From Burkholderiaceae bacterium (GTDB lineage: Bacteria > Pseudomonadota > Gammaproteobacteria > Burkholderiales > Burkholderiaceae_C), in assembly GCA_919902775.1 (NCBI GenBank), contig CAKKRJ010000003.1, forward strand, positions 186,001-250,000: a stretch of DNA of 64,000 nt, in the 5' to 3' direction. Both the position numbers and the translations under genes were made by a program. Positions 1-64,000 of the stretch are shown piece after piece; positions within the stretch are counted from its first letter, which is position 1; every line of letters begins with the position of its first letter. The notes beneath the pieces were generated by a model that worked only from the letters and a program-made list of their open reading frames with translations, ran no database searches and was not told the DNA's origin.

Positions 1-2
1 CA

Positions 3-308
3 GTTGAACACTTTGATCAATATCTCGATCGAGCAAGCTTATCGTTGAGTGCATCCGATGGCGAGGTATCTGGCATGGCGCTTTACAACATGGTTCTCTC
101 AAGTTGGGCTGTTTTTTCTGAAAAATCATTCCCGCTTAAAGTTTATGTTGCGGACGAGCGAAAGTATTTCAATCTTGACTACGAGGCAGACCTAAGTTCA
201 ATCAATAATGAGAGCTTGGACTTGATTGCTCGTATACGAGCTGTTGGAGTATTTAAAAATGATGAAGGTCCAGGAGGGCTAATGGTTAGGGTAATGCGCA
301 GTACCTAA
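3..308 (+). CDS. 3' end of an unidentified gene (5' truncated by window edge)
   Basis: The frame is open from the left edge to a TAA at 306-308, giving about 101 residues of a longer protein; an in-frame TTG at 45 and ATG at 75 are not needed as starts. I recognise no motif. The segment is mixed alpha/beta in character with many acidic residues. Base composition is visibly AT-richer than the phage and metabolic genes further right, as for the next two genes, which suggests an accessory region. Function unknown; it may belong with the small genes that follow. Confidence 0.5.
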   Translation, partial: VEHFDQYLDRASLSLSASDGEVSGMALYNMVLSSWAVFSEKSFPLKVYVADERKYFNLDYEADLSSINNESLDLIARIRAVGVFKNDEGPGGLMVRVMRST

Positions 309-400
309 AACTTCAGCTGTAAGGGACACTTAAACAGCTTGTTTCGCCAGGTGCCTGTTCACTTATCACATCAAATTTGAAATTTTAAGGAGCCAACCAT

Positions 401-604
401 ATGGGCGATGTAAATATCAAATCCAAGAATCAATCTGGAGGTGTCACGGCTCAAAATGTGAATGTCGGAAATTTTGAACCATTTTCGATGATTCAGTCCC
501 CGAAGAAAGAGGGAAAACTGAAAGCAGTGATATGGTGGATTTTTGGCTTGCTTGGCGCAGCGGCTGCTATCGTGACAGTATTGACATATTTTCAACCAAA
601 ATAA
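401..604 (+). CDS. small single-span membrane protein with Asn-rich N-terminal motif
   Basis: A 67-residue protein with a good ribosome binding site (AAGGAG about 8 bases before the ATG). Residues 1-26 form an Asn/Gly-rich segment (I-x-S-x-NQ-x-GG-x-TA-x-x-VN-x-G) that is closely repeated in the next protein. Residues about 43-63 form one hydrophobic helix (IWWIFGLLGAAAAIVTVLTY) with a short polar C-terminus, so it is probably an inner-membrane protein with its N-terminus on one side. It lies 10 bp ahead of the next gene and is probably co-transcribed. Function unknown. The shared N-terminus suggests that the two proteins assemble together or are alternative versions of one scaffold; that is inference. 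Confidence 0.65.
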   Translation: MGDVNIKSKNQSGGVTAQNVNVGNFEPFSMIQSPKKEGKLKAVIWWIFGLLGAAAAIVTVLTYFQPK

Positions 605-614
605 GGGGATCAAG

Positions 615-956
615 ATGTCGAATGGAAATAATATATTTATTACTAGCCACAATCAGATGGGCGGAATTACAGCTCATACCGTCAATTTTGGTCCTGCCGC
701 CCGTTCAATGAACTCTCAGCTTGGGGATCAACTCAAGCAAGTTGTACCCTTTGCCGCGAAGGTCAAAGTTGTTGCAGTTTTGGGTGATGGCGAAGCATTT
801 GGCTTTGCTAACCAGATCTTGGCATGGATGAAGACAAACGGCTACTCCAATGTCGATGGAGTTGATCAAGCTGTGTACAGCAGCCCAGTTATTGGGCAGA
901 ACGTTAATAAGCTCAGTGAAAAGGAATATGAGATCATTATTGGTGCACGTCAATAA
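615..956 (+). CDS. unknown protein sharing the N-terminal motif of its upstream neighbour
   Basis: A 113-residue protein; the ATG is preceded by AAGGGGATCAAG. Residues 6-26 carry the same I-x-S-x-NQ-x-GG-x-TA-x-x-VN-x-G motif as the 401-604 product, but there is no membrane helix. After a linker, residues about 50-113 look like a small alpha/beta domain ending in a strand (EYEIIIGARQ) with a GDGEAFGFANQ segment. From memory, this pairing of an NQ-GG-x-TA motif with such a domain occurs in uncharacterised bacterial proteins; I cannot name a family. Probably forms an operon with the previous gene. Confidence 0.6.
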   Translation: MSNGNNIFITSHNQMGGITAHTVNFGPAARSMNSQLGDQLKQVVPFAAKVKVVAVLGDGEAFGFANQILAWMKTNGYSNVDGVDQAVYSSPVIGQNVNKLSEKEYEIIIGARQ

Positions 957-1084
957 TGACTTATCTTTATCTAAAAACCACTTGCCTCCCTTATTTATTC
1001 GAAACTTCTTCGAGGTGCCTGAGGCGAGTGACCAAAAAGATCGTGGGGAGATAATAACGAATGTCAATACGACTTTGAGCAGCC

Positions 1085-1597
1085 ATGGGCTTGGAACTTG
1101 TCGCCGACCGGATTTGTGGGGAATGCACGGCTTGCTGTGTCAATCTCAAAATAGAAACCGATCAATTTAAAAAGCCGGCGGACGTGCACTGTCCGCATCT
1201 ATGCAGCGCGGGGTGCGGGATATACGAAACGCGACCGTCAGTTTGCCGAACTTGGTACTGTGGATGGCGATACATGGGCCAACTTGGACTTGAAATGAGA
1301 CCTGACAAGTCAGGGATACTTTTACGGGTTCAGGACGGTCCATCGATAGTTCTCCAGCCGACAGGTGGGCTGGAAGTGTTGCTTGCAATGCCGGCGATGG
1401 AGTTGCTCGGATCTCTCGTCTCCAGTGACATTGCCACCTATATTTCCATGCCAGGAAAACCTGGGTACACCAACGTGATGCTGCACTTGAATCCCGCACT
1501 CGCTGCGCCGGTTCATGCTAGAGACTTAGTGGGAGTAGCTCAGGCGATCGTATCCGCTCTGGAATTTGGTTCTCGCACCCCGACTGATCCGCTATAA
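1085..1597 (+). CDS. YkgJ-type cysteine-cluster protein (UPF0153-like)
   Basis: A 170-residue protein starting at an ATG behind weak GAGCAG. Residues 11-18 contain C-x-x-C-x-x-CC (CGECTACC), followed by CPHLCSAGCGIYETRPSVCRTW-type cysteines around residues 35-60, the pattern of the YkgJ/CxxCxxCC family thought to bind zinc or an Fe-S cluster. The C-terminal 100 residues are unusual for the short family members and have no recognised motif. It stands alone; the flanking genes are unrelated. Biochemical role unknown in the family. Confidence 0.7.
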   Translation: MGLELVADRICGECTACCVNLKIETDQFKKPADVHCPHLCSAGCGIYETRPSVCRTWYCGWRYMGQLGLEMRPDKSGILLRVQDGPSIVLQPTGGLEVLLAMPAMELLGSLVSSDIATYISMPGKPGYTNVMLHLNPALAAPVHARDLVGVAQAIVSALEFGSRTPTDPL

Positions 1598-1790
1598 ACC
1601 TCGACGTAGTCTTTCCCTGATAAGCACCTCTTCAGCGAATTTTTTGTCAAGAAAGACCTCATCCGGACTCCTCATCATTAGGCATTTCATCCCGCTCATT
1701 CACCACCATGCATGATTGAGTCGAAATTGGAATTGGGGTGCCGCGTTTACTTGAGGGAATTCGTTCATGATTAACTTTGCCACCATTCAC

Positions 1791-1970
1791 AAAGGGGACA
1801 GACTTTCTCTGTCCCCTTTTTTATCGCGTTGCAGCCCAGTAACGGCGACATTCCTCGCAAATGTCTTGAGGATGCCTCGCATCAATTTCTCTCCAAAAGT
1901 TTCATTATTAGCATCTGAGATCTCGAATTTCTCTACGTTTTCTCTGTTTTCTTGAGGACGCCTCCTCAAG
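1791..1970 (+). repeat. tripartite hairpin element, copy A
   Basis: A 12-bp perfect inverted repeat (1791-1802 with 1808-1819, GGGGACAG core) is followed by a T-rich run, an internal CTTGAGGA box at 1865, a pyrimidine-rich stretch (TTTCTCT repeats), and a second perfect hairpin CTTGAGGA-CGCC-TCCTCAAG at 1951-1970. The same layout recurs at 16326 and 37251. The first hairpin with T-tract could terminate transcription. Together with surrounding bases it makes up most of the gene-free stretch 1598-2079; no coding sequence is supported there. Confidence 0.75.
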
Positions 1971-2079
1971 AAGAACCTAGGATTCATGCGGTTTGCAGCT
2001 CGGTGGTTTGATGTGACTGATGGGTGGCATGGTTGACTGAACAGCTCATGTCGATCCACCCTGCGCCTTCTACGGAGAT

Positions 2080-2544
2080 ATGCGCCGCCGCATGCACCTT
2101 ATCCCTTTCACGATCACGGTTCCTCCAGAAAAGCGCGATCCGCTCCTGACCGAGAAGCTGCTTGCCGAGCGCGACGGAATCATGGCCTGGGCGGTGCAAG
2201 GCTGCCTGCTTTGGCAAAGCCAGGGCCTGGTCCAGCCCAAGTCCGTGGTGAGTGCGACCGAGGAGTACTTCGAGGCCGAGGACGCCATGGGACGGTGGAT
2301 GAGCGAGCGCTGCAACCAGGGCGTCAACCACAAGGCATTGACAGCCACGCTCTTCAACGACTGGAAGCAGTGGGCCGAACTCAGTGGTGAGTACATAGGC
2401 ACGCAGCGCCGGTTCTCGGACGCCTTGCTGGCCAGACGGTTCGAGAAGTGGCGCAACTCCATGGGCGTGCGTGGCTATCAGGGGATCGACCTCAAACAGC
2501 CCACTTCCTTGCCTGCCCGGTCCTATCCGTACAACGATGATTGA
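2080..2544 (+). pseudogene. C-terminal fragment of a phage/plasmid D5-type primase-helicase
   Basis: The product (154 residues) begins inside the conserved RRRxHLIPF segment of phage P4/D5-type primase C-terminal domains and contains the family's typical TEKL, GIMAWAVQGCLLWQ and ATEEYF-x-x-ED stretches; the intact proteins are several hundred residues long, with an N-terminal primase and central SF3 helicase. Upstream of 2080 the frame no longer resembles the family, so the gene has lost its 5' part at a junction near here. It marks the left limit of phage-derived DNA. The ORF itself may still be translated, but no helicase activity could remain. Confidence 0.75.
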
Positions 2545-2556
2545 GAGGAAATTTCA

Positions 2557-2757
2557 ATGAAAAAGATTTCAGATATCGGCTGTTTGACGCAACTGACGAG
2601 TCATTACATTGGTTCTTTACGCGGGCGCGTAGACGCGCATAAAGAGAAGGAGTGTTTTGTATCGTCAAAAGCGTCAGACCCATTGTCAAAACTGGACAAG
2701 TCCGTTTTTGACTTCCCAGCGGCGCATCGGAATATTTCGTTTGGAGGGCAGGTATGA
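2557..2757 (+). CDS. small hypothetical protein
   Basis: A 66-residue ORF with a plausible ribosome binding site (GAGAGGAAAT, about 6 bases before ATG) directly after the primase fragment. Its stop overlaps the start of the next gene (ATGA), which supports translation. No domain is recognised; composition is more AT-rich than its neighbours. It could be a small phage regulator or a chance ORF. Confidence 0.4.
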   Translation: MKKISDIGCLTQLTSHYIGSLRGRVDAHKEKECFVSSKASDPLSKLDKSVFDFPAAHRNISFGGQV

Positions 2758-2972
2758 AGATCCCTCCAGCACGTTACCCATCACCCCTTGGGCGCATGCA
2801 GGCCACTCCCATGGATGTCGAGGCTGCAAAGCGCCAAGGGTGGCGCGAGCAGCACATCCTGGTCGTCTCGGATGAGGACGAGCGGCTTGACTTCGTGGAG
2901 CGCCAGCTCATTCGCAGCATTGGCGAGAGGCTCTACGGTCAGGCTCATCTCAAAGGAGGTGGCCATGGTTGA
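2754..2972 (+). CDS. small phage hypothetical protein
   Basis: A 72-residue ORF whose ATG overlaps the stop of the upstream gene and whose 3' end overlaps the start of the DUF6362-like gene at 2965. The chain of overlaps is typical of a phage early or packaging-side operon. Sequence is charged and helical at the C-terminus (about residues 35-60). No catalytic motif is visible. I have no family name for it. Confidence 0.5.
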   Translation: MKIPPARYPSPLGRMQATPMDVEAAKRQGWREQHILVVSDEDERLDFVERQLIRSIGERLYGQAHLKGGGHG

Positions 2973-3150
2973 AACCTGGACAGTCGAAGCGGTGGCTGAG
3001 CGCTTTGTCGATGCGGCCAGAACCGCGAGGCGCTTGCCTCGTGTTGCGGTGCAAGGCTACGCAAGCACCTGGCCCATCGTGATCTTGCCAAACGACACGT
3101 ACCCGGATCCGCAGAGGGTGTCCAGCCTCTGTCTGGGCGTGAAGCGCTGA
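2965..3150 (+). pseudogene. N-terminal fragment of a DUF6362-like phage protein
   Basis: ATG at 2965 follows a strong AAAGGAGGT. Residues 1-40 (VETWTVEAVAERFVDAARTA, then RRLPRVAVQGYASTWP) match the N-terminus of DUF6362 phage proteins, which are normally well over 100 residues. After about residue 43 the sequence changes character and stops at residue 61; the DNA from about 3117 onward instead encodes, in another frame, the C-terminus of a head-tail adaptor. A deletion between these two genes is the simplest explanation. Confidence 0.6.
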
Positions 3151-3347
3151 TCGCTGGGCGCATCTCGGCAGAACTCACTCACCAGATCACGGTTCGCCAC
3201 CAGAGACTTTTTGACAACCCCCAGCAAGTGGCCCAGATGCGCGTGCTCTACAAAGCCCGGGTGTTCAACATCCATTCGGTTCTGGACGAGGACGAGCGCC
3301 GGGTCAAACTCATCTTGTTGGCCTCGGAGGGGCTTGACGATGGCTAA
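3117..3347 (+). pseudogene. C-terminal fragment of a phage head-tail adaptor (head closure) protein
   Basis: Reading 3117-3347 gives about 76 residues beginning VQPLSGREALIAGRISAE and ending at TAA 3345. The QPLSGRE segment, the HQITVRH strand and the C-terminal RRVKLILLASEGL match SPP1 gp16/HK97-type head closure proteins. The N-terminal half is missing because of the junction with the DUF6362-like fragment at about 3090-3117, and there is no start codon with a ribosome binding site. The stop overlaps the start of the gp10-like gene at 3340, the normal gene order in siphophages. Confidence 0.65.
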
Positions 3348-3828
3348 ACGTGAAACCTTCAAGATCGAGGGCCTGGCCGAACTAGGCAAAGCCCTGCGTG
3401 AATTGCCAGAACGAGTCGCCAGAAACGGCCTGCGCGTCTCCGTGTACGCAGGGGCCAAGGTTGTCCGGGACGAAGCCCGTGCCCGGGCACCCAAGGCCGC
3501 CCAGTCTTTGGGGCCGAACCAGCCACCACCGGGCACCCTCAAGCGCTCGGTGATCATGAAGCACATCCCAGAGCTCTCCAGCCTCACGCGTCAGACCTTC
3601 TTTGTGACCGTGCGCCACGGCAAGAAGTACCGCAAGCAGGGCAAAAAGGGCAACCTCTCACAAGATGCCTGGTACTGGCGTTTCGTGGAGTTTGGCACCC
3701 GAAAAATGCGCGCGCGGCCATTCCTGAGACCTGCACTGGAAGCCAGGCGGCGCGAAGCGGGGCAGGCCATGAAGGACCGGTTGAGCGAGCGCATCGAGAT
3801 GGAAGCCAGCAAGCTCTCCCGGAAATAG
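3340..3828 (+). CDS. HK97 gp10-like tail completion/neck protein
   Basis: A 162-residue protein. The C-terminal motif (WYWRFVEFGTRKMRARPFLRPALE, here positions about 114-138) is the hallmark of the HK97-gp10 family, which helps connect head and tail. The N-terminal half is a helix followed by the VRDEARARAPK segment also seen in the family. The start at 3340 lies four bases before the TAA of the adaptor fragment; longer upstream readings are explained by that fragment in another frame. Length is normal, so this gene looks intact within a broken morphogenesis operon. Confidence 0.85.
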   Translation: MAKRETFKIEGLAELGKALRELPERVARNGLRVSVYAGAKVVRDEARARAPKAAQSLGPNQPPPGTLKRSVIMKHIPELSSLTRQTFFVTVRHGKKYRKQGKKGNLSQDAWYWRFVEFGTRKMRARPFLRPALEARRREAGQAMKDRLSERIEMEASKLSRK

Positions 3829-3830
3829 CC

Positions 3831-4190
3831 GTGCAGGATTTCTATGACGCCATCAAGGATCTGGCCGGGGGTGAGGTCTACGCGCTTGTCGCTGCAGAGA
3901 ACACCCAGTACCCGGCCATCGTCTACACGCCCATCGGCCAGGAGCACATCTTCGGCATCGATGGGCTCAATTTGTCACGAGGCCTGCAGCGCGTGCGCGT
4001 GCAGGTCGACACCTACGCCAGAACGTACCAGGAGGCCTTGAACCTGCAAGACCAGGTCCTGGTGGCGCTTTTGGCGGACAAGAGCACCGTTGCCGATGTG
4101 CGCATGGGACTCACTGAATTTGAAGATCAGGCCCGGCTGTACCGGGTGAGCGTGGACTACACCTACTACCGACAGGGCAGTTCACCATGA
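3831..4190 (+). CDS. DUF3168-like tail completion (tail terminator) protein
   Basis: A 119-residue protein from a GTG at 3831, two bases after the preceding stop. Segments YPAIVYTPIG and LQRVRVQVDTYARTYQEALNLQDQV are typical of DUF3168/gpU-like tail terminator proteins that cap the tail tube at its head-proximal end. It sits in the conserved order gp10-like, DUF3168, tail tube. The family length is 110-140 residues, so it is complete. Confidence 0.8.
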   Translation: MQDFYDAIKDLAGGEVYALVAAENTQYPAIVYTPIGQEHIFGIDGLNLSRGLQRVRVQVDTYARTYQEALNLQDQVLVALLADKSTVADVRMGLTEFEDQARLYRVSVDYTYYRQGSSP

Positions 4191-4206
4191 AACAAGGAAC
4201 ATGTGC

Positions 4207-4617
4207 ATGAGCAGTACCGCCATCACCGCCCAGGGCATTGCCATTGCCCGCTTTGGCACCACTACCTTTGAAACCATCCCCAATGTGGTCTCGTTTCAGG
4301 GCCCCGGGGGCCAGGCCTCGGTCATCGATGTGACCAATCTGGCCTCCACGGCCAAAGAAAAACGAGTGGGCCTGCGCGACGAAGGGCAGCTCTCGCTCAG
4401 CCTGCACTACAACCCCGAAGACGCAGTCCACCAGGGCTTGCGCAACGACCGCGCCAACCGCATCCGTCGCCAGTTTCGGATCACCTTCACCGATGTGGCA
4501 GCCGCTACCTGGACCTTTTACGGCTACGTCACGCAGTTCAGCGTGCAAGGCGGCGTGGACGCGGTGGTTGAAGCCAGCGTGACCATTGAAATCGACGGCG
4601 ACATCACAGAAAGTTAA
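4207..4617 (+). CDS. major tail tube protein
   Basis: A 136-residue protein. It has the features of siphovirus tail tube proteins: a Gln-rich early strand, the motif VIDVTNLAST and a long C-terminal beta segment ending VEASVTIEIDGDI. The start at 4207 is preferred over 4201 because AAGGAAC lies at a proper distance only from 4207. It precedes the tail assembly chaperone genes, as expected. It would form the inner tube of a non-contractile tail; no sheath gene is present. Confidence 0.8.
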   Translation: MSSTAITAQGIAIARFGTTTFETIPNVVSFQGPGGQASVIDVTNLASTAKEKRVGLRDEGQLSLSLHYNPEDAVHQGLRNDRANRIRRQFRITFTDVAAATWTFYGYVTQFSVQGGVDAVVEASVTIEIDGDITES

Positions 4618-4621
4618 AACC

Positions 4622-4987
4622 ATGAATCTCCTGTCCAAAGAGGCCATCCTGGCCGCCGATGATTTGCCGCGTGAAGTCGTGAGCGTTCCCGAGTGGGGCG
4701 GTGTGGTGCATGTGCGCACCATGACCGGTACCGACCGCGATGCCTTCGAAGCCAGCCTGATCACAAAAGAATCCGTCCCGTCGTCCAAAGACCAACGCAT
4801 GCACAACGTCCGCGCGCGTCTGGTTGCGCTCACCTTGTGTGATGAGTCGGGCGAGCGCTTGTTCCTGGATGGTGAGGTCGACGCTTTGGGCCGCAAAAGT
4901 GCCCGCGCGCTGGACCGGGTGTTTGCCGTGGCCCAGCGCTTGAACGGCATTGGCATCGATGAGGCCCAAGCCGCAAAAAACGCCTGA
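4622..4987 (+). CDS. tail assembly chaperone, short form (lambda gpG-like)
   Basis: A 121-residue protein starting four bases after the tail tube stop. The position between tube and tape measure, the N-terminal LSKEAILAADDL segment and the region VHVRTMTGTDRDAFEAS are typical of siphophage tail chaperones. The last codons are GCA-AAA-AAC-GCC-TGA, containing the slippery heptamer A-AAA-AAC in register. A share of ribosomes should slip by -1 and continue into the 4981-5373 frame to make the long G-T form that binds the tape measure. Confidence 0.8.
   Translation: MNLLSKEAILAADDLPREVVSVPEWGGVVHVRTMTGTDRDAFEASLITKESVPSSKDQRMHNVRARLVALTLCDESGERLFLDGEVDALGRKSARALDRVFAVAQRLNGIGIDEAQAAKNA
4975..4981 (+). 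promoter_or_regulatory. programmed -1 ribosomal frameshift site A-AAA-AAC
   Basis: The heptamer A AAA AAC (4975-4981) is in the zero frame of the upstream chaperone gene, four codons before its TGA at 4985. A -1 shift here leads into frame CGC-CTG-ATC, which is open without stops to 5373. The following bases are GC-rich and could fold, but I did not establish a pseudoknot. Such sites between the G and T reading frames are well established in siphophages. Confidence 0.8.
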
Positions 4988-5373
4988 TCGCCAGCCCCGC
5001 CCGGCGCTTTGTGTTTCGCCTGGCGCTGGCTTTGGGTATGCCGGTGCGGGAGTTACTGGCGCGCATTGGCTCGGATGAGCTCACCGAGTGGATGGCGTTT
5101 TATCAACTGGAGCCCTTTGGCGACTTTCGGGCGGACTTGCGCTCGGCCATCGTGGCGTCCACCTTGGCCAACGCCCACCGCAGCAAAGAGGGCAAGCCCT
5201 TCACACCCGAGGACTTCATGCCCTTTGTGGAGAAGCACCACAAAGAGCGCCGCTCAGATCAGCCCAAGGCCTCTGAGCTGGATACATCAAGGTTGAACAT
5301 CGAACGCTTCAAAGCCATGTTCGCGCACCGGATCAAAAGCCCGGATCAAAAGGTAGGACACCCCTATGGCTGA
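4981..5373 (+). CDS. tail assembly chaperone T-domain, made by -1 frameshift
   Basis: This frame is open from the slippery site to 5373 and encodes about 130 residues, joined to the upstream chaperone after its penultimate Lys codons. The GMPVRELLARIGSDELTEWMAFYQLEPFG segment is typical of the DUF4035-like T partner. There is a GTG at 5011, but no ribosome binding site, consistent with synthesis only as a fusion starting at 4622. It overlaps the tape measure start at 5366 by eight bases. The T domain recruits tape measure protein in lambda; the same role is inferred here. Confidence 0.75.
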   Translation, partial: RLIASPARRFVFRLALALGMPVRELLARIGSDELTEWMAFYQLEPFGDFRADLRSAIVASTLANAHRSKEGKPFTPEDFMPFVEKHHKERRSDQPKASELDTSRLNIERFKAMFAHRIKSPDQKVGHPYG

Positions 5374-6862
5374 TATCGGCTCATTGGTCATCAAACTTGC
5401 TGCCGATACTGCCGAGTTTCAGGCCGATCTCGGGCGCAGTGCGCGTTTACTGGACAAGCACGCCTCGGACATGAAAGCTTCGCTGCAGCAAGTGGCGAGC
5501 GTTGCCCGTACCGCATTTGCTGTCGTCATTGGTACCACCTCGGTGGCCGCGTTGCGCGACTTTGTCGTCCATACCCTGGAGACCTCGGCTGCGCTGCAGG
5601 GCCTGGCCGAGCAAACCGGTGCAAGCGCCACAGCGCTGTCGGGCTTTGCGCCAGTGGCGTCCATCTCGGGCACCGCGATGGACGCCATTGGTGCGAGCCT
5701 TGCCAAACTCTCCAAAGGTCTGGCTGGCGTGGACGATGAGACGGCGGGTGCCACCAAGGCGCTTCAGTTTCTGGGTGTCCGTGCCAAGGATGCGAGCGGC
5801 AATCTGCGCGATCCGGCCGAGGTCATGAACGATGTGGCCCTGAAGTTGTCCGAATTTGAAGATGGCGCTGGCAAGACGGCCCTGGCCATGGAGCTCTTTG
5901 GCAAGTCGGGCGCGTCCATGCTGCCCTTCCTCAAAGACCTCGCAGAAAACCAGGACCTGAACATCCGCCTCACGGCCCAGCAGATCGAGGAAGCAGACAA
6001 CGCCTCCAAGGCGTTGGCCCGCATGAAAGCCGAATCGGGTTTTGTAGCGCAGACCCTGGTCACGGCCGCCATTCCGTCCATGACCGTGCTGGCGCAGGAG
6101 CTCAAACAGGTGCTGTTGGGCACTGACGATGCCGTGGGCGGTATCCAGCGTCTGCGCACCGATGGCGCGCTCACCACCTGGGCGCAGAACACGGCGTACG
6201 CCATCGCCGTGGTCATCGACGCCCTGCGCGGCATCGGCCAGACCATCAAGTCGGTGATTGGCAGTTTCCAGGCGGTGTGGGCAGACATCGAACTGGCAGG
6301 GACATTTTTAGCGGGAGGCGAGGGACTCAACCCGTTTTCTGAGGAGAACCGTGCACGCCTCAAAGCGGCGCTGGACAAACGCAACGCGATCGTCGAGCAG
6401 GCGAATCAGAACTACGTCGAGCTGTGGGACATGCCACTCTTGGCCGATGCGGTCAGCAAGCGCTTTGATGACATCCGCAAAGCCACTGACGCGAGCAGCA
6501 CCGAAACGACTGCACCGGCTCCCCGCAAGCGCCTGAACTACAGCACCGCCACCACGAGCGTCACAGCCACGGCCATGGCGGGCATCGACAGTGAGCTCAA
6601 GCGCCTGCAAGGCCTGGTGGATGTGGAGTCGGGCAGCCTACACCGCAGCAGACGTGCTGGCCAAGCTGCTCACGGTGGATGGCTCTGGCTCGGGTCTGGA
6701 CGCCGACCTGCTCGATGGACAGCACGCCAGCGCTTTTGCTTCGGCGTCGCACAACCACAATGCAGCCTATCTGGGCATCAGCGCCAAGGCGACAGATTCC
6801 GATCGGCTCGATGGCTACGACTCATCGGCCTTTGTCCGCTCGGTCAATGGTGGTGGTCCTGA
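5366..6862 (+). pseudogene. tape measure protein, truncated and frame-shifted after about residue 423
   Basis: The ORF starts at ATG 5366 with AGGTAGGA upstream. Residues 1-420 look like a phage tape measure N-terminus: VIKLAADTAEFQADLGRSA, a tail-length-measuring domain with long amphipathic helices, and hydrophobic stretches around residues 250-310. Near 6634 (after GLVDVESG) the sequence turns into low-quality Arg/Trp-rich residues that are the wrong frame of the tail-fibre gene. Intact tape measures are usually 700-1500 residues, so the 3' part and the tail-tip genes have been deleted. A functional tail is therefore unlikely. Confidence 0.7.
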
Positions 6863-7310
6863 CGCAAACGGGAACGCCACAGTCAGCATTGACCTGTCGG
6901 GCCGTGTCGCCCGCAGCGGTGACAGCATGAGCGGTCGGCTCACGCTGCCCAGTCAAACCGTCCAGAGCACCTCGCCCACGATCGACTTTTACGACACGGA
7001 CCAGGGCAGCACCCGCTACTTGCATGTCAACAGCAACCTGATGGGGTTTTTGAAGACCGACGGTAACTGGGACATGTACATGAACAACGGCGGCTCCATG
7101 TGGACTGCTAACTACGGTTGGTTGCATGACTATTTTTTCAGGCAAGTAGCCAATTGTGGCGGCACAGGTTATGCCATCAATTGCTATGGCAGCGGCAACA
7201 TCACAACAAGGCATGACTACGAGTTGATTGATGAAGGAGGTCAGCTGCGGCTGCGCACAGTGAACGTTTTGGCCAATTGCAATTGCAACTGCAATTGCTG
7301 CGGCTGCTGA
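6591..7310 (+). CDS. tail-fibre-like protein ending in an Asn/Cys tail
   Basis: Real similarity to phage tail fibres starts near 6637: TAADVLAKLLTVDGSGSG, then DADLLDGQHAS and a second DRLDGYDSSAF repeat, followed by a beta-rich part with STRYLHV and GNWDMYMNN. The 5' end is lost at the junction with the tape measure; a GTG at 6591 could start translation but has no good ribosome binding site. The last 11 residues are NCNCNCNCCGC, six Cys in alternating pattern, encoded by a run of AAT/AAC-TGC codons. The stop overlaps an ATG at 7310 (TGATG). Downstream lie oxygenase-like and radical SAM genes, so this tail is a candidate substrate; that link is inference. Confidence 0.6.
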   Translation: MSSSACKAWWMWSRAAYTAADVLAKLLTVDGSGSGLDADLLDGQHASAFASASHNHNAAYLGISAKATDSDRLDGYDSSAFVRSVNGGGPDANGNATVSIDLSGRVARSGDSMSGRLTLPSQTVQSTSPTIDFYDTDQGSTRYLHVNSNLMGFLKTDGNWDMYMNNGGSMWTANYGWLHDYFFRQVANCGGTGYAINCYGSGNITTRHDYELIDEGGQLRLRTVNVLANCNCNCNCCGC

Positions 7311-7324
7311 TGGAGAGCTTGTCT

Positions 7325-8119
7325 ATGAAGACCATTCGCATGCCTTACCCCTTGCAAAGCCCTGCAAGCCCCAACAACGCGCAAAGCACCAACAAAGTCC
7401 GTATCGAGCGGATCGATGGTGATTTCTACATCGAACATCTTCTGCCAGCGTATGAAATGGCGCTGGATGAATCGGGTCGTGTCATTGACGAATCCGCGCA
7501 GCCCAGCCTGGCAGGCCATCAAAGTGCCTTCGTCCATACCCTGCGCCAAGTTGACTTGCAACAGTTGGCTCAGGACCCGGGCAATGCCTATACCGTTTGG
7601 CTCTTTGCCTTGCGCGAAAGGCATACCGAGCCGGTCTGGATCAATAAGTTCGCCCAGACTGCTCTTTCCAAAGAAGGGTTCCGTCAATACTGGAACCAGC
7701 AGCCCATGCTGGTCTTGGCCCAGCTTTGGATCCCGCCGCTCGGTCTGGAGCCCTCGCTGGTGCTCATGTGTTCGCCACACGCAGACCAGACCGAAGTGAC
7801 AGGTTTTGAGTTTGAGCACGCTTGGGAAACCAATTCTGTTGCCATGGTCATGGCCTTTCCGCTGTTTCGCATGGCCGATGAGGGCGGCGATCCACGGCGC
7901 ATCCGCATCACGGCGATCAATGACCAAGGGGTGGCGATCCCGGCGTCCGGGCAGGTGCTCCTGAGCACCACGGCCGGAGCCTTGAGCAACAGCCGCCCAG
8001 TCTTGGAGCAAGGGCAAGCCCTGGTCACACTCTTTGGCGCAGATCCAGGGGCCTTGGCCAAGATCAAGCTGGGGTTCAAGTGGTTCAGTGGTGTCGAAGA
8101 GCTGGAGGTGCGGGTGTGA
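7325..8119 (+). CDS. unknown phage protein with C-terminal Ig-like domain
   Basis: A 264-residue protein. ATG 7325 is preferred because GGAGAG lies about seven bases upstream; an in-frame ATG at 7310 overlaps the fibre stop. Residues 1-190 match nothing I know and contain aromatic-rich segments (DGDFYIEHLLPAYEMALDE, WLFALRERHTEPVWINKFAQ). Residues about 195-264 resemble an invasin/Big-1-type Ig domain (ITAINDQGVAIPASGQVLLS). It may be part of the fibre complex or bind the host surface. The stop overlaps the GTG of the next gene, indicating translational coupling. Confidence 0.65.
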   Translation: MKTIRMPYPLQSPASPNNAQSTNKVRIERIDGDFYIEHLLPAYEMALDESGRVIDESAQPSLAGHQSAFVHTLRQVDLQQLAQDPGNAYTVWLFALRERHTEPVWINKFAQTALSKEGFRQYWNQQPMLVLAQLWIPPLGLEPSLVLMCSPHADQTEVTGFEFEHAWETNSVAMVMAFPLFRMADEGGDPRRIRITAINDQGVAIPASGQVLLSTTAGALSNSRPVLEQGQALVTLFGADPGALAKIKLGFKWFSGVEELEVRV

Positions 8120-9105
8120 CCCTTGCTGAAAATGTCCGTGTGCGCTTCGTGCAGCGGGTCGATGAGTTCACACAGCCGCTGGCCGTAGAGGTTCTGGCCG
8201 AAGCTGATCGCCTGTCTTGGCGACTGTGGGAGCCATTGGAGATGTTGCGGCCAGAGGGTCCGGTCGGCAAGGTCACCCAGATGCAGTATCGGGTCCATCC
8301 TTCAGGTGCTTCAATGTCAGACCCTGATTCATTGCCGAGGCGGGGCCAGCCCAGTCCCTACACGTTGCCGGTTCGCTCGGACATGCCCGTCGGGCACACC
8401 GAGACCATTGATGGGCAGCCATGGGGCCTCGTCGATGAAATCGCCCTAGATCCACAGGCCATGCGCGCCAAACCGCGCATGTACGGGCAGCACCTCAGCG
8501 ACTGGGCCGCGTGGATGTTTGTCCTGTGCACGGACACCTGGCGCTTCATGACGCCCTTTAATCGCCATGTTCTGACTCGTAGCAGCCAGGTAGACAGCGA
8601 AGGCTTTACCGCCTTGTCCTTGCCGCTGACCAAGGCGCGCCAGAAGCACTTGGTGGCCGGGTCTTGCCTGGTGCCATGGCATGAACTGCCGCTCAGTGCT
8701 CAGATGGTGCTTCGCATCAACGCCTACCCCGGGGGCGCGCTGTGGACCAATCTACCTGTGGATGAACATGTGCGCTATGCCAAGACAAGCGATGCACTGC
8801 TTGGACACGCGCACACCATTACCAGCCTGCACGCGCATTTGCCCACTCTCAGTGTTCATGTCCCGCCAGTGGTTGAACCTGATCAGTGGGTGGAGCTTGA
8901 AGTCAGGTCATCTGAGCCTGTCGATGCCTGGCTGCATGTGCACGCTGTCTCGGGTTATGTCCCGCACCACCGCGTGCGCATGCAAGCAGGTCGCGCCCAA
9001 GTGCGGGCACTGGCCTTGGGTCTGCGTCCCGGAGAAAACCTTCGCCTTCAATTTGGATTAGGGGCCGTCACCGCACTGGCCCAAGGAGTGATTCATGTCA
9101 TTTGA
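8116..9105 (+). CDS. unknown phage protein, possible baseplate or fibre partner
   Basis: A 329-residue protein from GTG 8116, overlapping the preceding stop by four bases. It is Trp/His-rich and mainly beta in character, with repeated strands such as SVHVPPVVEPDQWVELEVRS and a C-terminal LRLQFGLGAV. No enzyme motif or signal peptide is visible. It shares operon position with the fibre-like and Ig-domain proteins, so a structural or adaptor role in the fibre is plausible. A terminator follows 90 bp after its stop. Confidence 0.6.
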   Translation: MTLAENVRVRFVQRVDEFTQPLAVEVLAEADRLSWRLWEPLEMLRPEGPVGKVTQMQYRVHPSGASMSDPDSLPRRGQPSPYTLPVRSDMPVGHTETIDGQPWGLVDEIALDPQAMRAKPRMYGQHLSDWAAWMFVLCTDTWRFMTPFNRHVLTRSSQVDSEGFTALSLPLTKARQKHLVAGSCLVPWHELPLSAQMVLRINAYPGGALWTNLPVDEHVRYAKTSDALLGHAHTITSLHAHLPTLSVHVPPVVEPDQWVELEVRSSEPVDAWLHVHAVSGYVPHHRVRMQAGRAQVRALALGLRPGENLRLQFGLGAVTALAQGVIHVI

Positions 9106-9814
9106 CACATCAGCGCACGCCCCACCACCCATCATGGCGGTGGCAACACAAGCCAGCCCGCACCCGGCCTCATCGGCCTTCGCCTCAGAAAACCACCCAA
9201 CGCAATCCCAGCGTTGGGTTTTTTCTTTGTGGCCCAGCACCGTGCATGTTCAGCCGTCGGGCTTGTCACCGTTGCTGCTTGAGCGGTTGGCGCAAGCCGT
9301 CCTGCGGGAGGACGTCCACCACCGCTGGGGCCCCGAGGCCTGGCAGTGCCGCAGCCACGACTTGCTGCAGGCAGGCATATCTCCAGCAGATGGTCTTGGC
9401 GACATGCTGGCGGAGGTCCGCGCGCACCTGCAATCCATCTGGGGCACATACCGCTATCGGCTGAGCGCCCACATCATGCGATGCCAGCCAGGATTCCATG
9501 TGACAGAGCACATTGCCAGCGCACGCGCTGGACTCAACACGGTGTTGTTTTTGCAAGGCGACTACCCGTTGACCGACAGCCCCAACGTTCGAACATCCGG
9601 CTGCATGGTCATTGGCAATCCCGCCAAACGCGTCAATGAAAGTCTACTGCCCTGGGAGACGCCGGTGCATTTCCCGATCACCCCGCAGCCGGGGTTGATG
9701 GTGACCATGCCGCTGTGCACACCGCACGGTTACTTTCCGCTGCGCACCCAGTCGTGCGACACCTTGGCCATTGAGTTTCACTCGGTGGCCGAACCGGAGG
9801 CTGATCATGCTTGA
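9095..9814 (+). CDS. probable 2OG-Fe(II) oxygenase-like (double-stranded beta-helix) protein
   Basis: The ORF opens at ATG 9095, overlapping the previous gene, but a strong terminator hairpin lies inside it at 9196-9224, so the true start may be TTG 9227 or GTG 9242. The C-terminal 130 residues look like a degenerate double-stranded beta-helix: HVTEHIASARAGLNTVLFLQ, then LMVTMPLCTPHGYFPL, then DTLAIEFHS, the order of metal-binding and late strands in 2OG oxygenases. The first metal ligand is not a clear H-x-D. The gene overlaps the clearer oxygenase at 9807. It could be an oxygenase homologue or an inactive partner. Confidence 0.5.
   Translation: MSFDTSAHAPPPIMAVATQASPHPASSAFASENHPTQSQRWVFSLWPSTVHVQPSGLSPLLLERLAQAVLREDVHHRWGPEAWQCRSHDLLQAGISPADGLGDMLAEVRAHLQSIWGTYRYRLSAHIMRCQPGFHVTEHIASARAGLNTVLFLQGDYPLTDSPNVRTSGCMVIGNPAKRVNESLLPWETPVHFPITPQPGLMVTMPLCTPHGYFPLRTQSCDTLAIEFHSVAEPEADHA
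9196..9224 (+). terminator. Rho-independent terminator inside the 9095 ORF
   Basis: A perfect 8-bp stem CCCAACGC/GCGTTGGG with a 7-base loop is followed by six T residues. It lies 90 bp after the stop of the 8116 gene and would end the fibre transcript, or attenuate expression of the oxygenase/radical SAM genes. Confidence 0.8.
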
Positions 9815-10415
9815 TCTGCGCAGCCCAGTTTCATTTGCCGATGGTGTTTTGGATCAGTCGACCTCTCAGGCGCTCATCGATTGGCTGCAGCACCTGCAGT
9901 ACCGCTACTACCGCATCACCAACAAAAACGAGCCAGAGCCTTTCCCGATCTGGCACCGTGAGCTGATGGGGCGGGATTGGCCCATCAACCAAGCCTCTGA
10001 CTACAGCTGCACGCCGCAATTCCTGCAGGACGAGACGAGCGTGCTGCCTCAAGTCTGGGTGTCCTGCATGCGCGCACTGAAGTTACCCGTCATGACCCAG
10101 TGCCATGGCGTGTACGCCAATGCCAACACCCATGGCAACGAGGGCAATGTCCACATCGACAGCCAGCATCCACTGGACAGAACCCTTTTGATTTATGGCG
10201 TGCGGCACTGGCAAGCAGGGTGGGGTGGGGAGACAGTGTTTTACGACCAGGACGATCGCCTGCTCGGCTCGGTCATGCCCGCACCTGCCCGGGCGGTGTT
10301 CTTTGCCGGACACATCCGCCATGGCGTCAACCCCATCTCCCGCGCCTGCCGCGATCTGCGGCCAGTGCTGGTATTCAAAACGCGGCTTCAGGAGCCGCAA
10401 AAGGCCCTCTCATGA
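9807..10415 (+). CDS. 2OG-Fe(II) oxygenase family protein
   Basis: A 202-residue protein with the prolyl-4-hydroxylase-type signature: NVHIDSQH supplies H116-x-D118, GHIRHGVNPI supplies the distal His (about 172), and RDLRPVLVFK gives the Arg that would bind 2-oxoglutarate. Such enzymes hydroxylate protein residues or small molecules using Fe(II), O2 and 2-oxoglutarate. The ATG overlaps the stop of the previous gene, and the stop overlaps the radical SAM start (ATGA), so all three are probably translated together. I infer that the substrate is a nearby phage protein; Asn in the fibre tail is one candidate. Confidence 0.8.
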   Translation: MLDLRSPVSFADGVLDQSTSQALIDWLQHLQYRYYRITNKNEPEPFPIWHRELMGRDWPINQASDYSCTPQFLQDETSVLPQVWVSCMRALKLPVMTQCHGVYANANTHGNEGNVHIDSQHPLDRTLLIYGVRHWQAGWGGETVFYDQDDRLLGSVMPAPARAVFFAGHIRHGVNPISRACRDLRPVLVFKTRLQEPQKALS

Positions 10416-11770
10416 AATTTGAAATTCACGCCTTGCACCCGGACGGCCAAAAAGTCTTGCTCCACTACAACAACCAGCTGTCTGAGCTGACTTGGCAGGA
10501 CGGCACGCCCGTGCTGCCGGTTCAACCGGGAACGTTTCGCGATGCCTCTGTGGTCTCGGTCAACCAGCCTGGTCGCAAGGGGAATGTCCGCGTTCTCAAA
10601 ATCAGCCTGGGCCTGTCCTGCAATTACGAATGCAGTTACTGCAACCAGCGCTTTGTGCCGCATGCGAATGCCAGCCATCCGGATGACATAGAGCCCTTCA
10701 TCAGTCAACTGACGGATGCGCTGATTGAACCCCCAGAGCGCATCGAGTTCTGGGGCGGTGAGCCGCTGGTCTATTGGAAGACGCTCAAACCGCTGGCTGA
10801 GCGCCTGCGCGGCCTGTATCCACATGCCCAGTTCAGCTTGATCACCAACGGCAGCTTGCTCGACGCGCAAAAGATCGAGTGGATCGATCAGATGGGGTTT
10901 TCTGTAGGCTTGTCACATGACGGTCCGGGCCAGTCCAGCAGAGGTCCAGATCCGCTCAGCGACCCTGAGGGACACGCTGCCATCATGGCGCTCTATGCCC
11001 GGCTTCATCCACAAGGCCGCATCAGCATCAATGCCATGGTGCATGCGGGCAACCAGAGCCGCGCACAGATTCAGGCCTGGCTGCAGCAACGGTTTGGCCA
11101 GGATGTGCGGATCGGGGAGGGGGCTTTCATTGACCCCTATGACGAGGGTGGCTTGGCAGCAACCCTGCAAACTCCTCAGGACCATTTGCGTTTCAGGGCT
11201 CAGGCCTACAAAGAACTGCGGCTGGGCTTGGCTTCTCGCATGTCGGTTGCGCAGCAACGCATCATGGATTTCGTGCAATCCATCCGGACCGCGCGTCCGG
11301 CCTCATCACTGGGTCAAAAGTGCAGCATGGACCAGGCCAGCCATCTGGCCGTGGACCTGCATGGCAATGTGCTCACCTGCCAAAACGTGAGCGCCAAAGC
11401 TATCGCGCCCAACGGCCAACCGCACAAGATCGGCCAACTCTCAAACCTGGCCAAGGTACAGATGCGGACTGCTACCCACTGGAGCCAGAGAGCCGAGTGC
11501 CCCCGCTGTCCAGCCTTGCAGCTGTGCAAGGGCTCGTGCATGTTTCTGGACGGGCCGCTTTGGGATGCCGGTTGTGACGCAGCGTTTTCTGACAATGTCC
11601 CCTTTCTGGCCGCTGCCATCGAATACCTGACCGGCTGCATCCCGTACTACATCGACGGTGACTTCAGGCAGGACCGTAAGGACGTTTTCGGGCAAGTCCA
11701 CGGCGTTCCACCGCTACCCCGCAAACGCGTGATTCCCATCGTGGCGCACGACACGTCTGTCGCCGCCTGA
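10412..11770 (+). CDS. radical SAM/SPASM peptide-modifying enzyme
   Basis: A 452-residue protein. Residues 70-77 are C-NYE-C-SY-C, the CxxxCxxC that binds the 4Fe-4S/SAM cluster, followed by FWGGEP at about 113-118. The C-terminal part has seven Cys near 304, 323, 363, 366, 372, 376 and 388 (CPRCPALQLCKGSC pattern), as in SPASM domains holding auxiliary clusters. SPASM proteins include anaerobic sulfatase maturases and RiPP maturases that form thioether or C-C links on peptides. The last 60 residues are outside the usual domain. Close overlap with the oxygenase gene and position behind the Cys-tailed fibre suggest a protein-modifying role; the substrate is inferred. Confidence 0.9.
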   Translation: MKFEIHALHPDGQKVLLHYNNQLSELTWQDGTPVLPVQPGTFRDASVVSVNQPGRKGNVRVLKISLGLSCNYECSYCNQRFVPHANASHPDDIEPFISQLTDALIEPPERIEFWGGEPLVYWKTLKPLAERLRGLYPHAQFSLITNGSLLDAQKIEWIDQMGFSVGLSHDGPGQSSRGPDPLSDPEGHAAIMALYARLHPQGRISINAMVHAGNQSRAQIQAWLQQRFGQDVRIGEGAFIDPYDEGGLAATLQTPQDHLRFRAQAYKELRLGLASRMSVAQQRIMDFVQSIRTARPASSLGQKCSMDQASHLAVDLHGNVLTCQNVSAKAIAPNGQPHKIGQLSNLAKVQMRTATHWSQRAECPRCPALQLCKGSCMFLDGPLWDAGCDAAFSDNVPFLAAAIEYLTGCIPYYIDGDFRQDRKDVFGQVHGVPPLPRKRVIPIVAHDTSVAA

Positions 11771-11796
11771 TTCAACACCCATCCATCTCAATATCC

Positions 11797-11827
11797 GCCC
11801 GCCTGACCTGGTCAGTGCGGGCTTTTT
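11797..11827 (+). terminator. Rho-independent terminator after the radical SAM gene
   Basis: GCCCGC at 11797-11802 pairs with GCGGGC at 11817-11822, with an inner CTGAC/GTCAG pairing, followed by five T residues. It separates the maturation-like genes from the lysis cassette. Confidence 0.85.
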
Positions 11828-11842
11828 ACTTTGGAGACTCGT

Positions 11843-12226
11843 ATGCCTGAACCTACAAGCTCTGGCGTGGCAGGAGCCGCAGTGGCTTACAAGGCCCTGG
11901 GAGGCACGGCTGCAGCCGTAGCCAGTGGCGCTACTTTGGCCGCCGTGGTGGTCATGCTCATGACGCCACCGCGCGACAAACGTGAATGGGCCGTGGGGCT
12001 CATCAGTACCGTGGTCTCCAGCATTGGGGGTGGCGCCATCACAGTAGAGCATTTCCAGTTACACCACTGGGCGTTTTCCACAGTGGGTCTGTGCGCCCTG
12101 GGTGGGCTCATGTTCGCCTGTGGATTGCCAGGCTGGGCCATGGTGCGCTGGGTGTTCAACTTCATTGGCCAGCGCCGCGATGCTTCTATCGATGAAGTGG
12201 CCAAGGACGTGAAGGAAATGCTGTGA
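11843..12226 (+). CDS. phage holin-like membrane protein
   Basis: A 127-residue protein with GGAGA seven bases before ATG. It has hydrophobic segments at about residues 22-42, 50-62 and 78-105 and a charged C-terminus (DEVAKDVKEML). Size, membrane segments and position directly before an endolysin fit a holin, which opens the inner membrane for lysis. No family-specific motif is known to me. The end overlaps the endolysin GTG by four bases. Confidence 0.7.
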   Translation: MPEPTSSGVAGAAVAYKALGGTAAAVASGATLAAVVVMLMTPPRDKREWAVGLISTVVSSIGGGAITVEHFQLHHWAFSTVGLCALGGLMFACGLPGWAMVRWVFNFIGQRRDASIDEVAKDVKEML

Positions 12227-12705
12227 AACCGCAAGACTTCATCACCCTCATCGGTCCTGCAGCGCAAGCCAGTCGCCTGCAGACGGGCATCCCGGCCAGT
12301 TTTGTGGTGGCGCAAGCCGCGCTGGAGTCCGGCTGGGGTGAGTCGGGCTTGGTCAAGCGGGCCAAGAACCTCTTTGGCATCAAGGCCGACCGCAGCTGGA
12401 CGGGCCAGCGCATCACGCTCAAAACCCGCGAGTTTTTGAACAAGCAGTGGGTGGTCATCCCAGCGGACTGGCGCGCCTACCCCGATTGGCAGGCTTGTCT
12501 GGTTGACCATGGCCAGTTTTTGCGCCGTAACAAGCGCTACGCCGCATGCTTTGCCTGCACCACGGGCAAGACTTTTGCGCAGGCGGTGGCCAAGGCAGGC
12601 TATGCCACCGATCCGGGCTATGCCGACAAGTTGATCAACATGATCGACAAATACCAGCTTGAAGCGCTGGACCCGCCGCTGAACCTATCACCGGAGGCCG
12701 CATGA
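12223..12705 (+). CDS. endolysin, glucosaminidase (GH73-like) domain
   Basis: A 160-residue protein from GTG 12223. Residues 25-60 (ASFVVAQAALESGWGESGLV, then KNLFGIK) are the hallmark of FlgJ/GH73 peptidoglycan hydrolases, with E36 in ALESGWGES as the likely catalytic acid. A further YPDWQACLVDHGQFL segment completes the domain. No signal peptide or cell-wall-binding domain is present, so export would depend on the holin. It overlaps the holin upstream and the Rz gene downstream. Confidence 0.9.
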   Translation: MKPQDFITLIGPAAQASRLQTGIPASFVVAQAALESGWGESGLVKRAKNLFGIKADRSWTGQRITLKTREFLNKQWVVIPADWRAYPDWQACLVDHGQFLRRNKRYAACFACTTGKTFAQAVAKAGYATDPGYADKLINMIDKYQLEALDPPLNLSPEAA

Positions 12706-13283
12706 GCACCTGGCTAATGTCCTGGCTCAGCGCCTTACCCCTGCGATGGATCGTCTCAAGCCTCATGGCTGCGGGCCTGTTTTGGGTCGGCCACCGGCTG
12801 GGGCAGCAGGGCGTTCAACAGGCCTGGGATGCAGAGCGCATGCAGCAGCAAACCGCCGCCTTGGCGCAATCCCTGCAGGTGGCCCAGGTTCAAACCCAAC
12901 AAGAACAGATCAACCAGCGCATCAGCACCGACCATGACACCCGAAAAACCCAACTTCAACACCTGTGGCGACCCCCAAAACCGCCCATTTCGCCAACCTC
13001 GCCGGTCTCTGCTCCGCCTGGGGGTAATGACCAGCGCACTGACGCTGAGCGCCTGCGCAAGCCAGCCTCCAGCCCCGACAGTCCCAGCACCGTGCCCACC
13101 CATGCCGAGCCTGCCACCGGTGTTGATGCAGCCGCCTCCCACACTGTATCTGATCCCGCCAGCACTCAAATCCCCGTGAGTTGTGACCAACTGGCCAGCG
13201 ACGCCGCGCAGGCCACGCTCATGGTCTTGTCATTCCAGCGCTGGTATGCGGAGCAAGCCCGAAACCTGGAGCAGAGCCGATAG
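12702..13283 (+). CDS. inner-membrane spanin (Rz-like)
   Basis: A 193-residue protein with an N-terminal membrane helix (about residues 14-30) and a long Gln-rich coiled coil (residues 35-75), then a Pro/Ser/Thr-rich part and a conserved-looking C-terminus CDQLASDAAQATLMVLSFQRWY. Position after the endolysin and the presence of a nested lipoprotein gene identify it as Rz. It would span the periplasm and disrupt the outer membrane in the last step of lysis together with Rz1. Confidence 0.75.
   Translation: MSTWLMSWLSALPLRWIVSSLMAAGLFWVGHRLGQQGVQQAWDAERMQQQTAALAQSLQVAQVQTQQEQINQRISTDHDTRKTQLQHLWRPPKPPISPTSPVSAPPGGNDQRTDAERLRKPASSPDSPSTVPTHAEPATGVDAAASHTVSDPASTQIPVSCDQLASDAAQATLMVLSFQRWYAEQARNLEQSR
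12934..13179 (+). CDS. outer-membrane spanin lipoprotein (Rz1-like), nested in Rz
   Basis: An 81-residue protein in the +1 frame inside the Rz gene. It has a basic start (RQPRRSLLRLG), a hydrophobic core and lipobox LSAC, giving a mature protein rich in Pro (PPAPTVPAPCPPMPSLPP). Pro-rich lipoproteins fully embedded in Rz are the classic Rz1 arrangement. Start is uncertain: ATG 12934 gives the longer n-region; a later ATG just before TSALTLSAC would leave a very short signal. Confidence 0.8.
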   Translation: MTPEKPNFNTCGDPQNRPFRQPRRSLLRLGVMTSALTLSACASQPPAPTVPAPCPPMPSLPPVLMQPPPTLYLIPPALKSP

Positions 13284-13321
13284 CCACAGTCCCAAAAAAT
13301 CGCGCTCCATTCGCTTGACTT

Positions 13322-13675
13322 GTGTCCCCGCCAGAGCGTTCATGCGGGCAACTTAAAGGCCGCCAGATCATCGAGGCCAAGCGCCTGATCGAAAAACGCC
13401 AGCAGCTCGGCCCGTCCTCACCCAATGCAGCGCAGATCAAACCACCCACCTCCAGCTATAGCCTGGTGCGCACCTACCAAAAAGAGGTGGAGCGGCAGCG
13501 CAAGATGGTCCTCAAAGCCGAGCACGCGCACCAGCGTCTGCTGCTGGTGGTGCAGGGCCTCAAAAAACTCTTTGCCGACGAAAACTTTGTCACCCTGTTG
13601 CGCGCCGAGGGGCTGGACACCCTGCCCAAGTACTTGGCCGAACGCATCACCCACTTTGAAGGAGCCCCAGCATGA
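13322..13675 (+). pseudogene. C-terminal fragment of a RepB/ParB-like partition protein
   Basis: From a GTG at 13322, about 117 residues; from GRQIIEAKRLI onward it resembles the C-terminal region of plasmid-partition RepB-like (PF07506-type) proteins: helical KEVERQRKMVLKAEHAHQRL, then LKKLFADENFVTLLRAEGLD. The N-terminal ParB domain is missing, and the DNA before about 13355 belongs to the phage side, so a junction lies here. It overlaps the next, intact paralogue by four bases, suggesting that an original two-gene operon lost the 5' half of its first gene. Confidence 0.6.
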
Positions 13676-14721
13676 ACCCCAGCAGCAACGCCCAACCCAA
13701 AATTGCCGAGATGTACCCCGGCATCTACCAGCCCGCCGGTCAGGCCGAAGGGGAGGGCGGGCCAGACCTGCCCATGCAGCCCCTCAACACCCTGCTGGGC
13801 TTTGACCTGGAAACCTACCAGGTGCCGCTGGACCATCTGCTGCCAAGCAAGAAGATCATGGACGGCACCATGAGCACCCGCAAATACAAGCAGGTGGTCT
13901 CGTCCATCCACGAAATCGGACTGATTGAACCCCTGTCCGTCATCCAGCCCGACCCCAAAAAGTCAGAGTTTCTGCTGCTCGACGGTCACCTGCGGGTGCT
14001 GGCCCTCAAAGAGCTGGGCATGGAAGCTGCGCCCTGCCTGATGGCCAAAGACGACGAAACCTTCAGCTACAACCACCGCATCAAGCGCCTGTCTACGGTG
14101 CAAGAGCACTACATGCTGCGCCGCGCAATCGACCGGGGTGTCAGCCGTGAACGCCTTGCCAGGGCATTCAACGTTAACCTCAGCTCCATCAACCGCCGCA
14201 TCAACCTGCTCGAAGGCATCTGCCCCGAAGCCATTGATCTGCTGCAAGACAAGCAGTTCACCCCAGACGTGACCCGCATCCTGCGCAACATGAAAGCAGC
14301 CCGGCAGGTGGAAGCGGTGGAGTTGATGGTGACCAGCAACACCATCACTGTGGCCCATGCCGAAGCCTTGCTCAAAGCCACGCCACCCGAGCAGCGAGCC
14401 GATCTAAAGCCCGCCGAGCGTGACAAGACTTCGCCCATTGAGCAGATCGTCAAACTCGAGAAGGAAATGAGCCAGGTCCAGACCCAGTACAAAGACGCCG
14501 AGCAGAACTACGGCTCAGACCTGCTCAACCTGGTTGTGGCCAAAGGCTACTTGACCAAACTGCTGTCCAACGAGGCGGTCAACAGTTACATCCAACGCCA
14601 CGAGCCCGAAATCCTGGAGCAGTTTGAGCTGGTTGTGAACACAGTCAGCATGGAGGAAGCCGTCCAACAGCAGACCGAAACCACGCCAGCAGAATTCGCT
14701 GAAACGTCAGAACACTTATGA
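13672..14721 (+). CDS. ParB/RepB-like partition family protein
   Basis: A 349-residue protein. Residues about 45-130 form a ParB N-terminal domain (YQVPLDHLLPSKKI, IGLIEPLSVIQ, FLLLDGHLRVLALKELG), residues 140-200 the KorB/ParB-type helix-turn-helix (VSRERLARAFNVNLSSINRR), and the remainder a RepB-type C-terminal helical part with coiled coil at about 260-285. Normal length. The truncated gene in front seems to be its paralogue. No ParA gene is nearby, so it may act as a DNA-binding regulator of a mobile element rather than in classical partition. Confidence 0.8.
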   Translation: MNPSSNAQPKIAEMYPGIYQPAGQAEGEGGPDLPMQPLNTLLGFDLETYQVPLDHLLPSKKIMDGTMSTRKYKQVVSSIHEIGLIEPLSVIQPDPKKSEFLLLDGHLRVLALKELGMEAAPCLMAKDDETFSYNHRIKRLSTVQEHYMLRRAIDRGVSRERLARAFNVNLSSINRRINLLEGICPEAIDLLQDKQFTPDVTRILRNMKAARQVEAVELMVTSNTITVAHAEALLKATPPEQRADLKPAERDKTSPIEQIVKLEKEMSQVQTQYKDAEQNYGSDLLNLVVAKGYLTKLLSNEAVNSYIQRHEPEILEQFELVVNTVSMEEAVQQQTETTPAEFAETSEHL

Positions 14722-14873
14722 ATTTGACAAATATTTTGCCCATGTCATCGAAAACTCATCTGATGGAATCTACAATCATGCAAATTCGCACAAACGTTCC
14801 CCAGCGGAACAGCCCCTAGCGCGCTTGCCGATCGTGACACGGCATGGCGGTAGCGTGGCCAAAACCCCCTTAC

Positions 14874-15245
14874 ATGACCAGCCGCCGATCCCAGCTCCAG
14901 GAAGACACCTACTTCCGAGTCTTGCGCATGCTGCAAGAAAACCCCGACATGACGCAGCGCGAGATTGCCGAAAAACTGGGCATCAGCACCAGTGGGCTCA
15001 ATTACTGTCTTAAAGCACTCATCGACAAAGGCTGGGTCAAGGTGCAGAACTTCAGCCAAAGCAAAAACAAGTTTGGCTATATCTACGTGCTCACACCGCA
15101 AGGTATTGCCGAAAAGGCCATGCTTGCTGGCCGCTTCTTGAAGCGAAAGATGACCGAGTACGAGCAGCTTCAGGCCGAAATTGAGGCATTGAAGGTAGAA
15201 ATAGGCAGCATGGATACCGACGGCCAGAAAGTCCAAAACGCATGA
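14874..15245 (+). CDS. MarR family EPS-associated transcriptional regulator
   Basis: A 123-residue protein from ATG 14874; the longer reading from 14844 lacks a ribosome binding site. Residues 9-75 form a winged helix (EDTYFRVLRMLQENPDMTQ, REIAEKLGISTSGLNYCLKA, then a wing with KNKFGYIYVLTP). The C-terminal coiled coil (about 90-115) is typical of the TIGR04176-type regulators that precede exopolysaccharide or sugar-nucleotide genes. It overlaps the mannose-1-phosphate guanylyltransferase start by four bases, fitting that context. Confidence 0.85.
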   Translation: MTSRRSQLQEDTYFRVLRMLQENPDMTQREIAEKLGISTSGLNYCLKALIDKGWVKVQNFSQSKNKFGYIYVLTPQGIAEKAMLAGRFLKRKMTEYEQLQAEIEALKVEIGSMDTDGQKVQNA

Positions 15246-15675
15246 TTCAAGTTACACCCGTCATCCTCTGCGGTGGCTCTGGCACCCGCTTGTGGCCCCT
15301 GTCGCGCACCGGCTTTCCCAAACAGTTCTTGTGCCTCACGGGGGCGGAAAGTCTGTTTCAGCAAGCCGCACTGCGACTGACCAGTTTGGGCAACAGTGCC
15401 ATTCAGGTGGCTGCGCCACTCATCGTCACGGGGGAGGAGCATCGCTTCCTCGCATCTGAGCAACTGCGCGAAGCAGGCATTCCGCTGGGTGCCGCATTAC
15501 TGGAGCCCGTAGGCCGCAACACGGCCCCCGCACTGACACTGGCTGCGCTGGCTGCCATTGAAAACGGAGCTGATCCTGTGCTGGTCGTTACTCCGGCGGA
15601 TCAAACAGTGGTGGATGCTGCTGCCTTCACGGCCTCCACCCAAGCGGCCATCGAACAGGCCGCCCAAGGCTGTAC
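15242..15675 (+). pseudogene. manC: mannose-1-phosphate guanylyltransferase, N-terminal fragment
   Basis: About 145 residues match the N-terminus of ManC/CpsB (PVILCGGSGTRLWPLSRTGF, PKQFL, PVGRNTAPA, VTPADQ), including the pyrophosphorylase signature for nucleotide binding. The intact enzyme is about 470 residues. After QAAQGC near 15673 the sequence becomes the antisense of the DUF6088 gene, and the ORF runs on to 15907 only by chance. So the gene was cut at about 15675 by a rearrangement. It cannot make GDP-mannose. Confidence 0.8.
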
Positions 15676-15702
15676 CCTTCGGTCGCAAAGTCACCAAACG
15701 GG

Positions 15703-16215
15703 TCAAACACGGGCCAGATTCCGATGGTGCGCGATGACCAGCCGGGTCATGTCGCGCGGGGAGAGTTTGCCTGCACGTGTCAGTGCAACCAGGAGGTCAT
15801 CTGTTTTGTCGCTTTTGACCTCGTCGCCAGCCAGCTTCGTCACAGCTTTGGCCCAAAGGTCCGCAAAAGTTGGAGCAAACACAATGCCTTCGCGCTTGGC
15901 CAGTTGACGCACATAAATGGCGGTGGGGTCGCTGCGACGTCGCCGGGCTCGCTTGAGGTCTTGTGTTCGCTGGTGTTCCATTTTGGCCATGGCCTGCTCA
16001 AGCAACGCCTTTTGCCCCATCTGCTCAACCTTGTCGGGTTTGGCATAGACGCCGCGATCAAGTCGGGTGATCAGCCCCTTTTCGACCAAAGTTTTGAGTG
16101 CGGCAGAGACCTGGGTGGGGCTCCCGAAGTCATTGACGTCTGAGCGCAGCAGAACGCCATCCCGCCGTGGGCGTAGTGATTGCAAGATGCGTCCTTCGAT
16201 GTCCATGTGGTTCAT
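15703..16215 (-). CDS. orphan DUF6088/AbiEi-like protein (antitoxin type)
   Basis: A 170-residue protein, ATG at 16215. Residues 15-60 (DGVLLRSDVNDFGSPTQVSA, LKTLVEKGLITRLDRGVYAK) form a winged helix as in AbiEi/DUF6088 antitoxins of type IV toxin-antitoxin systems. A related, larger gene at 38230-39045 still has its AbiEii toxin downstream; here the downstream position is taken by the cut manC fragment, only about 28 bp away, so the toxin seems to have been lost. It might still regulate or neutralise the paralogous system. Confidence 0.75.
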   Translation of the reverse strand: MNHMDIEGRILQSLRPRRDGVLLRSDVNDFGSPTQVSAALKTLVEKGLITRLDRGVYAKPDKVEQMGQKALLEQAMAKMEHQRTQDLKRARRRRSDPTAIYVRQLAKREGIVFAPTFADLWAKAVTKLAGDEVKSDKTDDLLVALTRAGKLSPRDMTRLVIAHHRNLARV

Positions 16216-16736
16216 TGTATAGAACTAGAAAAGTCTATGCAAATCAATTATTTATGGAAACATTTATGCCGGTGTCATAAGCTCTTGTGGACGGCTCTTC
16301 ATATTCGCTGTGCCCACCATTTGCGGGGGGACAGATTTTTTCTGTCCCCCTTTTTCATGCCCGGAAAGCCCAGTATTTGCGGGCTCCCGTGTTTTTCCTT
16401 GTGGACGCGGCAGGGCACGTTTCTCCGATTTTTGACCTCAGAGTCCGAATTTCTCTCTTTTTTCTCTGTTGCCTTGTGGACGCGTCCATAAGCAAGAGCC
16501 AGTATTCATGCGGGTTCCAGCGATTGGGTTGGACGTTGCCATTGGCTAGGCATAGGGGAGTCGAACCGAGCAAACGTCGGCATCAGGCAGGAAGCCGACA
16601 TCAGTCAGCAGCGTTTGCCAGGCTGAAGTCGGCCAGAAGCGGTCGCCGGCATGCTCGTCCTGGAAGTCCGTTCTAGGGCGAACAGCGACTCAAGGCACGG
16701 TACTCCTTGCTCAGTGCACGCCTGAGGATCGGCAGA
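16216..16736. other. intergenic stretch holding hairpin element copy B
   Basis: 521 bp without a supported gene. It contains the promoter side of the DUF6088 gene, the tripartite hairpin element at 16326-16492, and about 240 bp with no recognisable coding or RNA feature. Short ORFs on both strands here have no ribosome binding site or motif. Confidence 0.6.
16326..16492 (+). repeat. tripartite hairpin element, copy B
   Basis: First hairpin GGGGGACAGA (16326-16335) with TCTGTCCCCC (16341-16350) and a T-tract; internal CTTGTGGACGCGG at 16398-16410, 72 bp from the left end; TTTCTCTCTTTTTTCTCT tract; second hairpin CTTGTGGA-CGCG-TCCATAAG at 16473-16492. Total length 167 bp, identical in length and internal spacing to the copy at 37251. 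Confidence 0.8.
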
Positions 16737-17165
16737 TCACCCTAAGGTCAGATCGACCACGATGTTGCCGCGCGTCGCGTTCGAATACGGGCACACCTGG
16801 TGCGCTGTATCCACCAAGTCCTGCGCCACCGCACGGTCCAGCCCCGGCAGGTTGATGGTCATCTGCACGGCAATGCCGAAGCCCTGGGAGATCGGGCCGA
16901 TGTCCACACTGGCTTCAATGCTGGCATCAGCAGGCACGGCTACCTTCTTCATGCCGGCCACATGCTTGAGTGCGCCCATGAAGCAGGCCGAGTAGCCCGC
17001 CGCAAACAGCTGCTCGGGGTTGGTCGCGCCGCCCATGCCACCCAGTTCCTTTGGTGGAGCGAGTTTCACATCAAGCAAGCCGTCGTCGGACACGGCGCGA
17101 CCATCGCGGCCTCCGGTCGTACGTGCCTTTGCGGTGTAGAGGACTTTGTCGAGTTTCGTGGTCAT
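16737..17165 (-). CDS. ohr: organic hydroperoxide resistance protein, Ohr family
   Basis: A 142-residue protein of normal Ohr length. It has the family pattern TAKARTTGGRDG-x-x-x-SDDG, the first redox Cys in AAGYSACFMGAL and the second in HQVCPYSNATRGN. Ohr is a cytoplasmic thiol peroxidase that reduces organic hydroperoxides using lipoylated partners. No OhrR repressor gene is adjacent; the gene behind it is a reductase remnant. Start at 17165 is followed upstream by a short GGAGAAATGAC segment that serves as ribosome binding site. Confidence 0.93.
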   Translation of the reverse strand: MTTKLDKVLYTAKARTTGGRDGRAVSDDGLLDVKLAPPKELGGMGGATNPEQLFAAGYSACFMGALKHVAGMKKVAVPADASIEASVDIGPISQGFGIAVQMTINLPGLDRAVAQDLVDTAHQVCPYSNATRGNIVVDLTLG

Positions 17166-17199
17166 GTCATTTCTCCATTTCAGGGGTTAAAAAATCGCT

Positions 17200-17485
17200 T
17201 CACGCCAGCAGCGCTGGCAAGCATTTCTGCAAAGCAGTTTTGTTCGTTGTAGCCTGGCCTGCCAGGGCGAATCCCAGCAGAGTGCCATCGTGGCCCACAA
17301 AGCGGGCATCCACCCCATCGGTGCTCGTCTCGATCTGCCACTGGCCTGCCACACCCGAGGCCGGTGGCGACACCACCACCGGCAGTGCCGGAGTTTTGAC
17401 GACCACCGGCATGGCCGGGTAGCGCAGGCAGGCCGAACTCGTGCATCGGCGCGCCCAGCACGACATGGCCATGTGGCTGCATCTC
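17200..17485 (-). pseudogene. rubredoxin-NAD(+) reductase remnant (C-terminal part)
   Basis: The reading ending at 17200 gives YPAMPVVVKTPALPVVV, then a short beta segment and GFALAGQATTNKTALQKCLP, the typical C-terminus of FAD-dependent rubredoxin reductases. Slightly upstream, in another frame (near 17470), AEMQPHGHV recalls the GDCAE-x-x-GHV segment of the same enzyme. So about 90 residues survive, with an internal frame break and loss of all of the FAD/NAD domains. It cannot function. Confidence 0.6.
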
Positions 17486-17634
17486 AGCGATCTAGCATCA
17501 TCCCGAACCATCTATGCGGCTTGCCCGGCTCCAGTGAACGCGGCGCTGAGCGCCGAATTCACTGATTTCAATGACCCCGGCGTGGACTGCGTGCATTCAC
17601 ACCGAAGTCATGCTGCCCGATGGCAGTGGTCAGT

Positions 17635-18066
17635 TCAGTAGGTGATGACCGGCATTTGGCCGGTGCGGATGGCTTCGGCCAGTTCGGTCTTGACCTGCTC
17701 GCGGGTCTTGCCCTGGGCCACCGGTTTAGCCGGGTAGCGGCCGGGGAAAAGTTCGTTGGCTTTCTTGCCGCTCTCTTGGTCGACCACGATGTCGCCGGTG
17801 CGGATGGCTTCGGCCAGCTCGGCTTTGACTTGCTCGCGGGTCTTACCTTCGACGACCGGTTTGGTCGGGTACAGGCCGGGGAAAAGTTCATTGGCTTTTT
17901 GGCCAGTTTCACCATTGACCACGATGTCGCCGGTGCGGATGGCTTCGGCCAATTCAGCCTTGACCTGTTCGCGGGTTTTGGGGGCCGAGGCATCAAAGGC
18001 CAGGGCATGGCCAGCGGACAGGGCTGCCACGGCAAGGGTCAGGGCGGAGAGGGTATAGCGGTTCAT
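17635..18066 (-). CDS. exported DUF4148 repeat protein
   Basis: A 143-residue protein from ATG 18066. Residues 1-23 are a signal peptide (MNRYTLSALTLAVAALSAGHALA). The mature part has three DUF4148 repeats of about 45 residues, each with KTREQVKAELAEAIRTG followed by ANELFPG-x-YP-x-KP. This suggests a small periplasmic or outer-membrane protein; its function is unknown in the family. It is divergent from a LysR gene, and an equivalent pair lies at 53622-55243, sharing intergenic sequence. Probably controlled by that LysR protein. Confidence 0.85.
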   Translation of the reverse strand: MNRYTLSALTLAVAALSAGHALAFDASAPKTREQVKAELAEAIRTGDIVVNGETGQKANELFPGLYPTKPVVEGKTREQVKAELAEAIRTGDIVVDQESGKKANELFPGRYPAKPVAQGKTREQVKTELAEAIRTGQMPVITY

Positions 18067-18151
18067 GATCGGTTTCCTTTCGGTTTCAAGAAACGGCCGG
18101 TCTGTCAACATGACGGAGCTTCTGGCCGGGTCGATGGACCTTCGTGTGGAA

Positions 18152-18240
18152 AGCACTGCATCGATGGGATGAACTTTAAAATTTCTGATTCGAGGGAAAA
18201 ACAGCCAATAAAACATTGGGTCATTTCCAAAAGAGAAATA
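18152..18240. promoter_or_regulatory. divergent promoter region with LysR operator, copy 1
   Basis: The block GCATCGATGGGATGAACTTT and the following AAAATTTCTG are nearly identical to 54193-54224 in the paralogous pair. A TTTC-N7-GAAA operator lies at 18224-18238 (TTTCCAAAAGAGAAA), 37 bp before the LysR start, the same place as its equivalent at 54260. Confidence 0.75.
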
Positions 18241-18275
18241 ATGCAAGCTCTTGAAGAGCCTGTAAGGAGCGCTGG

Positions 18276-19226
18276 ATGGACCGACTGCAGTCGATGCGTG
18301 TTTTTGAGAGCGTGGTGGACGAGGGCGGCTTTGCCGCTGCAGCGCGGGCGCTGGACATGTCGGCCCCCGTGGTCACCCGGCTCGTGGCCGACCTGGAAGA
18401 ACACTTGGGCACGAGGCTGTTGCAGCGCTCCACTCGGCGCCTCTCACTCACCGAGGCTGGCCAGCAATACCTCAGCCGCATACGCCACATCCTGCAGGAC
18501 ATCGATGAAGCCGATGCGATGGCGAGTTCGCACACCACCGAGATGGCCGGCGTGCTGCGAATCCAAGCGCCGCCCCTGCTGGCCACCTATGTTGTCGCGC
18601 CTTTGCTGGGCCGCTTTCGCAGCCAGTACCCTGCGGTGCGGATCGAGCTGCATGTGTCGCCCGTGGCCGAGCCAGCCATTGAGGACTTCGACATCACCTT
18701 GCTCGGCACCGATGACAACTTCGACGCTGACATCGTGGCGCGCAAGGTCATCGAGTCAGAAGCTTTCCTGGTCGCTTCGCCGGCTTACCTGCAGCGCCGG
18801 GGGGAGCCACGCAGGCCAGCGGAGCTGGCGCACCATGATTGCCTGAGATTGAAATCGCCCCAAACCCGACCACGCATTTGGCGTTTGTGGAGTCCTCAAC
18901 GAGAAGAACAATGGCAGGAGGTGGAAGTTCAGCCTGTTTTGTTGTCCAACCACATGGACACGCTGTTGCGCGCTGCGCTTGATGGCGCCGGCATCATGTC
19001 TTTGCCCTTGGATATCGCGGCACCTTACCTCTCACAAGGCACTTTGGTTCGGGTGCTCTCTCCCTGGATCACAGGGCGGCTGGCCTTGTATGCGGCATTG
19101 CCGAGCCGTAAGTTCATTCCCGACCGGACACGGGTTTTTCTGGAGTATCTGATCGAGCAAACAAAGCTTCAGACCGACAAGGCCTTGAAGGCATTCACTT
19201 CAACGAAAGCGGATTCCGTTGGTTGA
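18276..19226 (+). CDS. LysR family transcriptional regulator
   Basis: A 316-residue protein with a strong GTAAGGAGCG ribosome binding site. Residues 1-60 are the LysR winged helix (MRVFESVVDEGGFAAAARAL, VTRLVADLEEHLGTRLLQRS), and residues 90-300 the periplasmic-binding-like effector domain. It is a close paralogue of the 54311 regulator, nearly identical over the first 70 residues. Divergent from a DUF4148 gene that it probably controls. Ligand unknown. Confidence 0.92.
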   Translation: MDRLQSMRVFESVVDEGGFAAAARALDMSAPVVTRLVADLEEHLGTRLLQRSTRRLSLTEAGQQYLSRIRHILQDIDEADAMASSHTTEMAGVLRIQAPPLLATYVVAPLLGRFRSQYPAVRIELHVSPVAEPAIEDFDITLLGTDDNFDADIVARKVIESEAFLVASPAYLQRRGEPRRPAELAHHDCLRLKSPQTRPRIWRLWSPQREEQWQEVEVQPVLLSNHMDTLLRAALDGAGIMSLPLDIAAPYLSQGTLVRVLSPWITGRLALYAALPSRKFIPDRTRVFLEYLIEQTKLQTDKALKAFTSTKADSVG

Positions 19227-19326
19227 GCCACCGACGCACGCGGGCCGCGGTTCAGCCTGAAATTTTCAGATGCCTTCAAATGGAGAAAGCGTGTCGATGG
19301 ACGCCTGCAGACTGACCATCGACGCG

Positions 19327-19920
19327 CTAGGTCGGTTCCATCACACGGGTTTGGAGTGCGTTTTTCATGAATGCGGCGGCTTGGTTGCTCAATCGGGGCA
19401 AATGGGCAATCTGGTCTTGCTCGATGTGCTGCAGCACCATTTCGTTGATTCCACCAATCAGCCCAGTGGCCAGCCATTGCGGGATCGGAGTTGAGCGATG
19501 GTTGGCGGCGGCCGCCAGAAGTACCCCCGCTAGTCTTTCCATTGCCAAGCGCCTGGCGACCAGCCCAGCAGGTCCAAGCGCAAGGATCTCCACAAACAAC
19601 GCGCGCAGTAGCAAGGGATTGGCGGCCAAGGTCTCCAGATAGAGCCTGATGGTCAGATCAATCTGCGAACTCCAATCTCGCTTGGGATCGATGCTGGCAC
19701 GCAGCGTGGCCTCGATCTTTTGCGCAGAGTGGTTGAACAGCGCGATCAGGCAGTCGGTCTTGTCCTTGAAGTATTGGTAGAAGGTCCTCTTGGACACATT
19801 CGCCTCGCGAACGATGTCTGAAGTCGTGAGTTGCGCGTACCCGTGAGCAGTGACCGCGCGTGCCATTCCCTCCAGCAACCGGGTGCGGTGTTCATCGTCA
19901 GGGATCTGTGGTCGGCTCAT
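19327..19920 (-). CDS. TetR family repressor of the efflux operon
   Basis: A 197-residue protein. Residues 13-58 form the TetR helix-turn-helix (LLEGMARAVTAHGYAQLTTS, DIVREANVSKRTFYQYFKDK), and the C-terminal helices form a ligand-binding domain. It is divergent from the outer-membrane factor gene at 20014; two GGTAC-type palindromes lie in the intergenic region, one overlapping a sigma-70 promoter. It is likely to repress the export operon and itself until a substrate binds. Confidence 0.92.
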   Translation of the reverse strand: MSRPQIPDDEHRTRLLEGMARAVTAHGYAQLTTSDIVREANVSKRTFYQYFKDKTDCLIALFNHSAQKIEATLRASIDPKRDWSSQIDLTIRLYLETLAANPLLLRALFVEILALGPAGLVARRLAMERLAGVLLAAAANHRSTPIPQWLATGLIGGINEMVLQHIEQDQIAHLPRLSNQAAAFMKNALQTRVMEPT

Positions 19921-19939
19921 GGTTCGAGTATCTCATGCT

Positions 19940-19998
19940 CGGTACTTGACAGTACCGAAAATCGGCGTAGAATTTTGATTATGGTACCGATTAGTACC
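19940..19998 (+). promoter_or_regulatory. sigma-70 promoter with two TetR operators
   Basis: Operator 1 is CGGTACT-TGAC-AGTACCG at 19940-19957, and operator 2 is GGTAC-N6-GTACC at 19983-19998. TTGACA (19946-19951) and TAGAAT (19968-19973) form a near-consensus promoter with a 16-bp spacer, and operator 1 covers its -35 box. It drives the efflux operon starting at 20014. Confidence 0.8.
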
Positions 19999-20013
19999 GA
20001 ACTAGAGAATGCC

Positions 20014-21432
20014 ATGTTGAATCAACAAAATCGATTGCTTGCCAGGCTGACACTCAGTGCCTTGATGGGGGTGGCAGCTTGCCTTCCCACGCTGACACAT
20101 GCCGAAGCTCTCAACTTCGAAGAAGCCGCCCATCGACTGCAAGCCAATTCAGATCGCCTGGCAATGACTCGCTTTTCTGTTGAGAGCGCACAATTAAAAG
20201 AGCAGGCCACTCGGCATCTGGGTGGTCCCGTGGTGACCGCAGGAGCTGCGGCTTTCCGCTTCCAGGGCGCCGTACAGGGCATTGATCTGACCCCCCTGAC
20301 GCACACGATCGGTTCGTCGATTGCAGCGTTGCCGGCGCCGCTGGCGGCCGGTCTGACACGCCTGCCGCCACTTCCGAACAGCCTCGATCTGAGCACGCAG
20401 CGCAGTGGCAATACCTCATCAGTCTCGGCCATATTGCCGATCTACACCGGGGGCGCCACCACGGCAATCAAACAGGCCTTGCAAGCCAAAACCGAAGAGG
20501 CCCGGGCAGACGGCCGCCAGGTACAACAGGAAGTGTTCAATGAGTTCGTGCAGCGCTACTTCGGCGCCCAACTGGCTGAACGCGTCGCCGGATTGCGTGA
20601 AGTGGCCTACCGAACCGTCTCGGAGCATGACGCCGCCACGCAGCGAATGCTGGAAGCAGGTCTTGTCGCACAGGTCGAGCGACTACAGGCTCGCGCAGCG
20701 ATGGAGGATGCCAAGCGTAACGCCCTGAAGGCCCGGGATGACGCTGAATTAGCCTCGACGGCGTTGGCCAGAACCCTTCGCAACAATGAGCGGATTCAAC
20801 CGATGAGCCCGCTGTTCGTGATCAGTTCGCCGATCGAGCCGCTCGGCTACTTCACTGACGCGGCCCTGGAACGTCACCCGGGATTGGCCAAGGTGGCTGC
20901 CAAGAAGCGTGAAGCCGAGCAAATTCATGCGCTGGAAGAGTCTCAGAAGAAGCCTGCGGTGTTCGCCTTTGGCCAACGCCAACTGCGCTCCTCGGACCAG
21001 GCCAATTGGGTTGTGGGCGTCGGGGTCAGCTGGAGGTTGTGGGGTGGCGTGGACCGCTCCTTAATGAGCGAAGCCTCTCACCGGCTCATCGAGATGGCGG
21101 ACAGCCAGGACAAGCAAGCCCGAAATGACATTGCCTTGCTGGTCGAGAAACGTTGGATGGCCGTCGACCAAACCCGGCGCCAGTTCCTTGCGCTGACCCC
21201 GAGTCTGGAGTTGGCCAATGCAGTCCTCCAACTCAAGACCAAGGGCCAGAAGGCGGGTACCAACTCCACGCTGGAACTGATCGACGCCGAAGTGAACCTG
21301 GCCAAAGCCAAAACGGAACAGGCGCAAGCGGCTTACGACTATGTCAAGGCGCTCGCCGATCTCCTTGAAGTGTCTGGCCTGTCCGATCAATTCGGCAGTT
21401 ACATGGCTCGTGCCGATCTGAAAGTGCAATGA
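20014..21432 (+). CDS. TolC-type outer-membrane efflux factor
   Basis: A 472-residue protein. Residues 1-30 are a signal peptide ending in THAEA. The rest shows the two repeated long helical hairpins of TolC proteins, with a beta strand near residue 120-150 and coiled-coil Gln/Ala/Glu-rich stretches, ending in an amphipathic segment LELIDAEVNLAKAKTEQAQA. It would form the outer-membrane channel of the export system encoded by the following genes; it is separated from the adaptor gene by one base. Confidence 0.85.
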   Translation: MLNQQNRLLARLTLSALMGVAACLPTLTHAEALNFEEAAHRLQANSDRLAMTRFSVESAQLKEQATRHLGGPVVTAGAAAFRFQGAVQGIDLTPLTHTIGSSIAALPAPLAAGLTRLPPLPNSLDLSTQRSGNTSSVSAILPIYTGGATTAIKQALQAKTEEARADGRQVQQEVFNEFVQRYFGAQLAERVAGLREVAYRTVSEHDAATQRMLEAGLVAQVERLQARAAMEDAKRNALKARDDAELASTALARTLRNNERIQPMSPLFVISSPIEPLGYFTDAALERHPGLAKVAAKKREAEQIHALEESQKKPAVFAFGQRQLRSSDQANWVVGVGVSWRLWGGVDRSLMSEASHRLIEMADSQDKQARNDIALLVEKRWMAVDQTRRQFLALTPSLELANAVLQLKTKGQKAGTNSTLELIDAEVNLAKAKTEQAQAAYDYVKALADLLEVSGLSDQFGSYMARADLKVQ

Positions 21433-21433
21433 G

Positions 21434-22402
21434 ATGAACAAGAAACTACCCATCACTCTGGCCATCATCGGCGCAGTCACCGTTCTCAGCGTGGGCCTAT
21501 GGAAGGCCCAACAGCCTGGCGCCGAGGCGTTCCAGGGGCAAATGGAGGTTCAGGAAGTAGACGTCGCTTCCAAGGTCAGTGCCCGGATCGCGGACATCTT
21601 GGTCAAGGAAGGGGATGTCATCACGGTCGGCTCGCCGCTGATTCGCCTGGACAGTCCTGAGGTGACCGCAAAACTGGCGCAGGCCACTGCGGCCCAGGAG
21701 GCTGCGCAGGCCACCGCGGCCAAGGCACAAAATGGCGCCCGCCCCCAGGAGGTGGAAATCGCCCGTCTGAACTGGCAGCGCGCATTGGCGGCGGCGGACC
21801 TGGCACAGGCGTCGTTCAAGCGGATCGAAGGATTGGCCAGGGACGGCTTGATCGCTGCGCAAAAGCGCGACGAGGCCGAAGCCAATTTCAAGACAGCCCG
21901 CGATCAAGCCCTGGCTGCACAGGCCCAATACGAGATGGCTCGCGCCGGGGCCCGTGCCGAGGACAAGCAAGCTGCCGCCGCACAGGCGCGTCAATTGGCT
22001 GGAGTCGTAGCTGAAGTCCAGGCGGCCAAGGCCGAGACGGAACTCAAGAGCCCAGTGGCCGGCGAAGTCGTCAAGGTGCTGGGGCGCGTGGGTGAAATTT
22101 CGCCCCAAGGCGTCCCCGTGGTCACGGTTGCCAACATGGCAGATCAGTGGGTGGTGCTCAACGTGCGCGAAGACAAACTCGACAAGTTCGCCGTCGGCAA
22201 AGAATTCGATGCCACCTTGCCTGCCCTGAAAGGCCGTAAGGTTCGCTTCAAGGTCTACCGGGCAGCAGTCCTGCCTGATTTCGCCACGTGGCGTGCCACC
22301 AGGTCCGATCAGGGTTTTGACATCAAGACCTTCGAGGTGCGTGCCCGTCCGACCCAAATGATCGAGGGCGTTCGCCCAGGCATGTCCGTGCTGGTCGAGT
22401 GA
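21434..22402 (+). CDS. HlyD-type periplasmic adaptor protein
   Basis: A 322-residue protein with an N-terminal membrane anchor (residues 6-24), a lipoyl half (VSARIADILVKEGDVITVGS), an Ala-rich coiled-coil hairpin (about residues 75-185), the second lipoyl half (ELKSPVAGEVVKVLGRVGE), and a beta-barrel domain. This is the usual build of membrane fusion proteins of the YhiI/EmrA type. It links the ABC-2 permeases to the outer-membrane factor encoded just upstream. Confidence 0.9.
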   Translation: MNKKLPITLAIIGAVTVLSVGLWKAQQPGAEAFQGQMEVQEVDVASKVSARIADILVKEGDVITVGSPLIRLDSPEVTAKLAQATAAQEAAQATAAKAQNGARPQEVEIARLNWQRALAAADLAQASFKRIEGLARDGLIAAQKRDEAEANFKTARDQALAAQAQYEMARAGARAEDKQAAAAQARQLAGVVAEVQAAKAETELKSPVAGEVVKVLGRVGEISPQGVPVVTVANMADQWVVLNVREDKLDKFAVGKEFDATLPALKGRKVRFKVYRAAVLPDFATWRATRSDQGFDIKTFEVRARPTQMIEGVRPGMSVLVE

Positions 22403-22409
22403 ATTGACC

Positions 22410-23582
22410 ATGCGCCACTTCTTCAACAGCACTAGGCGGGAGGCCCGTCGCCTTGGTCAAAGTCCCTGGGACTTGGCGATGGTGACTTGGGTGCCTGTAT
22501 TGGCCGTGGTGTTGGTCGTTTGGATATTCTCCAGCGCCATCCCCAGGAACCTACCTGTTGGCGTGATGGATGAAGACCATTCCGCGCTATCGCGACAACT
22601 GGTCCGCATGCTCAACGCCTCGCCTGGCATGCAAGTGGTGGACGAATTCGACAGCGAGTCCACGGCCCAACTTGCCCTAAGAGAGGTGCGGGTCTACGGG
22701 ATGATCAACATCCCCAGGGACTTCGAGAGAGACATCAAGCGCGGGATAAAGGCGGAGGTCATTCTGCGTCACAACGCTCAGTTCGCCACGCATTCGAGTC
22801 TGCTGCAGCGGGATGTACGCACGGTGGTTGGGACCTTGGCCGCCGGCATCGAAATGTCTGCTCGAAACAAGCGAGGTGAATCGGCCCAACAGGCCAAGGT
22901 CAGCTTTAACCCGATCCAAATCCAATCGATCGCACTGTTCAACGGGTCTGGCAACTACGAAAAGTACCTGACTGCCGCCGCGATCCCCGCCATCCTTCAC
23001 ATCCTCGCGATGACGGCTGGGGCTTGGGCGGTCGGCCGTGAATTCAGGGACAGGACGCTGGGGCAGTGGCTGCAGCACGGGGGGCCGCGGGCCGTCGGAG
23101 CAGCCTTGCTGGGCAAGCTGGCGATTCCCTGGGTGACCCTGACCAGCGTGGGCGCCGCGGCGCTCTGGTACATCACGACCGGGCGTGGCTGGGACATCCC
23201 TGGGAGCCTTCTCTGGATCTTCTTGGCCATGACCTTACTGATGGCGCTATCGCTGGCCGCGGGTGCAGCGGCGGCCACTCTGACCAAGTCCTTGCGCACT
23301 GCGTTGTCCGTCACGGGGCTTTTGACCGCCCCGGCATTCGCGTTCAGCGGTATGAGTTTCCCGCTGAGTGCGATGCCTGACAGTGCTCGGATGTGGGCGA
23401 CCTCCATGCCGTTCACCCACTACATCCGATTGCAGACCGAGCAATTGCTGATGGGCTTAACCTTCGGCGCGAGTGCCGCCACACCTGCTGTATTCCTGCT
23501 GGCCACCCTCGGGTTGCTCGGGCTGGCGGCCTTGGGCTTGGTCCAGGCTCGCGACAAGCCATCGACCTGGGGAGCGCGTTGA
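22410..23582 (+). CDS. ABC-2 type transporter permease
   Basis: A 390-residue protein; ATG 22410 lies seven bases after the previous stop. One N-terminal helix (about residues 25-45), a large periplasmic domain (residues 45-185, PVGVMDEDHSALSRQLVRML), then five helices. This is the YhhJ-like ABC-2 export architecture. It resembles the next gene in layout and both contain VxDxDHSALSR. No ATP-binding domain is fused, and no ATPase gene is in the operon. Confidence 0.88.
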   Translation: MRHFFNSTRREARRLGQSPWDLAMVTWVPVLAVVLVVWIFSSAIPRNLPVGVMDEDHSALSRQLVRMLNASPGMQVVDEFDSESTAQLALREVRVYGMINIPRDFERDIKRGIKAEVILRHNAQFATHSSLLQRDVRTVVGTLAAGIEMSARNKRGESAQQAKVSFNPIQIQSIALFNGSGNYEKYLTAAAIPAILHILAMTAGAWAVGREFRDRTLGQWLQHGGPRAVGAALLGKLAIPWVTLTSVGAAALWYITTGRGWDIPGSLLWIFLAMTLLMALSLAAGAAAATLTKSLRTALSVTGLLTAPAFAFSGMSFPLSAMPDSARMWATSMPFTHYIRLQTEQLLMGLTFGASAATPAVFLLATLGLLGLAALGLVQARDKPSTWGAR

Positions 23583-23583
23583 C

Positions 23584-24723
23584 ATGACCTCGCACCATCC
23601 CACTTCGCTGAGGTCAGGGTTCGTCGCAACGCTGAGGGACGTCTTGCGCGACAAGGGCGCATTGATGATCTTTGTGGCTGCGCCCCTGTTCTATGCTTTC
23701 TTCTACCCCTGGTTCTTTGGCCCGGAGGTCGTGACCCGGATCCCGGTGGCGGTTGTCGACCAGGATCACTCGGCGCTTTCACGCTCGATTCATCGTCTGG
23801 CACTTGCCAATCCTCGCATCGAGGTCAAGGCAGTTGGGGCGGATGAGCGAGCCGCGCAAGCCGCCATGAGCCGTGGTGAGATTGATGGCTATCTGGTCCT
23901 GCCCGACGACCTGAAAGCCCATGTTGCCAGGGGAATGCCCGCTATGGTGACCGTGGTCTCGAACGGGGCCTATCCCCTCATCAGCAAGGCAGTTCAGTAC
24001 GGCTTTTCTGAGGCCGTGGGCGCAGCCTCGGCAGGTGTTGAGATCAGGCAGCGAGAGGCCAAAGGACAGAGTCCCCGCCAAGCCGGCGAGAGCCGCACTC
24101 CCGTGGATTTCCGGGCCATGGCGCTGTTCAACCCTACAGAAGGCTATAGCAGCTTCATTGTTCCTGCCGTTGCCTTGTTCATCATGCACCAGACCCTCCT
24201 GATGGGCGTGGGTATGCTGGTGGCGACCTGGGTCGAACGAGGCGCGGCTCATGCCAGTCCAATGGCCTGGATCGGGCGCTGGCTGGCATTCCTGTTGCCG
24301 GGATTGGTGTCTGGCCTGTTCTATTTCGGATGGGTCTTTTGGCTCTACGGTTACCCTCGCGCTAACAACGTGGCTGGCTCCCTGGTTTTCCTGGTCCTGT
24401 ACGTGTCGGCCATCGTGACGCTGGGGTCACTTGTGGGCCTGTGGTGTAGAGATCGCGAACGGGTCCTTCAAGTCCTGCTTTTTTCGACATTGCCGATGGT
24501 GTTTCTTGCCGGATTTTCCTGGCCGCCAGAAGCGTTGCCGCTCCCGTTGCAGTATCTGCGGTGGTTGATACCGACAACGTCTGGAGTGCAGGCTGCATTG
24601 CGCCTGAATCAAATGGGAGCCCCTCTGCAAAGCGTGATGCCCTATCTCGGTTGCCTGTTGGCACTGACCGTGGTGGCCGGCAGCTTCGTCTTGAAATTCG
24701 GCGGTAAGCCGCAGGGCGATTGA
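23584..24723 (+). CDS. ABC-2 type transporter permease, second subunit
   Basis: A 379-residue protein starting two bases after the first permease. Same layout: one helix (about residues 25-45), a periplasmic domain with PVAVVDQDHSALSRSIHRLA, and C-terminal helices including ETFL-free FLAGFSWPPEALP. The two subunits probably form a heterodimer. It ends the operon; the following 340 bp hold no gene. Substrate unknown; relatives export drugs or lipids. Confidence 0.88.
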   Translation: MTSHHPTSLRSGFVATLRDVLRDKGALMIFVAAPLFYAFFYPWFFGPEVVTRIPVAVVDQDHSALSRSIHRLALANPRIEVKAVGADERAAQAAMSRGEIDGYLVLPDDLKAHVARGMPAMVTVVSNGAYPLISKAVQYGFSEAVGAASAGVEIRQREAKGQSPRQAGESRTPVDFRAMALFNPTEGYSSFIVPAVALFIMHQTLLMGVGMLVATWVERGAAHASPMAWIGRWLAFLLPGLVSGLFYFGWVFWLYGYPRANNVAGSLVFLVLYVSAIVTLGSLVGLWCRDRERVLQVLLFSTLPMVFLAGFSWPPEALPLPLQYLRWLIPTTSGVQAALRLNQMGAPLQSVMPYLGCLLALTVVAGSFVLKFGGKPQGD

Positions 24724-25067
24724 GGACGGAGATACTTGTACACGCGCAGGCAATGGGCTGCTGTGAAGGCACGCTGCTGGTTCGAGGAAGAGCCACGCGT
24801 CGACTTCATCCGCAATATCGCCCCCTGGGACGACGATGTTCTGGACGCTGATCGTAGCCGAGGATTGCGATTGGACCCTGAGCGGCCGTTTATCAAAGTT
24901 CTGCTGATGGCAGCTTCTGGCCGGTAGCAGCCAGCAGGTCTGAGCCAACGATAGTTCCCGTTGCGACGCCGATATCCTCAGCTGCCAGCCTGTGGCCTGT
25001 CGGTATGCGTTAAGAACCAAGGGACCGCAGAGGTCCCCCGCGTCAGCCCTCCGCTGCGTTCAAGCCA
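24724..25067. other. intergenic stretch without recognisable feature
   Basis: 344 bp between the convergent permease and carboxypeptidase genes. A 63-codon TTG-started ORF at 24736 has no ribosome binding site or similarity. I see no clear terminator with a T-tract, RNA gene or repeat. Confidence 0.5.
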
Positions 25068-26399
25068 TCACTTGCCGAACCACTTGGCCACGTACTGCCA
25101 TGTGCGCAGCAACAGACCGGCGCGCTCCACATCGGCCTGCGCCACGAGCGGGGTTTCGCCCAGCGGCTTGCCGTTGGAGGTGGCGACCACCTTGCCGACC
25201 ACGGCGCCCTTGGCCACGGGCGCTTCCAGGCCCGGTTTCAGTTCCACCGTGGCCTGCACCTGCTGGCCGCGTGGCACGGTAAGCATCCATGGCGCGCCCA
25301 GGAGCGCACCCACGGTGTCGGCCTTGCCAAAGCTCACCTTGGCCGTTGTGACCACTGCACCTGGCTGGATCGGGACAGCTTTTTCGAAGCTGCCAAAGCC
25401 CCAGCCGAGCAGCGTGCGCGTGTGGTCGGCTCGTGCCTGTGCGCTGTGGGTGTTGAGGATGACCGAGATCAAGCGCATATCGTTGCGCTTGGACGAAGTG
25501 ACCAGGCAATAACCGGCCTCAGCGGTGTGGCCGGTCTTGAGGCCGTCCACAGTGGGGTCGGTGTAGAGCAGGGCGTTGCGGTTGCCTTGCTTGATGCCGT
25601 TGTATTTGAAATCGTGTTCGGCGTAGATGGGGTAGTACTCGGCGCTGTCGCGAATGATGGCGCGCGCCAGTATGGCGAGGTCACGCGCGGAGGACTTGTG
25701 CTCCGGATCGGGCAGACCCGTAGGGTTGACGAACTGGGTGTGCGTCATACCAAGGCGCTGGGCCTCGGCGTTCATCAGCTTGGCAAAGCCGGCCTCTGAA
25801 CCGGCCATCTGTTCGGCAATCGCTTTGGAGGCATCGTTGCCTGACTGGATGACAATGCTGCGCAGGATGTCAATGACGGTGGCCTGGCTATTGAGCGGCA
25901 GGTACATGCACGACTCGGTGCCCGAACCGCGGCACCAGGCGTTCTGGCTGACTGTGACCAGATCGGTCTGCTTGAGCTTGCCTGAGCGCAGCGCTTGCTC
26001 GACGATGTAGCGGGTCATCATCTTGGTCAGCGATGCGGGGGGCAGCGGCTCGTCGGCGTTGGCCGAAGCCAGCACCTCGCCGGAGTCAAAGTCCATCAGC
26101 AGCCAGGCCTTGGCAGGCAGCGCCGGCGGGTTGTCGGCCAGGGCCGTCTGGGCGGCCAGAGGCGGCAGGGCGTTTGCAGAGGCTGCGGCGGCCGCAGCCT
26201 TTTTGTGCGCTGCAGGCTTGGCGGCAGCGGGGTGTTTGGCCGCGAAGGACGCCGAGCTGGGCAACAGGGTGCCCACAGCGATGGCCAGGGCGATGGGGAG
26301 AAGAGAGAAAGTCTTGGCTTGCAGGGTGTGGTTCGGTAGAGCATCGATTGTCGCGGATTGGGGGCGGGTTTCTTGGGATGGCTGCCGATTGGCAGTCAC
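25068..26399 (-). CDS. dacC: D-alanyl-D-alanine carboxypeptidase (PBP5/6 type)
   Basis: A 443-residue protein with the three serine DD-peptidase motifs: SLTK (SASLTKMMTRY context), SGN in VIQSGNDASKA, and KTG in VDGLKTGHTAEAGYC. A hydrophobic signal segment lies about residues 30-52, followed by an Ala/Lys-rich linker, and the C-terminal beta domain ends in an amphipathic helix (TWQYVAKWFGK) that anchors PBP5-type proteins to the membrane. It trims pentapeptides of peptidoglycan. The start is uncertain: the 30 residues before the signal segment are unusual. Only seven bases separate it from the upstream TetR stop. Confidence 0.9.
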   Translation of the reverse strand: MTANRQPSQETRPQSATIDALPNHTLQAKTFSLLPIALAIAVGTLLPSSASFAAKHPAAAKPAAHKKAAAAAASANALPPLAAQTALADNPPALPAKAWLLMDFDSGEVLASANADEPLPPASLTKMMTRYIVEQALRSGKLKQTDLVTVSQNAWCRGSGTESCMYLPLNSQATVIDILRSIVIQSGNDASKAIAEQMAGSEAGFAKLMNAEAQRLGMTHTQFVNPTGLPDPEHKSSARDLAILARAIIRDSAEYYPIYAEHDFKYNGIKQGNRNALLYTDPTVDGLKTGHTAEAGYCLVTSSKRNDMRLISVILNTHSAQARADHTRTLLGWGFGSFEKAVPIQPGAVVTTAKVSFGKADTVGALLGAPWMLTVPRGQQVQATVELKPGLEAPVAKGAVVGKVVATSNGKPLGETPLVAQADVERAGLLLRTWQYVAKWFGK

Positions 26400-26406
26400 C
26401 GCCGCT

Positions 26407-27084
26407 TCAGCGCCGCTCTGCCTCGCGCCAGCTGGCCGCGCCCAGCAAGATGATCTGCAACTGCTGCACGAAGTCCTGCACCATCGCCTGCTCGGACTGA
26501 GGCTCGTCGGCGGGCAGATCCAGAACCTCGGGGGCGGCGGCCAGCAGGGTGTTGACCATCAGGCCGCAGACCATGTGCAGGCTGGCCTGCGACAGGCCCT
26601 GGTAGGCCTCCAGCGGCGCCAGGTCGCGTGCCGTGTCGTCCACAAAACGCTGCACCTCGTGGCGGATCGCCAGCCGCAGCACCCGGCTGCCACCCGCGCG
26701 CTCGCTCGAGATGAAGCGGAACAGCACCCGGTTGTCGCGCACGTACTGCAGGTACACCTGCACCGACTGGCGCACCACGCTGGTCTGGGCCGAACTCGGC
26801 TGGCGCGCCTGGCGCAGCAGGCCGCGAAGCGTGGCCCCCACCTCGTCCACCAGGCTCAGGCCCAGCTCGTCTGGGCTGCGAAAGTGCCGGTAAAACGCAT
26901 TGGGCACCATGCCGGCCTCGCGCGCGATCTCGCGGATGCCCAGGCTGGTGAAGCTGCGTCCCTCGCCGATCAACCGCAGCGCGGCCTGCACCAGGCTTTG
27001 GCGGGTCAGGTCCTTGCGGTCTTGCCGGCTCAGCGGCGGCTCGGGCGTGGCGGGGGCGGGGGTGTCGGGACGGGCGTTCGGCAT
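26407..27084 (-). CDS. FabR-like TetR family regulator
   Basis: A 225-residue protein from ATG 27084; much longer readings are antisense to the FabG-like gene. Residues 20-75 form the helix-turn-helix (LSRQDRKDLTRQSLVQAALR, IREIAREAGMVPNAFYRHFR), with the SFTSLGIREIAREAG-type sequence seen in FabR, the repressor of unsaturated fatty-acid synthesis. It is divergent from a beta-oxidation operon, with a perfect palindrome between. It probably senses acyl chains. Confidence 0.88.
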   Translation of the reverse strand: MPNARPDTPAPATPEPPLSRQDRKDLTRQSLVQAALRLIGEGRSFTSLGIREIAREAGMVPNAFYRHFRSPDELGLSLVDEVGATLRGLLRQARQPSSAQTSVVRQSVQVYLQYVRDNRVLFRFISSERAGGSRVLRLAIRHEVQRFVDDTARDLAPLEAYQGLSQASLHMVCGLMVNTLLAAAPEVLDLPADEPQSEQAMVQDFVQQLQIILLGAASWREAERR

Positions 27085-27112
27085 GGACGGATTTGGCGGT
27101 TTGGGTTTTTCG

Positions 27113-27128
27113 GTGTACGATCGTACAC
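27113..27128. promoter_or_regulatory. 16-bp perfect palindromic operator
   Basis: GTGTACGATCGTACAC lies between the FabR-like gene and the operon starting at 27148, 20 bp before its ATG. It is the likely binding site of the TetR-family regulator and can control both directions. Confidence 0.8.
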
Positions 27129-27147
27129 AAACAAAGGAGCCCTGTCC

Positions 27148-28548
27148 ATGTCCGACGCTTACCTCAACTTTGCCAACTCGGCCTTTGGCGCGCGCCTGGC
27201 CGGCATGCTGGGCCTGCCGCGTCCCGTGCCGCTCGAGCGGTTCGAAGCCGGCCAACCGGTGGTTGCTGGCGACGTGCTGGTCGGCGCCGGTGGTACGCCC
27301 GAACTGCTGCCCGCGCTGCTGGCTGCCTTCCGCGCCATGCGGGCCGCCACCGTGGCGCACCGCAGCGTGCAGGGCTGGACCGCGATGGCCAACCAGGCCG
27401 GCTTGATGAGCGGGCTGTGGAGCACCGGCGAGCAGCCGGGCGGTCCCCTCAAGGCCGTGGTGTTTGACGCCACCGGCCTGGCCACCGTGGCCCAGGCCGA
27501 GGCGCTGTACCAGTGCTTCCACGACGCGGTGCGCTCACTGCAAAGCTGCGGCCGCGTGCTGGTGCTGGGCCGCCCGCCCGAAGCCTGCCCGGTTGCCGAG
27601 CAGGCCACGGTACAGCGCGCTCTGGAAGGTTTTGTGAAATCGCTGGCCAAGGAGGTCAAGCGCGGCATTGCGGTGCAACTGGTCTATGTGGCGCCGGGAG
27701 CCGAGGCGCAACTCGAAGGCACACTGCGCTTCTTTTTGTCGCCGCGCAGCGCCTATGTGTCGGGCCAGGTGGTGCGGCTGGCACCCTTTGAGGCCCCGGC
27801 CCCGAGCGACTGGGTGCAGCCGCTGGCGGGCAAAAAGATTTTGGTGACCGGCGCGGCGCGCGGCATTGGCGCGGCCATTGCCGAAACCCTGGCGCGCGAT
27901 GGCGCCCAGGTGGTCTGTCTGGACGTGCCGCAGGCCCAGGACGCCTTGCAGGCCGTGGCCGAGCGGCTGCAGGGCCGCGCGCTGGCGCTCGACATTGCCG
28001 ATCCGGCGGCCGCCGGGCAGATCGCCCAGGCGGCCCTGGCTGACGGCGGCTGGGACGGCGTGGTGCACAACGCCGGCATCACCCGCGACAAGACTATCGC
28101 CAAGATGCCGCCGCACCTGTGGCAGACGCTGGTGCAGGTCAACCTGGTGGCGCAGCAGGCGATCAACCAGGCCTTGCTGGAGCGGGGCGCGCTCCAACCC
28201 CAGGCACGGCTGGTGTGCGTGTCGTCCATCTCGGGCATTGCCGGCAACCTGGGGCAGACCAACTACGCGTTTTCCAAGGCTGGCGTGATCGGCCTGGTGC
28301 ACAGCCAGGCGCCGCGCCTGCCCCGCGGCATGGCCATCAACGCGGTGGCGCCGGGCTTCATCGAAACGCAAATGACCGCCGCCATCCCGCTGGCCATCCG
28401 CGAAGCCGGCCGGCGCATGAATTCCATGGGGCAGGGCGGCCAGCCGGTCGATGTGGCCGAAACCATCGCCTGGCTGCTCAGCCCCGCCTCGCAGGGCGTG
28501 AATGGGCAGGTGGTGCGCGTGTGCGGCCAAAGCCTGCTGGGGGCTTAA
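27148..28548 (+). CDS. FabG-like 3-oxoacyl-ACP/CoA reductase, two-domain form
   Basis: A 466-residue protein with AAAGGAG 10 bases before ATG. Residues about 225-460 form a short-chain dehydrogenase: TGAARGIGAAIAETLARDGA (cofactor site), HNAGITRD, catalytic S in CVSSISGIAGN and YAFSK. Residues 1-215 are a second, degenerate nucleotide-binding-like domain as in the high-molecular-weight FabG4 group. It would reduce 3-oxoacyl thioesters with NAD(P)H. First gene of the fatty-acid operon. Confidence 0.9.
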   Translation: MSDAYLNFANSAFGARLAGMLGLPRPVPLERFEAGQPVVAGDVLVGAGGTPELLPALLAAFRAMRAATVAHRSVQGWTAMANQAGLMSGLWSTGEQPGGPLKAVVFDATGLATVAQAEALYQCFHDAVRSLQSCGRVLVLGRPPEACPVAEQATVQRALEGFVKSLAKEVKRGIAVQLVYVAPGAEAQLEGTLRFFLSPRSAYVSGQVVRLAPFEAPAPSDWVQPLAGKKILVTGAARGIGAAIAETLARDGAQVVCLDVPQAQDALQAVAERLQGRALALDIADPAAAGQIAQAALADGGWDGVVHNAGITRDKTIAKMPPHLWQTLVQVNLVAQQAINQALLERGALQPQARLVCVSSISGIAGNLGQTNYAFSKAGVIGLVHSQAPRLPRGMAINAVAPGFIETQMTAAIPLAIREAGRRMNSMGQGGQPVDVAETIAWLLSPASQGVNGQVVRVCGQSLLGA

Positions 28549-28549
28549 G

Positions 28550-29464
28550 GTGCAGCGCCAGAACATCACACCCGCCAGCACGCTGAGCAACTTGGCCCGT
28601 GCGCTGGCCAGCAGTTTCAAGCGCCCCGGGCCGGTGCGCGCGCTGGCCCCGGTCACGCTGGTGCTGCCGCGCGTCGTGGTCGACGCCGCGCACCTGGCGC
28701 GTTACGCCGAGGTCTGCGGTTTTGCCCCGAGTGCGCAAGCGCCGCTCACCTACCCGCAGATGCTGACTTTCCCCCTGGTCATGACCTACATGACTTCGCC
28801 CGCCTGCCCCTGGCCTGCCATGGGCACGGTGCACCTGGCCAACGCCATCACCCAGCATGCGCCGCTGGCCGCAGGCGATGCGGTGCGGGTGGAGCTGAGC
28901 AGCGGCGAGCTGCTGGCGCACGACAAGGGGCAGGTGTTCACGCTGCACCTGCGCGTGCTGCGCGAGTCAGATGGCGAGGGCGATGGCCAATGCGTCTGGC
29001 AGGCCACACAAACCCTGCTGCGCCTGGGCGTGAAGTCGCCCGTGGGCGCACCGTTCAACGGCGCCGTGGGGCCGGAACTCGCCCTGACCCAGGCCGGTGC
29101 ATTCGACGCCCCCGCCGACACCGGCCGCCGCTACGCCCCGGTGTCGGGCGACTACAACCCCATCCACCTGTCGGCGCTGAGCGCGCGCTTGTTCGGCTTT
29201 CCGCGCGCCATCGCGCATGGCCTGTGGACGCAGGCGCGCGCGCTGGCCCTGTTGCAAGCCGCTGCGCCGGCCACTGTGCTGCAAGCCGCTTCGCTCACCA
29301 CCGTGTTCAAGCGGCCCGTGCTGCTGCCGACACGCGCCTCGCTCTGGCAGGCGCAGGCCAGTACAGGCCAGACCGTGTTCGAGGTGCGCGACGCACGCGG
29401 CGAGCAGGTCCATCTGCGTTCCGAACTCCGCGCCGAACCCGCGCATCAACCCACCATTTCCTGA
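28550..29464 (+). CDS. MaoC-type enoyl-CoA/ACP hydratase
   Basis: A 304-residue protein from GTG 28550, one base after the FabG-like stop. The hydratase-2 motif YAPVSGDYNPIHLSALSARL with D and H (about residues 200-215) and the FPRAIAHGLW stretch are typical of MaoC hot-dog-fold hydratases; the N-terminal half is probably a second degenerate hot-dog domain. It hydrates 2-enoyl thioesters, or acts in reverse with the neighbouring reductase. Confidence 0.88.
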   Translation: MQRQNITPASTLSNLARALASSFKRPGPVRALAPVTLVLPRVVVDAAHLARYAEVCGFAPSAQAPLTYPQMLTFPLVMTYMTSPACPWPAMGTVHLANAITQHAPLAAGDAVRVELSSGELLAHDKGQVFTLHLRVLRESDGEGDGQCVWQATQTLLRLGVKSPVGAPFNGAVGPELALTQAGAFDAPADTGRRYAPVSGDYNPIHLSALSARLFGFPRAIAHGLWTQARALALLQAAAPATVLQAASLTTVFKRPVLLPTRASLWQAQASTGQTVFEVRDARGEQVHLRSELRAEPAHQPTIS

Positions 29465-29472
29465 GCCCCACC

Positions 29473-30779
29473 ATGACCCCCAACAGCACCCTCCGTCGCG
29501 TCGCCATCGTGGGTGGCAACCGCATCCCGTTTGCGCGCTCCAACACCGCCTACAGCCGCGCCTCCAACCTCGATATGCTCACGGCCACGCTGCAAGGCCT
29601 GGTGGACCGCTTCAACCTGCATGGCCAGCGCCTGGGCGACGTGGCCGCAGGCGCGGTGATGAAGCATTCGCGCGACTTCAACCTGGTGCGCGAAGCCGTG
29701 CTCTCCACCACGCTCTCGCCCGAGACCCCGGCCTTCGACCTGCAGCAGGCCTGCGGCACCGGGCTGGAGGCCGCCATGCTGGTGGCGCACAAAATTGCGG
29801 TGGGCCAGATCGAATGCGGCGTGGCCGGCGGGGTGGACACCACCTCGGACGCGCCCATCGCCGTCAATGACCAACTGCGCCGCACCCTGCTCGATGTTTC
29901 GCGCGCGCGCAGCCCCTGGCAGCGCCTGCAGCGGGCGCTGCGCATCCGCCCGGGGCAGTTCTTCCAGCCCGAGCTGCCGCGCAACGGCGAGCCGCGTACC
30001 GGCCTGTCGATGGGCGAACACGCCGAACTCATGGCCCGCGAATGGGGCATCACGCGCGAAGCGCAAGATGCCCTGGCCCTGCAAAGCCACCACAACCTGG
30101 CGCGCGCCTATGGCGAAGGTTTCTTTGTCGACCTGATGACGCCCTTCCTGGGCGTGAAGCAGGACAACAACCTGCGCCAGGGCCTGAACGCTGAACAGCT
30201 GGCCAAGCTCAAGCCGGTTTTCGACCGCAAGGTGGCGCCCGGCCAGGGCACGCTGACGGCAGGCAACGCCACACCGCTGACCGATGGCGCCTCGGCCGTG
30301 CTGCTGGCCAGCGAAGCCTGGGCGGCCGAGCGTGGTCTGCCGGTGCTGGCCTACCTCACGTTCAGCGAGGTGGCGGCGGTGGACTTTTTCAACCCCGACC
30401 CGGCCAAGAAAGAAGGCCTGCTGATGGCCCCCGCCTACGCCGTGCCGCGCATGCTGGCGCGCGCTGGGCTGACGCTGCAGGACTTCGACTTTTATGAAAT
30501 CCACGAAGCCTTTGCCGCCCAGGTGCTGTGCACCCTGCAGGCGTGGGAAGACCCGGCGTTTTGCCGCGACAAGCTCGGCCTGGCGCAGCCGCTGGGCGCC
30601 ATTGACCGCAGCAAACTCAATGTGAACGGCAGCTCGCTCGCCGCCGGTCACCCGTTTGCCGCCACCGGCGGGCGCATTGTGGCCACGCTGGCCAAGCTGC
30701 TCGCGCAAAAAGGCAGCGGGCGCGGTTTGATTTCCATCTGCGCCGCTGGCGGCCAGGGCGTCGTGGCCATTCTGGAGAA

Positions 30780-30783
<4 letters not shown>
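29473..30783 (+). CDS. acetyl-CoA C-acyltransferase (thiolase, FadI-like)
   Basis: A 436-residue protein. The nucleophilic Cys is in DLQQACGTGLEAA (about residue 95), the His in EIHEAFAAQ and NVNGSSLAAGHPFAATGGR, and the second Cys in ISICAAGGQGV. Size and the long insertion fit FadI-type long-chain thiolases. It cleaves 3-oxoacyl-CoA to acetyl-CoA. It overlaps the next gene start by four bases. An upstream-extended reading to 28990 is a shadow of the MaoC gene. Confidence 0.93.
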
Positions 30784-32606
<1,823 letters not shown>

Positions 32607-32701
32607 ACCCGCTTCACCGCTTGGCGGCATGGACAGCAATGTATCTCAATGGATACAGAGCGCCATAAAAACGATCTATGCGCCAACTGAAGGGGTAACC
32701 G

Positions 32702-32994
32702 ATGACTGCACTCAAACTGCGGAAATGGGACAGCGCCCAACACCTCAAGACCGAAGAGGACATGGCGCTCTATATGGAGGCCTGCCTGCAAGAGGCAGGG
32801 GATGATGCTGCCAAGGCCCTGGGCACCATTGCCCGGGCCAAGGGCATGTCGCAACTTTCGCGCGTACGGGCCTGGGCAGGGACAGCCTCTACAAGGCGTT
32901 GTCAGGGGAGGGCAACCCCAGCTTTGCCACGATCCTGAAAGTCACGGCGGCGCTGGGCATCCAGCTCCACGCACAGCCCATGCAGGCGGGGTAA
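32702..32994 (+). pseudogene. HigA-like addiction-module antidote, frameshifted
   Basis: Residues TALKLRKWDSAQHLKTEEDM and ALGTIARAKGMSQLSR match the probable addiction module antidote proteins (TIGR02684-type). After that the frame breaks: the expected DTGLGRDSLYKALSGEGNPS and following LHAQP are encoded from about 32872 in the +1 frame to the TAA at 32992. A single lost base in the codon after SR explains it. The killer gene that normally precedes is absent. It is a decayed module. Confidence 0.75.
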
Positions 32995-33076
32995 GCGTGA
33001 TGGGTGTTGGGGTAGGAGCGTTTGTGGCTCATGTCCTGTAAAGGCTGACAAGAGTCATTCGCAAAAGGACGAACCT

Positions 33077-33202
33077 ATGACAACGCTACAGCCGAAACCG
33101 TTAGCTGGGGCTCATTTCCAACATTCGGATCAGTACGCAGGTCTATCGCCGAACATGGTGTTACGACCGACTCAAAGGGCATTGGGAATTATGATAAAGT
33201 AA
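33077..33202 (+). CDS. possible small ORF upstream of the TetR gene
   Basis: 41 codons from ATG 33077 with AAAGGAC nine bases upstream; ends in the left arm of the TetR operator. Sequence has no motif or membrane segment. Could be a leader peptide or chance. Confidence 0.2.
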   Translation: MTTLQPKPLAGAHFQHSDQYAGLSPNMVLRPTQRALGIMIK

Positions 33203-33216
33203 TTCATCAATTACTT
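33197..33216. promoter_or_regulatory. TetR operator AAGTAATT-N4-AATTACTT
   Basis: A perfect 8-bp inverted repeat with CATC spacer, ending five bases before the ATG at 33222. Its closeness to the start leaves no room for a Shine-Dalgarno sequence, so the TetR mRNA is probably nearly leaderless. Binding here would block the tetR-adaptor-permease-ATPase operon. Confidence 0.75.
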
Positions 33217-33221
33217 ATCTT

Positions 33222-33842
33222 ATGGTCACCAACACACGAATCAAGCTCAAAAGCGAAGACCGCCAGGCAGAATTGGTCCAGGCGGCCTTGGGATTGGCCG
33301 CGCAACGCAGCCCGGCCGAAATCACCACGGGTGATCTGGCCTTGGTCATCGGCATCACCCAAGGGGGCGTCTTCAAGCATTTCGAAAGTAAGGAGGCCAT
33401 CTGGCTGGCTGTTCTTGATTGGGCGCACCAGTCGTTGATGGAGCGGCTCGAGCAAGCAGGACAAGCACGGCAGGACAATGCCTTGCAGGCACTGCGTGCT
33501 GTCTTCTTGGCTCACATCGATTTTGTTGTGCAGTTTCCTGGTGTTCCCCGACTTGTCTTTCAAGAGTTGCAGCATGCCAAGCCCACACCGCTCAAAAGCA
33601 GGGTGCAGCAACTGATGGCTGACTATCGGACTCTGGTGACCCAACTGCTGGCCCAGGCCCGCGAAGAGCGCTTGCTGGCAAAAGATGTGGATATTCCGTC
33701 GTCAGTGGTCCTATTTATGGGAGCAGTTCAGGGGCTGGTCATGCAGTCTCTGGTCACGGGCAATCTCCATGGACTGGCACGACAAGGCAAAGCTGTGTTC
33801 AAACTCTACGAGGCAGGCCTGTTGCCAAATCCTAAAACCTGA
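33222..33842 (+). CDS. TetR family regulator of the downstream exporter
   Basis: A 206-residue protein. Residues 12-58 are the TetR helix-turn-helix (RQAELVQAALGLAAQRSPAE, LALVIGITQGGVFKHFESKE). It precedes by 14 bp an adaptor gene and is on the same strand, so it is probably the first gene of an autoregulated export operon. Confidence 0.9.
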   Translation: MVTNTRIKLKSEDRQAELVQAALGLAAQRSPAEITTGDLALVIGITQGGVFKHFESKEAIWLAVLDWAHQSLMERLEQAGQARQDNALQALRAVFLAHIDFVVQFPGVPRLVFQELQHAKPTPLKSRVQQLMADYRTLVTQLLAQAREERLLAKDVDIPSSVVLFMGAVQGLVMQSLVTGNLHGLARQGKAVFKLYEAGLLPNPKT

Positions 33843-33856
33843 CAAAAGAAGCGCCG

Positions 33857-35050
33857 ATGACACTCTCCAATATCAACAAGCGACAGGTCTTGGTCGCAAC
33901 CAGTGCCGCGATCGTGATTGTGGCTCTGGGATTCGTGGCGATTCGCATGGGGCCACTTGCCCCGACTAAAGTTACAGTGACACAAGTCAAGAGCGAAAAT
34001 CTGACGCCCTCGGTGTTTGGCATTGGCAGTGTGGAAGCGCGTCAAAGCTGGCTGATGGGCCCCACGGTGGCGGGTCGCGTATTGCGGGTGCATGTCGATG
34101 CGGGGCAGGCGGTCAAGGCTGGACAGTTGTTGGCAGAGATGGATCCAGTCGATTTGGACCAACGCTTGCAGGCGCAAGATGCCGCACTTGCCAAGGCGGT
34201 GAGTGTTCAAACGGCAGCACAGGCTCAATTGGCAGACGCCAAAGCCCGACGAGAGCTTGCCACCACCAATCTGAACCGGCAAAAGGAATTGGCTCGGCAG
34301 AACTTCATCAGCCCGTCAGCGCTAGAGGGGCGCGAGCAGGAGCTGCAGTCTGCGCAGGCCGCACACGAGGCCGCTCAAGCCAACTTGCAGGCGACCCGCC
34401 AGGACGCCCAACGCCTGCAGGCCGAGCGTGCAGCGGCCGTGCAGCAAAGACAGAACACCCGATTGATCGCACCGGCCGATGCGGTGGTGGTCAGCCGCGA
34501 TGCTGAGGCAGGCAGCACCGTGGTGGCCGGTCAAGCCGTGATCAGGCTGGCCAATCCCGCCACCCTCTGGGTGAAGTTGCGCGTGGATCAGGCTCGCTCA
34601 AGAGGGTTGGCGCTTGGTTTGCCCGCCCAGATTGTGTTGCGCTCGCAACCGCAGCAGGTGCTGACCGGTAAGGTGGAACGGCTGGAGTTGCAGGCTGATG
34701 CAGTGACCGAGGAGCGCATCGCACAAGTGACGTTTGATCAAACGCCTGCATCACTGTCGATCGGCGAGATGGCCGAGGTCACGCTCCAGTTGCAGCCAGA
34801 GGATCAGGCCTTGGTGGTACCGCAGGCCAGTGTGCAGACGCATCAGGGCCGAACGGGCGTGTGGCGTCTGAAAGACGGCGCATTGGACTTTGTTTCCGTG
34901 CAGTGGGGAGTGTCCAGTCTGGACGGCCGCGTACAGGCGTTGAGCGGACTGGCCTCTGGTGACACCGTGGTGGTGTACAGCGATAAGCCGCTGTCGACCG
35001 GAGCCCGCTTCAAGGTGGTGGACGCTCTGGTTAAAAAGGCGCAGCCATGA
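33857..35050 (+). CDS. periplasmic adaptor of a MacA/HlyD-like exporter
   Basis: A 397-residue protein with N-terminal anchor (residues 11-30), lipoyl halves (GPTVAGRVLRVHVDAGQAVK and LIAPADAVVVSRDAEAGS), a long helical hairpin (residues 95-200), and a beta-barrel plus membrane-proximal domain at the C-terminus. It overlaps the permease gene (ATGA). Similar adaptors pair with DevC/MacB-like permeases. No outer-membrane factor gene is in the operon; the TolC-like protein at 20014 or another could be used. Confidence 0.88.
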   Translation: MTLSNINKRQVLVATSAAIVIVALGFVAIRMGPLAPTKVTVTQVKSENLTPSVFGIGSVEARQSWLMGPTVAGRVLRVHVDAGQAVKAGQLLAEMDPVDLDQRLQAQDAALAKAVSVQTAAQAQLADAKARRELATTNLNRQKELARQNFISPSALEGREQELQSAQAAHEAAQANLQATRQDAQRLQAERAAAVQQRQNTRLIAPADAVVVSRDAEAGSTVVAGQAVIRLANPATLWVKLRVDQARSRGLALGLPAQIVLRSQPQQVLTGKVERLELQADAVTEERIAQVTFDQTPASLSIGEMAEVTLQLQPEDQALVVPQASVQTHQGRTGVWRLKDGALDFVSVQWGVSSLDGRVQALSGLASGDTVVVYSDKPLSTGARFKVVDALVKKAQP

Positions 35051-36249
35051 TCAGCCTGGCGGCGCGCGACATTCAGCACAGTTGGGCCAAGTTTGTGTTC
35101 ACCGGTCTGGGGCTGGGTTTGCTCATTGGCGTGACATTGACCATGGCTGGCGTGTTTCGCGGCATGGTCGACGATGCCCAAGCTTTGTTGAACAACAGCG
35201 GTGCCGACCTCTGGGTGGTTCAAAAGGACACGCAGGGACCTTATGCCGAATCATCTAGTCTCAAGGACGATGTGGTGCGCAGCATTGCGGGCATGCCCGG
35301 CGTGGCCATGGCGGCCAACATCACTTACTTCACCATGCAGGTCAGGACGGTAGGAGGCAAAGAGGCGCGGACCATGGTGGTCGGGATCGAGCCGGGTGCC
35401 GCTGGCTTGCCCGGGCAGCCTGGCCATTTATTGGCTGGCAGGCATCTCACGCGCAGCCATTACGAGGCGGTGGCTGACGTCAAGACCGGACTCTCGCTGG
35501 GGGAACGGGTGGAAATCCGGCGCCACACCTACGAGGTGGTGGGCCTGACACGCCGCATGGTGTCATCTGGCGGCGACCCGATGGTCTTCATCCCGATCAA
35601 GGATGCTCAGGAAGCGCAGTTCCTCAAGGACAACGACGCCATCGTGAACGACCGTGTGCGTACAGCCGCCAATCCAGCATTCAACCGACCTGCAGTGCCG
35701 GGCCTGCTCAATGCGGTGCAGAACTTGCAGACCAGCAGCCGCAACGTCAATGCTGTGCTGGTGCGTGTGGCCAATGGCTGGAGCGCTGAACGTGTGGCCG
35801 AGCCAATCCAACGTTGGAAGCACCTGACCGTGTTTACCCGTGCTGACATGGAGAACATCCTGGTGGATAAGTTGATTGCCACTTCGGCCAAACAGATCGG
35901 CATGTTTTTGGCCATTCTGGCTGTGGTGAGCGCGGCGATTGTGGCCTTCATCATCTACACCATGACGCTGGGCAAGATCCGTGAGATCGCGGTGCTCAAA
36001 CTGATCGGTACTCGCAACCTCACCATCGCGACGATGATCTTGCAGCAGGCGCTGGGTCTGGGTGTAATCGGCTTTGTGGTGGGCAAGGTGGCCGCGACAA
36101 TTTGGGCACCAGTGTTCCCCAAGTTCGTGCTGTTGCTCACGCAGGACGCGGTGGTTGGCTTCGGTGCCACCATGCTCATTTGTGCGTTGGCCAGCACGCT
36201 GGCGATACGTGTCGCCTTGCGTGTCGATCCCGCGCAAGCCATCAGTTGA
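35047..36249 (+). CDS. ABC exporter permease, FtsX/DevC-like
   Basis: A 400-residue protein with one N-terminal helix (residues 17-38), a large periplasmic domain, and three C-terminal helices (about residues 283-305, 330-350, 360-385) with the FtsX signature IREIAVLKLIGTRNLTIATM. This is the four-helix MacB/DevC topology. It works with the ATPase encoded downstream. Confidence 0.9.
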   Translation: MISLAARDIQHSWAKFVFTGLGLGLLIGVTLTMAGVFRGMVDDAQALLNNSGADLWVVQKDTQGPYAESSSLKDDVVRSIAGMPGVAMAANITYFTMQVRTVGGKEARTMVVGIEPGAAGLPGQPGHLLAGRHLTRSHYEAVADVKTGLSLGERVEIRRHTYEVVGLTRRMVSSGGDPMVFIPIKDAQEAQFLKDNDAIVNDRVRTAANPAFNRPAVPGLLNAVQNLQTSSRNVNAVLVRVANGWSAERVAEPIQRWKHLTVFTRADMENILVDKLIATSAKQIGMFLAILAVVSAAIVAFIIYTMTLGKIREIAVLKLIGTRNLTIATMILQQALGLGVIGFVVGKVAATIWAPVFPKFVLLLTQDAVVGFGATMLICALASTLAIRVALRVDPAQAIS

Positions 36250-36259
36250 GGACCCTGAA

Positions 36260-36976
36260 ATGATCAAGCAAACTGGTGGCATTCGCATCGAAAACCTGCG
36301 CAAGGTTTATGGCCATGGCGACACGGCGGTCGAAGCGCTGAAAAACGTCAACATGCAGGTCGCTCCCGGTGAAGTGGTCGGACTGGTGGGGCCCTCAGGC
36401 TCCGGCAAAAGCACCTTGCTCAAATGCCTGGGGGCCATCATCGAGCCCACATCGGGTCGCATGACACTGGGCGACGAAGTCATTTATGACGATGGTTGGA
36501 AAACGCCCGACCTGCGCGCCTTGCGCCGTGACCGGATCGGATTTGTGTTTCAGGCGCCCTACCTGATCCCGTTCCTGGACGTGACCGACAACGTAGCGCT
36601 GCTGCCCATGCTGGCGGGTGTGCCCAATGTCCAGGCGCGACAACGTGCACTCGAATTGCTAAAGGCGCTCGATGTTGCTCACCGTGCCAAAGCTGAACCC
36701 TCGCAGCTTTCCGGTGGTGAGCAGCAAAGGGTGTCAATTGCACGGGCGCTGGCCAACAAGCCGCCAGTGATTTTGGCTGACGAGCCGACCGCGCCCCTGG
36801 ACAGCGAACGCGCTCTGGCCGTGGTCCGCATCCTCAACGACATGGCCTGTCAGGCGCAGACTGCCATCATCGTAGTGACCCACGACGAGAAAATTATCCC
36901 GACCTTCAAGCGGATCTACCACATCCGCGATGGCCAAACAGTAGAGGAACAAGGTGAAGGGCGTTCTCTTGATTAG
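36260..36976 (+). CDS. ABC exporter ATP-binding protein (MacB/LolD-like)
   Basis: A 238-residue protein from ATG 36260. Walker A GPSGSGKST, Q-loop VFQAPYLIP, signature LSGGEQQRVSIARAL, Walker B VILADEPTAPLD and the switch His in VVTHDEK are all present. Most LolD/MacB relatives read DEPTGNLD where this has DEPTAPLD, as is usual for DevA-type proteins. It energises the permease encoded just upstream. Confidence 0.93.
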   Translation: MIKQTGGIRIENLRKVYGHGDTAVEALKNVNMQVAPGEVVGLVGPSGSGKSTLLKCLGAIIEPTSGRMTLGDEVIYDDGWKTPDLRALRRDRIGFVFQAPYLIPFLDVTDNVALLPMLAGVPNVQARQRALELLKALDVAHRAKAEPSQLSGGEQQRVSIARALANKPPVILADEPTAPLDSERALAVVRILNDMACQAQTAIIVVTHDEKIIPTFKRIYHIRDGQTVEEQGEGRSLD

Positions 36977-37472
36977 GTACACGTCTTCAACGGCAGAAGT
37001 ACCCTCTGCATCTGTCACTGGCGCTGGGCACTACTCCACCACGTCAATGGCCGGTTTGTGGTTTGCGGGCTGATACCTACCGTAGGATCGATGGTCCGTT
37101 CGCGCTGCGGAGCGGGCTTTTAGAAATCGAATGATGTGATCTATTCGGTGTGGTCAAAACTTCTTCCTCGCATTCACGCTCTAGTACTCGCTAGCATGAT
37201 TGAGTGCGAATAGAAAGTTCCTGAGCCGTGAACCATGGACCACCATACACGGGGGACAGATTTTCTCTGTCCCCCTTTTTCTTTCCCTGATGGCCCTGTT
37301 TTTGCGGGCTTTCGCGTTTTGCCTTGTGGACGCGGTGGGTCAGATTTCCCCGCTTTTTGTCGTCAGAGACCACATCTCTCTCTTTTTTCTCTCCCGGCTT
37401 GTGGACGTGTCCATGAGCTGAGCCCCCACCTCGCGTTGACCGTGGAATGGGCAGCCCCTCGCGCTTGGCGAT
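36977..37472. other. intergenic stretch holding hairpin element copy C
   Basis: 496 bp between the exporter and the convergent AbiEii-like gene. It contains the tripartite element at 37251-37417. The rest shows no coding sequence with a ribosome binding site and no RNA gene that I can identify. Confidence 0.6.
37251..37417 (+). repeat. tripartite hairpin element, copy C
   Basis: GGGGGACAGA (37251-37260) pairs with TCTGTCCCCC (37266-37275), then a T-tract; internal CTTGTGGACGCGG at 37323-37335; pyrimidine tract; distal hairpin CTTGTGGA-CGTG-TCCATGAG at 37398-37417. Same 167-bp length and same 72-bp internal spacing as copy B, though much of the sequence between differs. Confidence 0.8.
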
Positions 37473-38237
37473 TTAAGGGCTTGGACGCATCTGCTGGATG
37501 GCCCTGATTTCGTAGTCGTTGATTAGCTTCTTGAAGTGCTTGTAAATGTCATCCGTCTTCACGTTCAGATGGATGCTGGAAAAACCCTCATCGTTCTTGT
37601 CCAGCGGGATCACTCCGGTGACCACACTCTTGAAGTGTTCGGGATCTTTGTTTCTGATGGGCTGGTAGGCATCGATGGCCGCAAATATATCGCCCAAGGT
37701 ATAGCCATGGTCTCTGGTGAGGACCATCAAATCGTAGATGTCGCGAGACTTCACGCGGTCATAGACGACGATGCTTTTCATGACAAAAAGCCCATCTGTG
37801 CCCAGTACATCAAAGCCCCCCTCGGAAACCGTCACCTTTGGGGCTGATCTCAAGTAGTCAAGCTGCGCCTTGGGTCGATCACTTTCATTGCGGGAATGAA
37901 ACGTCACCTTGGCACCATCGATCAGGTAGTCCTGAATGTAGTGATCAAGGTTCTCTGACGTATTGATTTTGAATCCCAGCTTTTGTTCTGATGTGATCAG
38001 GCTTTCAATCGCGGCACCACCCGTAGCCAAATCATCCAGAAGTCCATCGATGGCCTTGATGGGCAATTTTTGGCCAAAGATATTGAAGTCCAGGTCTTCG
38101 CTGATCCTGTGCCCAATTTGCAGTGCCAGTGCAGTGCCACCGACCAGGGTAAAGCCAGCCAATCTGGGGTCGTTCTTGAGGCGATCGAAATTCTTTTGCG
38201 TCGCCTCAGGCATGAATTCCAGTTTGAGCTTATGCAT
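37473..38237 (-). CDS. AbiEii-like nucleotidyltransferase toxin
   Basis: A 254-residue protein. The motif LVGGTALALQIGHRISEDLD followed by FNIF supplies the G-G and S-x-D-x-D of nucleotidyltransferases of the AbiEii/AbiGii/DUF1814 group; these block growth by NMP/CMP addition to tRNA acceptor ends or similar targets. It overlaps the AbiEi-like gene by eight bases, the normal order antitoxin then toxin. Type IV toxin-antitoxin and abortive phage infection are the known roles; activity here is inferred. Confidence 0.85.
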   Translation of the reverse strand: MHKLKLEFMPEATQKNFDRLKNDPRLAGFTLVGGTALALQIGHRISEDLDFNIFGQKLPIKAIDGLLDDLATGGAAIESLITSEQKLGFKINTSENLDHYIQDYLIDGAKVTFHSRNESDRPKAQLDYLRSAPKVTVSEGGFDVLGTDGLFVMKSIVVYDRVKSRDIYDLMVLTRDHGYTLGDIFAAIDAYQPIRNKDPEHFKSVVTGVIPLDKNDEGFSSIHLNVKTDDIYKHFKKLINDYEIRAIQQMRPSP

Positions 38238-39045
38238 TCGCTTGCTCCTGTGATGCTCGCAAGCCTTTGCTGATGTTGCTCAGCATCCTGGTCACACTGG
38301 CGCGGGTCATGGGCTCATACGCACGCCGCTTGAATACGCGTTTGACCTTGGGAACACCGTAGTAAAAGCACAGCCGAGCCACATCCTCGAACTTGTGCTT
38401 TTCGAGTACCTTGCCGATCAACACATCGTCCTTGATGTTCGGGTTGGACCAGTCATAAGCACCCGACAAACCGATCTTGACGGACTTGCGTGGCGCAATA
38501 GCTTGCGCAATGGCGGTGCGCAGCCATGCTGGGATCAGCGCTGCGTAGCTGTCAATTTCCCCCTCCGCCCAGTCCCCCATGGCACGCTGGATCTCCAGCG
38601 TTGTGAGGTCTTTCATGCCCCGGGTCCACAGCCCAAGCAAGGCCTTGCCCTTGGGGCTGGCAGCGAGCTGGACTTTCCTTTGACTCATGCGGCGAAATTG
38701 CACGGTGTGCCCAGCGGCCTTGACCGTGCGCGATAGGCCGGAAGTGGGCACCACCAGCAGAACATCTGGCCCTGTGGATGGCATGAGCCCTACCCGCTCA
38801 CCCGTCTTTTGCGCGAGGGCATTGGCAACGGTTTGTGCATCTACATGCTGGCCGGCTGCGGTGTACAGCCCTCTGGCGACCCGATCAATGAGCCCAGCCC
38901 TCATCATCCGAAAAAGCGCCTGGTCAACGGCCGCGCGAGTCCCCACCGACAAAAAGTCAGTACTGGAGAAGACAGCCCCCGGAGGTTTGTCGGCGATGAC
39001 TTGCCTGATTATTTCGGATGTACGCACGTTAGAAATTATCGACAT
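38230..39045 (-). CDS. AbiEi-like (DUF6088) antitoxin
   Basis: A 271-residue protein. Residues about 15-75 form a winged helix (PGAVFSSTDFLSVGTRAAVD, ALFRMMRAGLIDRVARGLY), followed by the DUF6088 region with TVQFRRMSQRKVQL and a C-terminal alpha domain. It would repress its own operon and counter the nucleotidyltransferase downstream. A smaller relative without toxin is at 15703-16215. Confidence 0.85.
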   Translation of the reverse strand: MSIISNVRTSEIIRQVIADKPPGAVFSSTDFLSVGTRAAVDQALFRMMRAGLIDRVARGLYTAAGQHVDAQTVANALAQKTGERVGLMPSTGPDVLLVVPTSGLSRTVKAAGHTVQFRRMSQRKVQLAASPKGKALLGLWTRGMKDLTTLEIQRAMGDWAEGEIDSYAALIPAWLRTAIAQAIAPRKSVKIGLSGAYDWSNPNIKDDVLIGKVLEKHKFEDVARLCFYYGVPKVKRVFKRRAYEPMTRASVTRMLSNISKGLRASQEQANA

Positions 39046-39159
39046 TTTTCATACGATGTCAATATATTTGGGCCACGCCATAGTCGATGCTGTGGGGCAA
39101 ATAGCGTGAATATGCCCGATTTGTTCTGAAGCGATGTGGCGATCCAGGTAGTCCGCCAT

Positions 39160-39220
39160 GGGGGCGCTCCCACAAGGTTCGGTTTTTTGTGGGAGGCCGC
39201 CCCTGCGGCCGAAGGCTGTC
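39160..39220. repeat. REP-like palindromic element 1
   Basis: Contains GGGGCGCTCCCACAAGG, then TTTTTTGTGGGAGGCCGCCC and CTGCGGCCGAAGGCTG. The core GGCCGC-CCCT-GCGGCC is a perfect hairpin. It lies between the AbiEi promoter and the convergent end of the ParE-like gene. Six other sites in the window carry the same core. Confidence 0.8.
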
Positions 39221-39265
39221 CCCAGCGTATGACACTTGGTGTCGAACTCGGGCGAGCTGGGGTTT

Positions 39266-39556
39266 TCAGAATCCCGCTTCTTTCTGATGCCTCACTGCGA
39301 GAATGATGACGTTGTGAGCGTCCAGACGGTAGCGTGCCACGAAGCCACTGTCGCCAAAATCGATGATCCACTCACGGAACTCGTCATCCATGTCTTCGAT
39401 GGGCCTGCCCAAACCAGGCTGTAGAGCCAGCACTTTGATGCCTTGACGAATGGCCGTCACCGCCCGTTTTGCCGCGTCCAGATTTTTTGGGGCCAGGAAT
39501 CGATAGAGGCGCTGCACATCGAGCAGAGCTCGGGGCGACCAGATCAGCTGCGGCAT
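39266..39556 (-). CDS. ParE/RelE superfamily toxin
   Basis: A 96-residue protein. PQLIWSPRALLDVQRLYRFL at the N-terminus, the central ALQPGLGRPIEDMDDEFREW, and YRLDAHNVIILAVRHQKEAGF at the C-terminus are typical of ParE toxins, which act on DNA gyrase. The gene overlaps its antitoxin by 13 bases. The fold and pairing are clear; the target is assumed from the family. Confidence 0.88.
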   Translation of the reverse strand: MPQLIWSPRALLDVQRLYRFLAPKNLDAAKRAVTAIRQGIKVLALQPGLGRPIEDMDDEFREWIIDFGDSGFVARYRLDAHNVIILAVRHQKEAGF

Positions 39557-39834
39557 GCTGGTGGATCAACGTCGTTACCCTGTTCCAGTTGGGCCAACCA
39601 GGCATCTGCTTGATCGCCTGTGACATGCTGGCCATTCGCGCGGAAGGCCTCCCACGCCTGAAGGGTGTCCTGACGAAATGCTTCCCGCCTTTCTTCCCGG
39701 TCGACGTATTGAATGATCGCCTCTCGCATCAGCCAATGAGGCGTACGTTGGCGCGCCTCTGCCAAGCGCTTGACGCGGGCTTTGGTGTCCTCGTCGATCT
39801 TGATCGCCACAGGTCGAGCGGCAGCAACAGCCAT
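39544..39834 (-). CDS. ParD/CopG-type ribbon-helix-helix antitoxin
   Basis: A 96-residue protein from ATG 39834. Residues 6-45 (ARPVAIKIDEDTKARVKRLA, then TPHWLMREAIIQYVDREE) form a ribbon-helix-helix DNA-binding domain; the C-terminal half (about 50-90) is acidic and would wrap the toxin. A 31-bp nested palindrome is 14 bases upstream. Starts upstream of 39834 would place the operator inside the coding region. Confidence 0.88.
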   Translation of the reverse strand: MAVAAARPVAIKIDEDTKARVKRLAEARQRTPHWLMREAIIQYVDREERREAFRQDTLQAWEAFRANGQHVTGDQADAWLAQLEQGNDVDPPACRS

Positions 39835-39848
39835 GACAGCCTCCAATT

Positions 39849-39879
39849 TGGTATCGATTGGTAATACCAGACGATACCA
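39849..39879. promoter_or_regulatory. nested palindromic operator of the ParDE-like pair
   Basis: Outer arms TGGTATCG (39849-39856) and CGATACCA (39872-39879) and inner arms TGGTA/TACCA (39859-39869) are all centred on 39864. This would hold two ribbon-helix-helix dimers. Confidence 0.75.
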
Positions 39880-40011
39880 TCCGTCTGCGATCCAGCGCAA
39901 GCTTTGCGCAGCTGCGACGGAGACCTTTGAGGACGGGATGATCGTATCGCTAAGAAAAGCTCGCCACAGCCTTGCTCCGGAATACCCAAACGGGGGCTGA
40001 TTGTGTTGGAA

Positions 40012-40515
40012 TCAGGTCAACAGATTCTTGAGATCTTTCATCATCAGGAACAGATGATACGGATCGGTCGGACTGGGCTCAAATTCCCACGTTTCGTACC
40101 ACCGCCGCGCCATATCGTCCTTGGCATGTACAAGCAGGCAGCGAATGCCGGCAATGTCGGCGGCCTGTGCTGTGCGCAGCAGCGCGTCCTTGAGCAAGGC
40201 CTGCCCCAGGCTTTTGCGCTGATGCGCCTTGTCTACCGCGAGCCGGGCCAGAATCATGACTGGCACCGGGTGACGCGCCAGACCCTTCATGACTCTTGAC
40301 GGCGCGGCCTGAGGATCGACACTGCCGACGACGAGACTGTAGAAGCCGACCACCACATCACCCTGGCAGCAGACGTAGGTCTGCGCACTGTTGGCTTTCT
40401 GGTTGACAAGCGCGTAGCGCTGAAGGAACTGGTTCAGCGCATCCTGACCGCAATCGAAAGCATCCACCTGATCCGTTGCTGCAAGCTTGCGAACCGGTGT
40501 GTAACCATGGCTCAA
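40012..40515 (-). CDS. GNAT acetyltransferase toxin (TacT/AtaT type)
   Basis: A 167-residue protein. The CoA-binding segment MILARLAVDKAHQRKSLGQA with Q/R-x-x-G-x-A lies about residues 85-105, and the C-terminal WYETWEFEPSPTDPYHLFLM is typical of DUF1778-paired GNAT toxins that acetylate charged tRNA and halt translation. The start overlaps the end of the antitoxin gene by four bases. Confidence 0.88.
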   Translation of the reverse strand: MSHGYTPVRKLAATDQVDAFDCGQDALNQFLQRYALVNQKANSAQTYVCCQGDVVVGFYSLVVGSVDPQAAPSRVMKGLARHPVPVMILARLAVDKAHQRKSLGQALLKDALLRTAQAADIAGIRCLLVHAKDDMARRWYETWEFEPSPTDPYHLFLMMKDLKNLLT

Positions 40516-40790
40516 CCCAGCACCCCAGGTTCACGCAGCAAGCTCTTCAGGCGCGGTTTGTTTTGCACCGGCCGATCCAGCGCTTCCTGGAACGCCTGCC
40601 ACTGCGTTTCGTCGAGCACGAACTGGCGACGATCCGCCAGTGTCTGCGCGGCCGCCTTCACGCCCGCGTCGAGCAGGAACTCGCTGACATTCTTGTGGCT
40701 GGCACGTGCGGCATCCTGCAACAGCTGTTTGATCAACGTGCTGGCACGAACATCGATGCGTTCGGTTTTTGTGCGATTGGCAGTGGTCAT
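40512..40790 (-). CDS. DUF1778 antitoxin (TacA type)
   Basis: A 92-residue protein from ATG 40790 (GGAGG seven bases upstream; the GTG directly before is a less likely start). Residues 8-50 form a ribbon-helix-helix (TERIDVRASTLIKQLLQDAA), and the C-terminal helix (LDETQWQAFQEALDRPVQNK) is the toxin-blocking part. It precedes the GNAT toxin as usual. Confidence 0.9.
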   Translation of the reverse strand: MTTANRTKTERIDVRASTLIKQLLQDAARASHKNVSEFLLDAGVKAAAQTLADRRQFVLDETQWQAFQEALDRPVQNKPRLKSLLREPGVLG

Positions 40791-40816
40791 CACTTGACCT
40801 CCAGGTGAGTCATGTC

Positions 40817-40831
40817 GACATTGTAAATGTC
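40817..40831. promoter_or_regulatory. probable operator of the DUF1778/GNAT pair
   Basis: GACATT-GTA-AATGTC, a perfect 6-bp inverted repeat, 26 bases upstream of the antitoxin start. Confidence 0.6.
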
Positions 40832-40896
40832 CGGACGGCGTCAGTACAAATTTTTCATCGGCCGGACTGCCCGAATTCGACAGTTAATTCCCGGTG

Positions 40897-40974
40897 GCCT
40901 TTGACACTCGCTGCTTCCAGTGCCTTCATGTAGACATCTCGGCGGCTCATCCTGATCACAGTCCATGGGTAACC
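40897..40974 (-). pseudogene. fragment of a second AbiEi-Fic-type gene
   Basis: On the minus strand the DNA reads GYPWTVIRMSRRDVYMKALE then AASVKG, nearly the same as residues just after the Fic motif of the intact 41426-43006 gene (GGYPWTVIRMSKRDVYMKAL). Only about 26 codons survive, without start or Fic motif. It is a remnant of a duplicate copy or a related gene lost from this site. Confidence 0.7.
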
Positions 40975-40998
40975 AAGCGGTGATGCCCATGGCTGTCT

Positions 40999-41280
40999 CT
41001 ATTTGCTTGCAGCCGCAAAAGCGGTGGCGGCAATCCGGACCATGCTCGGATGCAGGGTTCCGAGCTTTGGAATTTGGCCGTGTGGCGCGTGGGGTGGGAC
41101 GGAGAAGTAGGCGTCGTTGAACGGAAGCTCAAGAACATTTCTCAGGTCGAACTTGGTGTCGTAGCTCAAACCGGCGCTGGCATAGACAGCAGGTTGCTCG
41201 CTCTTTGTGATCCTGAATTCCCCGCTGTAGTGACGGTCCGTCTTTTGACTGGTCCCATATGCCACGCTCACGAAAATCAT
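40999..41280 (-). CDS. small hypothetical protein, possibly PemK-like
   Basis: A 93-residue ORF. The segment GLSYDTKFDLRNVLELPFND followed by PHGQIPKLGTLHPSMVRIAA recalls C-terminal parts of PemK/MazF-like growth inhibitors that I have seen from memory, but the N-terminal barrel part is short. It abuts the Fic C-terminal fragment on the opposite strand. No antitoxin gene is adjacent. Weak call; it may be a decayed toxin gene. Confidence 0.35.
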   Translation of the reverse strand: MIFVSVAYGTSQKTDRHYSGEFRITKSEQPAVYASAGLSYDTKFDLRNVLELPFNDAYFSVPPHAPHGQIPKLGTLHPSMVRIAATAFAAASK

Positions 41281-41409
41281 GCGACCTTTCCAACTGCCAA
41301 CGCGGCCGTGAAGACACTAGAAGATCTAGGTCTGATCACGGAGACGACCGGGAACAAAAAGAATCGCAGTTTCAGCTACGACCGCTACATTAAGTTGTTG
41401 TCTGCCTAA
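41281..41409 (+). pseudogene. C-terminal fragment of a Fic family gene
   Basis: Encodes FPTANAAVKTLEDLGLITET, then KKNRSFSYDRYIKLLSA and TAA at 41407. This matches the C-terminal winged-helix end of Fic proteins of the type whose middle part is at 43108-43578 on the same strand. The order is reversed (C-terminus left of the middle), and an intact unrelated-type fic gene on the other strand lies between. Confidence 0.65.
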
Positions 41410-41425
41410 CCAACGGGTTATTACG

Positions 41426-43006
41426 TCATCCCTTGGAGCTGTTCTTGTCTTCTCGCTTTGGCGACCATTCATTCATCTCTTGAGCAATGAATTCGGCCAA
41501 TGGCTTAATTTGGCCCTGGACGCTCGCTGCCTCCAGTGCCTTCATGTAGACATCTCGCTTGCTCATCCGAATCACCGTCCATGGATAGCCGCCGGATGCC
41601 AGCAGCGTGTTCATCAGGAAGCGACCGATACGGCCGTTGCCATCGAAGTACGGATGGATAAAGACGAAGAGGTGATGTCCAAGTACGGCGCGAACGCTGG
41701 CCTCAGGCTCGGTTTCGATCAAGTCCCACAGCGTTTCCAGCGAATCCAGCAAGGCATCGCTGGGCAGTGGCGTGTGCATCGAGTTGCGAATAAAAATCGG
41801 GCCACGCCGATAACCGGTCAGCTGACTGGCTTCGACGATACCTGCAGTCACTGAGGCGCCGAACAGTTCGGCATACCAGTCGTGATGATTGCGCTTGACC
41901 ACGGTACCTGCGTTTTCTTTTGCCAGTACTTTGCCAATGCTTTGCTTGACTGCCTGGAAGGCCTGGTAATAGCCCCTTGCAGCCAACGCGTCCCGGGTCC
42001 TGTTGTGCTGTGAGTCACTATCTGGGTTCCAATCACCGCTGGCCACGCGCTCGATCAATTCGTCAGTGACGCGATAGCCTTCGATCGACAGGGAGTTGTA
42101 GGCGTCAGAAACATAGCGCTCATCAACCTGTGCCAGATAGTCGGCACCCTCTTGCTTGATGCCTGGTGCGGGTGGGAAGACATTGATTACATCCTGGCGC
42201 CATCCAGCCCACATGGATCGCAGTCGCAGCACATAAGGGGAGCGCTCCTTGCTGGGCGTAATGGTGGGCTCGGCCAACTCAAAGGGGTTGACCAGTTTGA
42301 GTGTGATCTTGAGCTTGGCGAAAGCCTTCTGAATGTGTTCGGCCTCGTCGGGACGTTTGACAAACTCGAATGCAGCTGCCAACCGGCCTGCTGCCGTCAC
42401 CATTTTGCCTTCAGCCAGCAGCGTCGGTAGCAGTTCGGAGGCATGTCGAACAGTGGCCAGGGCGATCTCGGCCTCTCGTGGGTTGTTCACGAAGAACGAA
42501 GGTCCGACCATGCACAAAGCCTCGGCAACGGGCCAGGCTTGCAAGCCACGTACTTCCACGCGTGCGTTGGGAACCCGATTTTTGTCAGGATAGACAAGCA
42601 GTGAGGTGTTAAAGGGCAAATCCACCTTGGATGTGCCGCTGTCGATCGTGACGCATGTCACTTGTCTGGGCACGGTGGTGTTGCCCGTGTGGAGCATCAG
42701 TGATGTCTCTGGGTTCAAGCAGTACCGTTTGCCAAAGCGCTTGCCCAGGTAGCCTGAAACGAAGGCCCAAAAGGACGCGTACCACGCGGTGGTGTCTGCG
42801 TCGTTGTCGCTTAGGCTGCTGCAGATGTACCACCCCTTCATCACAGGCCTGAGAAACCCTGTCTCGACCAACAAGTTGCGCTGCTCATCGCCCTTCAGGT
42901 CTGAGGCTTCGACAACGCCGTCGTGCTTTTCTTGAAGCCGCTTGAGGGTTTTCAGTGCAGCTACGAGCGCCGGATTGCCCTTGGACTTGCCGTGTGATGG
43001 ATTCAT
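41426..43006 (-). CDS. Fic domain protein with AbiEi-like N-terminus
   Basis: A 526-residue protein, ATG 43006. The Fic motif HPYFDGNGRIGR (about residues 447-458) is complete, so AMP- or other nucleotide-transfer to proteins is expected. Residues 1-230 look like AbiEi-type antitoxins: a winged helix (EKHDGVVEASDLKGDEQRNL, LVETGFLRPVMKGWYIC) and a following domain with NPETSLMLHTGNTTVP. I see no clear inhibitory (S/T)xxxE(G/N) helix. Three direct repeats spaced 23 bp lie directly upstream. Fusion of antitoxin-type DNA binding with a Fic enzyme may allow self-control. Confidence 0.8.
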   Translation of the reverse strand: MNPSHGKSKGNPALVAALKTLKRLQEKHDGVVEASDLKGDEQRNLLVETGFLRPVMKGWYICSSLSDNDADTTAWYASFWAFVSGYLGKRFGKRYCLNPETSLMLHTGNTTVPRQVTCVTIDSGTSKVDLPFNTSLLVYPDKNRVPNARVEVRGLQAWPVAEALCMVGPSFFVNNPREAEIALATVRHASELLPTLLAEGKMVTAAGRLAAAFEFVKRPDEAEHIQKAFAKLKITLKLVNPFELAEPTITPSKERSPYVLRLRSMWAGWRQDVINVFPPAPGIKQEGADYLAQVDERYVSDAYNSLSIEGYRVTDELIERVASGDWNPDSDSQHNRTRDALAARGYYQAFQAVKQSIGKVLAKENAGTVVKRNHHDWYAELFGASVTAGIVEASQLTGYRRGPIFIRNSMHTPLPSDALLDSLETLWDLIETEPEASVRAVLGHHLFVFIHPYFDGNGRIGRFLMNTLLASGGYPWTVIRMSKRDVYMKALEAASVQGQIKPLAEFIAQEMNEWSPKREDKNSSKG

Positions 43007-43063
43007 AAATTTACTTTGGTATTCCCGTGAAGTTTACTTTATCATTGATCTGAAATTTACTTT
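43007..43063 (-). promoter_or_regulatory. three 23-bp-spaced iterons upstream of the Fic gene
   Basis: AAATTTACTTT at 43007-43017, AAGTTTACTTT at 43030-43040 and AAATTTACTTT at 43053-43063, each 23 bp apart (about two helix turns). A weaker AAATTCACTTC is at 43084. They touch the ATG at 43006 and cover the promoter, so they probably form an autoregulatory operator. Confidence 0.75.
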
Positions 43064-43107
43064 GCTATTCCGTCGTACCTGCAAAATTCACTTCAAGCCG
43101 ATGGGTC

Positions 43108-43578
43108 AGAATTCAAGAGGCGCCTCCGCCAGCGGACAAGGTTCAGGTCCTGATGAGCGATCTGGAGAAGTTCATTCATGAACAACCGCGCAAGGGCGAG
43201 GAAACTTCTGGTCAGGGCAGGGGACTACCAATTCTGGTGGGGATTGCACTTGCCCACGCCCAGTTCGAGACCATTCACCCGTTTTTGGATGGCAATGGCC
43301 GTATCGGGCGTCTACTGATTTCGGCCTTATTGGAAGACTTGGGCTTGTTGCCGGAACCACTCATGTACTTGAGCGGCTACTTGAAGGAACACCAGAGCGA
43401 GTACTACCGTTTGTTGTCCGGAATCCGTGTCGATGGGGATTGGGAATCTTGGGTTCGATTCTTTTTGGAGGGCATCCACGGCGCTGCCACCCAGGCCGAG
43501 CAGAACATCGTCAAGATCGCCACCCTGGTTGCCGCAGACCGGAGGAAACTGCTCGAAGCGACCAAGAGCGGGGCAACC
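43108..43578 (+). pseudogene. Fic family gene, central fragment
   Basis: The frame reads IQEAPPPADKVQVLMSDLEK and then the full Fic motif ETIHPFLDGNGRIGRLLISA, followed by the family's LPEPLMYLSGYLKEHQSEYY and DGDWESWVRFFLEGI. The N-terminal 120 residues are missing, and after KLLEATKSG near 43578 similarity ends. ATG 43153 starts an ORF but without a good ribosome binding site. The missing C-terminal end seems to be the fragment at 41281-41409. Active-site residues remain but the protein is incomplete. Confidence 0.7.
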
Positions 43579-43844
43579 GTCTGCGCAATTCAATCACGGG
43601 CTTGGTACTGGCCATTGGAACGATCCCTGCGGTTCTGGTGGCGTTGTTGACAGTTCAATCTACACCGCTCGCGGCCTTGTCTTGTCTGGCGTTTGCGTTG
43701 GGTTATGTGGCGCTTTATGCGCGCTTGGTCCGCTTCCACTGGTGCTCGCCCATCACGTTTCTGTTTGTTCGGCCAGGCCGGTTGATGGCTTTGCGTTGAA
43801 CAGATTGGTTCCTGCTGAGAAGTCCAAGAGCCTTGATATGCATT

Positions 43845-43940
43845 GGGCGCTCCCACAAGGTTCAGGGGGTTTGTAGGAGGCCAGGGTTTTTGTGGGAGGC
43901 CAGGGTTTTTGTGGGAGGCCGCCCCTGCGGCCGAAGCATT
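43845..43940. repeat. REP-like palindromic element 2 with short tandem repeat
   Basis: GGGCGCTCCCACAAGGTTC is followed by three partial units of GTTTTTGTGGGAGGCCAGG (19-bp period) and the core GGCCGCCCCTGCGGCC. It lies between the Fic fragment and the operator of the next fic gene. Confidence 0.8.
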
Positions 43941-43978
43941 TACGCAGGGGGGCATGATCCCATGGCAACTCAATTGGA

Positions 43979-44050
43979 CACCCATTAACACCCATTTCCT
44001 CATCAAGAATCCGAAGGGCTTGTATCTTGATAAATGGGTGTTATTGGGTG
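43979..44050. promoter_or_regulatory. 20-bp inverted repeat, probable operator of the 44064 fic gene
   Basis: ACACCCATTAACACCCATTT (43979-43998) and AAATGGGTGTTATTGGGTGT (44031-44050) are inverted copies with one mismatch. Each arm is itself a double TGGGTGTTA-type repeat. An in-frame ATG at 44034 lies inside the right arm, so 44064 is the more likely start. Confidence 0.75.
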
Positions 44051-44063
44051 TACTATTGGTTTT

Positions 44064-45113
44064 ATGCTTCGCTCTGAAACCCTCCAAATCACACCGGAAA
44101 TCTTGAGTTTGATTGCCCGGATTGATGAGTTCAAAGGCGCTTGGCGTGCCTTGGGAACCCTTGCACCTGATCGTCTGTCTGCCTTGCGCAGGGTGGCCAC
44201 CATTGAGAGCATCGGGTCGTCAACCCGTATTGAGGGCAGCAAGCTGTCCGACAGGGAAGTTGAGAAGCTGCTTTCCAACCTGGCCATCCAGTCTTTCGAG
44301 ACCCGTGACGAACAGGAAGTGGCCGGCTATGCCGAACTGATGGACTTGGTGTTCAGCTCCTGGCGGGATATTCCGCTTAATGAGAACCACGTCAAGCAAC
44401 TTCACCGGATCCTGTTGCGCCACAGTGAGCAGGACTCGCGGCACCGTGGACAGTACAAGACCAACTCGAACAGCGTGGCCGCTTTCGATGAAAACGGTTT
44501 GCAGATCGGCATCATTTTTGATACGGCCAGCCCGTTCAACACGCCACGCCTAATGGCTGAACTTGTGACCTGGGTGAATACGGAGCGCGACAAGGCGCAG
44601 TTGCACCCGCTTTTGATCATTGCCATTTTCGTGGTGGTGTTTCTCGAGATCCACCCGTTCCAGGATGGCAATGGCCGCCTCAGTCGTGTTTTGACCACTC
44701 TTTTGCTCATTCAGGCTGGTTACGCCTACGTGCCCTACAGCTCACTGGAAAGCGTGATTGAGCTGAATAAAGAGGCCTACTACCTTGCCTTGCGGCAGAC
44801 GCAAGGGACGATCCGAACGGATGCGCCTAACTGGCAACCGTGGCTGGTTTTTTTCCTGCGGTCGCTGGCCGAACAGGTCAGGCGGCTGGATAAGAAGGTA
44901 GAGCGCGAGAAGATCGTTCTGGCTGCCTTGCCCGAACTTTCACTTCGGGTCGTCGAGTTTGCCCGTGAGCACGGGCGCGTCACCATCGGCGATGCGATCA
45001 AATTGACGGGCGTCAGCCGCAACACGCTGAAACAACATTTCCGCAACCTGGTCGAGCGCGGTCATTTAAATCAGCAGGGCAGTGGGCGTGGTGTTTGGTA
45101 TGAGCTCAAGTGA
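44064..45113 (+). CDS. Fic family protein with C-terminal winged helix
   Basis: A 349-residue protein from ATG 44064. Near residue 45 the motif SIGSSTRIEGSKLSDREVEK holds the family's inhibitory helix (class II, (S/T)xxxE(G/N): SSTRIEG), followed by Fic motif HPFQDGNGRLSR (about residues 200-211). The C-terminal 60 residues form a winged helix (VTIGDAIKLTGVSRNTLKQH). Class II Fic proteins AMPylate targets when the inhibitory Glu is relieved. It is intact, monocistronic, and preceded by an inverted repeat that its own winged helix may bind. Confidence 0.9.
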   Translation: MLRSETLQITPEILSLIARIDEFKGAWRALGTLAPDRLSALRRVATIESIGSSTRIEGSKLSDREVEKLLSNLAIQSFETRDEQEVAGYAELMDLVFSSWRDIPLNENHVKQLHRILLRHSEQDSRHRGQYKTNSNSVAAFDENGLQIGIIFDTASPFNTPRLMAELVTWVNTERDKAQLHPLLIIAIFVVVFLEIHPFQDGNGRLSRVLTTLLLIQAGYAYVPYSSLESVIELNKEAYYLALRQTQGTIRTDAPNWQPWLVFFLRSLAEQVRRLDKKVEREKIVLAALPELSLRVVEFAREHGRVTIGDAIKLTGVSRNTLKQHFRNLVERGHLNQQGSGRGVWYELK

Positions 45114-45125
45114 TGGGATTGCGGA

Positions 45126-45575
45126 TTACTGCCAGTCGGATCGACTGCGCGAGACCAACTTAGCCCAGTCATCTGGTGGATGGCCGCGCTCGAGCATCCG
45201 TTGAAACACTGCATACGGATCACTTTTGCTGCCAGAAGAGCGCAAAGTGTTTTCGTCGTTGACCCAAGCAAACACAATGATCCTGGACTTCGAGTCAAAC
45301 CGAAAAAACAAACGAAAACGCCGTCCGATTTTGGCCCGTCGCCAATGCCGAAAGTCTGGCCCCATTGTATTGCCCTGCCGATACTCTTCTCGATTGGGAT
45401 CAGTGGGTACCGCGTCAAAGATCAACTTGGACAAGGCCGCAAAAAGTCGTGCGTTGGCGTTGGAATCTCCCTCGAGGGGATTTTGTTGCTTTGCACGCGC
45501 ACAAGCAGCGTGCAATTTCTGCAATTGCTCCGACACGCACTCATGGAACAGCAGGGTCCACCCATGACGCTCCAT
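45126..45575 (-). CDS. yhaV: YhaV-type mRNA interferase toxin
   Basis: A 149-residue protein from ATG 45575 (a GTG just upstream is in frame). GWTLLFHECVSEQLQKLHAA, EYRQGNTMGPDFRHWRRAKI, and RLFFRFDSKSRIIVFAWVND with the end GHPPDDW match YhaV, the RelE-like ribosome-linked RNase of the PrlF-YhaV system. The start overlaps the PrlF stop by one to three bases. Confidence 0.9.
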   Translation of the reverse strand: MERHGWTLLFHECVSEQLQKLHAACARAKQQNPLEGDSNANARLFAALSKLIFDAVPTDPNREEYRQGNTMGPDFRHWRRAKIGRRFRLFFRFDSKSRIIVFAWVNDENTLRSSGSKSDPYAVFQRMLERGHPPDDWAKLVSRSRSDWQ

Positions 45576-45895
45576 CACAGTGTCACGTCGCCGTCAATGT
45601 CAGCATCCAGATCAACGGGCTGCACTAGCGTTGCCAGCATGGCTTGAACGAGATCTTCTGGTAGGGTGGTCAGCTGCTGACCACTGCGCATACCGGACTC
45701 CAGCAAGGCCAAAAAACCACCAATGGCCGGGTCATCATGTGCTGACTCTTCTACCCGAGTCACCACCACTTGTGTTCCTCGCAAGTCAAACGCAACCTTG
45801 CCGCCATAGTCCACTCCCAGCGCTTGGCGAATGGGTTTAGGCAGCGTGATCTGTCCTTTCGAGGTGAGGGTAGCGACTTCGTGAATTGCGGGCAT
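45575..45895 (-). CDS. prlF: PrlF/SohA antitoxin (AbrB fold)
   Basis: A 106-residue protein from ATG 45895 (GGAGAG upstream; an ATG at 45916 is less likely). Residues 5-45 (EVATLTSKGQITLPKPIRQA) form a swapped-hairpin AbrB domain, the C-terminal part is acidic (DADIDGDVTL). It neutralises YhaV and represses the operon. A possible operator GGAATTT-N13-AAATTCC is at 45926-45952. Confidence 0.88.
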   Translation of the reverse strand: MPAIHEVATLTSKGQITLPKPIRQALGVDYGGKVAFDLRGTQVVVTRVEESAHDDPAIGGFLALLESGMRSGQQLTTLPEDLVQAMLATLVQPVDLDADIDGDVTL

Positions 45896-45925
45896 TTGGC
45901 TCTCCGAGATTTTCAATGAGGGTAA

Positions 45926-45952
45926 GGAATTTTCCTTGCAAAGTCAAATTCC
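45926..45952. promoter_or_regulatory. possible operator of prlF-yhaV
   Basis: GGAATTT (45926-45932) and AAATTCC (45946-45952) form a perfect inverted repeat, 31 bases upstream of the prlF start. Confidence 0.5.
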
Positions 45953-46009
45953 ATACATCATGGTGGACTTTTTGATGCATTCCTCGTCGCATTGAGCCCC
46001 GCTGCTCAG

Positions 46010-46072
46010 GTGTTTTGTGGGAGGCCGCCCCTGCGGTCGAAGCATTCGAGCGCGGGAGTGTGCTCCCACACT
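46010..46072. repeat. REP-like palindromic element 3
   Basis: GTTTTGTGGGAGGCCGCCCC followed by TGCGGTCGAAGCATTCG and a GGGAG-x8-CTCCC pairing. Core hairpin with one G-T change. It makes up part of the 416-bp gap 45896-46311, which otherwise holds only the prlF and hipB operators. Confidence 0.75.
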
Positions 46073-46232
46073 AGGCTGGATGCTGTTCGAAATGATGGCC
46101 ACGGTCAAAAGAAAATCGTCACGCCAGTAGCAACCACCATCTCGATCAATGCCGCTATTGCAATGGGCTGATGCCATTAGGTGATTTTCCTCATCATCGT
46201 GTGGATTCTCATGGCGAACAATCTTTGTTGGT

Positions 46233-46307
46233 AAAAATCCTCACCTTCAAGAGGATTTTTTGCAAAGCCTGGCTGCATGACAGAAAATCCTAAAAAACGT
46301 GAGGATT
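46233..46307 (+). promoter_or_regulatory. two HipB-type operators upstream of hipBA
   Basis: Site 1: AAAAATCCTC (46233-46242) and GAGGATTTTT (46251-46260), perfect 10-bp arms. Site 2: AATCCT (46286-46291) and AGGATT (46302-46307). Both fit AATCCT-N10-AGGATT, and their centres are 50 bp apart. Site 2 ends four bases before the hipB start. E. coli HipB binds related TATCC-N8-GGATA sites. Confidence 0.8.
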
Positions 46308-46311
46308 ATTT

Positions 46312-46578
46312 ATGCAAATACCCATCAACAATGCTGCCGCCATTGGCAAGGTGGTACGCGCCAGCCGCAAGGCACAGAAGATCCGCCAGGACGATGCGGC
46401 GGGCAGTATGGGCGTGAGCGAAAACTTTTTGGGCAAGGTCGAACGCGGCAGCGAATCCGTTCAGTGGGGAAAGCTTTTCCAAGTGCTTGAAGGATTGGGT
46501 GTGCGGATCATTGTGGATGTGCCCGAGAGTGTGGCCACATACTTGAACAAGCCCGCGAACAGCAAGGACAAGCCATGA
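46312..46578 (+). CDS. hipB: HipB-like antitoxin, XRE family
   Basis: An 88-residue protein. Residues 11-60 (AIGKVVRASRKAQKIRQDDA, then VSENFLGKVERGSESVQWGK) are a Cro/C1-type helix-turn-helix. It overlaps hipA by four bases and is preceded by two operators. It would bind HipA and repress the operon. Confidence 0.88.
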   Translation: MQIPINNAAAIGKVVRASRKAQKIRQDDAAGSMGVSENFLGKVERGSESVQWGKLFQVLEGLGVRIIVDVPESVATYLNKPANSKDKP

Positions 46579-47882
46579 AGGGCAGGGCTTTGCATGCGTC
46601 GATCAATCAAACAGAGGTGGGAACTCTGCAAGAGGTCGATGGCCTTTGGAGTTTTCAATACGCGGCCGATTGGCTGGGCAGCCCTGATGGCTTTGCGCTC
46701 AGCCCGCATCTGCCGCTGACAGCAGAGCCATTGCTTGACGGTGCAAGCAAGCGCCCAGTGCAATGGTATTTTGACAACCTGCTGCCCGAAGAAGGCCAGC
46801 GTGTTTTGCTGGCCGGAGATGCCAAGCTGGATGCGGCAGACGCTTTCGGCTTGCTGGCTTGGTACGGTGCGGAGTCCGCTGGGTCGGTGACTTTGTTGCT
46901 CCCGGATGCTGAGCTGCAGACCGTTGGGCCAATGCGTCCGTTGTCGGATGAGGCGCTGGAGGCCCGGATCCGTCAGCTGCCAAAGGCACCTCTGACCCAT
47001 GCCGCCATCAAGCGCATGTCTTTGGCAGGTGCTCAGCACAAGCTGGCGGTCGTTTTGCAAGACGGCGAGCTGTTTGAACCTGCCGGTGCCACACCATCCA
47101 CCCACATTCTGAAGCCCGACCATCCGGATAAGGATGACGCCCATTCAGTGGTCAACGAATGGTTTGTGATGCGGCTGGCCAAACGGCTGGGGCTGGATGT
47201 GCCTGGTGTGCATCGGCGTTATGTGCCGTCTCCGGTGTACCTGGTGGATCGGTTTGACCGGTTCGCGCAAGGGCGTCGTGGGCAGCGGCGGCATGTGATC
47301 GATGCGTGTCAACTGCTGGGTCTGGACCGCAGCTTCAAATACAGCCAGGGCAGCATGGAAAGCCTGGCCGCATTGGCGAACGCATGCCGCAGCCCCGCGG
47401 TGGCTCGATCGCGGCTTTTTGGGTGGCTGGTGTTCAATGTGCTGGTGGGCAACAGTGACGCCCATCTCAAGAACCTGAGCTTCATGGTCAGTCATGAGGG
47501 GGTTCAGTTGGCTCCGTTTTATGACCTGCTCAGCATCGCCACCTATGACTCACCCGCTTTTGATAAGCAAGTCTGGCCAGAGCAAACTCAGTTGGCTTGG
47601 CCGGTTTTGGGTGTGCGGCACTTCTCAAGCATCAACCGCAGTGTGTTGCTGGAGGCTGGCGCTGTGTTGAATTTGGCCAAAGGCACCGCCGGTCGCGTGC
47701 TCGAAAGCTTGAGGAGCCGAGTGGTGATGCAGGCGCAAGCACTGTGCGCCGAGCTTGAGGCAGAAAACGCTGAGATCGTACGCACGCGCCCTGAGTTGGC
47801 AGCCACGATGGCCGGTGAAATCCGTTGTGTCAGAGCGATTGTGCACACCGTCCTCAAAGAGATGGCCAAGCAGATCGCCTAA
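46575..47882 (+). CDS. hipA: HipA-like serine/threonine kinase toxin
   Basis: A 435-residue protein, family length. An N-terminal subdomain with RPVQWYFDNLLPEEGQR (couple_hipA), the ATP-site loop SLAGAQHKLAV, the catalytic segment VLVGNSDAHLKNLSF with N-x-D-x-H-x-K-N, and APFYDLLS in place of DFG are all present. HipA phosphorylates glutamyl-tRNA synthetase or relatives and induces dormancy. Operon with hipB. Confidence 0.9.
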   Translation: MKGRALHASINQTEVGTLQEVDGLWSFQYAADWLGSPDGFALSPHLPLTAEPLLDGASKRPVQWYFDNLLPEEGQRVLLAGDAKLDAADAFGLLAWYGAESAGSVTLLLPDAELQTVGPMRPLSDEALEARIRQLPKAPLTHAAIKRMSLAGAQHKLAVVLQDGELFEPAGATPSTHILKPDHPDKDDAHSVVNEWFVMRLAKRLGLDVPGVHRRYVPSPVYLVDRFDRFAQGRRGQRRHVIDACQLLGLDRSFKYSQGSMESLAALANACRSPAVARSRLFGWLVFNVLVGNSDAHLKNLSFMVSHEGVQLAPFYDLLSIATYDSPAFDKQVWPEQTQLAWPVLGVRHFSSINRSVLLEAGAVLNLAKGTAGRVLESLRSRVVMQAQALCAELEAENAEIVRTRPELAATMAGEIRCVRAIVHTVLKEMAKQIA

Positions 47883-48023
47883 TGCACCAGTGCCTGCCAA
47901 CGTCGGACCTGAAGGTTCCGACCTACGGAATCGGCGGTTTCGAGGATGCCTATTCCCGGAATTATTGACTTATTTTCCTAATTTTACGTGGACTGTTTCC
48001 GAGATTTTTGATAGCATGCGGGC

Positions 48024-49262
48024 ATGCACCTGCCTACCCTGTTTCCGCGTCGCATTGAGCCTCGTATTGCGGAGGCTATGGCTGACACACCTGTGGTTCT
48101 TTTGGCAGGGCCACGTCAGGCTGGCAAGACGACGCTAGTGCGTCAGGTCGCAGGGAGTGGGTTGCGTTACCTGACAATGGATGACGAACTGACCTTGCTG
48201 TCTGCGCAGGAAGATCCCGTGGGCATGATCCGTAGTCTTGACCGGGCAGTGATCGATGAAATTCAACGTGCCCCCGCATTGCTGCTGGCTATCAAAAAAA
48301 GCGTGGATGAAGACCGGCGACCGGGCCGATTTTTGCTAACCGGTTCGGCCAACTTGATGGCCTTGCCCACCGTGGCCGATTCGCTGGCAGGGAGGATGGA
48401 GACACTGTCTCTTTTGCCCTTGTCGCAAAGCGAAATGGAGGGTCGAACCAGGAACTGGCTTGACAGCGTGTTCGCTGGCCAGTTGCCGCCGCCAGGCTCT
48501 GCTGCGCGAACCGATGATCTGGTGGGGCGGGTGCTGCGCGGAGGCTATCCGGAGGCGGTATCGCGTTCTACGGCCAGACGACGCACGACCTGGGCGCGGC
48601 AATACATCGATGCCATCATTGCCCGTGATGTTCGCGATGTCTCAGGTATCGAAAAGCTCGATCAGTTGCCGCGATTTTTGCGCGCACTGGCTCAGACGGC
48701 TGGGCAAATGTGCAACTACACCCAACTCGGGGGGCAGGTGGGCCTGGACGGGAAGACGGCAGCCAAGTACATCAGTGTCTTTGAGCAGATGTATTTGCTC
48801 AGGCGTGTGGATGTTTGGGCTCGTAACCGACTGAATCGCGTTGTGAAGTCACCCAAGCTGCAGTTCATTGACTCGGGCCTTTTGGCCACTCTGCTGGACT
48901 TGACAGGCGATGAGGTCCAACAAGACAGGACACGATTTGGGCATGTTCTCGAAACGTTTGTTTTTTCTGAGCTGCTCAAGCACACGACCACCGCCGAAGG
49001 CGAATACCGGCTCATGTATTACCGCGATGCAGACAAGGTGGAGGTCGACGTGGTGATCGAGAATGCCGCTGGGCAGCTGGTGGGCGTAGCGGTCAAGGCT
49101 GCGGCCACAGTCAAGGAGGCTGACTTGCGGGGGCTCAAAAAGCTCGCGGGTTTGGCAGGGAAAGATTTCAAGATGGGCGTATTGCTCTATGACGGTGATG
49201 AGACCATGCCTCTAGGTGAAGGTATTTGGGCCGTGCCTTTGTCATCGCTGTGGGGGGCCTGA
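48024..49262 (+). CDS. AAA ATPase with DUF4143 (DUF4143-type)
   Basis: A 412-residue protein. Walker A AGPRQAGKTTLV (about residues 28-40), Walker B-like RAVIDEIQRAP, sensor LLTGSANLM, then the DUF4143 domain with RNRLNRVVKSPKLQFIDSGL and a PD-(D/E)xK-like end (YYRDADKVEVDVVIENA). These proteins are common in mobile and toxin-rich regions, role unsettled. The upstream 140 bp is AT-rich; no partner gene. Confidence 0.88.
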   Translation: MHLPTLFPRRIEPRIAEAMADTPVVLLAGPRQAGKTTLVRQVAGSGLRYLTMDDELTLLSAQEDPVGMIRSLDRAVIDEIQRAPALLLAIKKSVDEDRRPGRFLLTGSANLMALPTVADSLAGRMETLSLLPLSQSEMEGRTRNWLDSVFAGQLPPPGSAARTDDLVGRVLRGGYPEAVSRSTARRRTTWARQYIDAIIARDVRDVSGIEKLDQLPRFLRALAQTAGQMCNYTQLGGQVGLDGKTAAKYISVFEQMYLLRRVDVWARNRLNRVVKSPKLQFIDSGLLATLLDLTGDEVQQDRTRFGHVLETFVFSELLKHTTTAEGEYRLMYYRDADKVEVDVVIENAAGQLVGVAVKAAATVKEADLRGLKKLAGLAGKDFKMGVLLYDGDETMPLGEGIWAVPLSSLWGA

Positions 49263-49300
49263 ATGCGCCTTGACATGCGCGCTTCGCTCTAGGGTGTTAT

Positions 49301-49366
49301 GTGGGAGGCCAGGGTTTTTGTGGGAGGCCGCCCCTGCGGCCGAAGCATTCGCGCGCGCGCTCCCGC
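49301..49366. repeat. REP-like palindromic element 4
   Basis: GTGGGAGGCCAGGGTTTTTG followed by GGAGGCCGCCCCTGCGGCC and a GCGCGCGCGCTCCC stretch. It separates the ATPase gene from the convergent LysR gene. Confidence 0.8.
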
Positions 49367-50271
49367 TATGGCGTGTGAATAGAGAATTGCCGCTTAAGGC
49401 CTTCCATGAAAGCCCGGCTCACCGGCGACAGCGAGCGGCCGATTCGGGTGACGATGCCGATCGGTCTGGACATGGCGGGCCGCTGCAACGGCACCGTCGC
49501 CAGCGCCGTCATGTTCAACAAACTCAGCGCCAAAACCGGTAGGGCCGCGATGCCCAGCCCGGCTTCAATCAAGGCGCCGCAAGAAGCCACGCTGGGGTAT
49601 TCCAGCACCGGGCGCACGGACTCGCGCTGGCGCAAAAACACCGCGTCGGTGACATGCCGGATGCTGCTGTGGGCGCCGGACACGATGCACGGCCGTGTGC
49701 TGAACACCGACCACGGCACGCTGGCGCGGCTGGCCAGCGCGTCGTCGCTGCGGCACACCAGCACAAACGGGTCGTCCAGCAAATGGTGGTATTGCAGCAG
49801 TTGCTGGGGCGCGGGGCGCACGCTGATGCCGAAGTCGGCCCGGCCCTCTTCCACCAAGGCCAGCAGCGCATCGGCGGGCGCTTCCGTCAATGTGAAGCTG
49901 ACCTGCGGGTGCGTGCGTGAGAACGCCGCCATGGCCTGGGGCAGCAGCGCGATGCCGGTGGAGGGCAACGCCGCCACCGAGATGCTGCCGCTGCGCCCGG
50001 CCATGAACTCGCCAAAGCCGCCCAGGGCGTCGTCAAAGTCACCCAGCACGCGCTGCGCAATGGGCAGCAGTTCGCGGCCCGCGTCGGTGATGCGCACGCG
50101 CCGCGTGTCGCGGTCGAACAGGCGCGCGCCCAGCGTTTGCTCGGCCTGCGCAATGAAGCGGCTGAGCGCCGGTTGTGACTGGCCCAGCTGCAAAGCCGCT
50201 TGCCGAAAGCTGCCTGCCTTGGCCACCTGGACAAAGGCTTCCAGCTGCCTGAGGGTCAAATCGATGCGCAT
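49366..50271 (-). CDS. LysR family regulator divergent from a CoA-transferase gene
   Basis: A 301-residue protein. N-terminal winged helix (LRQLEAFVQVAKAGSFRQAA, QSQPALSRFIAQAEQTLGAR) and a periplasmic-binding-like effector domain (residues 90-300). It belongs to a LysR subgroup near CynR/CbL-like factors. It is divergent from the CoA-transferase at 50379; a perfect palindrome in between may be its site. Confidence 0.9.
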   Translation of the reverse strand: MRIDLTLRQLEAFVQVAKAGSFRQAALQLGQSQPALSRFIAQAEQTLGARLFDRDTRRVRITDAGRELLPIAQRVLGDFDDALGGFGEFMAGRSGSISVAALPSTGIALLPQAMAAFSRTHPQVSFTLTEAPADALLALVEEGRADFGISVRPAPQQLLQYHHLLDDPFVLVCRSDDALASRASVPWSVFSTRPCIVSGAHSSIRHVTDAVFLRQRESVRPVLEYPSVASCGALIEAGLGIAALPVLALSLLNMTALATVPLQRPAMSRPIGIVTRIGRSLSPVSRAFMEGLKRQFSIHTP

Positions 50272-50283
50272 TCATTGATCCTG

Positions 50284-50299
50284 TTTTGTGATCACAAAA
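50284..50299. promoter_or_regulatory. 16-bp palindrome TTTTGTGATCACAAAA
   Basis: A perfect palindrome, 12 bases from the LysR start and 79 from the CoA-transferase start. It contains a T-N11-A LysR box and also resembles a CRP/FNR-like half-site pair (TGTGA/TCACA), so either kind of regulator could bind. Confidence 0.7.
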
Positions 50300-50378
50300 A
50301 TGCAAATATAGCGCTTCCCACATCAATGCCTTGTGCCTAGACTGGCGCACATCAGAAACGACATCAAAGAGATTCGAT

Positions 50379-51542
50379 ATGACGGGTGTGTTGAACGGGG
50401 TGCGCGTGCTGGAACTGGGCCAGGTGCTGGCCGGCCCCTTTGCCGGCGCAATCTTGGCCGACCTGGGCGCCGAGGTGATCAAGCTCGAACGCGTCGAAGG
50501 CGGCGACGACGCACGCCAGATGGGCCCGGCATTTCGGCACGGCGATGCGCTCAATTTTCAGGTCTTCAACCGGGGCAAGCAGTCGGTGGCGCTGGACCTG
50601 AAAAGCGCCGAGGGGCGGGCCGCTTTCGAGCGCCTGGCGGCCGACGCGGACATCTTCATCCACAACCTGCGCCCCGGTGTGCCCGCCGCTTTGGGCATCG
50701 ACGGCCCCGCGCTGTGCGCGCGCCACCCCCGCCTGGTCTATGCCGAAATTTCTGCCTTTGGCAGCACCGGGCCAATGGCGATGAGCCCCGGCTACGAGCC
50801 GCTGGTGCAGGCCTTCAGCGGCCTGTCCAGCACCAACGGCGGACCCGATGACCCGCCCATGCGCTCGGCCGCGTCGATGTGCGATCAGGGCAGCGGCATG
50901 TGGGCCGTGATTGGCGCGTTGGCGCTGCTGCAGCGGCGCCACCAAACCGGGCGCGGCGGCATTGTGCAGACCTCGCTGCTGGAAACCGCCCTGGTCTGGA
51001 ACGGGCAAAAGGCCGACGCCTACGTCAACGAAGGGCGCCTGCCCGTGCGTGACCGCTCTGGCCACCCGGGCTTTGTGCCCTACGAAGCTTTTGAAACACA
51101 GAACGGCCCGCTGCTGATCTGCTGCGGCAATGACCGTTTGTTTGCCAAGCTGGCCGCCGCGCTGGGGCGCAGCGATTGGGTGGCCGACCCGCGCTTTGCC
51201 AGCAACCGCGCGCGCCTGGCGCACAAGGCGGCTTTGCTGGCCGAGCTGGCGCCCCTGCTGCAAGCCAAGCCCCGCGCGCAGTGGATAGAAACCTTCGAAG
51301 CCGCCGGTGTGCCCTGCGCGCCCATCCACAGCGTGCCCGAAGCGCTGGCCCACCCGCAGGTGCAGGCGCTGGGCATGTTGGCGCCCGTGCCGGGCGAAGA
51401 CTTTTCACTCACCGCCTTGCCGCTGCTTTTGGACGGCCAACGACCCGCCCTGCGCAGCGCCGCGCCGCGCCTGGGCGAGCACAACGCACAGCACCACATT
51501 CCGCCCCTTTCGCAAGCCCACACCAACAAGGAAACACCATGA
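50379..51542 (+). CDS. CaiB/BaiF family III CoA-transferase
   Basis: A 387-residue protein. VRVLELGQVLAGPFAGAILA, then DLGAEVIKLERVEGGDDAR at the start, NLRPGVPAALGID and the expected catalytic Asp in SMCDQGSGMWAVIGALALLQ are family marks. It moves CoA between an organic acid and an acyl-CoA. It is divergent from a LysR gene and followed, past a repeat, by an AtuA-like gene, suggesting a catabolic cluster for a branched or terpene-like acid. Substrate unknown. Confidence 0.92.
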   Translation: MTGVLNGVRVLELGQVLAGPFAGAILADLGAEVIKLERVEGGDDARQMGPAFRHGDALNFQVFNRGKQSVALDLKSAEGRAAFERLAADADIFIHNLRPGVPAALGIDGPALCARHPRLVYAEISAFGSTGPMAMSPGYEPLVQAFSGLSSTNGGPDDPPMRSAASMCDQGSGMWAVIGALALLQRRHQTGRGGIVQTSLLETALVWNGQKADAYVNEGRLPVRDRSGHPGFVPYEAFETQNGPLLICCGNDRLFAKLAAALGRSDWVADPRFASNRARLAHKAALLAELAPLLQAKPRAQWIETFEAAGVPCAPIHSVPEALAHPQVQALGMLAPVPGEDFSLTALPLLLDGQRPALRSAAPRLGEHNAQHHIPPLSQAHTNKETP

Positions 51543-51670
51543 CCCCGCGCTGGACCCACACCCTGATGGCCGCTGCCCTGGCGCAATTCCAGGCCGACGA
51601 TGCCAAGAAGTGGGGCACGGTCATTCGCGCGCGGGGGCGCGCTCCCACAAGGGTTCGGCGGTTTTTGTAG
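51540..51670 (+). pseudogene. short ORF interrupted by a REP-like element
   Basis: ATG 51540 overlaps the CoA-transferase stop (ATGA). It encodes PRWTHTLMAAALAQFQADDA then KKWGTVI before running into the repeat at 51625 and stopping at 51668-51670. The overlap suggests a real second gene whose remainder was lost or replaced by the repeat. No family recognised from 27 residues. Confidence 0.3.
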
Positions 51671-51716
51671 ACAGGAGGCCGCCCCTGCGGCCGAAGGCTG
51701 TTCTTTCACAGTAACA
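51625..51716. repeat. REP-like palindromic element 5 (long form)
   Basis: Starts in the GCGCGCGGGGGCGCGCTCCC stretch, goes on with CACAAGGGTTCGGCGGTTTT, the core GGCCGCCCCTGCGGCC and GGCTGTTCTTTCACAGTAAC. An inverted, almost identical copy of the whole is at 55283-55376. Confidence 0.85.
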
Positions 51717-51744
51717 AAGGCCTGCGGTCACGCGCAGGACAACC

Positions 51745-53619
51745 ATGGAGAAAAAGATGAAACAACAGCAGCTGGTGCGTATCGGCGGGGCCTCGGGCTT
51801 TTGGGGTGACTCCAGCGCAGGCGCGCCGCAACTCGTGGCCAGCGGCCAGATCGACTACCTGGTGTTCGACTATTTGGCCGAACTCACCATGTCCATCCTG
51901 GCCTCGGCGCGGCTCAAAAAGCCCGAGCTGGGCTATGCCACGGACTTTGTCTCGGTGGCCATGAAGTCTGTGCTGCGCGATGTGCTGGCCAAGGGCATCC
52001 GCGTGGTCAGCAACGCGGGCGGCGTCAACCCCCAAGGCTGCGCCGACGCCTTGCATGCGCTGGCCGCCGAACTGGGCGTGGCGGTGAAGATCGCCGTGGT
52101 CAGCGGCGACGACGTGATGCCGCAGCTGACGCAGTTGCGCGCGGCGCAGCCACCCATCACCGAGCTGCAAAGCGGCGCGCCCTTGCCCGACAAGGTGCTC
52201 AGCGCCAACGCCTATCTGGGCGCCGCGCCGATCACGGCGGCACTCGATGCGGGCGCGCAAATCGTCATCACCGGCCGCTGCGTGGACTCGGCCGTGACGC
52301 TGGGCATTCTGGTGCACGAATTCGGCTGGACGCCGCAGCAGTTCGACCAACTGGCTGGCGGTAGCCTGGCCGGCCACATCATCGAATGCGGTTGCCAGGC
52401 CACGGGCGGGCTGCACACCGATTGGGAGCGTGTGCCCGACTGGGCGCACATCGGCTACCCCATCGTTGAATGCGCGCCCGACGGCAGCTTCAGCGTCACC
52501 AAGCCCAAGGGCACCGGCGGGCTGATCGCTCCGCAATGCGTGGCCGAGCAATTGGTCTATGAAATCCATGACCCGGCGCGCTACCTGCTGCCCGATGTGG
52601 TGTGCGATTTCACGCAAGTGCGCATCAGCCAGACCGACCCCGACCATGTGCGGGTGAGCAGCGCGCGCGGCCATGCGCCCACGGACACATACAAGGTCTG
52701 CGCCACCTACATGGACGGCTTCAAGACCACGGCGCAACTGACCGTGGTCGGCTTCGATGCCGTGGCCAAGGCCCAGCGCACGGGCCAGGCGATCCTGGAA
52801 CGTGTGGGCGAAATGCTGAGCGCGCAAGGTCTGCCGCCCTTCAGCGCGACACAGTTGGAAGTGCTGGGCGCCGAATCCTGCTACGGCCCCTTGCGCCACC
52901 CCGCCGTGGCGCAAACACGCGAAGCCGTCCTGCGCCTGTCGGCGCGCCACCCCGTCAAAGCGGCGCTGCAACTGCTGACGATGGAAGTGGCGCCCGCAGG
53001 CACCTCGTGGGCACCCGGCACCACCGGCTCCGGTGGGCGAGCCAGCGTGTCGCCGCTGATCCGGCAATACGCCTTCTTGCTGGACAAGCGCCAAATCCAA
53101 GTCAGCGTGACGCTCAACGGCACGCTGCTCTCAGCGCCCAAAGGCACTGCAGCGCCCGATGAAAAAACCCAGATAGTGACCGACCCTGCCGCTGCCCCGC
53201 AGGTGCCGGAACCGGTGCTGGCCGAACCCGTCGACAGTGACATAGATGGTGACATGAACAGTGACATGGAGGGGGACATGGATGAGGCAACGGTCGAAGT
53301 GCCGCTGATTCGCCTGGCCTGGGCGCGCTCGGGCGACAAGGGCGACACCTCCAACATCGGCGTGATCGCCCGCAAGCCCGAGTGGCTGCCGCTGCTGCGC
53401 CAACAACTTTCCGAAGTGCGCGTGGCCGAGCATCTGAGCCACCTCATGACGGGCCGCGTGACCCGCTACGAACTGCCGGGCATTCACGCCTTCAATTTCG
53501 TGTGCGAGCAAGCCCTGGGCGGTGGCGGCATGGCCTCGCTGCGCAATGACGCGCTGGGCAAGGGCATGGGGCAGATCCTGCTGGCCATGCCGGTGCGCGT
53601 ACCTCGACATTGGGTCTGA
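51745..53619 (+). CDS. AtuA-like (DUF1446) protein with C-terminal AtuA-like domain
   Basis: A 624-residue protein. Residues 1-450 form a DUF1446/AtuA domain (VRIGGASGFWGDSSAGAPQL, YLVFDYLAELTMSILASAR, ITGRCVDSAVTLG). Residues about 520-620 form the small AtuA-like ferredoxin-fold domain (LARARSGDKGDTSNIGVIAR type: LAWARSGDKGDTSNIG). The two halves are often separate genes; here they are fused through a linker with repeated DGDM/SDM units. AtuA is part of acyclic terpene utilisation, but many relatives act on other CoA thioesters. A second ATG at 51757 is possible. Confidence 0.85.
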   Translation: MEKKMKQQQLVRIGGASGFWGDSSAGAPQLVASGQIDYLVFDYLAELTMSILASARLKKPELGYATDFVSVAMKSVLRDVLAKGIRVVSNAGGVNPQGCADALHALAAELGVAVKIAVVSGDDVMPQLTQLRAAQPPITELQSGAPLPDKVLSANAYLGAAPITAALDAGAQIVITGRCVDSAVTLGILVHEFGWTPQQFDQLAGGSLAGHIIECGCQATGGLHTDWERVPDWAHIGYPIVECAPDGSFSVTKPKGTGGLIAPQCVAEQLVYEIHDPARYLLPDVVCDFTQVRISQTDPDHVRVSSARGHAPTDTYKVCATYMDGFKTTAQLTVVGFDAVAKAQRTGQAILERVGEMLSAQGLPPFSATQLEVLGAESCYGPLRHPAVAQTREAVLRLSARHPVKAALQLLTMEVAPAGTSWAPGTTGSGGRASVSPLIRQYAFLLDKRQIQVSVTLNGTLLSAPKGTAAPDEKTQIVTDPAAAPQVPEPVLAEPVDSDIDGDMNSDMEGDMDEATVEVPLIRLAWARSGDKGDTSNIGVIARKPEWLPLLRQQLSEVRVAEHLSHLMTGRVTRYELPGIHAFNFVCEQALGGGGMASLRNDALGKGMGQILLAMPVRVPRHWV

Positions 53620-53621
53620 TT

Positions 53622-54107
53622 TCAGAGTGCCCGGCTGTAGCGCTGCGGGTAAACCTGGTTCAGCAGACGGCCGCTGTCATCATTGGCCGGGATGTTGCCG
53701 GTGCGAATGGCTTCGACCAGTTCGGCGTTCACCTGCGCACGGGTTTTGCCTTCTGCGGTGGGCTTGGCCGGGTAGCGGGTGGGGGCGAGCTGATTGAGCT
53801 TGAGCCCACTTTCATCGTTGGCGATGATGTCACCGGTGCGGACCGCTTCAGCCAGTTCGGCTTTGATTTGCGCGCGGGTCTGGCCTTGAGCCGCAGGCTT
53901 GGCGGGGTACAGGCCAGGCGACAGTTCGTTGGCTTTTTGGCCAGTCTCGTTGTTGGCGACGATGTCACCGGTGCGGATGGCCTGGGCCAGTTCGGCCTTG
54001 ACCTGCGCACGGGTTTTTGGGGCCGAGGCGTCGGTCGCAGCGGTGGCATGGCTGCCAGCAAAGGCGGCCAAGGCAATGGCGAGGGCGGAGAGGGCAGTGC
54101 GGTTCAT
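53622..54107 (-). CDS. exported DUF4148 repeat protein, second copy
   Basis: A 161-residue protein from ATG 54107 (AAGGAAATTGAAC upstream). Signal peptide residues 1-24 (ALAIALAAFAGSHATA). Three or four DUF4148 repeats with KTRAQVKAELAQAIRTGDI and LYPAKPAAQGQTRAQ. Paralogue of the 17635-18066 product. It ends two bases from the stop of the convergent AtuA-like gene and is divergent from a LysR gene. Confidence 0.85.
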   Translation of the reverse strand: MNRTALSALAIALAAFAGSHATAATDASAPKTRAQVKAELAQAIRTGDIVANNETGQKANELSPGLYPAKPAAQGQTRAQIKAELAEAVRTGDIIANDESGLKLNQLAPTRYPAKPTAEGKTRAQVNAELVEAIRTGNIPANDDSGRLLNQVYPQRYSRAL

Positions 54108-54192
54108 GTTCAATTTCCTTTCAAGTCAATCCTGGGTTGCCGGTCGAAATGACCGGCTTTGTATCCCCTCGATGCGGTCTGGCTTGGAGGGC

Positions 54193-54274
54193 TGCATCGA
54201 TGGGTTGAACTTTAAAATTTCTGTTTGAGTAGAAAAATAGCCAATCAGGCACTGATACGTTTCTAAATTAGAAA
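54193..54274. promoter_or_regulatory. divergent promoter region with LysR operator, copy 2
   Basis: The block GCATCGATGGGTTGAACTTT then AAAATTTCTG matches 18154-18185. A perfect TTTCTAA-A-TTAGAAA palindrome is at 54260-54274, 36 bp before the LysR start, corresponding to 18224-18238. Confidence 0.8.
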
Positions 54275-54310
54275 TAATCGAGGTCTTGAAATTCTGTGCT
54301 GGAGCTCCCT

Positions 54311-55243
54311 GTGGACCGTTTGCAGTCAATGCGTGTGTTTGAGCGTGTGGTGGTCGAGGGCGGTTTTGCGGCGGCTGCCCGTGCCCTGGACATGTCGTCG
54401 CCTGTCGTCACCCGCCTTGTGGCCGATCTGGAAGAGCATCTGGGCACGCGCCTGTTGCAGCGTTCCACCCGACGCTTGTCGCTGACCGAAGCGGGCCAGC
54501 AATACCTGGGCCGTGTGCGCAGCATCCTGCAGGACATCGACGATGCCGATGCCGCCGCCCGCTCCCAGACCCAAGAGTTGGCGGGCCTGCTGCGCTTGCA
54601 CGCGCCCCCGGCGTTGGCCAGTTACGTGATCGCGCCCTTGCTGGCAGAGTTTCGCCGGCGGCACCCCAAAATTTCGATTGAACTGGAGGTCGAGAACCTG
54701 CGTGAGCTGCCCATTGAAGACTTTGACATCACCTTGCTGGGGACAGACAGCAACTTTGATGGCGACGTGATTGCGCGCAAGGTGCTGGAGTCCGAGGCCA
54801 TTCTGGTGGCCTCGCCCGAATACCTGCGTCGGCGCACCACGCCGCTGCAACCGCAGGACCTTGTGGCGCACGATTGCCTGTGCCTGAGAATGCCCAACAT
54901 GCGCAGCCGTGTCTGGCAGATGTGGTGCCCAGACAATCCGGGTCAACCCACCCACATCGAGATCGCGCCTGTGCTGCTGGCCAACCACACCGACAGCTTG
55001 CTGCGCGCCGCGCTGGATGGGGCAGGCATCGTCTCCGTGGCCGTGGACATGGTGGCGCCTTACCTGACCCGAGGTGAGCTGGTGCGTGTGCTGGCACCTT
55101 GGATGACCGGCCGCCTGACCATGTACGCGGCGCTGCCGAGTCGTAAATTCATGCCACAGCGCACCCGGGTGTTTCTTGATTTTCTGATTGAGGAAACCCG
55201 CTTGCAGACGGCCCGGGCCTTACAGGCCTGCAGCGTTTGCTGA
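54311..55243 (+). CDS. LysR family transcriptional regulator, second copy
   Basis: A 310-residue protein. GTG 54311 is chosen because GGAG lies six bases upstream and the sequence then starts like the paralogue at 18276 (VDRLQSMRVFERVVVEGGFA); GTG 54296 would add five residues. Helix-turn-helix at residues 15-55, effector domain after 90. About 70 N-terminal residues are nearly identical with the first copy, so both probably read the same operator. Confidence 0.92.
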   Translation: MDRLQSMRVFERVVVEGGFAAAARALDMSSPVVTRLVADLEEHLGTRLLQRSTRRLSLTEAGQQYLGRVRSILQDIDDADAAARSQTQELAGLLRLHAPPALASYVIAPLLAEFRRRHPKISIELEVENLRELPIEDFDITLLGTDSNFDGDVIARKVLESEAILVASPEYLRRRTTPLQPQDLVAHDCLCLRMPNMRSRVWQMWCPDNPGQPTHIEIAPVLLANHTDSLLRAALDGAGIVSVAVDMVAPYLTRGELVRVLAPWMTGRLTMYAALPSRKFMPQRTRVFLDFLIEETRLQTARALQACSVC

Positions 55244-55282
55244 TGGGGGGTGGCCTGCGCAGACCGCCTGGTTTGCGCGCAG

Positions 55283-55376
55283 TTGTTACTGTGAAAGAAC
55301 AGCCTTCGGCCGCAGGGGCGGCCTCCCACAAAAACCGCCGAACCCTTGTGGGAGCGCGCCCCTGCGCGCGAATGTC
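55283..55376. repeat. REP-like palindromic element 6 (inverted long form)
   Basis: Reads GTTACTGTGAAAGAACAGCC, the inverted core GGCCGCAGGGGCGGCC, CACAAAAACCGCCGAACCC and TTGTGGGAGCGCGCCCCTGC: an inverted copy of element 5. The two enclose 3.6 kb with the AtuA-like gene and the DUF4148/LysR pair. Confidence 0.85.
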
Positions 55377-55510
55377 CATTGACTTTCATCATCCGGGGCG
55401 CCGCCAAGCTGCATGAAAGTTGACCTCTTCTTCGATGACGAGGCGGGTCTGAAAGTGGGCAACACAGACGCTGCTGTCAACGCCGATCTCTTACACCTTG
55501 TTCATTTCGC

Positions 55511-56434
55511 TCAGACCTCCTGCTCCGCTTGCACCGCCTGCAACAGCGCAGGCCAAAGCGCCTGGTGGGAACGCCGGAACCAGTCCAGGTGCCCGATGCT
55601 CTGCAGTCCGAACTCGTGCGGGTGGCACTGGCGTACCGAGCTGCTTGCGTTTGGCCAGCCGGCGATCAGATCCGCCACGCTGTCCGGGTTGGCGATGTCG
55701 TCGTCGCTGGCATGGAAGACTGTGACCGGCGTGCGAACCTCCGCATGCCGGTCCCATTGCGGTTGCGCGCGTACGCCGTAGCGGGCGAATCCACCTGCGG
55801 CGCACCAGCGGCCCCAGTCGATGCCCACCTGTGCGGGCAGGTTCTGGCCCAAGCCCAGTGCGGCGGTGGGCGCGTAGCCCAGCAGGCGTGCTGCCAGCGG
55901 CACGAAGACGCGCAGGCCAAAAATGGCCTTGACGCGAAAGCTGGGCCGCATGGTGTTGAACCAGCCAGTCGATGCTGCCACGCCCACCAGCCGCGCGACC
56001 TTCTGGTGGTTGGGCATGACGCCCAGCATCTGCGCGCCTGCGCTGTGCCCCAGCAACACCGCTTGCGTTGCACCGGTGTGCGCCAGCAGCGCGTCCAGCG
56101 CCGCAGGGATGTCCAGTCGCCCCCAGTCGAGGAGCTCGGCACGGCACTGCTTCAGCGGGCCTTGCAGCGACAGGCCCATGCCGCGGTAGTCGAAGGTCAG
56201 CACGTCGTGGCCCTGCGCTGCCAGCCAGGCGGCAAAGCCACGGTAAAACTGCTGTGGCACGCCAGTGGCGCCGGCCATGAGCACCGGCAGGCGCGGCACG
56301 CTGTCTGGCTGCGAGCCTGGCTCCTCGGCCACAGCACGGGCAAAGAAGTGGCCTGCAAGGCGCACGCCGTCGTCGCCAATGATTTCTATCGGCGCGCCGT
56401 TGTGCACGGCGTTTGGGTTGACCTTGTCATGCAT
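55511..56434 (-). CDS. alpha/beta hydrolase
   Basis: A 307-residue protein from ATG 56434; an upstream-extended reading runs through unrelated sequence. The nucleophile elbow LLGHSAGAQMLG (Ser about residue 118), early strand LMAGATGVPQQFYRGFAAWL and a late His in SIGHLDWFRRSH fit a serine hydrolase or thioesterase. It is downstream of, and on the same strand as, an AraC regulator, 230 bp apart. Substrate unknown. Confidence 0.85.
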   Translation of the reverse strand: MHDKVNPNAVHNGAPIEIIGDDGVRLAGHFFARAVAEEPGSQPDSVPRLPVLMAGATGVPQQFYRGFAAWLAAQGHDVLTFDYRGMGLSLQGPLKQCRAELLDWGRLDIPAALDALLAHTGATQAVLLGHSAGAQMLGVMPNHQKVARLVGVAASTGWFNTMRPSFRVKAIFGLRVFVPLAARLLGYAPTAALGLGQNLPAQVGIDWGRWCAAGGFARYGVRAQPQWDRHAEVRTPVTVFHASDDDIANPDSVADLIAGWPNASSSVRQCHPHEFGLQSIGHLDWFRRSHQALWPALLQAVQAEQEV

Positions 56435-56664
56435 GGGATGGTTCCTAGGAGAATGGCCAAGCTGCTGCACGTGGTGCAGCCAGCGGGCGACGGTCTGTCG
56501 TTCGTCGTCGGGGAAGCCGTCGGCGAGACCCTGCAGGATACGGCATGCGACCGGCAGATCACCCAGTCGTTGGCGGGAAAGCAGCCGTTTGACTTGCAGC
56601 CAGCTCCCAATCCAACACGGCCAACACGTGCGGCTCGGTCGGGTGGCAACACGCCATCCCGAAT

Positions 56665-57693
56665 TCACGCCAACCGGTTTTGATCTGCTGTTTGCTCGCG
56701 CATCCCCGTGGGCGTGCAGTCGAATTGAACAGTGAACCACCGGGTGAAAGAACTCAGGTTGGCGTAACCCAACTGTTCTGCCACACGGCCCATGGAATGC
56801 GAGGTATGGGTGATGTAGCGCTGGGCCAGTTCGCAGCGGACTTCATTGAGCAGCTGTGAAAAACTGACCGCACTGTCGTCTAATCTGCGTTGCAGCGTGC
56901 GCACATTCATGCCCAGACCCGATGCAATCTGGTCCACGCTGGCACGTCCCATGGGCAACAGCAAATAAACCGAACGGCGCACATCGTGCACCAACGAACT
57001 TTCGCCACGTTGGGGCATGGCATCCATGAAGGACTGCGCGTAGCTGGCCATGGCCGCATCGGCACGCGCATTGGGCTTGTCCATGTCGGCCTTCATGCAA
57101 ACCAAGCCGTTGAAATCACTGTCGAAATGGATGGGGCAGCCGAACAGGCGCCGGTGCACCTGCACATCGCTGTTGGCTGGGTGCGTGAAATGCACGGCCT
57201 GTGGTCGCCAATGGGGATTCAAGATGGCCCGAAAAATCAACATCAGCACACCGACCGCCATGTCGGTGGACTGCTGCGTGCTGCCGGCATAGTCGCTCAT
57301 GACCTCCTCTCGGATCAAGGTGGTTTTGCCCACATCCTCCATGTGCATGCCCAGGGATTCATTGAGGATGTGCCGGTATTGGGCGATGGTCTGCAAAGCC
57401 ATGCGCATGGACGGCTGATGGGTCAGCAACAGGCTGATGGGACCGAAATCCGAGAGCAACCGCGCTTCGGCCATCAGCAGCCCAAAGGTGCTGCAACCGC
57501 TTTCCTGGGCCGAAATTTCCAACAGGGCCAATGCATTGTGCAGCGGAATCAGCTGGGTGGGTGACGACAGCATGCGGGGGGTCAAACCCACTTTGCGCAG
57601 CATCAGCGCTGGGTTCAAGCCCAATCGCTTGGCGACTTCGTTGTAATGCGACAAAACGCCAGCGCGAATCTGCAAGGCATTGCGGGTGCTCAT
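56665..57693 (-). CDS. AraC family regulator (OruR/ArgR-like)
   Basis: A 342-residue protein. N-terminal arabinose-binding-like domain (LGLNPALMLRKVGLTPRMLS, residues 20-210) and C-terminal double helix-turn-helix (ASGLGMNVRTLQRRLDDSAV, VAEQLGYANLSSFTRWFTVQ). Divergent from the dioxygenase operon at 57834, which it probably controls. The 140-bp intergenic space contains AT-rich patches but no clear repeat. Confidence 0.9.
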   Translation of the reverse strand: MSTRNALQIRAGVLSHYNEVAKRLGLNPALMLRKVGLTPRMLSSPTQLIPLHNALALLEISAQESGCSTFGLLMAEARLLSDFGPISLLLTHQPSMRMALQTIAQYRHILNESLGMHMEDVGKTTLIREEVMSDYAGSTQQSTDMAVGVLMLIFRAILNPHWRPQAVHFTHPANSDVQVHRRLFGCPIHFDSDFNGLVCMKADMDKPNARADAAMASYAQSFMDAMPQRGESSLVHDVRRSVYLLLPMGRASVDQIASGLGMNVRTLQRRLDDSAVSFSQLLNEVRCELAQRYITHTSHSMGRVAEQLGYANLSSFTRWFTVQFDCTPTGMREQTADQNRLA

Positions 57694-57833
57694 GAAATCT
57701 TCTCAAAAAAGTGGGTGTTCGGGGGCAAGACCATTGTCGTCAAATGTTAACAAAAAGTCATGGATTGGCAAGTTCAATGTGCGCCATGACGGCTAAATTC
57801 AGACACCGAATTCAATCCAAATTAGGAGACCCC

Positions 57834-58691
57834 ATGCGCATCGAACCCCTGACCTGTGCCATCGGCGCAGAACTGGTGAATGTCAACCTGGCAGACGCCG
57901 TGCACGACGATGGCCTGTTCCAGGAAATTTACGCCGCCTTGCTCAAGCACAAGGTCCTGTTCCTTCGTGACCAGCCGCTGGACAAGCTGTCGCGCCTGGA
58001 CCACATGGCTTTCGCACAAAAACTCGGCCCGCTGGAAGACCACCCCATGGTGCCCAGCCACCCCGAAGCACCCGGTCTGGTGCAGATCTACAAAAGCCCT
58101 GACAGCCCCATCGATCGCTACGAAAACGCCTGGCACACCGACGGCACTTTTCGGGAAAAGCCTGCGCTGGGTTGCGTGCTGCGTTGCATCGAATGCCCGC
58201 CTGTGGGTGGCGACACCATCTGGGCCAATATGGGTTTGGCTTACGACAAATTGCCCGACAGCGTGAAGCAGCAAATTGAAGGTCTGATTGCCAACCACAG
58301 CTTCAACTCATCTTTCGCTGCTGCCATGCCCATCGAAAAACGCCTGGCCATGAAAGCGCAATACCCCGATGCCGAACACCCGGTCATCCGAACCCATCCC
58401 GACACCGGCGAAAAAATACTGTTTGTCAATGGTTTCACCACGCACTTTGTGAACTACCACAACAAGGACAAAGTCCGTTGCGGCCAGGACTTCAACCAAG
58501 GTGGGGGCGACCTGCTGCAGTACCTGATCAGCCAGGCCTACATTCCCGAATACCAGGTGCGCTGGCGCTGGAAGCCCTACAGCGTGGCCATCTGGGACAA
58601 CCGCGCCACGCAGCACTATGCCGTCATGGACTACCCGCCGTGCCACCGCAAGATGGAGCGCGCAGGCATCGTCGGCACCAAACCTTTCTGA
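57834..58691 (+). CDS. TauD/TfdA family 2-oxoglutarate dioxygenase
   Basis: A 285-residue protein with TAGGAG before ATG. Iron ligands: ENAWHTDGTF (H-x-D) and the distal His in DNRATQHYAVMDY; the R of CHRKMERAG should bind 2-oxoglutarate. TauD/TfdA enzymes hydroxylate small acids, releasing sulfite, phenols or amines. First gene of an operon with a BKACE enzyme and a DsbA-like protein. Substrate unknown. Confidence 0.92.
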   Translation: MRIEPLTCAIGAELVNVNLADAVHDDGLFQEIYAALLKHKVLFLRDQPLDKLSRLDHMAFAQKLGPLEDHPMVPSHPEAPGLVQIYKSPDSPIDRYENAWHTDGTFREKPALGCVLRCIECPPVGGDTIWANMGLAYDKLPDSVKQQIEGLIANHSFNSSFAAAMPIEKRLAMKAQYPDAEHPVIRTHPDTGEKILFVNGFTTHFVNYHNKDKVRCGQDFNQGGGDLLQYLISQAYIPEYQVRWRWKPYSVAIWDNRATQHYAVMDYPPCHRKMERAGIVGTKPF

Positions 58692-58724
58692 TTCCTTTAA
58701 CCACTCTTTTTTTGGAGACGACAC

Positions 58725-59783
58725 ATGCATTTTCTCGACGGACACCTCTACCCTGAAAACCAGGACAAACTCATCATCACCGCCGCGCCCTATGGCCCCG
58801 AGTGGATCCCTTCGGATTACCCCGAGGACATCGCGGTCAGCATGGAAGCACAGGTGCAAAAAGCGGTGGACTGCTACAACGCCGGCGCCACCGTGTTGCA
58901 TGTGCATGTGCGCGAGGAAGACGGCAAGGGCTCCAAGCGCCTGTCCAAATTCAATGAGCTGATTGCCGGCTTGCGCAAGGCCGTGCCCGACATGATCATC
59001 CAGGTCGGTGGCTCGATTTCTTTCGCACCCGAATCGGACGGCGCCATCGCCAAATGGCTGTCCGACGACACGCGCCACATGCTGGCCGACCTCACACCCA
59101 AGCCCGACCAAGTCACGGTGACCATCAACACCACGCAGATGAACGTGACCGAACACATGGAAGAGGCCGACATTGCCGGCACCTCCATGGCCACGCCCGA
59201 AGGCCGTCGCGCTTACAGCGAGATGGTGGTGCCCTCCAACCCTGCCTGGTACGAAGAACACATTCGACGTTTGACTGCCGCAGGCATCCAGAGTGCCTTC
59301 CAGTTCTACAACCTCAACAGCTTCGAAACGGTGGAGCGTTTGATGCGCCGTGGCGTCTACAAAGGTCCGCTGGTTTGCAACTGGGTGGCCATCAGCGGCG
59401 GCATGGACGCGCCCAATGTCCACAACCTGTCCAACTTCGTGCGCGCCATGCCAGAAAACGCCAAGCTCACGGTGGAGAGCAGCATGCGCAATGTGCTGCC
59501 GATCAACATGATGGGCATGGCCATGGGCCTGCATGTGCGCTGCGGCATCGAGGACAACATCTGGAACCAAAAACGCAGCGCCAAAATGAGCACCGTTGAA
59601 CAGATCGAGCAGCTGGTGCGCATTTCGCGCGAGTTTGGCCGCGAAGTGGCCACCGGCAAGGAAGCGCGTGAACTGCTGCAGATCGGCGTGTTCTACGACA
59701 CCGTCGAAGAATCGCTGGCGGCCAACGGCTTCACGCCCAACCGCAAGGGTGGCAACCAAGGCTTTTTGCGCAAGGCCGCCTGA
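58725..59783 (+). CDS. beta-keto acid cleavage enzyme (BKACE, DUF849)
   Basis: A 352-residue protein. The Zn-binding HVHVR (in GATVLHVHVREEDGKGS), the IQVGGSISF strand, TINTTQMNVTE and the VESSMRNVLP stretch are typical. BKACE enzymes condense a beta-keto acid with acetyl-CoA to give acetoacetate and a CoA ester (3-keto-5-aminohexanoate cleavage and related). Slightly longer than the roughly 300-residue norm. Next to a dioxygenase, so it may take its oxidised product. Confidence 0.9.
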   Translation: MHFLDGHLYPENQDKLIITAAPYGPEWIPSDYPEDIAVSMEAQVQKAVDCYNAGATVLHVHVREEDGKGSKRLSKFNELIAGLRKAVPDMIIQVGGSISFAPESDGAIAKWLSDDTRHMLADLTPKPDQVTVTINTTQMNVTEHMEEADIAGTSMATPEGRRAYSEMVVPSNPAWYEEHIRRLTAAGIQSAFQFYNLNSFETVERLMRRGVYKGPLVCNWVAISGGMDAPNVHNLSNFVRAMPENAKLTVESSMRNVLPINMMGMAMGLHVRCGIEDNIWNQKRSAKMSTVEQIEQLVRISREFGREVATGKEARELLQIGVFYDTVEESLAANGFTPNRKGGNQGFLRKAA

Positions 59784-60448
59784 TGCACGCCACCTCAGGC
59801 AAGCCCGTGCAGGTCGATGTCTATTTTGACTTGATCTGCCCCTGGTGCTGGATCGGCAAAACGCATCTGAGTACGGCACGCCGCCTGCTGGCCCAGCAAG
59901 CGCCTGGCGTGCAGGTTCAGCTGCGCTGGCACTCGGTGCAGCTGATCCCCCAGGTGCCGCCTCAGGGCTGGCCCTATCAGGCGTTTTACGAACAGCGTCT
60001 GGGCGGCCCCGAAGCGGTGCGCCTGCGCCGAGCCCAAGTGCAGGCCGCTGCCGCGCGCGCCGGACTGACGATGCAGCACGAACGCATCGCCGTCTTCCCC
60101 AACACCTGGCGTGCGCACCGCTTGCTGGCCTACAGTGCGCAGCAGCAGCCCGATCAACCGGACCGGCACGAAGCCTTGCTGGACGCGCTGTTCGAAGCCT
60201 TTTTCGTGCAGGGCCTGGACATCGGCGATAGCCAGGTGCTGGCGCAATTGGCGCAAGCCCATGGGGTCGACAGCACCGAGGCCGAGGCCTTCGATGCACC
60301 ACCGGTCTGGTCCATGCCCGACGACACTTCGGGCGTGCCGCTGTTCGTCTTCAACCAGCGCCAAGTCGTCTCGGGCGCACAGCCGCCCGAGGTCTTGCTG
60401 GCCGCCATGCTGGCCGCACACCAAAGCGCTGGTCTCTCACAAGATTGA
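59783..60448 (+). CDS. DsbA/FrnE-type oxidoreductase (HCCA isomerase family)
   Basis: A 221-residue protein, one-base overlap with the BKACE gene (TGATG). Residues 12-25 VDVYFDLICPWCWIGK with CPWC, and GVPLFVFNQRQVVSGAQPPE at the C-terminus are typical of the cytoplasmic DsbA-like family that includes FrnE and 2-hydroxychromene-2-carboxylate isomerase. No signal peptide. Role in the operon unknown; possibly a glutathione-linked step. Confidence 0.88.
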   Translation: MHATSGKPVQVDVYFDLICPWCWIGKTHLSTARRLLAQQAPGVQVQLRWHSVQLIPQVPPQGWPYQAFYEQRLGGPEAVRLRRAQVQAAAARAGLTMQHERIAVFPNTWRAHRLLAYSAQQQPDQPDRHEALLDALFEAFFVQGLDIGDSQVLAQLAQAHGVDSTEAEAFDAPPVWSMPDDTSGVPLFVFNQRQVVSGAQPPEVLLAAMLAAHQSAGLSQD

Positions 60449-60451
60449 GGT

Positions 60452-60490
60452 GTTTTGTGGGAGGCCGCCCCTGCGGCCGAAGGCTGTTCA
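60452..60490. repeat. REP-like palindromic element 7
   Basis: GTTTTGTGGGAGGCCGCCCC then TGCGGCCGAAGGCTGTTC, between the convergent ends of the DsbA-like gene and livF. Confidence 0.8.
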
Positions 60491-60498
60491 GCGGAGGG

Positions 60499-61212
60499 TC
60501 AGGCCGACAGATAGCGTGTCCAGGTGGCCTTGTCGTGGCGCAGGGTGTCTGAGTCACCTTGCCAGACCACCCGCCCTTTTTCAACGATGTGGTGTTGATC
60601 GGCCAGTTCCAACAAAGGCACGAGGTTTTTGTCGACGATGAGAATGGCGGTGCCTTCGGCTTTGATCTGCGCCAGTGCCTTCCAGATTTCCTGACGGATC
60701 AGCGGTGACAGGCCTTCGGTGGCTTCGTCGAGGATCAGCAGTTCCGGATTGGTCATCAGTGCGCGGCCGATCGCCAGCATCTGCTGTTCGCCGCCTGAGA
60801 GCTGGTTGCCGTAGTTGGTGCCACGCTCGGCCAGGCGCGGGAACATGGCATGCACCCGTTCCAACGTCCAGGGCGATGCGGTCTTGCGCAGGACTGCGGT
60901 GGCGACCAGGTTTTCACGCACCGTCAGGTTCGGGAAGATCTGCCGCCCTTCCGGCACCAGGCCGATGCCGCCGCGCGCTACCACGTAGGGCGGCTGGCCT
61001 TGCACCGGTTGGCCTTTCCACTTCACCTCGCCGTGGATCGGTTTGATCAAGCCCATGATGGTCTTGATGGTGGTGGATTTCCCCATTCCGTTGCGGCCCA
61101 GCAAGCTCGCGCAGCACCCGGCCTGCACCGAGATCGACATGCCGAACAGGACTTGGCTGACACCGTAGCCGGCTTCGAGCCCTGTGACTTCGAGCAAGGT
61201 TGAAGTGGTCAT
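60499..61212 (-). CDS. livF: branched-chain amino-acid-type ABC transporter ATPase (LivF-like)
   Basis: A 237-residue protein: Walker A LGRNGMGKSTTIKTIMG, signature LSGGEQQMLAIGRAL, Walker B LLILDEATEGLSP, length and EGLSP all as in LivF. It overlaps livG by four bases. With livG, M, H and a binding protein it imports hydrophobic amino acids or other small carboxylates. Confidence 0.93.
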   Translation of the reverse strand: MTTSTLLEVTGLEAGYGVSQVLFGMSISVQAGCCASLLGRNGMGKSTTIKTIMGLIKPIHGEVKWKGQPVQGQPPYVVARGGIGLVPEGRQIFPNLTVRENLVATAVLRKTASPWTLERVHAMFPRLAERGTNYGNQLSGGEQQMLAIGRALMTNPELLILDEATEGLSPLIRQEIWKALAQIKAEGTAILIVDKNLVPLLELADQHHIVEKGRVVWQGDSDTLRHDKATWTRYLSA

Positions 61213-61964
61213 GCCGGAATTTCCTCATCGCCCAAGTAGGCTTCGCGGACGACGGCACTTTCGCGCACATCGTCGGGTTTGCCGCAGAAAACAACCTTGC
61301 CGTAGACCAGCACACTGAGCCGGTCCGCCAGCGCGAACACCGCGTGCATGTCGTGCTCCACCAGCAGGACCGCGTAGTGGCTGCTTAAGCCCTGCAGCAC
61401 CTGGGTCATTTCCTGGGTTTCAGAAGCGCCCAGCCCGGCCATGGGCTCGTCGAGCAGCAACACCTTGGGCTCGATGGCCAAGGTCATCGCCAACTCAAGC
61501 TGGCGCTGCTGACCATAGGACAGCAGGCCTGCGGTGCGCCGGCGCACCTCCAGCAAGCCGACCAAGGCCAGAAACCGGTCCGCTGCTTCGACCAGTGCCG
61601 GGGTCTGCGTCACCGGGCGCCAGAAGTGAAAGTTGTGCCCCTGCACCGCCTGCACCGCAAGCAGCACGTTCTCGAGCACGCTGAACTCGGGCAACACCGA
61701 GGTGATCTGGTACGAACGGCCGAGTCCGGCCCGCGCCCGCTGGTAGACGGTTCGGGACGTCACGTCCTTGCCCGCAAGCAAGATCGTGCCGGCGTCGCTG
61801 CGCACTTCACCGTGAATCTGGTTGATCAGCGTCGTCTTGCCCGCCCCGTTGGGGCCGATGACCGCATGGATCTCGCCTTTCGAAATGTCCAGGTCGACGC
61901 CATCGGTGACGAGCAATGCGCCATAGCGCTTGACCAGGCCGCGAACGGACAGCAGGGGGGTCAT
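61209..61964 (-). CDS. livG: branched-chain amino-acid-type ABC transporter ATPase (LivG-like)
   Basis: A 251-residue protein from ATG 61964. Walker A GPNGAGKTTLINQIHGE, signature LLSYGQQRQLELAMTL, Walker B VLLLDEPMAGLG and switch EHDMHAVF fit LivG. Overlaps livM by four bases; longer upstream readings belong to livM in another frame. Confidence 0.93.
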   Translation of the reverse strand: MTPLLSVRGLVKRYGALLVTDGVDLDISKGEIHAVIGPNGAGKTTLINQIHGEVRSDAGTILLAGKDVTSRTVYQRARAGLGRSYQITSVLPEFSVLENVLLAVQAVQGHNFHFWRPVTQTPALVEAADRFLALVGLLEVRRRTAGLLSYGQQRQLELAMTLAIEPKVLLLDEPMAGLGASETQEMTQVLQGLSSHYAVLLVEHDMHAVFALADRLSVLVYGKVVFCGKPDDVRESAVVREAYLGDEEIPA

Positions 61965-62983
61965 GGGCGCTCCTTTTGGGTGACATCGGCGCTGTCGTGG
62001 TTCGGCACCGGCAGCATGCTCCAAAGGCCGCGGCGCAGCCCCAGCACCATCAGGATGATCAGGGGCCCAAGCACCATCGGCCAATGTTCGGTCCAAGCCT
62101 TGAGCACTTCTTCGAGCAGCAACAAGCCGATCGCGCCAACGATCGGGCCGATGATCGTGCCCACGCCGCCCAGAACGACCATCACGATCAGTTCGCCGGA
62201 AACGGTCCATTCCAGATAGGCGGGCGAGACGAACCCGGTGAGATTGGCGAGGAAGAAACCGGCCACGGCGCAGACCATGGCCGACAGCACGTAAGCCGTC
62301 AAGCGGTAGGGCAGTGCGTGGGTTCCCACTGCACTCACGCGCCGTTCATTGATGCGTGAAGCCCGCAGCACCAGTCCAAAACGGGCACCGACGAGCCGGT
62401 AGGTGCCGTAGGCCGCAGCGCCCAAGCAGGCCAGCAGGGCGTAGTACAGCGCCGTGCGGTTGCCGGTGAGCACGCCAAAGTCACTCAGTTGCTCCAAGCG
62501 CATCCCCTCGTCGCCACCATAGCTTTTCAGGCTGACGAACAGGTAGTAAAAGAGTTGCGCGAAGGCCAGCGTGATCATGATGAAAGCGATGCCATGCGTG
62601 CGCAGGGCCACCCAGCCCACGGCCGTCGCAATGACCGCGGTGATGGCCACGATCGCGATCAGTTGCAGCCAACCCGAGTCGACCCCGGCGGTGTGCAACA
62701 ACACCACCAGGTAGGCGCCCAGACCCAGGTACATCGAATGGCCCATGCTCACCATGCCGCCGAAGCCCAGCGCGATGTTCAGCCCGAGCGCCGCCAGCGC
62801 GAAGACCAGGATGCGCGAGCTGATCGTCAGCACATGGGGGTCGCCTGCCATGCTTGCGTAAACAGGCACCGCGAGCAGGACCAGCGCCAAAAGCCCGATG
62901 GTCACGGTTGTGAGCAGCGGTCGTTCTGAGGGGGTTGGCAAGGCCTTGCCGACAGAGGTTTCAGTCACAGGAGTGGGGGTCAT
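61961..62983 (-). CDS. livM: branched-chain amino-acid-type ABC transporter permease (LivM-like)
   Basis: A 340-residue protein with about nine hydrophobic segments. The signature GLNIALGFGGMVSMGHSMYL (residues 65-85) and the EAA-like loop SRINERRVSAVGTHALPYRL are typical of LivM. It overlaps livH by four bases. Confidence 0.92.
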   Translation of the reverse strand: MTPTPVTETSVGKALPTPSERPLLTTVTIGLLALVLLAVPVYASMAGDPHVLTISSRILVFALAALGLNIALGFGGMVSMGHSMYLGLGAYLVVLLHTAGVDSGWLQLIAIVAITAVIATAVGWVALRTHGIAFIMITLAFAQLFYYLFVSLKSYGGDEGMRLEQLSDFGVLTGNRTALYYALLACLGAAAYGTYRLVGARFGLVLRASRINERRVSAVGTHALPYRLTAYVLSAMVCAVAGFFLANLTGFVSPAYLEWTVSGELIVMVVLGGVGTIIGPIVGAIGLLLLEEVLKAWTEHWPMVLGPLIILMVLGLRRGLWSMLPVPNHDSADVTQKERP

Positions 62984-63900
62984 GCGTGTTGTACCGGGAA
63001 GAGCCCTTCAGGCTTGAGCGCGAGGACGGCGGCCATCAAAACATACACACCCACCGACGCGATCGCCGGGCCCACTGCGGCGGCCACGGTGGGGTCAAAA
63101 AGCTGGAACAGCAAGGCCGGCAGCACGGCGCGGCCCAGCGTGTCGACCACGCCGACAACCAAGGCGCCGAGCAGGGCACCGCGGATTGAGCCGATGCCGC
63201 CAATCACGATCACGATCAAGGTCAGGATCAGGATCGGCTCACCCATACCGGGCTGAATCGACAGGATCGGTCCCGCCATCGCACCGGCCAGACCGGCCAG
63301 TGCGGCACCGAGCGCGAAGATGAAGGTCGTCAGCCAGCCGATGTTGATGCCCAGTGCCGCCACCATGGTGCGGTTGCTGGCGCCTGCGCGGATCAGCATG
63401 CCCACACGGGTGCGGTCGATCAGCAGATGCAGGCCCAAGGCCACCAACAAACCGACGACGATGATGGCGATGCGGTAGGTCGGGTAGTTGATGCCCATGA
63501 CCGAGACCGATTGTGAGAGCCAGTCCGGCGCCTCCATGTACAGCGGTGCACTGCCCCAGAACAGGCGCACCGCCCCATTTGCAAACAGGATCAAACCAAA
63601 GGTGGCCAGCACCTGGTCCAGGTGGTCGCGTCGGTACAAATGCGCCAGCGCAATCCGGTCGAGCAGCACCGCCAGCACAAACATGCCCAGCACGGCGGCC
63701 AGCAGCGAGAGAAAGAAGGAATCCGTCACGCCATAGGCGAGCGCGGCAAAGTACGCGCCCATCATGTACAGCGAGCCATGTGCCAGGTTGATGAAATTCA
63801 TGATGCCAAACACGAGCGTGAGCCCGGCCGCCATCAGGAACAGCATCATGCCCAGCTGCAGCCCGTTCAGCAGTTGGATGAAAAACAGCGTGAGCGTCAT
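62980..63900 (-). CDS. livH: branched-chain amino-acid-type ABC transporter permease (LivH-like)
   Basis: A 306-residue protein with about eight hydrophobic segments, N-terminal LLNGLQLGMMLFLMAAGLTL, then FGIMNFINLAHGSLYMMGAY, and the loop SNRTMVAALGINIGWLTTFI, all as in LivH. It overlaps the binding-protein gene by four bases. Confidence 0.93.
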   Translation of the reverse strand: MTLTLFFIQLLNGLQLGMMLFLMAAGLTLVFGIMNFINLAHGSLYMMGAYFAALAYGVTDSFFLSLLAAVLGMFVLAVLLDRIALAHLYRRDHLDQVLATFGLILFANGAVRLFWGSAPLYMEAPDWLSQSVSVMGINYPTYRIAIIVVGLLVALGLHLLIDRTRVGMLIRAGASNRTMVAALGINIGWLTTFIFALGAALAGLAGAMAGPILSIQPGMGEPILILTLIVIVIGGIGSIRGALLGALVVGVVDTLGRAVLPALLFQLFDPTVAAAVGPAIASVGVYVLMAAVLALKPEGLFPVQHA

Positions 63901-64000
63901 GGAATCTCCGTCGTGTCGGGGGTCAAGCCCATCTGCTGAAACACGGCCTGGGTGAGCGGGCTGGCCGGGTCGTTCAGATGCAAGATGATGTCGAAGTGGT
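63897..64000 (-). CDS. ABC transporter substrate-binding protein, C-terminal end (cut by window edge)
   Basis: About 33 residues, ending LNDPASPLTQAVFQQMGLTP then DTTEIP and the TGA at 63897-63899, open to the right edge. Position directly before livH indicates the periplasmic binding protein. The sequence itself is too short to name the family. Confidence 0.6.
   Translation of the reverse strand, partial: HFDIILHLNDPASPLTQAVFQQMGLTPDTTEIP

Follow-up and report, generated by a model that had tools for sequence, protein, structure and literature searches.

The tips of phage fibres decide which host cell is bound. Among the enzymes that modify peptides and proteins, the PapB-type ranthipeptide maturases and the CteB/SCIFF maturases are SPASM radical SAM enzymes that make Cys thioether links, while anSME acts on sulfatases and QhpD on an amine dehydrogenase subunit. 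Here we describe a locus in the window, the whole 64,000-nucleotide stretch of DNA that was analysed, where a tail-fibre gene ending in an Asn/Cys tail is followed by a radical SAM/SPASM gene and its neighbours, and which we read, with a probability of roughly 80%, as a phage-encoded cassette that matures the fibre tip. Judging by gene content, many uncultured phages appear to pair an Asn-Cys-ended tail-fibre protein with a radical SAM enzyme of their own, often together with oxygenases.

Comparison with described maturases

The radical SAM enzyme of the window is far below the cut-offs of the thioether-forming families, with 53.1 bits against 340 for PapB (NF047865, its second NCBIfam match) and 32.1 against 425 for the SCIFF maturases (TIGR03974), and it is proposed to act on the C-terminal end of a virion-type protein, whereas their substrate is a small leader-core precursor. 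Its best NCBIfam match, the Viperin family NF038283, also falls short (54.0 bits against 180), as do anSME and QhpD (46.6 against 349 and 37.3 against 453 bits), from which the present system differs in its substrate motif and in being carried by phages, often with oxygenases. One of the oxygenases of the window, from the family that we call c3, resembles FlmC (NF052475) at 51.7 bits, far under the cut-off of 240 and thus outside that family, and the radical SAM enzyme weakly matches the FlmE/OhkG maturase NF052473 (23.3 against 500 bits); the names FlmC and FlmE/OhkG suggest a 2OG oxygenase paired with a SPASM enzyme, as here. A paper on the Flm system was absent from the matches listed, which give a partial view of the open-licence literature.

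A canonical RiPP begins as a small leader-core precursor from which the core is released, and this form was rejected for the locus: no small precursor, separate leader or peptidase was seen by eye, and the tail-bearing ORFs span about 64-691 aa, several of them matching tail-fibre families. Neither a peptidase nor an exporter was found by eye among 14 of the 46 gap clusters. RiPP-like chemistry is possible despite the missing small precursor.

The fibre gene and its cassette

The 3' part of a tail-fibre gene occupies ORF 6591-7310 on the + strand, located in the tail module, and matches PHROG tail fiber protein families (phrog_7389 at 5e-10, and others). It ends in VLANCNCNCNCCGC, the final eleven residues holding six Cys, and the proposed substrate, the Asn/Cys tail NCNCNCNCCGC, is encoded at 7275-7307 on the same strand, with similar tails in relatives; the repeat pattern, with at most one mismatch, occurs once in the window against 0.01 expected from shuffles. 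The GTG at 6591 was ruled out as the fibre start: homology with relatives is first seen at 6632-6633, and upstream of it runs a tape-measure-like gene (ORF 5366-6862, matching tape-measure PHROGs) in a frame other than that of the fibre, so that about 86 initial codons are missing by comparison with the ATG of a relative, L004, whose own tail-fibre family match is at 3.1e-11. The fibre of the window is thus 5'-truncated at a junction near 6632, and this copy is probably a non-working gene. The same genome carries the cassette a second time at another place, there with a 339-codon ORF (stop to stop) and the tail NCDCNCNCCGC.

Downstream of the fibre, all on the + strand, come two related accessory proteins, a relative of the 2OG oxygenases, a 2OG-Fe(II) oxygenase and the radical SAM/SPASM enzyme. 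The accessory proteins (ORF 7277-8119, annotated at 7310-8119, and 8080-9105 by ORF bounds, with a provisional start) cluster in one family, c0, present in 112 of 158 cassettes; searches of Pfam, PHROG and NCBIfam up to E 1 matched neither. An AlphaFold2 model of 7325-8116 (pLDDT 72) carries a C-terminal Ig-like domain, and a structure search with the whole model gave matches confined to that end (residues 176-264). Phages queried with one c0 protein gave no match.

The third protein (9095-9814, cluster c1) has no Pfam match of its own but clusters with a relative, L010, that matches 2OG-FeII_Oxy_5 (PF13759) above the cut-off, while another, L032, is below it. Two His are kept in 60/60 members and most of the family has H-x-D/E/H, whereas the window protein has H-I-A in place of the usual H-x-D/E...H facial triad; because of this replacement it may be something other than an ordinary hydroxylase. 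The c3 protein (9807-10415) is a 2OG-Fe(II) oxygenase by its match to 2OG-FeII_Oxy_3 (PF13640, 31.9 bits against a cut-off of 27, 2.6e-07), and H116, D118, H172 and R185 are invariant in four aligned proteins.

The last gene of the cassette, at 10412-11770, belongs to the radical SAM superfamily (PF04055, 30.0 bits against 29.5) and has a SPASM domain (TIGR04085, 31.8 against 27). Its CxxxCxxC motif (C70, C74, C77) and seven further Cys (304, 323, 363, 366, 372, 376, 388) are invariant across 40 aligned proteins. Outside the cassette, at 11831-12226 on the + strand, lies a phrog_1024 protein (1.1e-42), which we take to be a holin, PHROGs naming no function for it, and which served as a neutral anchor. 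On all the remaining points of gene content the sequence-only reading was borne out: a fibre-like ORF with a six-Cys Asn/Cys end, two unknown proteins behind it, a clear H-x-D...H...R oxygenase, a radical SAM enzyme with CxxxCxxC and seven SPASM Cys, and, by ORF coordinates, overlap of most cassette genes.

Tail and enzyme occur together

Tail and enzyme are present or absent together. In a blind DNA scan of viral contigs for (NC)n, with the enzyme called as a profile match at E 1e-5, a radical SAM gene was found downstream of 60/60 C-terminal tails followed by 3.5 kb or more of sequence, as against 1/15 other occurrences; these counts, like those below, are of contigs, some present in several scans, and are not independent events (the 158 pairs form 48 clusters at 70%). 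For tails with less than 3.5 kb downstream, and hence little flanking sequence, the enzyme was absent in 16/34, and 15 of the 78 enzyme matches were weaker than 1e-60. Starting from the enzyme, 81 loci have 1.5 kb or more upstream, and in 78 of them a tail was found by rule, while 0 of 4513 minus-strand ORFs in the same loci satisfied the rule; the relatives fetched were the best 80 of at least 541, and one survey took in at least 120 stretches. The sequence-only reading had staked itself on radical SAM homologues not mostly lacking a Cys-tailed neighbour, and this expectation held.

The pairing extends to a distant branch of the enzyme, with 21 of its 24 loci at 32-38% identity, where 16 of 20 loci with at least 2 kb upstream have a tail by rule, three have a tail followed by Hint-like sequence and one shows nothing beyond a DCDCAC run, in a downstream ORF. 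There are exceptions: in L058 the enzyme (matching from residue 32) stands without a tail, L330, a 7.7 kb contig, shows a tail but lacks the enzyme, the Cys run of L410 is found in a downstream ORF instead of at its C-terminus, and the enzyme relatives of the cellular genomes G035, G080 and G154 (E 1e-75 to 1e-126) come with no Cys tail. More distant radical SAM enzymes are those of Thermus phage Cumys, Campylobacter phage CP20 and MT836452, and no Asn/Cys tail was visible by eye among those of their neighbours that were listed.

It could be argued that a host-recognition module simply moves as a block and that the tail is no substrate of the enzymes, since both lie within the fibre module and a pelagimyophage host-recognition cluster is reported, in the passages of PMC7029224 available to us, to contain radical SAM cassettes. 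However, around the neutral anchor 48 loci had both tail and enzyme, two had neither and none was discordant (n = 50), and the two without either carried other genes at that place; among shorter anchor loci (n = 30), which hold little sequence per locus, 20 had the enzyme without a tail and nine had neither. Tailless fibres with some, mostly weak, similarity lacked the enzyme in 9/9 cases with at least 3.5 kb downstream, and the pairing stays while the tail switches scaffold. The anchor tests, together with the covariation of tail end and oxygenase described below, make such passive transport unlikely, and we consider it very improbable.

Variety of the tail and its match to the oxygenases

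The tail was found on ten scaffold clusters. As a short tandem hexanucleotide it might be taken for a functionless microsatellite, and the sequence-only reading had named a local codon repeat as an outcome that would count against it. Yet 47 of the 64 possible DNA codings of NCNCNC were observed, both Cys codons appear together in 63 of 117 distinct tails, and the residue before Cys is N, D or A in 93%. On this codon variety we rejected a microsatellite origin, to which we give practically no credence.

The c3 family tracks tails ending in CC-G/D/S (22/22 against 0/136), and the cluster c3 to which the window oxygenase belongs was found, among the tail cassettes examined, solely with CC-G/D ends. 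This rule was first spotted post hoc and then checked out of sample, where it held in 7/7 against 0/17. The oxygenases are optional parts of the cassette, since 14/158 cassettes lack all six accessory families.

Another reading is that the tail forms a metal-binding or disulfide tip, with CxC as in metallothionein, and that the enzymes modify a different fibre site or a different protein. Alternating Cys are a natural set of metal ligands, and metal ions are known at fibre and spike tips, as in T4 gp37 and the P2 spike. Such a tip would require no radical SAM enzyme, yet all 60 of the tails with sufficient downstream sequence have one, the pairing holds on ten scaffold clusters that have the tail in common, and one type of oxygenase tracks the end of the tail. 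We therefore regard this reading as quite unlikely; the final product of the tail may still bind metal.

A proposed pathway for tip maturation

That the adjoining enzymes modify the tail, as the sequence-only reading proposed, is supported by the tail/enzyme pairing and by the oxygenase covariation, and the radical SAM enzyme and oxygenases very probably modify the fibre tip chemically. The cassette is most likely RiPP-like, with covalent tip maturation through Cys-to-Asn/Asp thioether links and hydroxylation, and a presumed use in infection. The thioether chemistry is inferred from two relatives, CteB and PapB, together with the preference for N or D. A fibre or similar protein bears a C-terminal (Asn/Asp-Cys)3-7 tail, on which the adjoining SPASM enzyme, a putative catalyst with strong support from co-occurrence, would act. 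Hydrogen would most likely be taken from an Asn/Asp carbon and the Cys sulfur joined there as a thioether, within one chain or possibly between chains of the fibre. Non-haem iron oxygenases, where present, would introduce hydroxyl groups or similar ones, with the c3 family presumably acting on, or needing, the CC-G/D end with which it covaries, and the Ig-like c0 protein could bind or present the tail or fibre. The end product would be a stiff, cross-linked or ligand-binding tip at the host surface. In its full form, as a trait of a widespread class of phages, with the (Asn-Cys)n tail stitched into a knob or multi-chain cap that is thioether-linked and partly hydroxylated, matched tail-end/oxygenase pairs and exposure by Hint/S74 domains, this pathway is one that we lean towards only slightly.

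It can also be hypothesized that the radical SAM enzyme does not form thioethers but changes the tail in another way, for instance by epimerisation to alternating D/L residues and a beta-helix, as is known from proteusins. The structure search with the enzyme model, however, gave its highest matches to CteB, which forms thioethers, to ChlB and to the protein maturase anSME, and for two distant relatives PapB comes out best in NCBIfam (83.6 bits against 340 in the distant relative from L181). Epimerisation would moreover leave Cys at every second place unexplained, and we consider it unlikely. In an RRE check, the whole-enzyme model (1-409) aligned to CteB from residue 1 on, with strands at 2-28.

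The exposure step of the thioether pathway comes from relatives in which a Hint or S74 domain follows the tail, clearly in JWF and L212 (the latter with just 0.3 kb of sequence past the tail) and more weakly in others; in JWF, 2-1 and several contigs the combination has a radical SAM gene next to it. By self-cleavage such a domain would expose the tail. The self-processing domains of phage fibres, the S74 chaperone and Hint, are thus shared by some relatives, directly behind the tail, a placement after an Asn/Cys tail that is unlike that of the known ones.

Distribution and significance

If true, this would be a new way of building the virus part that touches the host, adding to host recognition a chemistry beyond the twenty amino acids and bringing RiPP-type biosynthesis into virion assembly. 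Exchangeable tail-end/oxygenase pairs would let phages diversify their host-facing chemistry beyond sequence, and the natural enzyme/tail pairs would provide a set for peptide cross-linking. A role is also suggested for the radical SAM genes in phage host-recognition modules of the kind reported in the available passages of PMC7029224.

Among the matches listed, which cover open-licence literature in part and do not prove absence, no published title pointed to a fibre-tail/radical SAM system, and the matches for NCNCNC were unrelated by title; the passages of PMC3322345, PMC7029224 and PMC9959647, picked by other terms, make no mention of a Cys tail. The system may have been overlooked because, in a set of 50,697 phage records, matches covering at least 80% of the enzyme's length are limited to three (two of JWF and one of 2-1). 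Queries with three other subfamilies returned the same JWF and 2-1 records only, and these two isolated phages, carrying both tail and enzyme, make the system directly testable.

The tail cassette in the window

The sequence-only reading had described a fibre ORF with an Asn/Cys end, followed in overlapping genes by two unknown proteins, two oxygenase-type proteins and a radical SAM/SPASM enzyme, and this arrangement was confirmed by ORF and profile searches. The ORFs of 6591-11770 share one orientation, and most of them overlap. They begin with the 3' part of a tail-fibre gene (6591-7310, +), which matches tail-fibre PHROGs and ends NCNCNCNCCGC, and continue with two proteins without a family match in profile searches (7310-8119 and 8080-9105, both +), a 2OG-oxygenase relative assigned to cluster c1 (9095-9814, +), the clear 2OG-Fe(II) oxygenase of the window, assigned to cluster c3 (9807-10415, +), and the radical SAM/SPASM enzyme (10412-11770, +). 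Downstream, PHROG matches identify a phrog_1024 protein and then an endolysin. The c1 protein has H-I-A in place of the H-x-D/E/H of most family members; loss of the acid in the 2OG motif is known from 2OG halogenases and from dead enzymes.

The window fibre is 5'-truncated, since its homology to four compared relatives and to a second cassette in the same genome begins only at 6632-6633. There, a tape-measure-like gene (5366-6632) is joined to an internal position of the fibre gene. A second break, relative to loci L004 and L025, lies near 13345, where about 3.3 kb is absent compared with L004 and the prophage of the second cassette. Judging from these two junctions (5366-6632 and 13345), the window prophage appears to be decaying or mosaic. 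The enzyme of the second cassette is 85% identical, and its fibre ends NCDCNCNCCGC.

Pairing of the tail with the radical SAM gene

In phages, the C-terminal Asn/Cys tail and a SPASM radical SAM gene form a tight pair, and this holds on several scaffolds. Starting from the enzyme, we assembled 92 loci from enzyme and profile scans plus two phage records and applied a fixed rule, namely an upstream plus-strand ORF ending in an Asn/Asp-Cys repeat, or a repeat before a Hint-like motif. Among the 81 loci where 1.5 kb or more precedes the enzyme (best 80 of at least 541 relatives, plus phage records), the rule found a tail in 78, and it did so in 16 of the 20 loci with at least 2 kb upstream in a distant enzyme branch of 24 loci; this dispelled the doubt that radical SAM homologues might mostly lack a Cys-tailed neighbour. 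The control counted all fits within those 81 loci: on the plus strand the rule picked out 78 of 4181 ORFs (at least 60 aa), with no fit downstream of the enzyme, and on the minus strand it picked out 0 of 4513. The three misses were L027, with 1.66 kb only, L079, whose fibre by eye ends ACNCAGGACDCG, and L058, where the tail is absent and the enzyme match begins at residue 32. Within the distant branch, the rule overlooked a tail followed by Hint-like sequence in L405, L407 and L409 (L405, alone run of the three, gave a Pfam match of 3.2e-05, below cut-off). In L410, an ORF lying downstream contains both a DCDCAC run and an S74 domain; the two are not adjacent.

The reverse survey, blind to the enzyme, searched viral contigs with a degenerate pattern for DNA encoding NCNCNC[N/D]C and returned at least 120 stretches. 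A tail was called C-terminal where the repeat closed an ORF 60 aa or longer, or where a Hint-like motif came next. Among the matches listed, all C-terminal tails with at least 3.5 kb following (60/60) had the enzyme no more than 7.5 kb away on their own strand, as did 1/15 of the other repeat contexts with enough sequence, the single exception being L125, whose tail is cut by the contig start. Where less downstream sequence was available, the enzyme accompanied 18/34 C-terminal tails and 0/11 other contexts, again among the matches listed. The enzyme threshold here was E 1e-5 to the family profile, and as 15 of the 78 matches fell short of 1e-60, the count may include other SPASM enzymes.

The same pairing was seen from the phrog_1024 gene (11831-12226, +), a neutral anchor outside the cassette (best 80 of 99 relatives used). 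Among the 50 of these 80 loci having at least 7.9 kb upstream, 48 carried both tail and enzyme, two neither, and none was discordant. The remaining 30, with less than 7.9 kb (20 enzyme without tail, nine neither, one both), are uninformative because the tail can precede the anchor by as much as 7.5 kb. With the fibre minus its tail as query, at least 56 loci were found; the 40 with at least 3.5 kb downstream comprised, among the matches listed, 29 with both, nine with neither, one with the tail only (L330) and one with the enzyme, whose fibre ends ACNCACCGCC and was hence overlooked by the tail rule. The 16 shorter loci gave seven with both, seven with neither and two with the tail only (among the matches listed), and the tail-less fibres of this test were mostly weak matches to the query. 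The scans share loci and include many close kin, such that the 158 tail-enzyme pairs reduce to 82 clusters when grouped at 90% identity and to 48 when grouped at 70%. At L330 (3823-7698), a fibre tail NCNCNCK is accompanied by an accessory protein and the radical SAM gene is absent up to the contig end; further proteins there look by eye like a hydroxylase and desaturases, two of which were run against Pfam with 0 matches.

Tail sequence and scaffolds

The 117 distinct tails consist of 3-7 repeats, and the position preceding Cys is occupied by N in 75.8%, D in 10.5% and A in 6.8% of cases (n = 561). The possibility that the tail is a mere local codon repeat is countered by its coding: 47 of 64 codings of NCNCNC were found, and both Cys codons appear in 63 of the 117 tails. 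When the tail is set aside, 152 of 158 tail-bearing proteins retain a body of at least 40 aa; the bodies form 10 clusters, loosely joined because of single linkage, of which one has 128 members. When ten tail-bearing proteins were compared with PHROGs, five matched tail-fibre families (one at E 0.008 only), one matched unknown-function PHROGs only, and four had no match at E 0.01.

Two isolated Achromobacter phages, JWF and 2-1, have the sequence CFPAGT, with which a Hint domain opens, directly behind the tail (Hom_end_hint in JWF, 3e-12, above cut-off). Similar Hint-type sequence follows the tail in L081, L164, L175 and L183, every one below cut-off, and the domain behind the L212 tail is of the S74 type (1.1e-06, above cut-off; the post-tail sequence spans 0.3 kb only). 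Domains of the Hint and S74 types would release the tail as a mature C-terminus. Long Asn- and Cys-rich stretches also occur well past the tail (L134:2309-2710, L129:4364-4891, L164:210-1283 and L212:12706-13347), and L158 and L390-L392 have a second, separate small Asn/Cys-tailed protein (cluster c8) close to the first.

An oxygenase that tracks the tail end

One oxygenase family, c3, tracks the end of the tail. It was present in 22/22 loci whose tail ends CC[G/D/S] plus at most three residues and in 0/136 others, a post hoc count, because the pattern was seen before counting, in which at least three of the 22 are repeat views of the same contigs. By radical SAM cluster, the figures are 4/4 vs 0/42 at 70% identity and 2/2 vs 0/22 at 60%. 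Out of sample, on 24 radical SAM contigs from the anchor scans outside the first set, c3 accompanied 7/7 tails of the CC[G/D/S] type and 0/17 others; several of these contigs are close kin, and some of their tails, though not their c3 status, had been seen before the rule was framed. Scans with c3 as query yielded five contigs that carry both c3 and the enzyme and were absent from the first set. Each has a CC-G tail, and as four of the five coincide with out-of-sample contigs, the new c3 contigs number eight altogether. Ten weak c3 relatives had neither tail nor enzyme within the available sequence. L261 and L262 share a stretch before the tail end (GNTAFNCRTNCNCNC), after which L261 ends ACCGCC with c3 and L262 ends NCSTDC without it.

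Proposed role and distribution

We infer that the cassette enzymes modify the tail, the modification most likely being thioether links from Cys to Asn/Asp carbons together with hydroxylation, and that the modified tail would serve at the host surface. All the component families are known already, and their use as a virion-tip maturation cassette is undescribed in the open-licence papers searched, so the novelty would lie in the system and not in the enzymes.

Enzyme relatives at E 1e-60 occur in 6/399 genomes of the order; the tail is found in the window's own genome, G060 and G129, and the relatives in G035, G080 and G154 are more distant and without a tail. At the same threshold, 1/369 genomes of the class, the window's own, has a relative. 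Among 50,697 phage records, 23 match the enzyme at 1e-5, three of them over at least 80% (two JWF, one 2-1). Radical SAM cassettes were noted by the authors in the host-recognition cluster of pelagimyophages, with no role stated in the available portion of that paper (PMC7029224).

In Thermus phage Cumys (L225:4982-7272), a tail-module radical SAM gene adjoins a protein of H-x-D repeats, and the C-terminus of the enzyme itself bears similar HGD motifs; this may be a parallel system built on another repeat. At L360, a cellular enzyme relative lies behind a protein with SFIANSYVV in its C-terminal part, which on visual inspection resembles a Hint-domain end.
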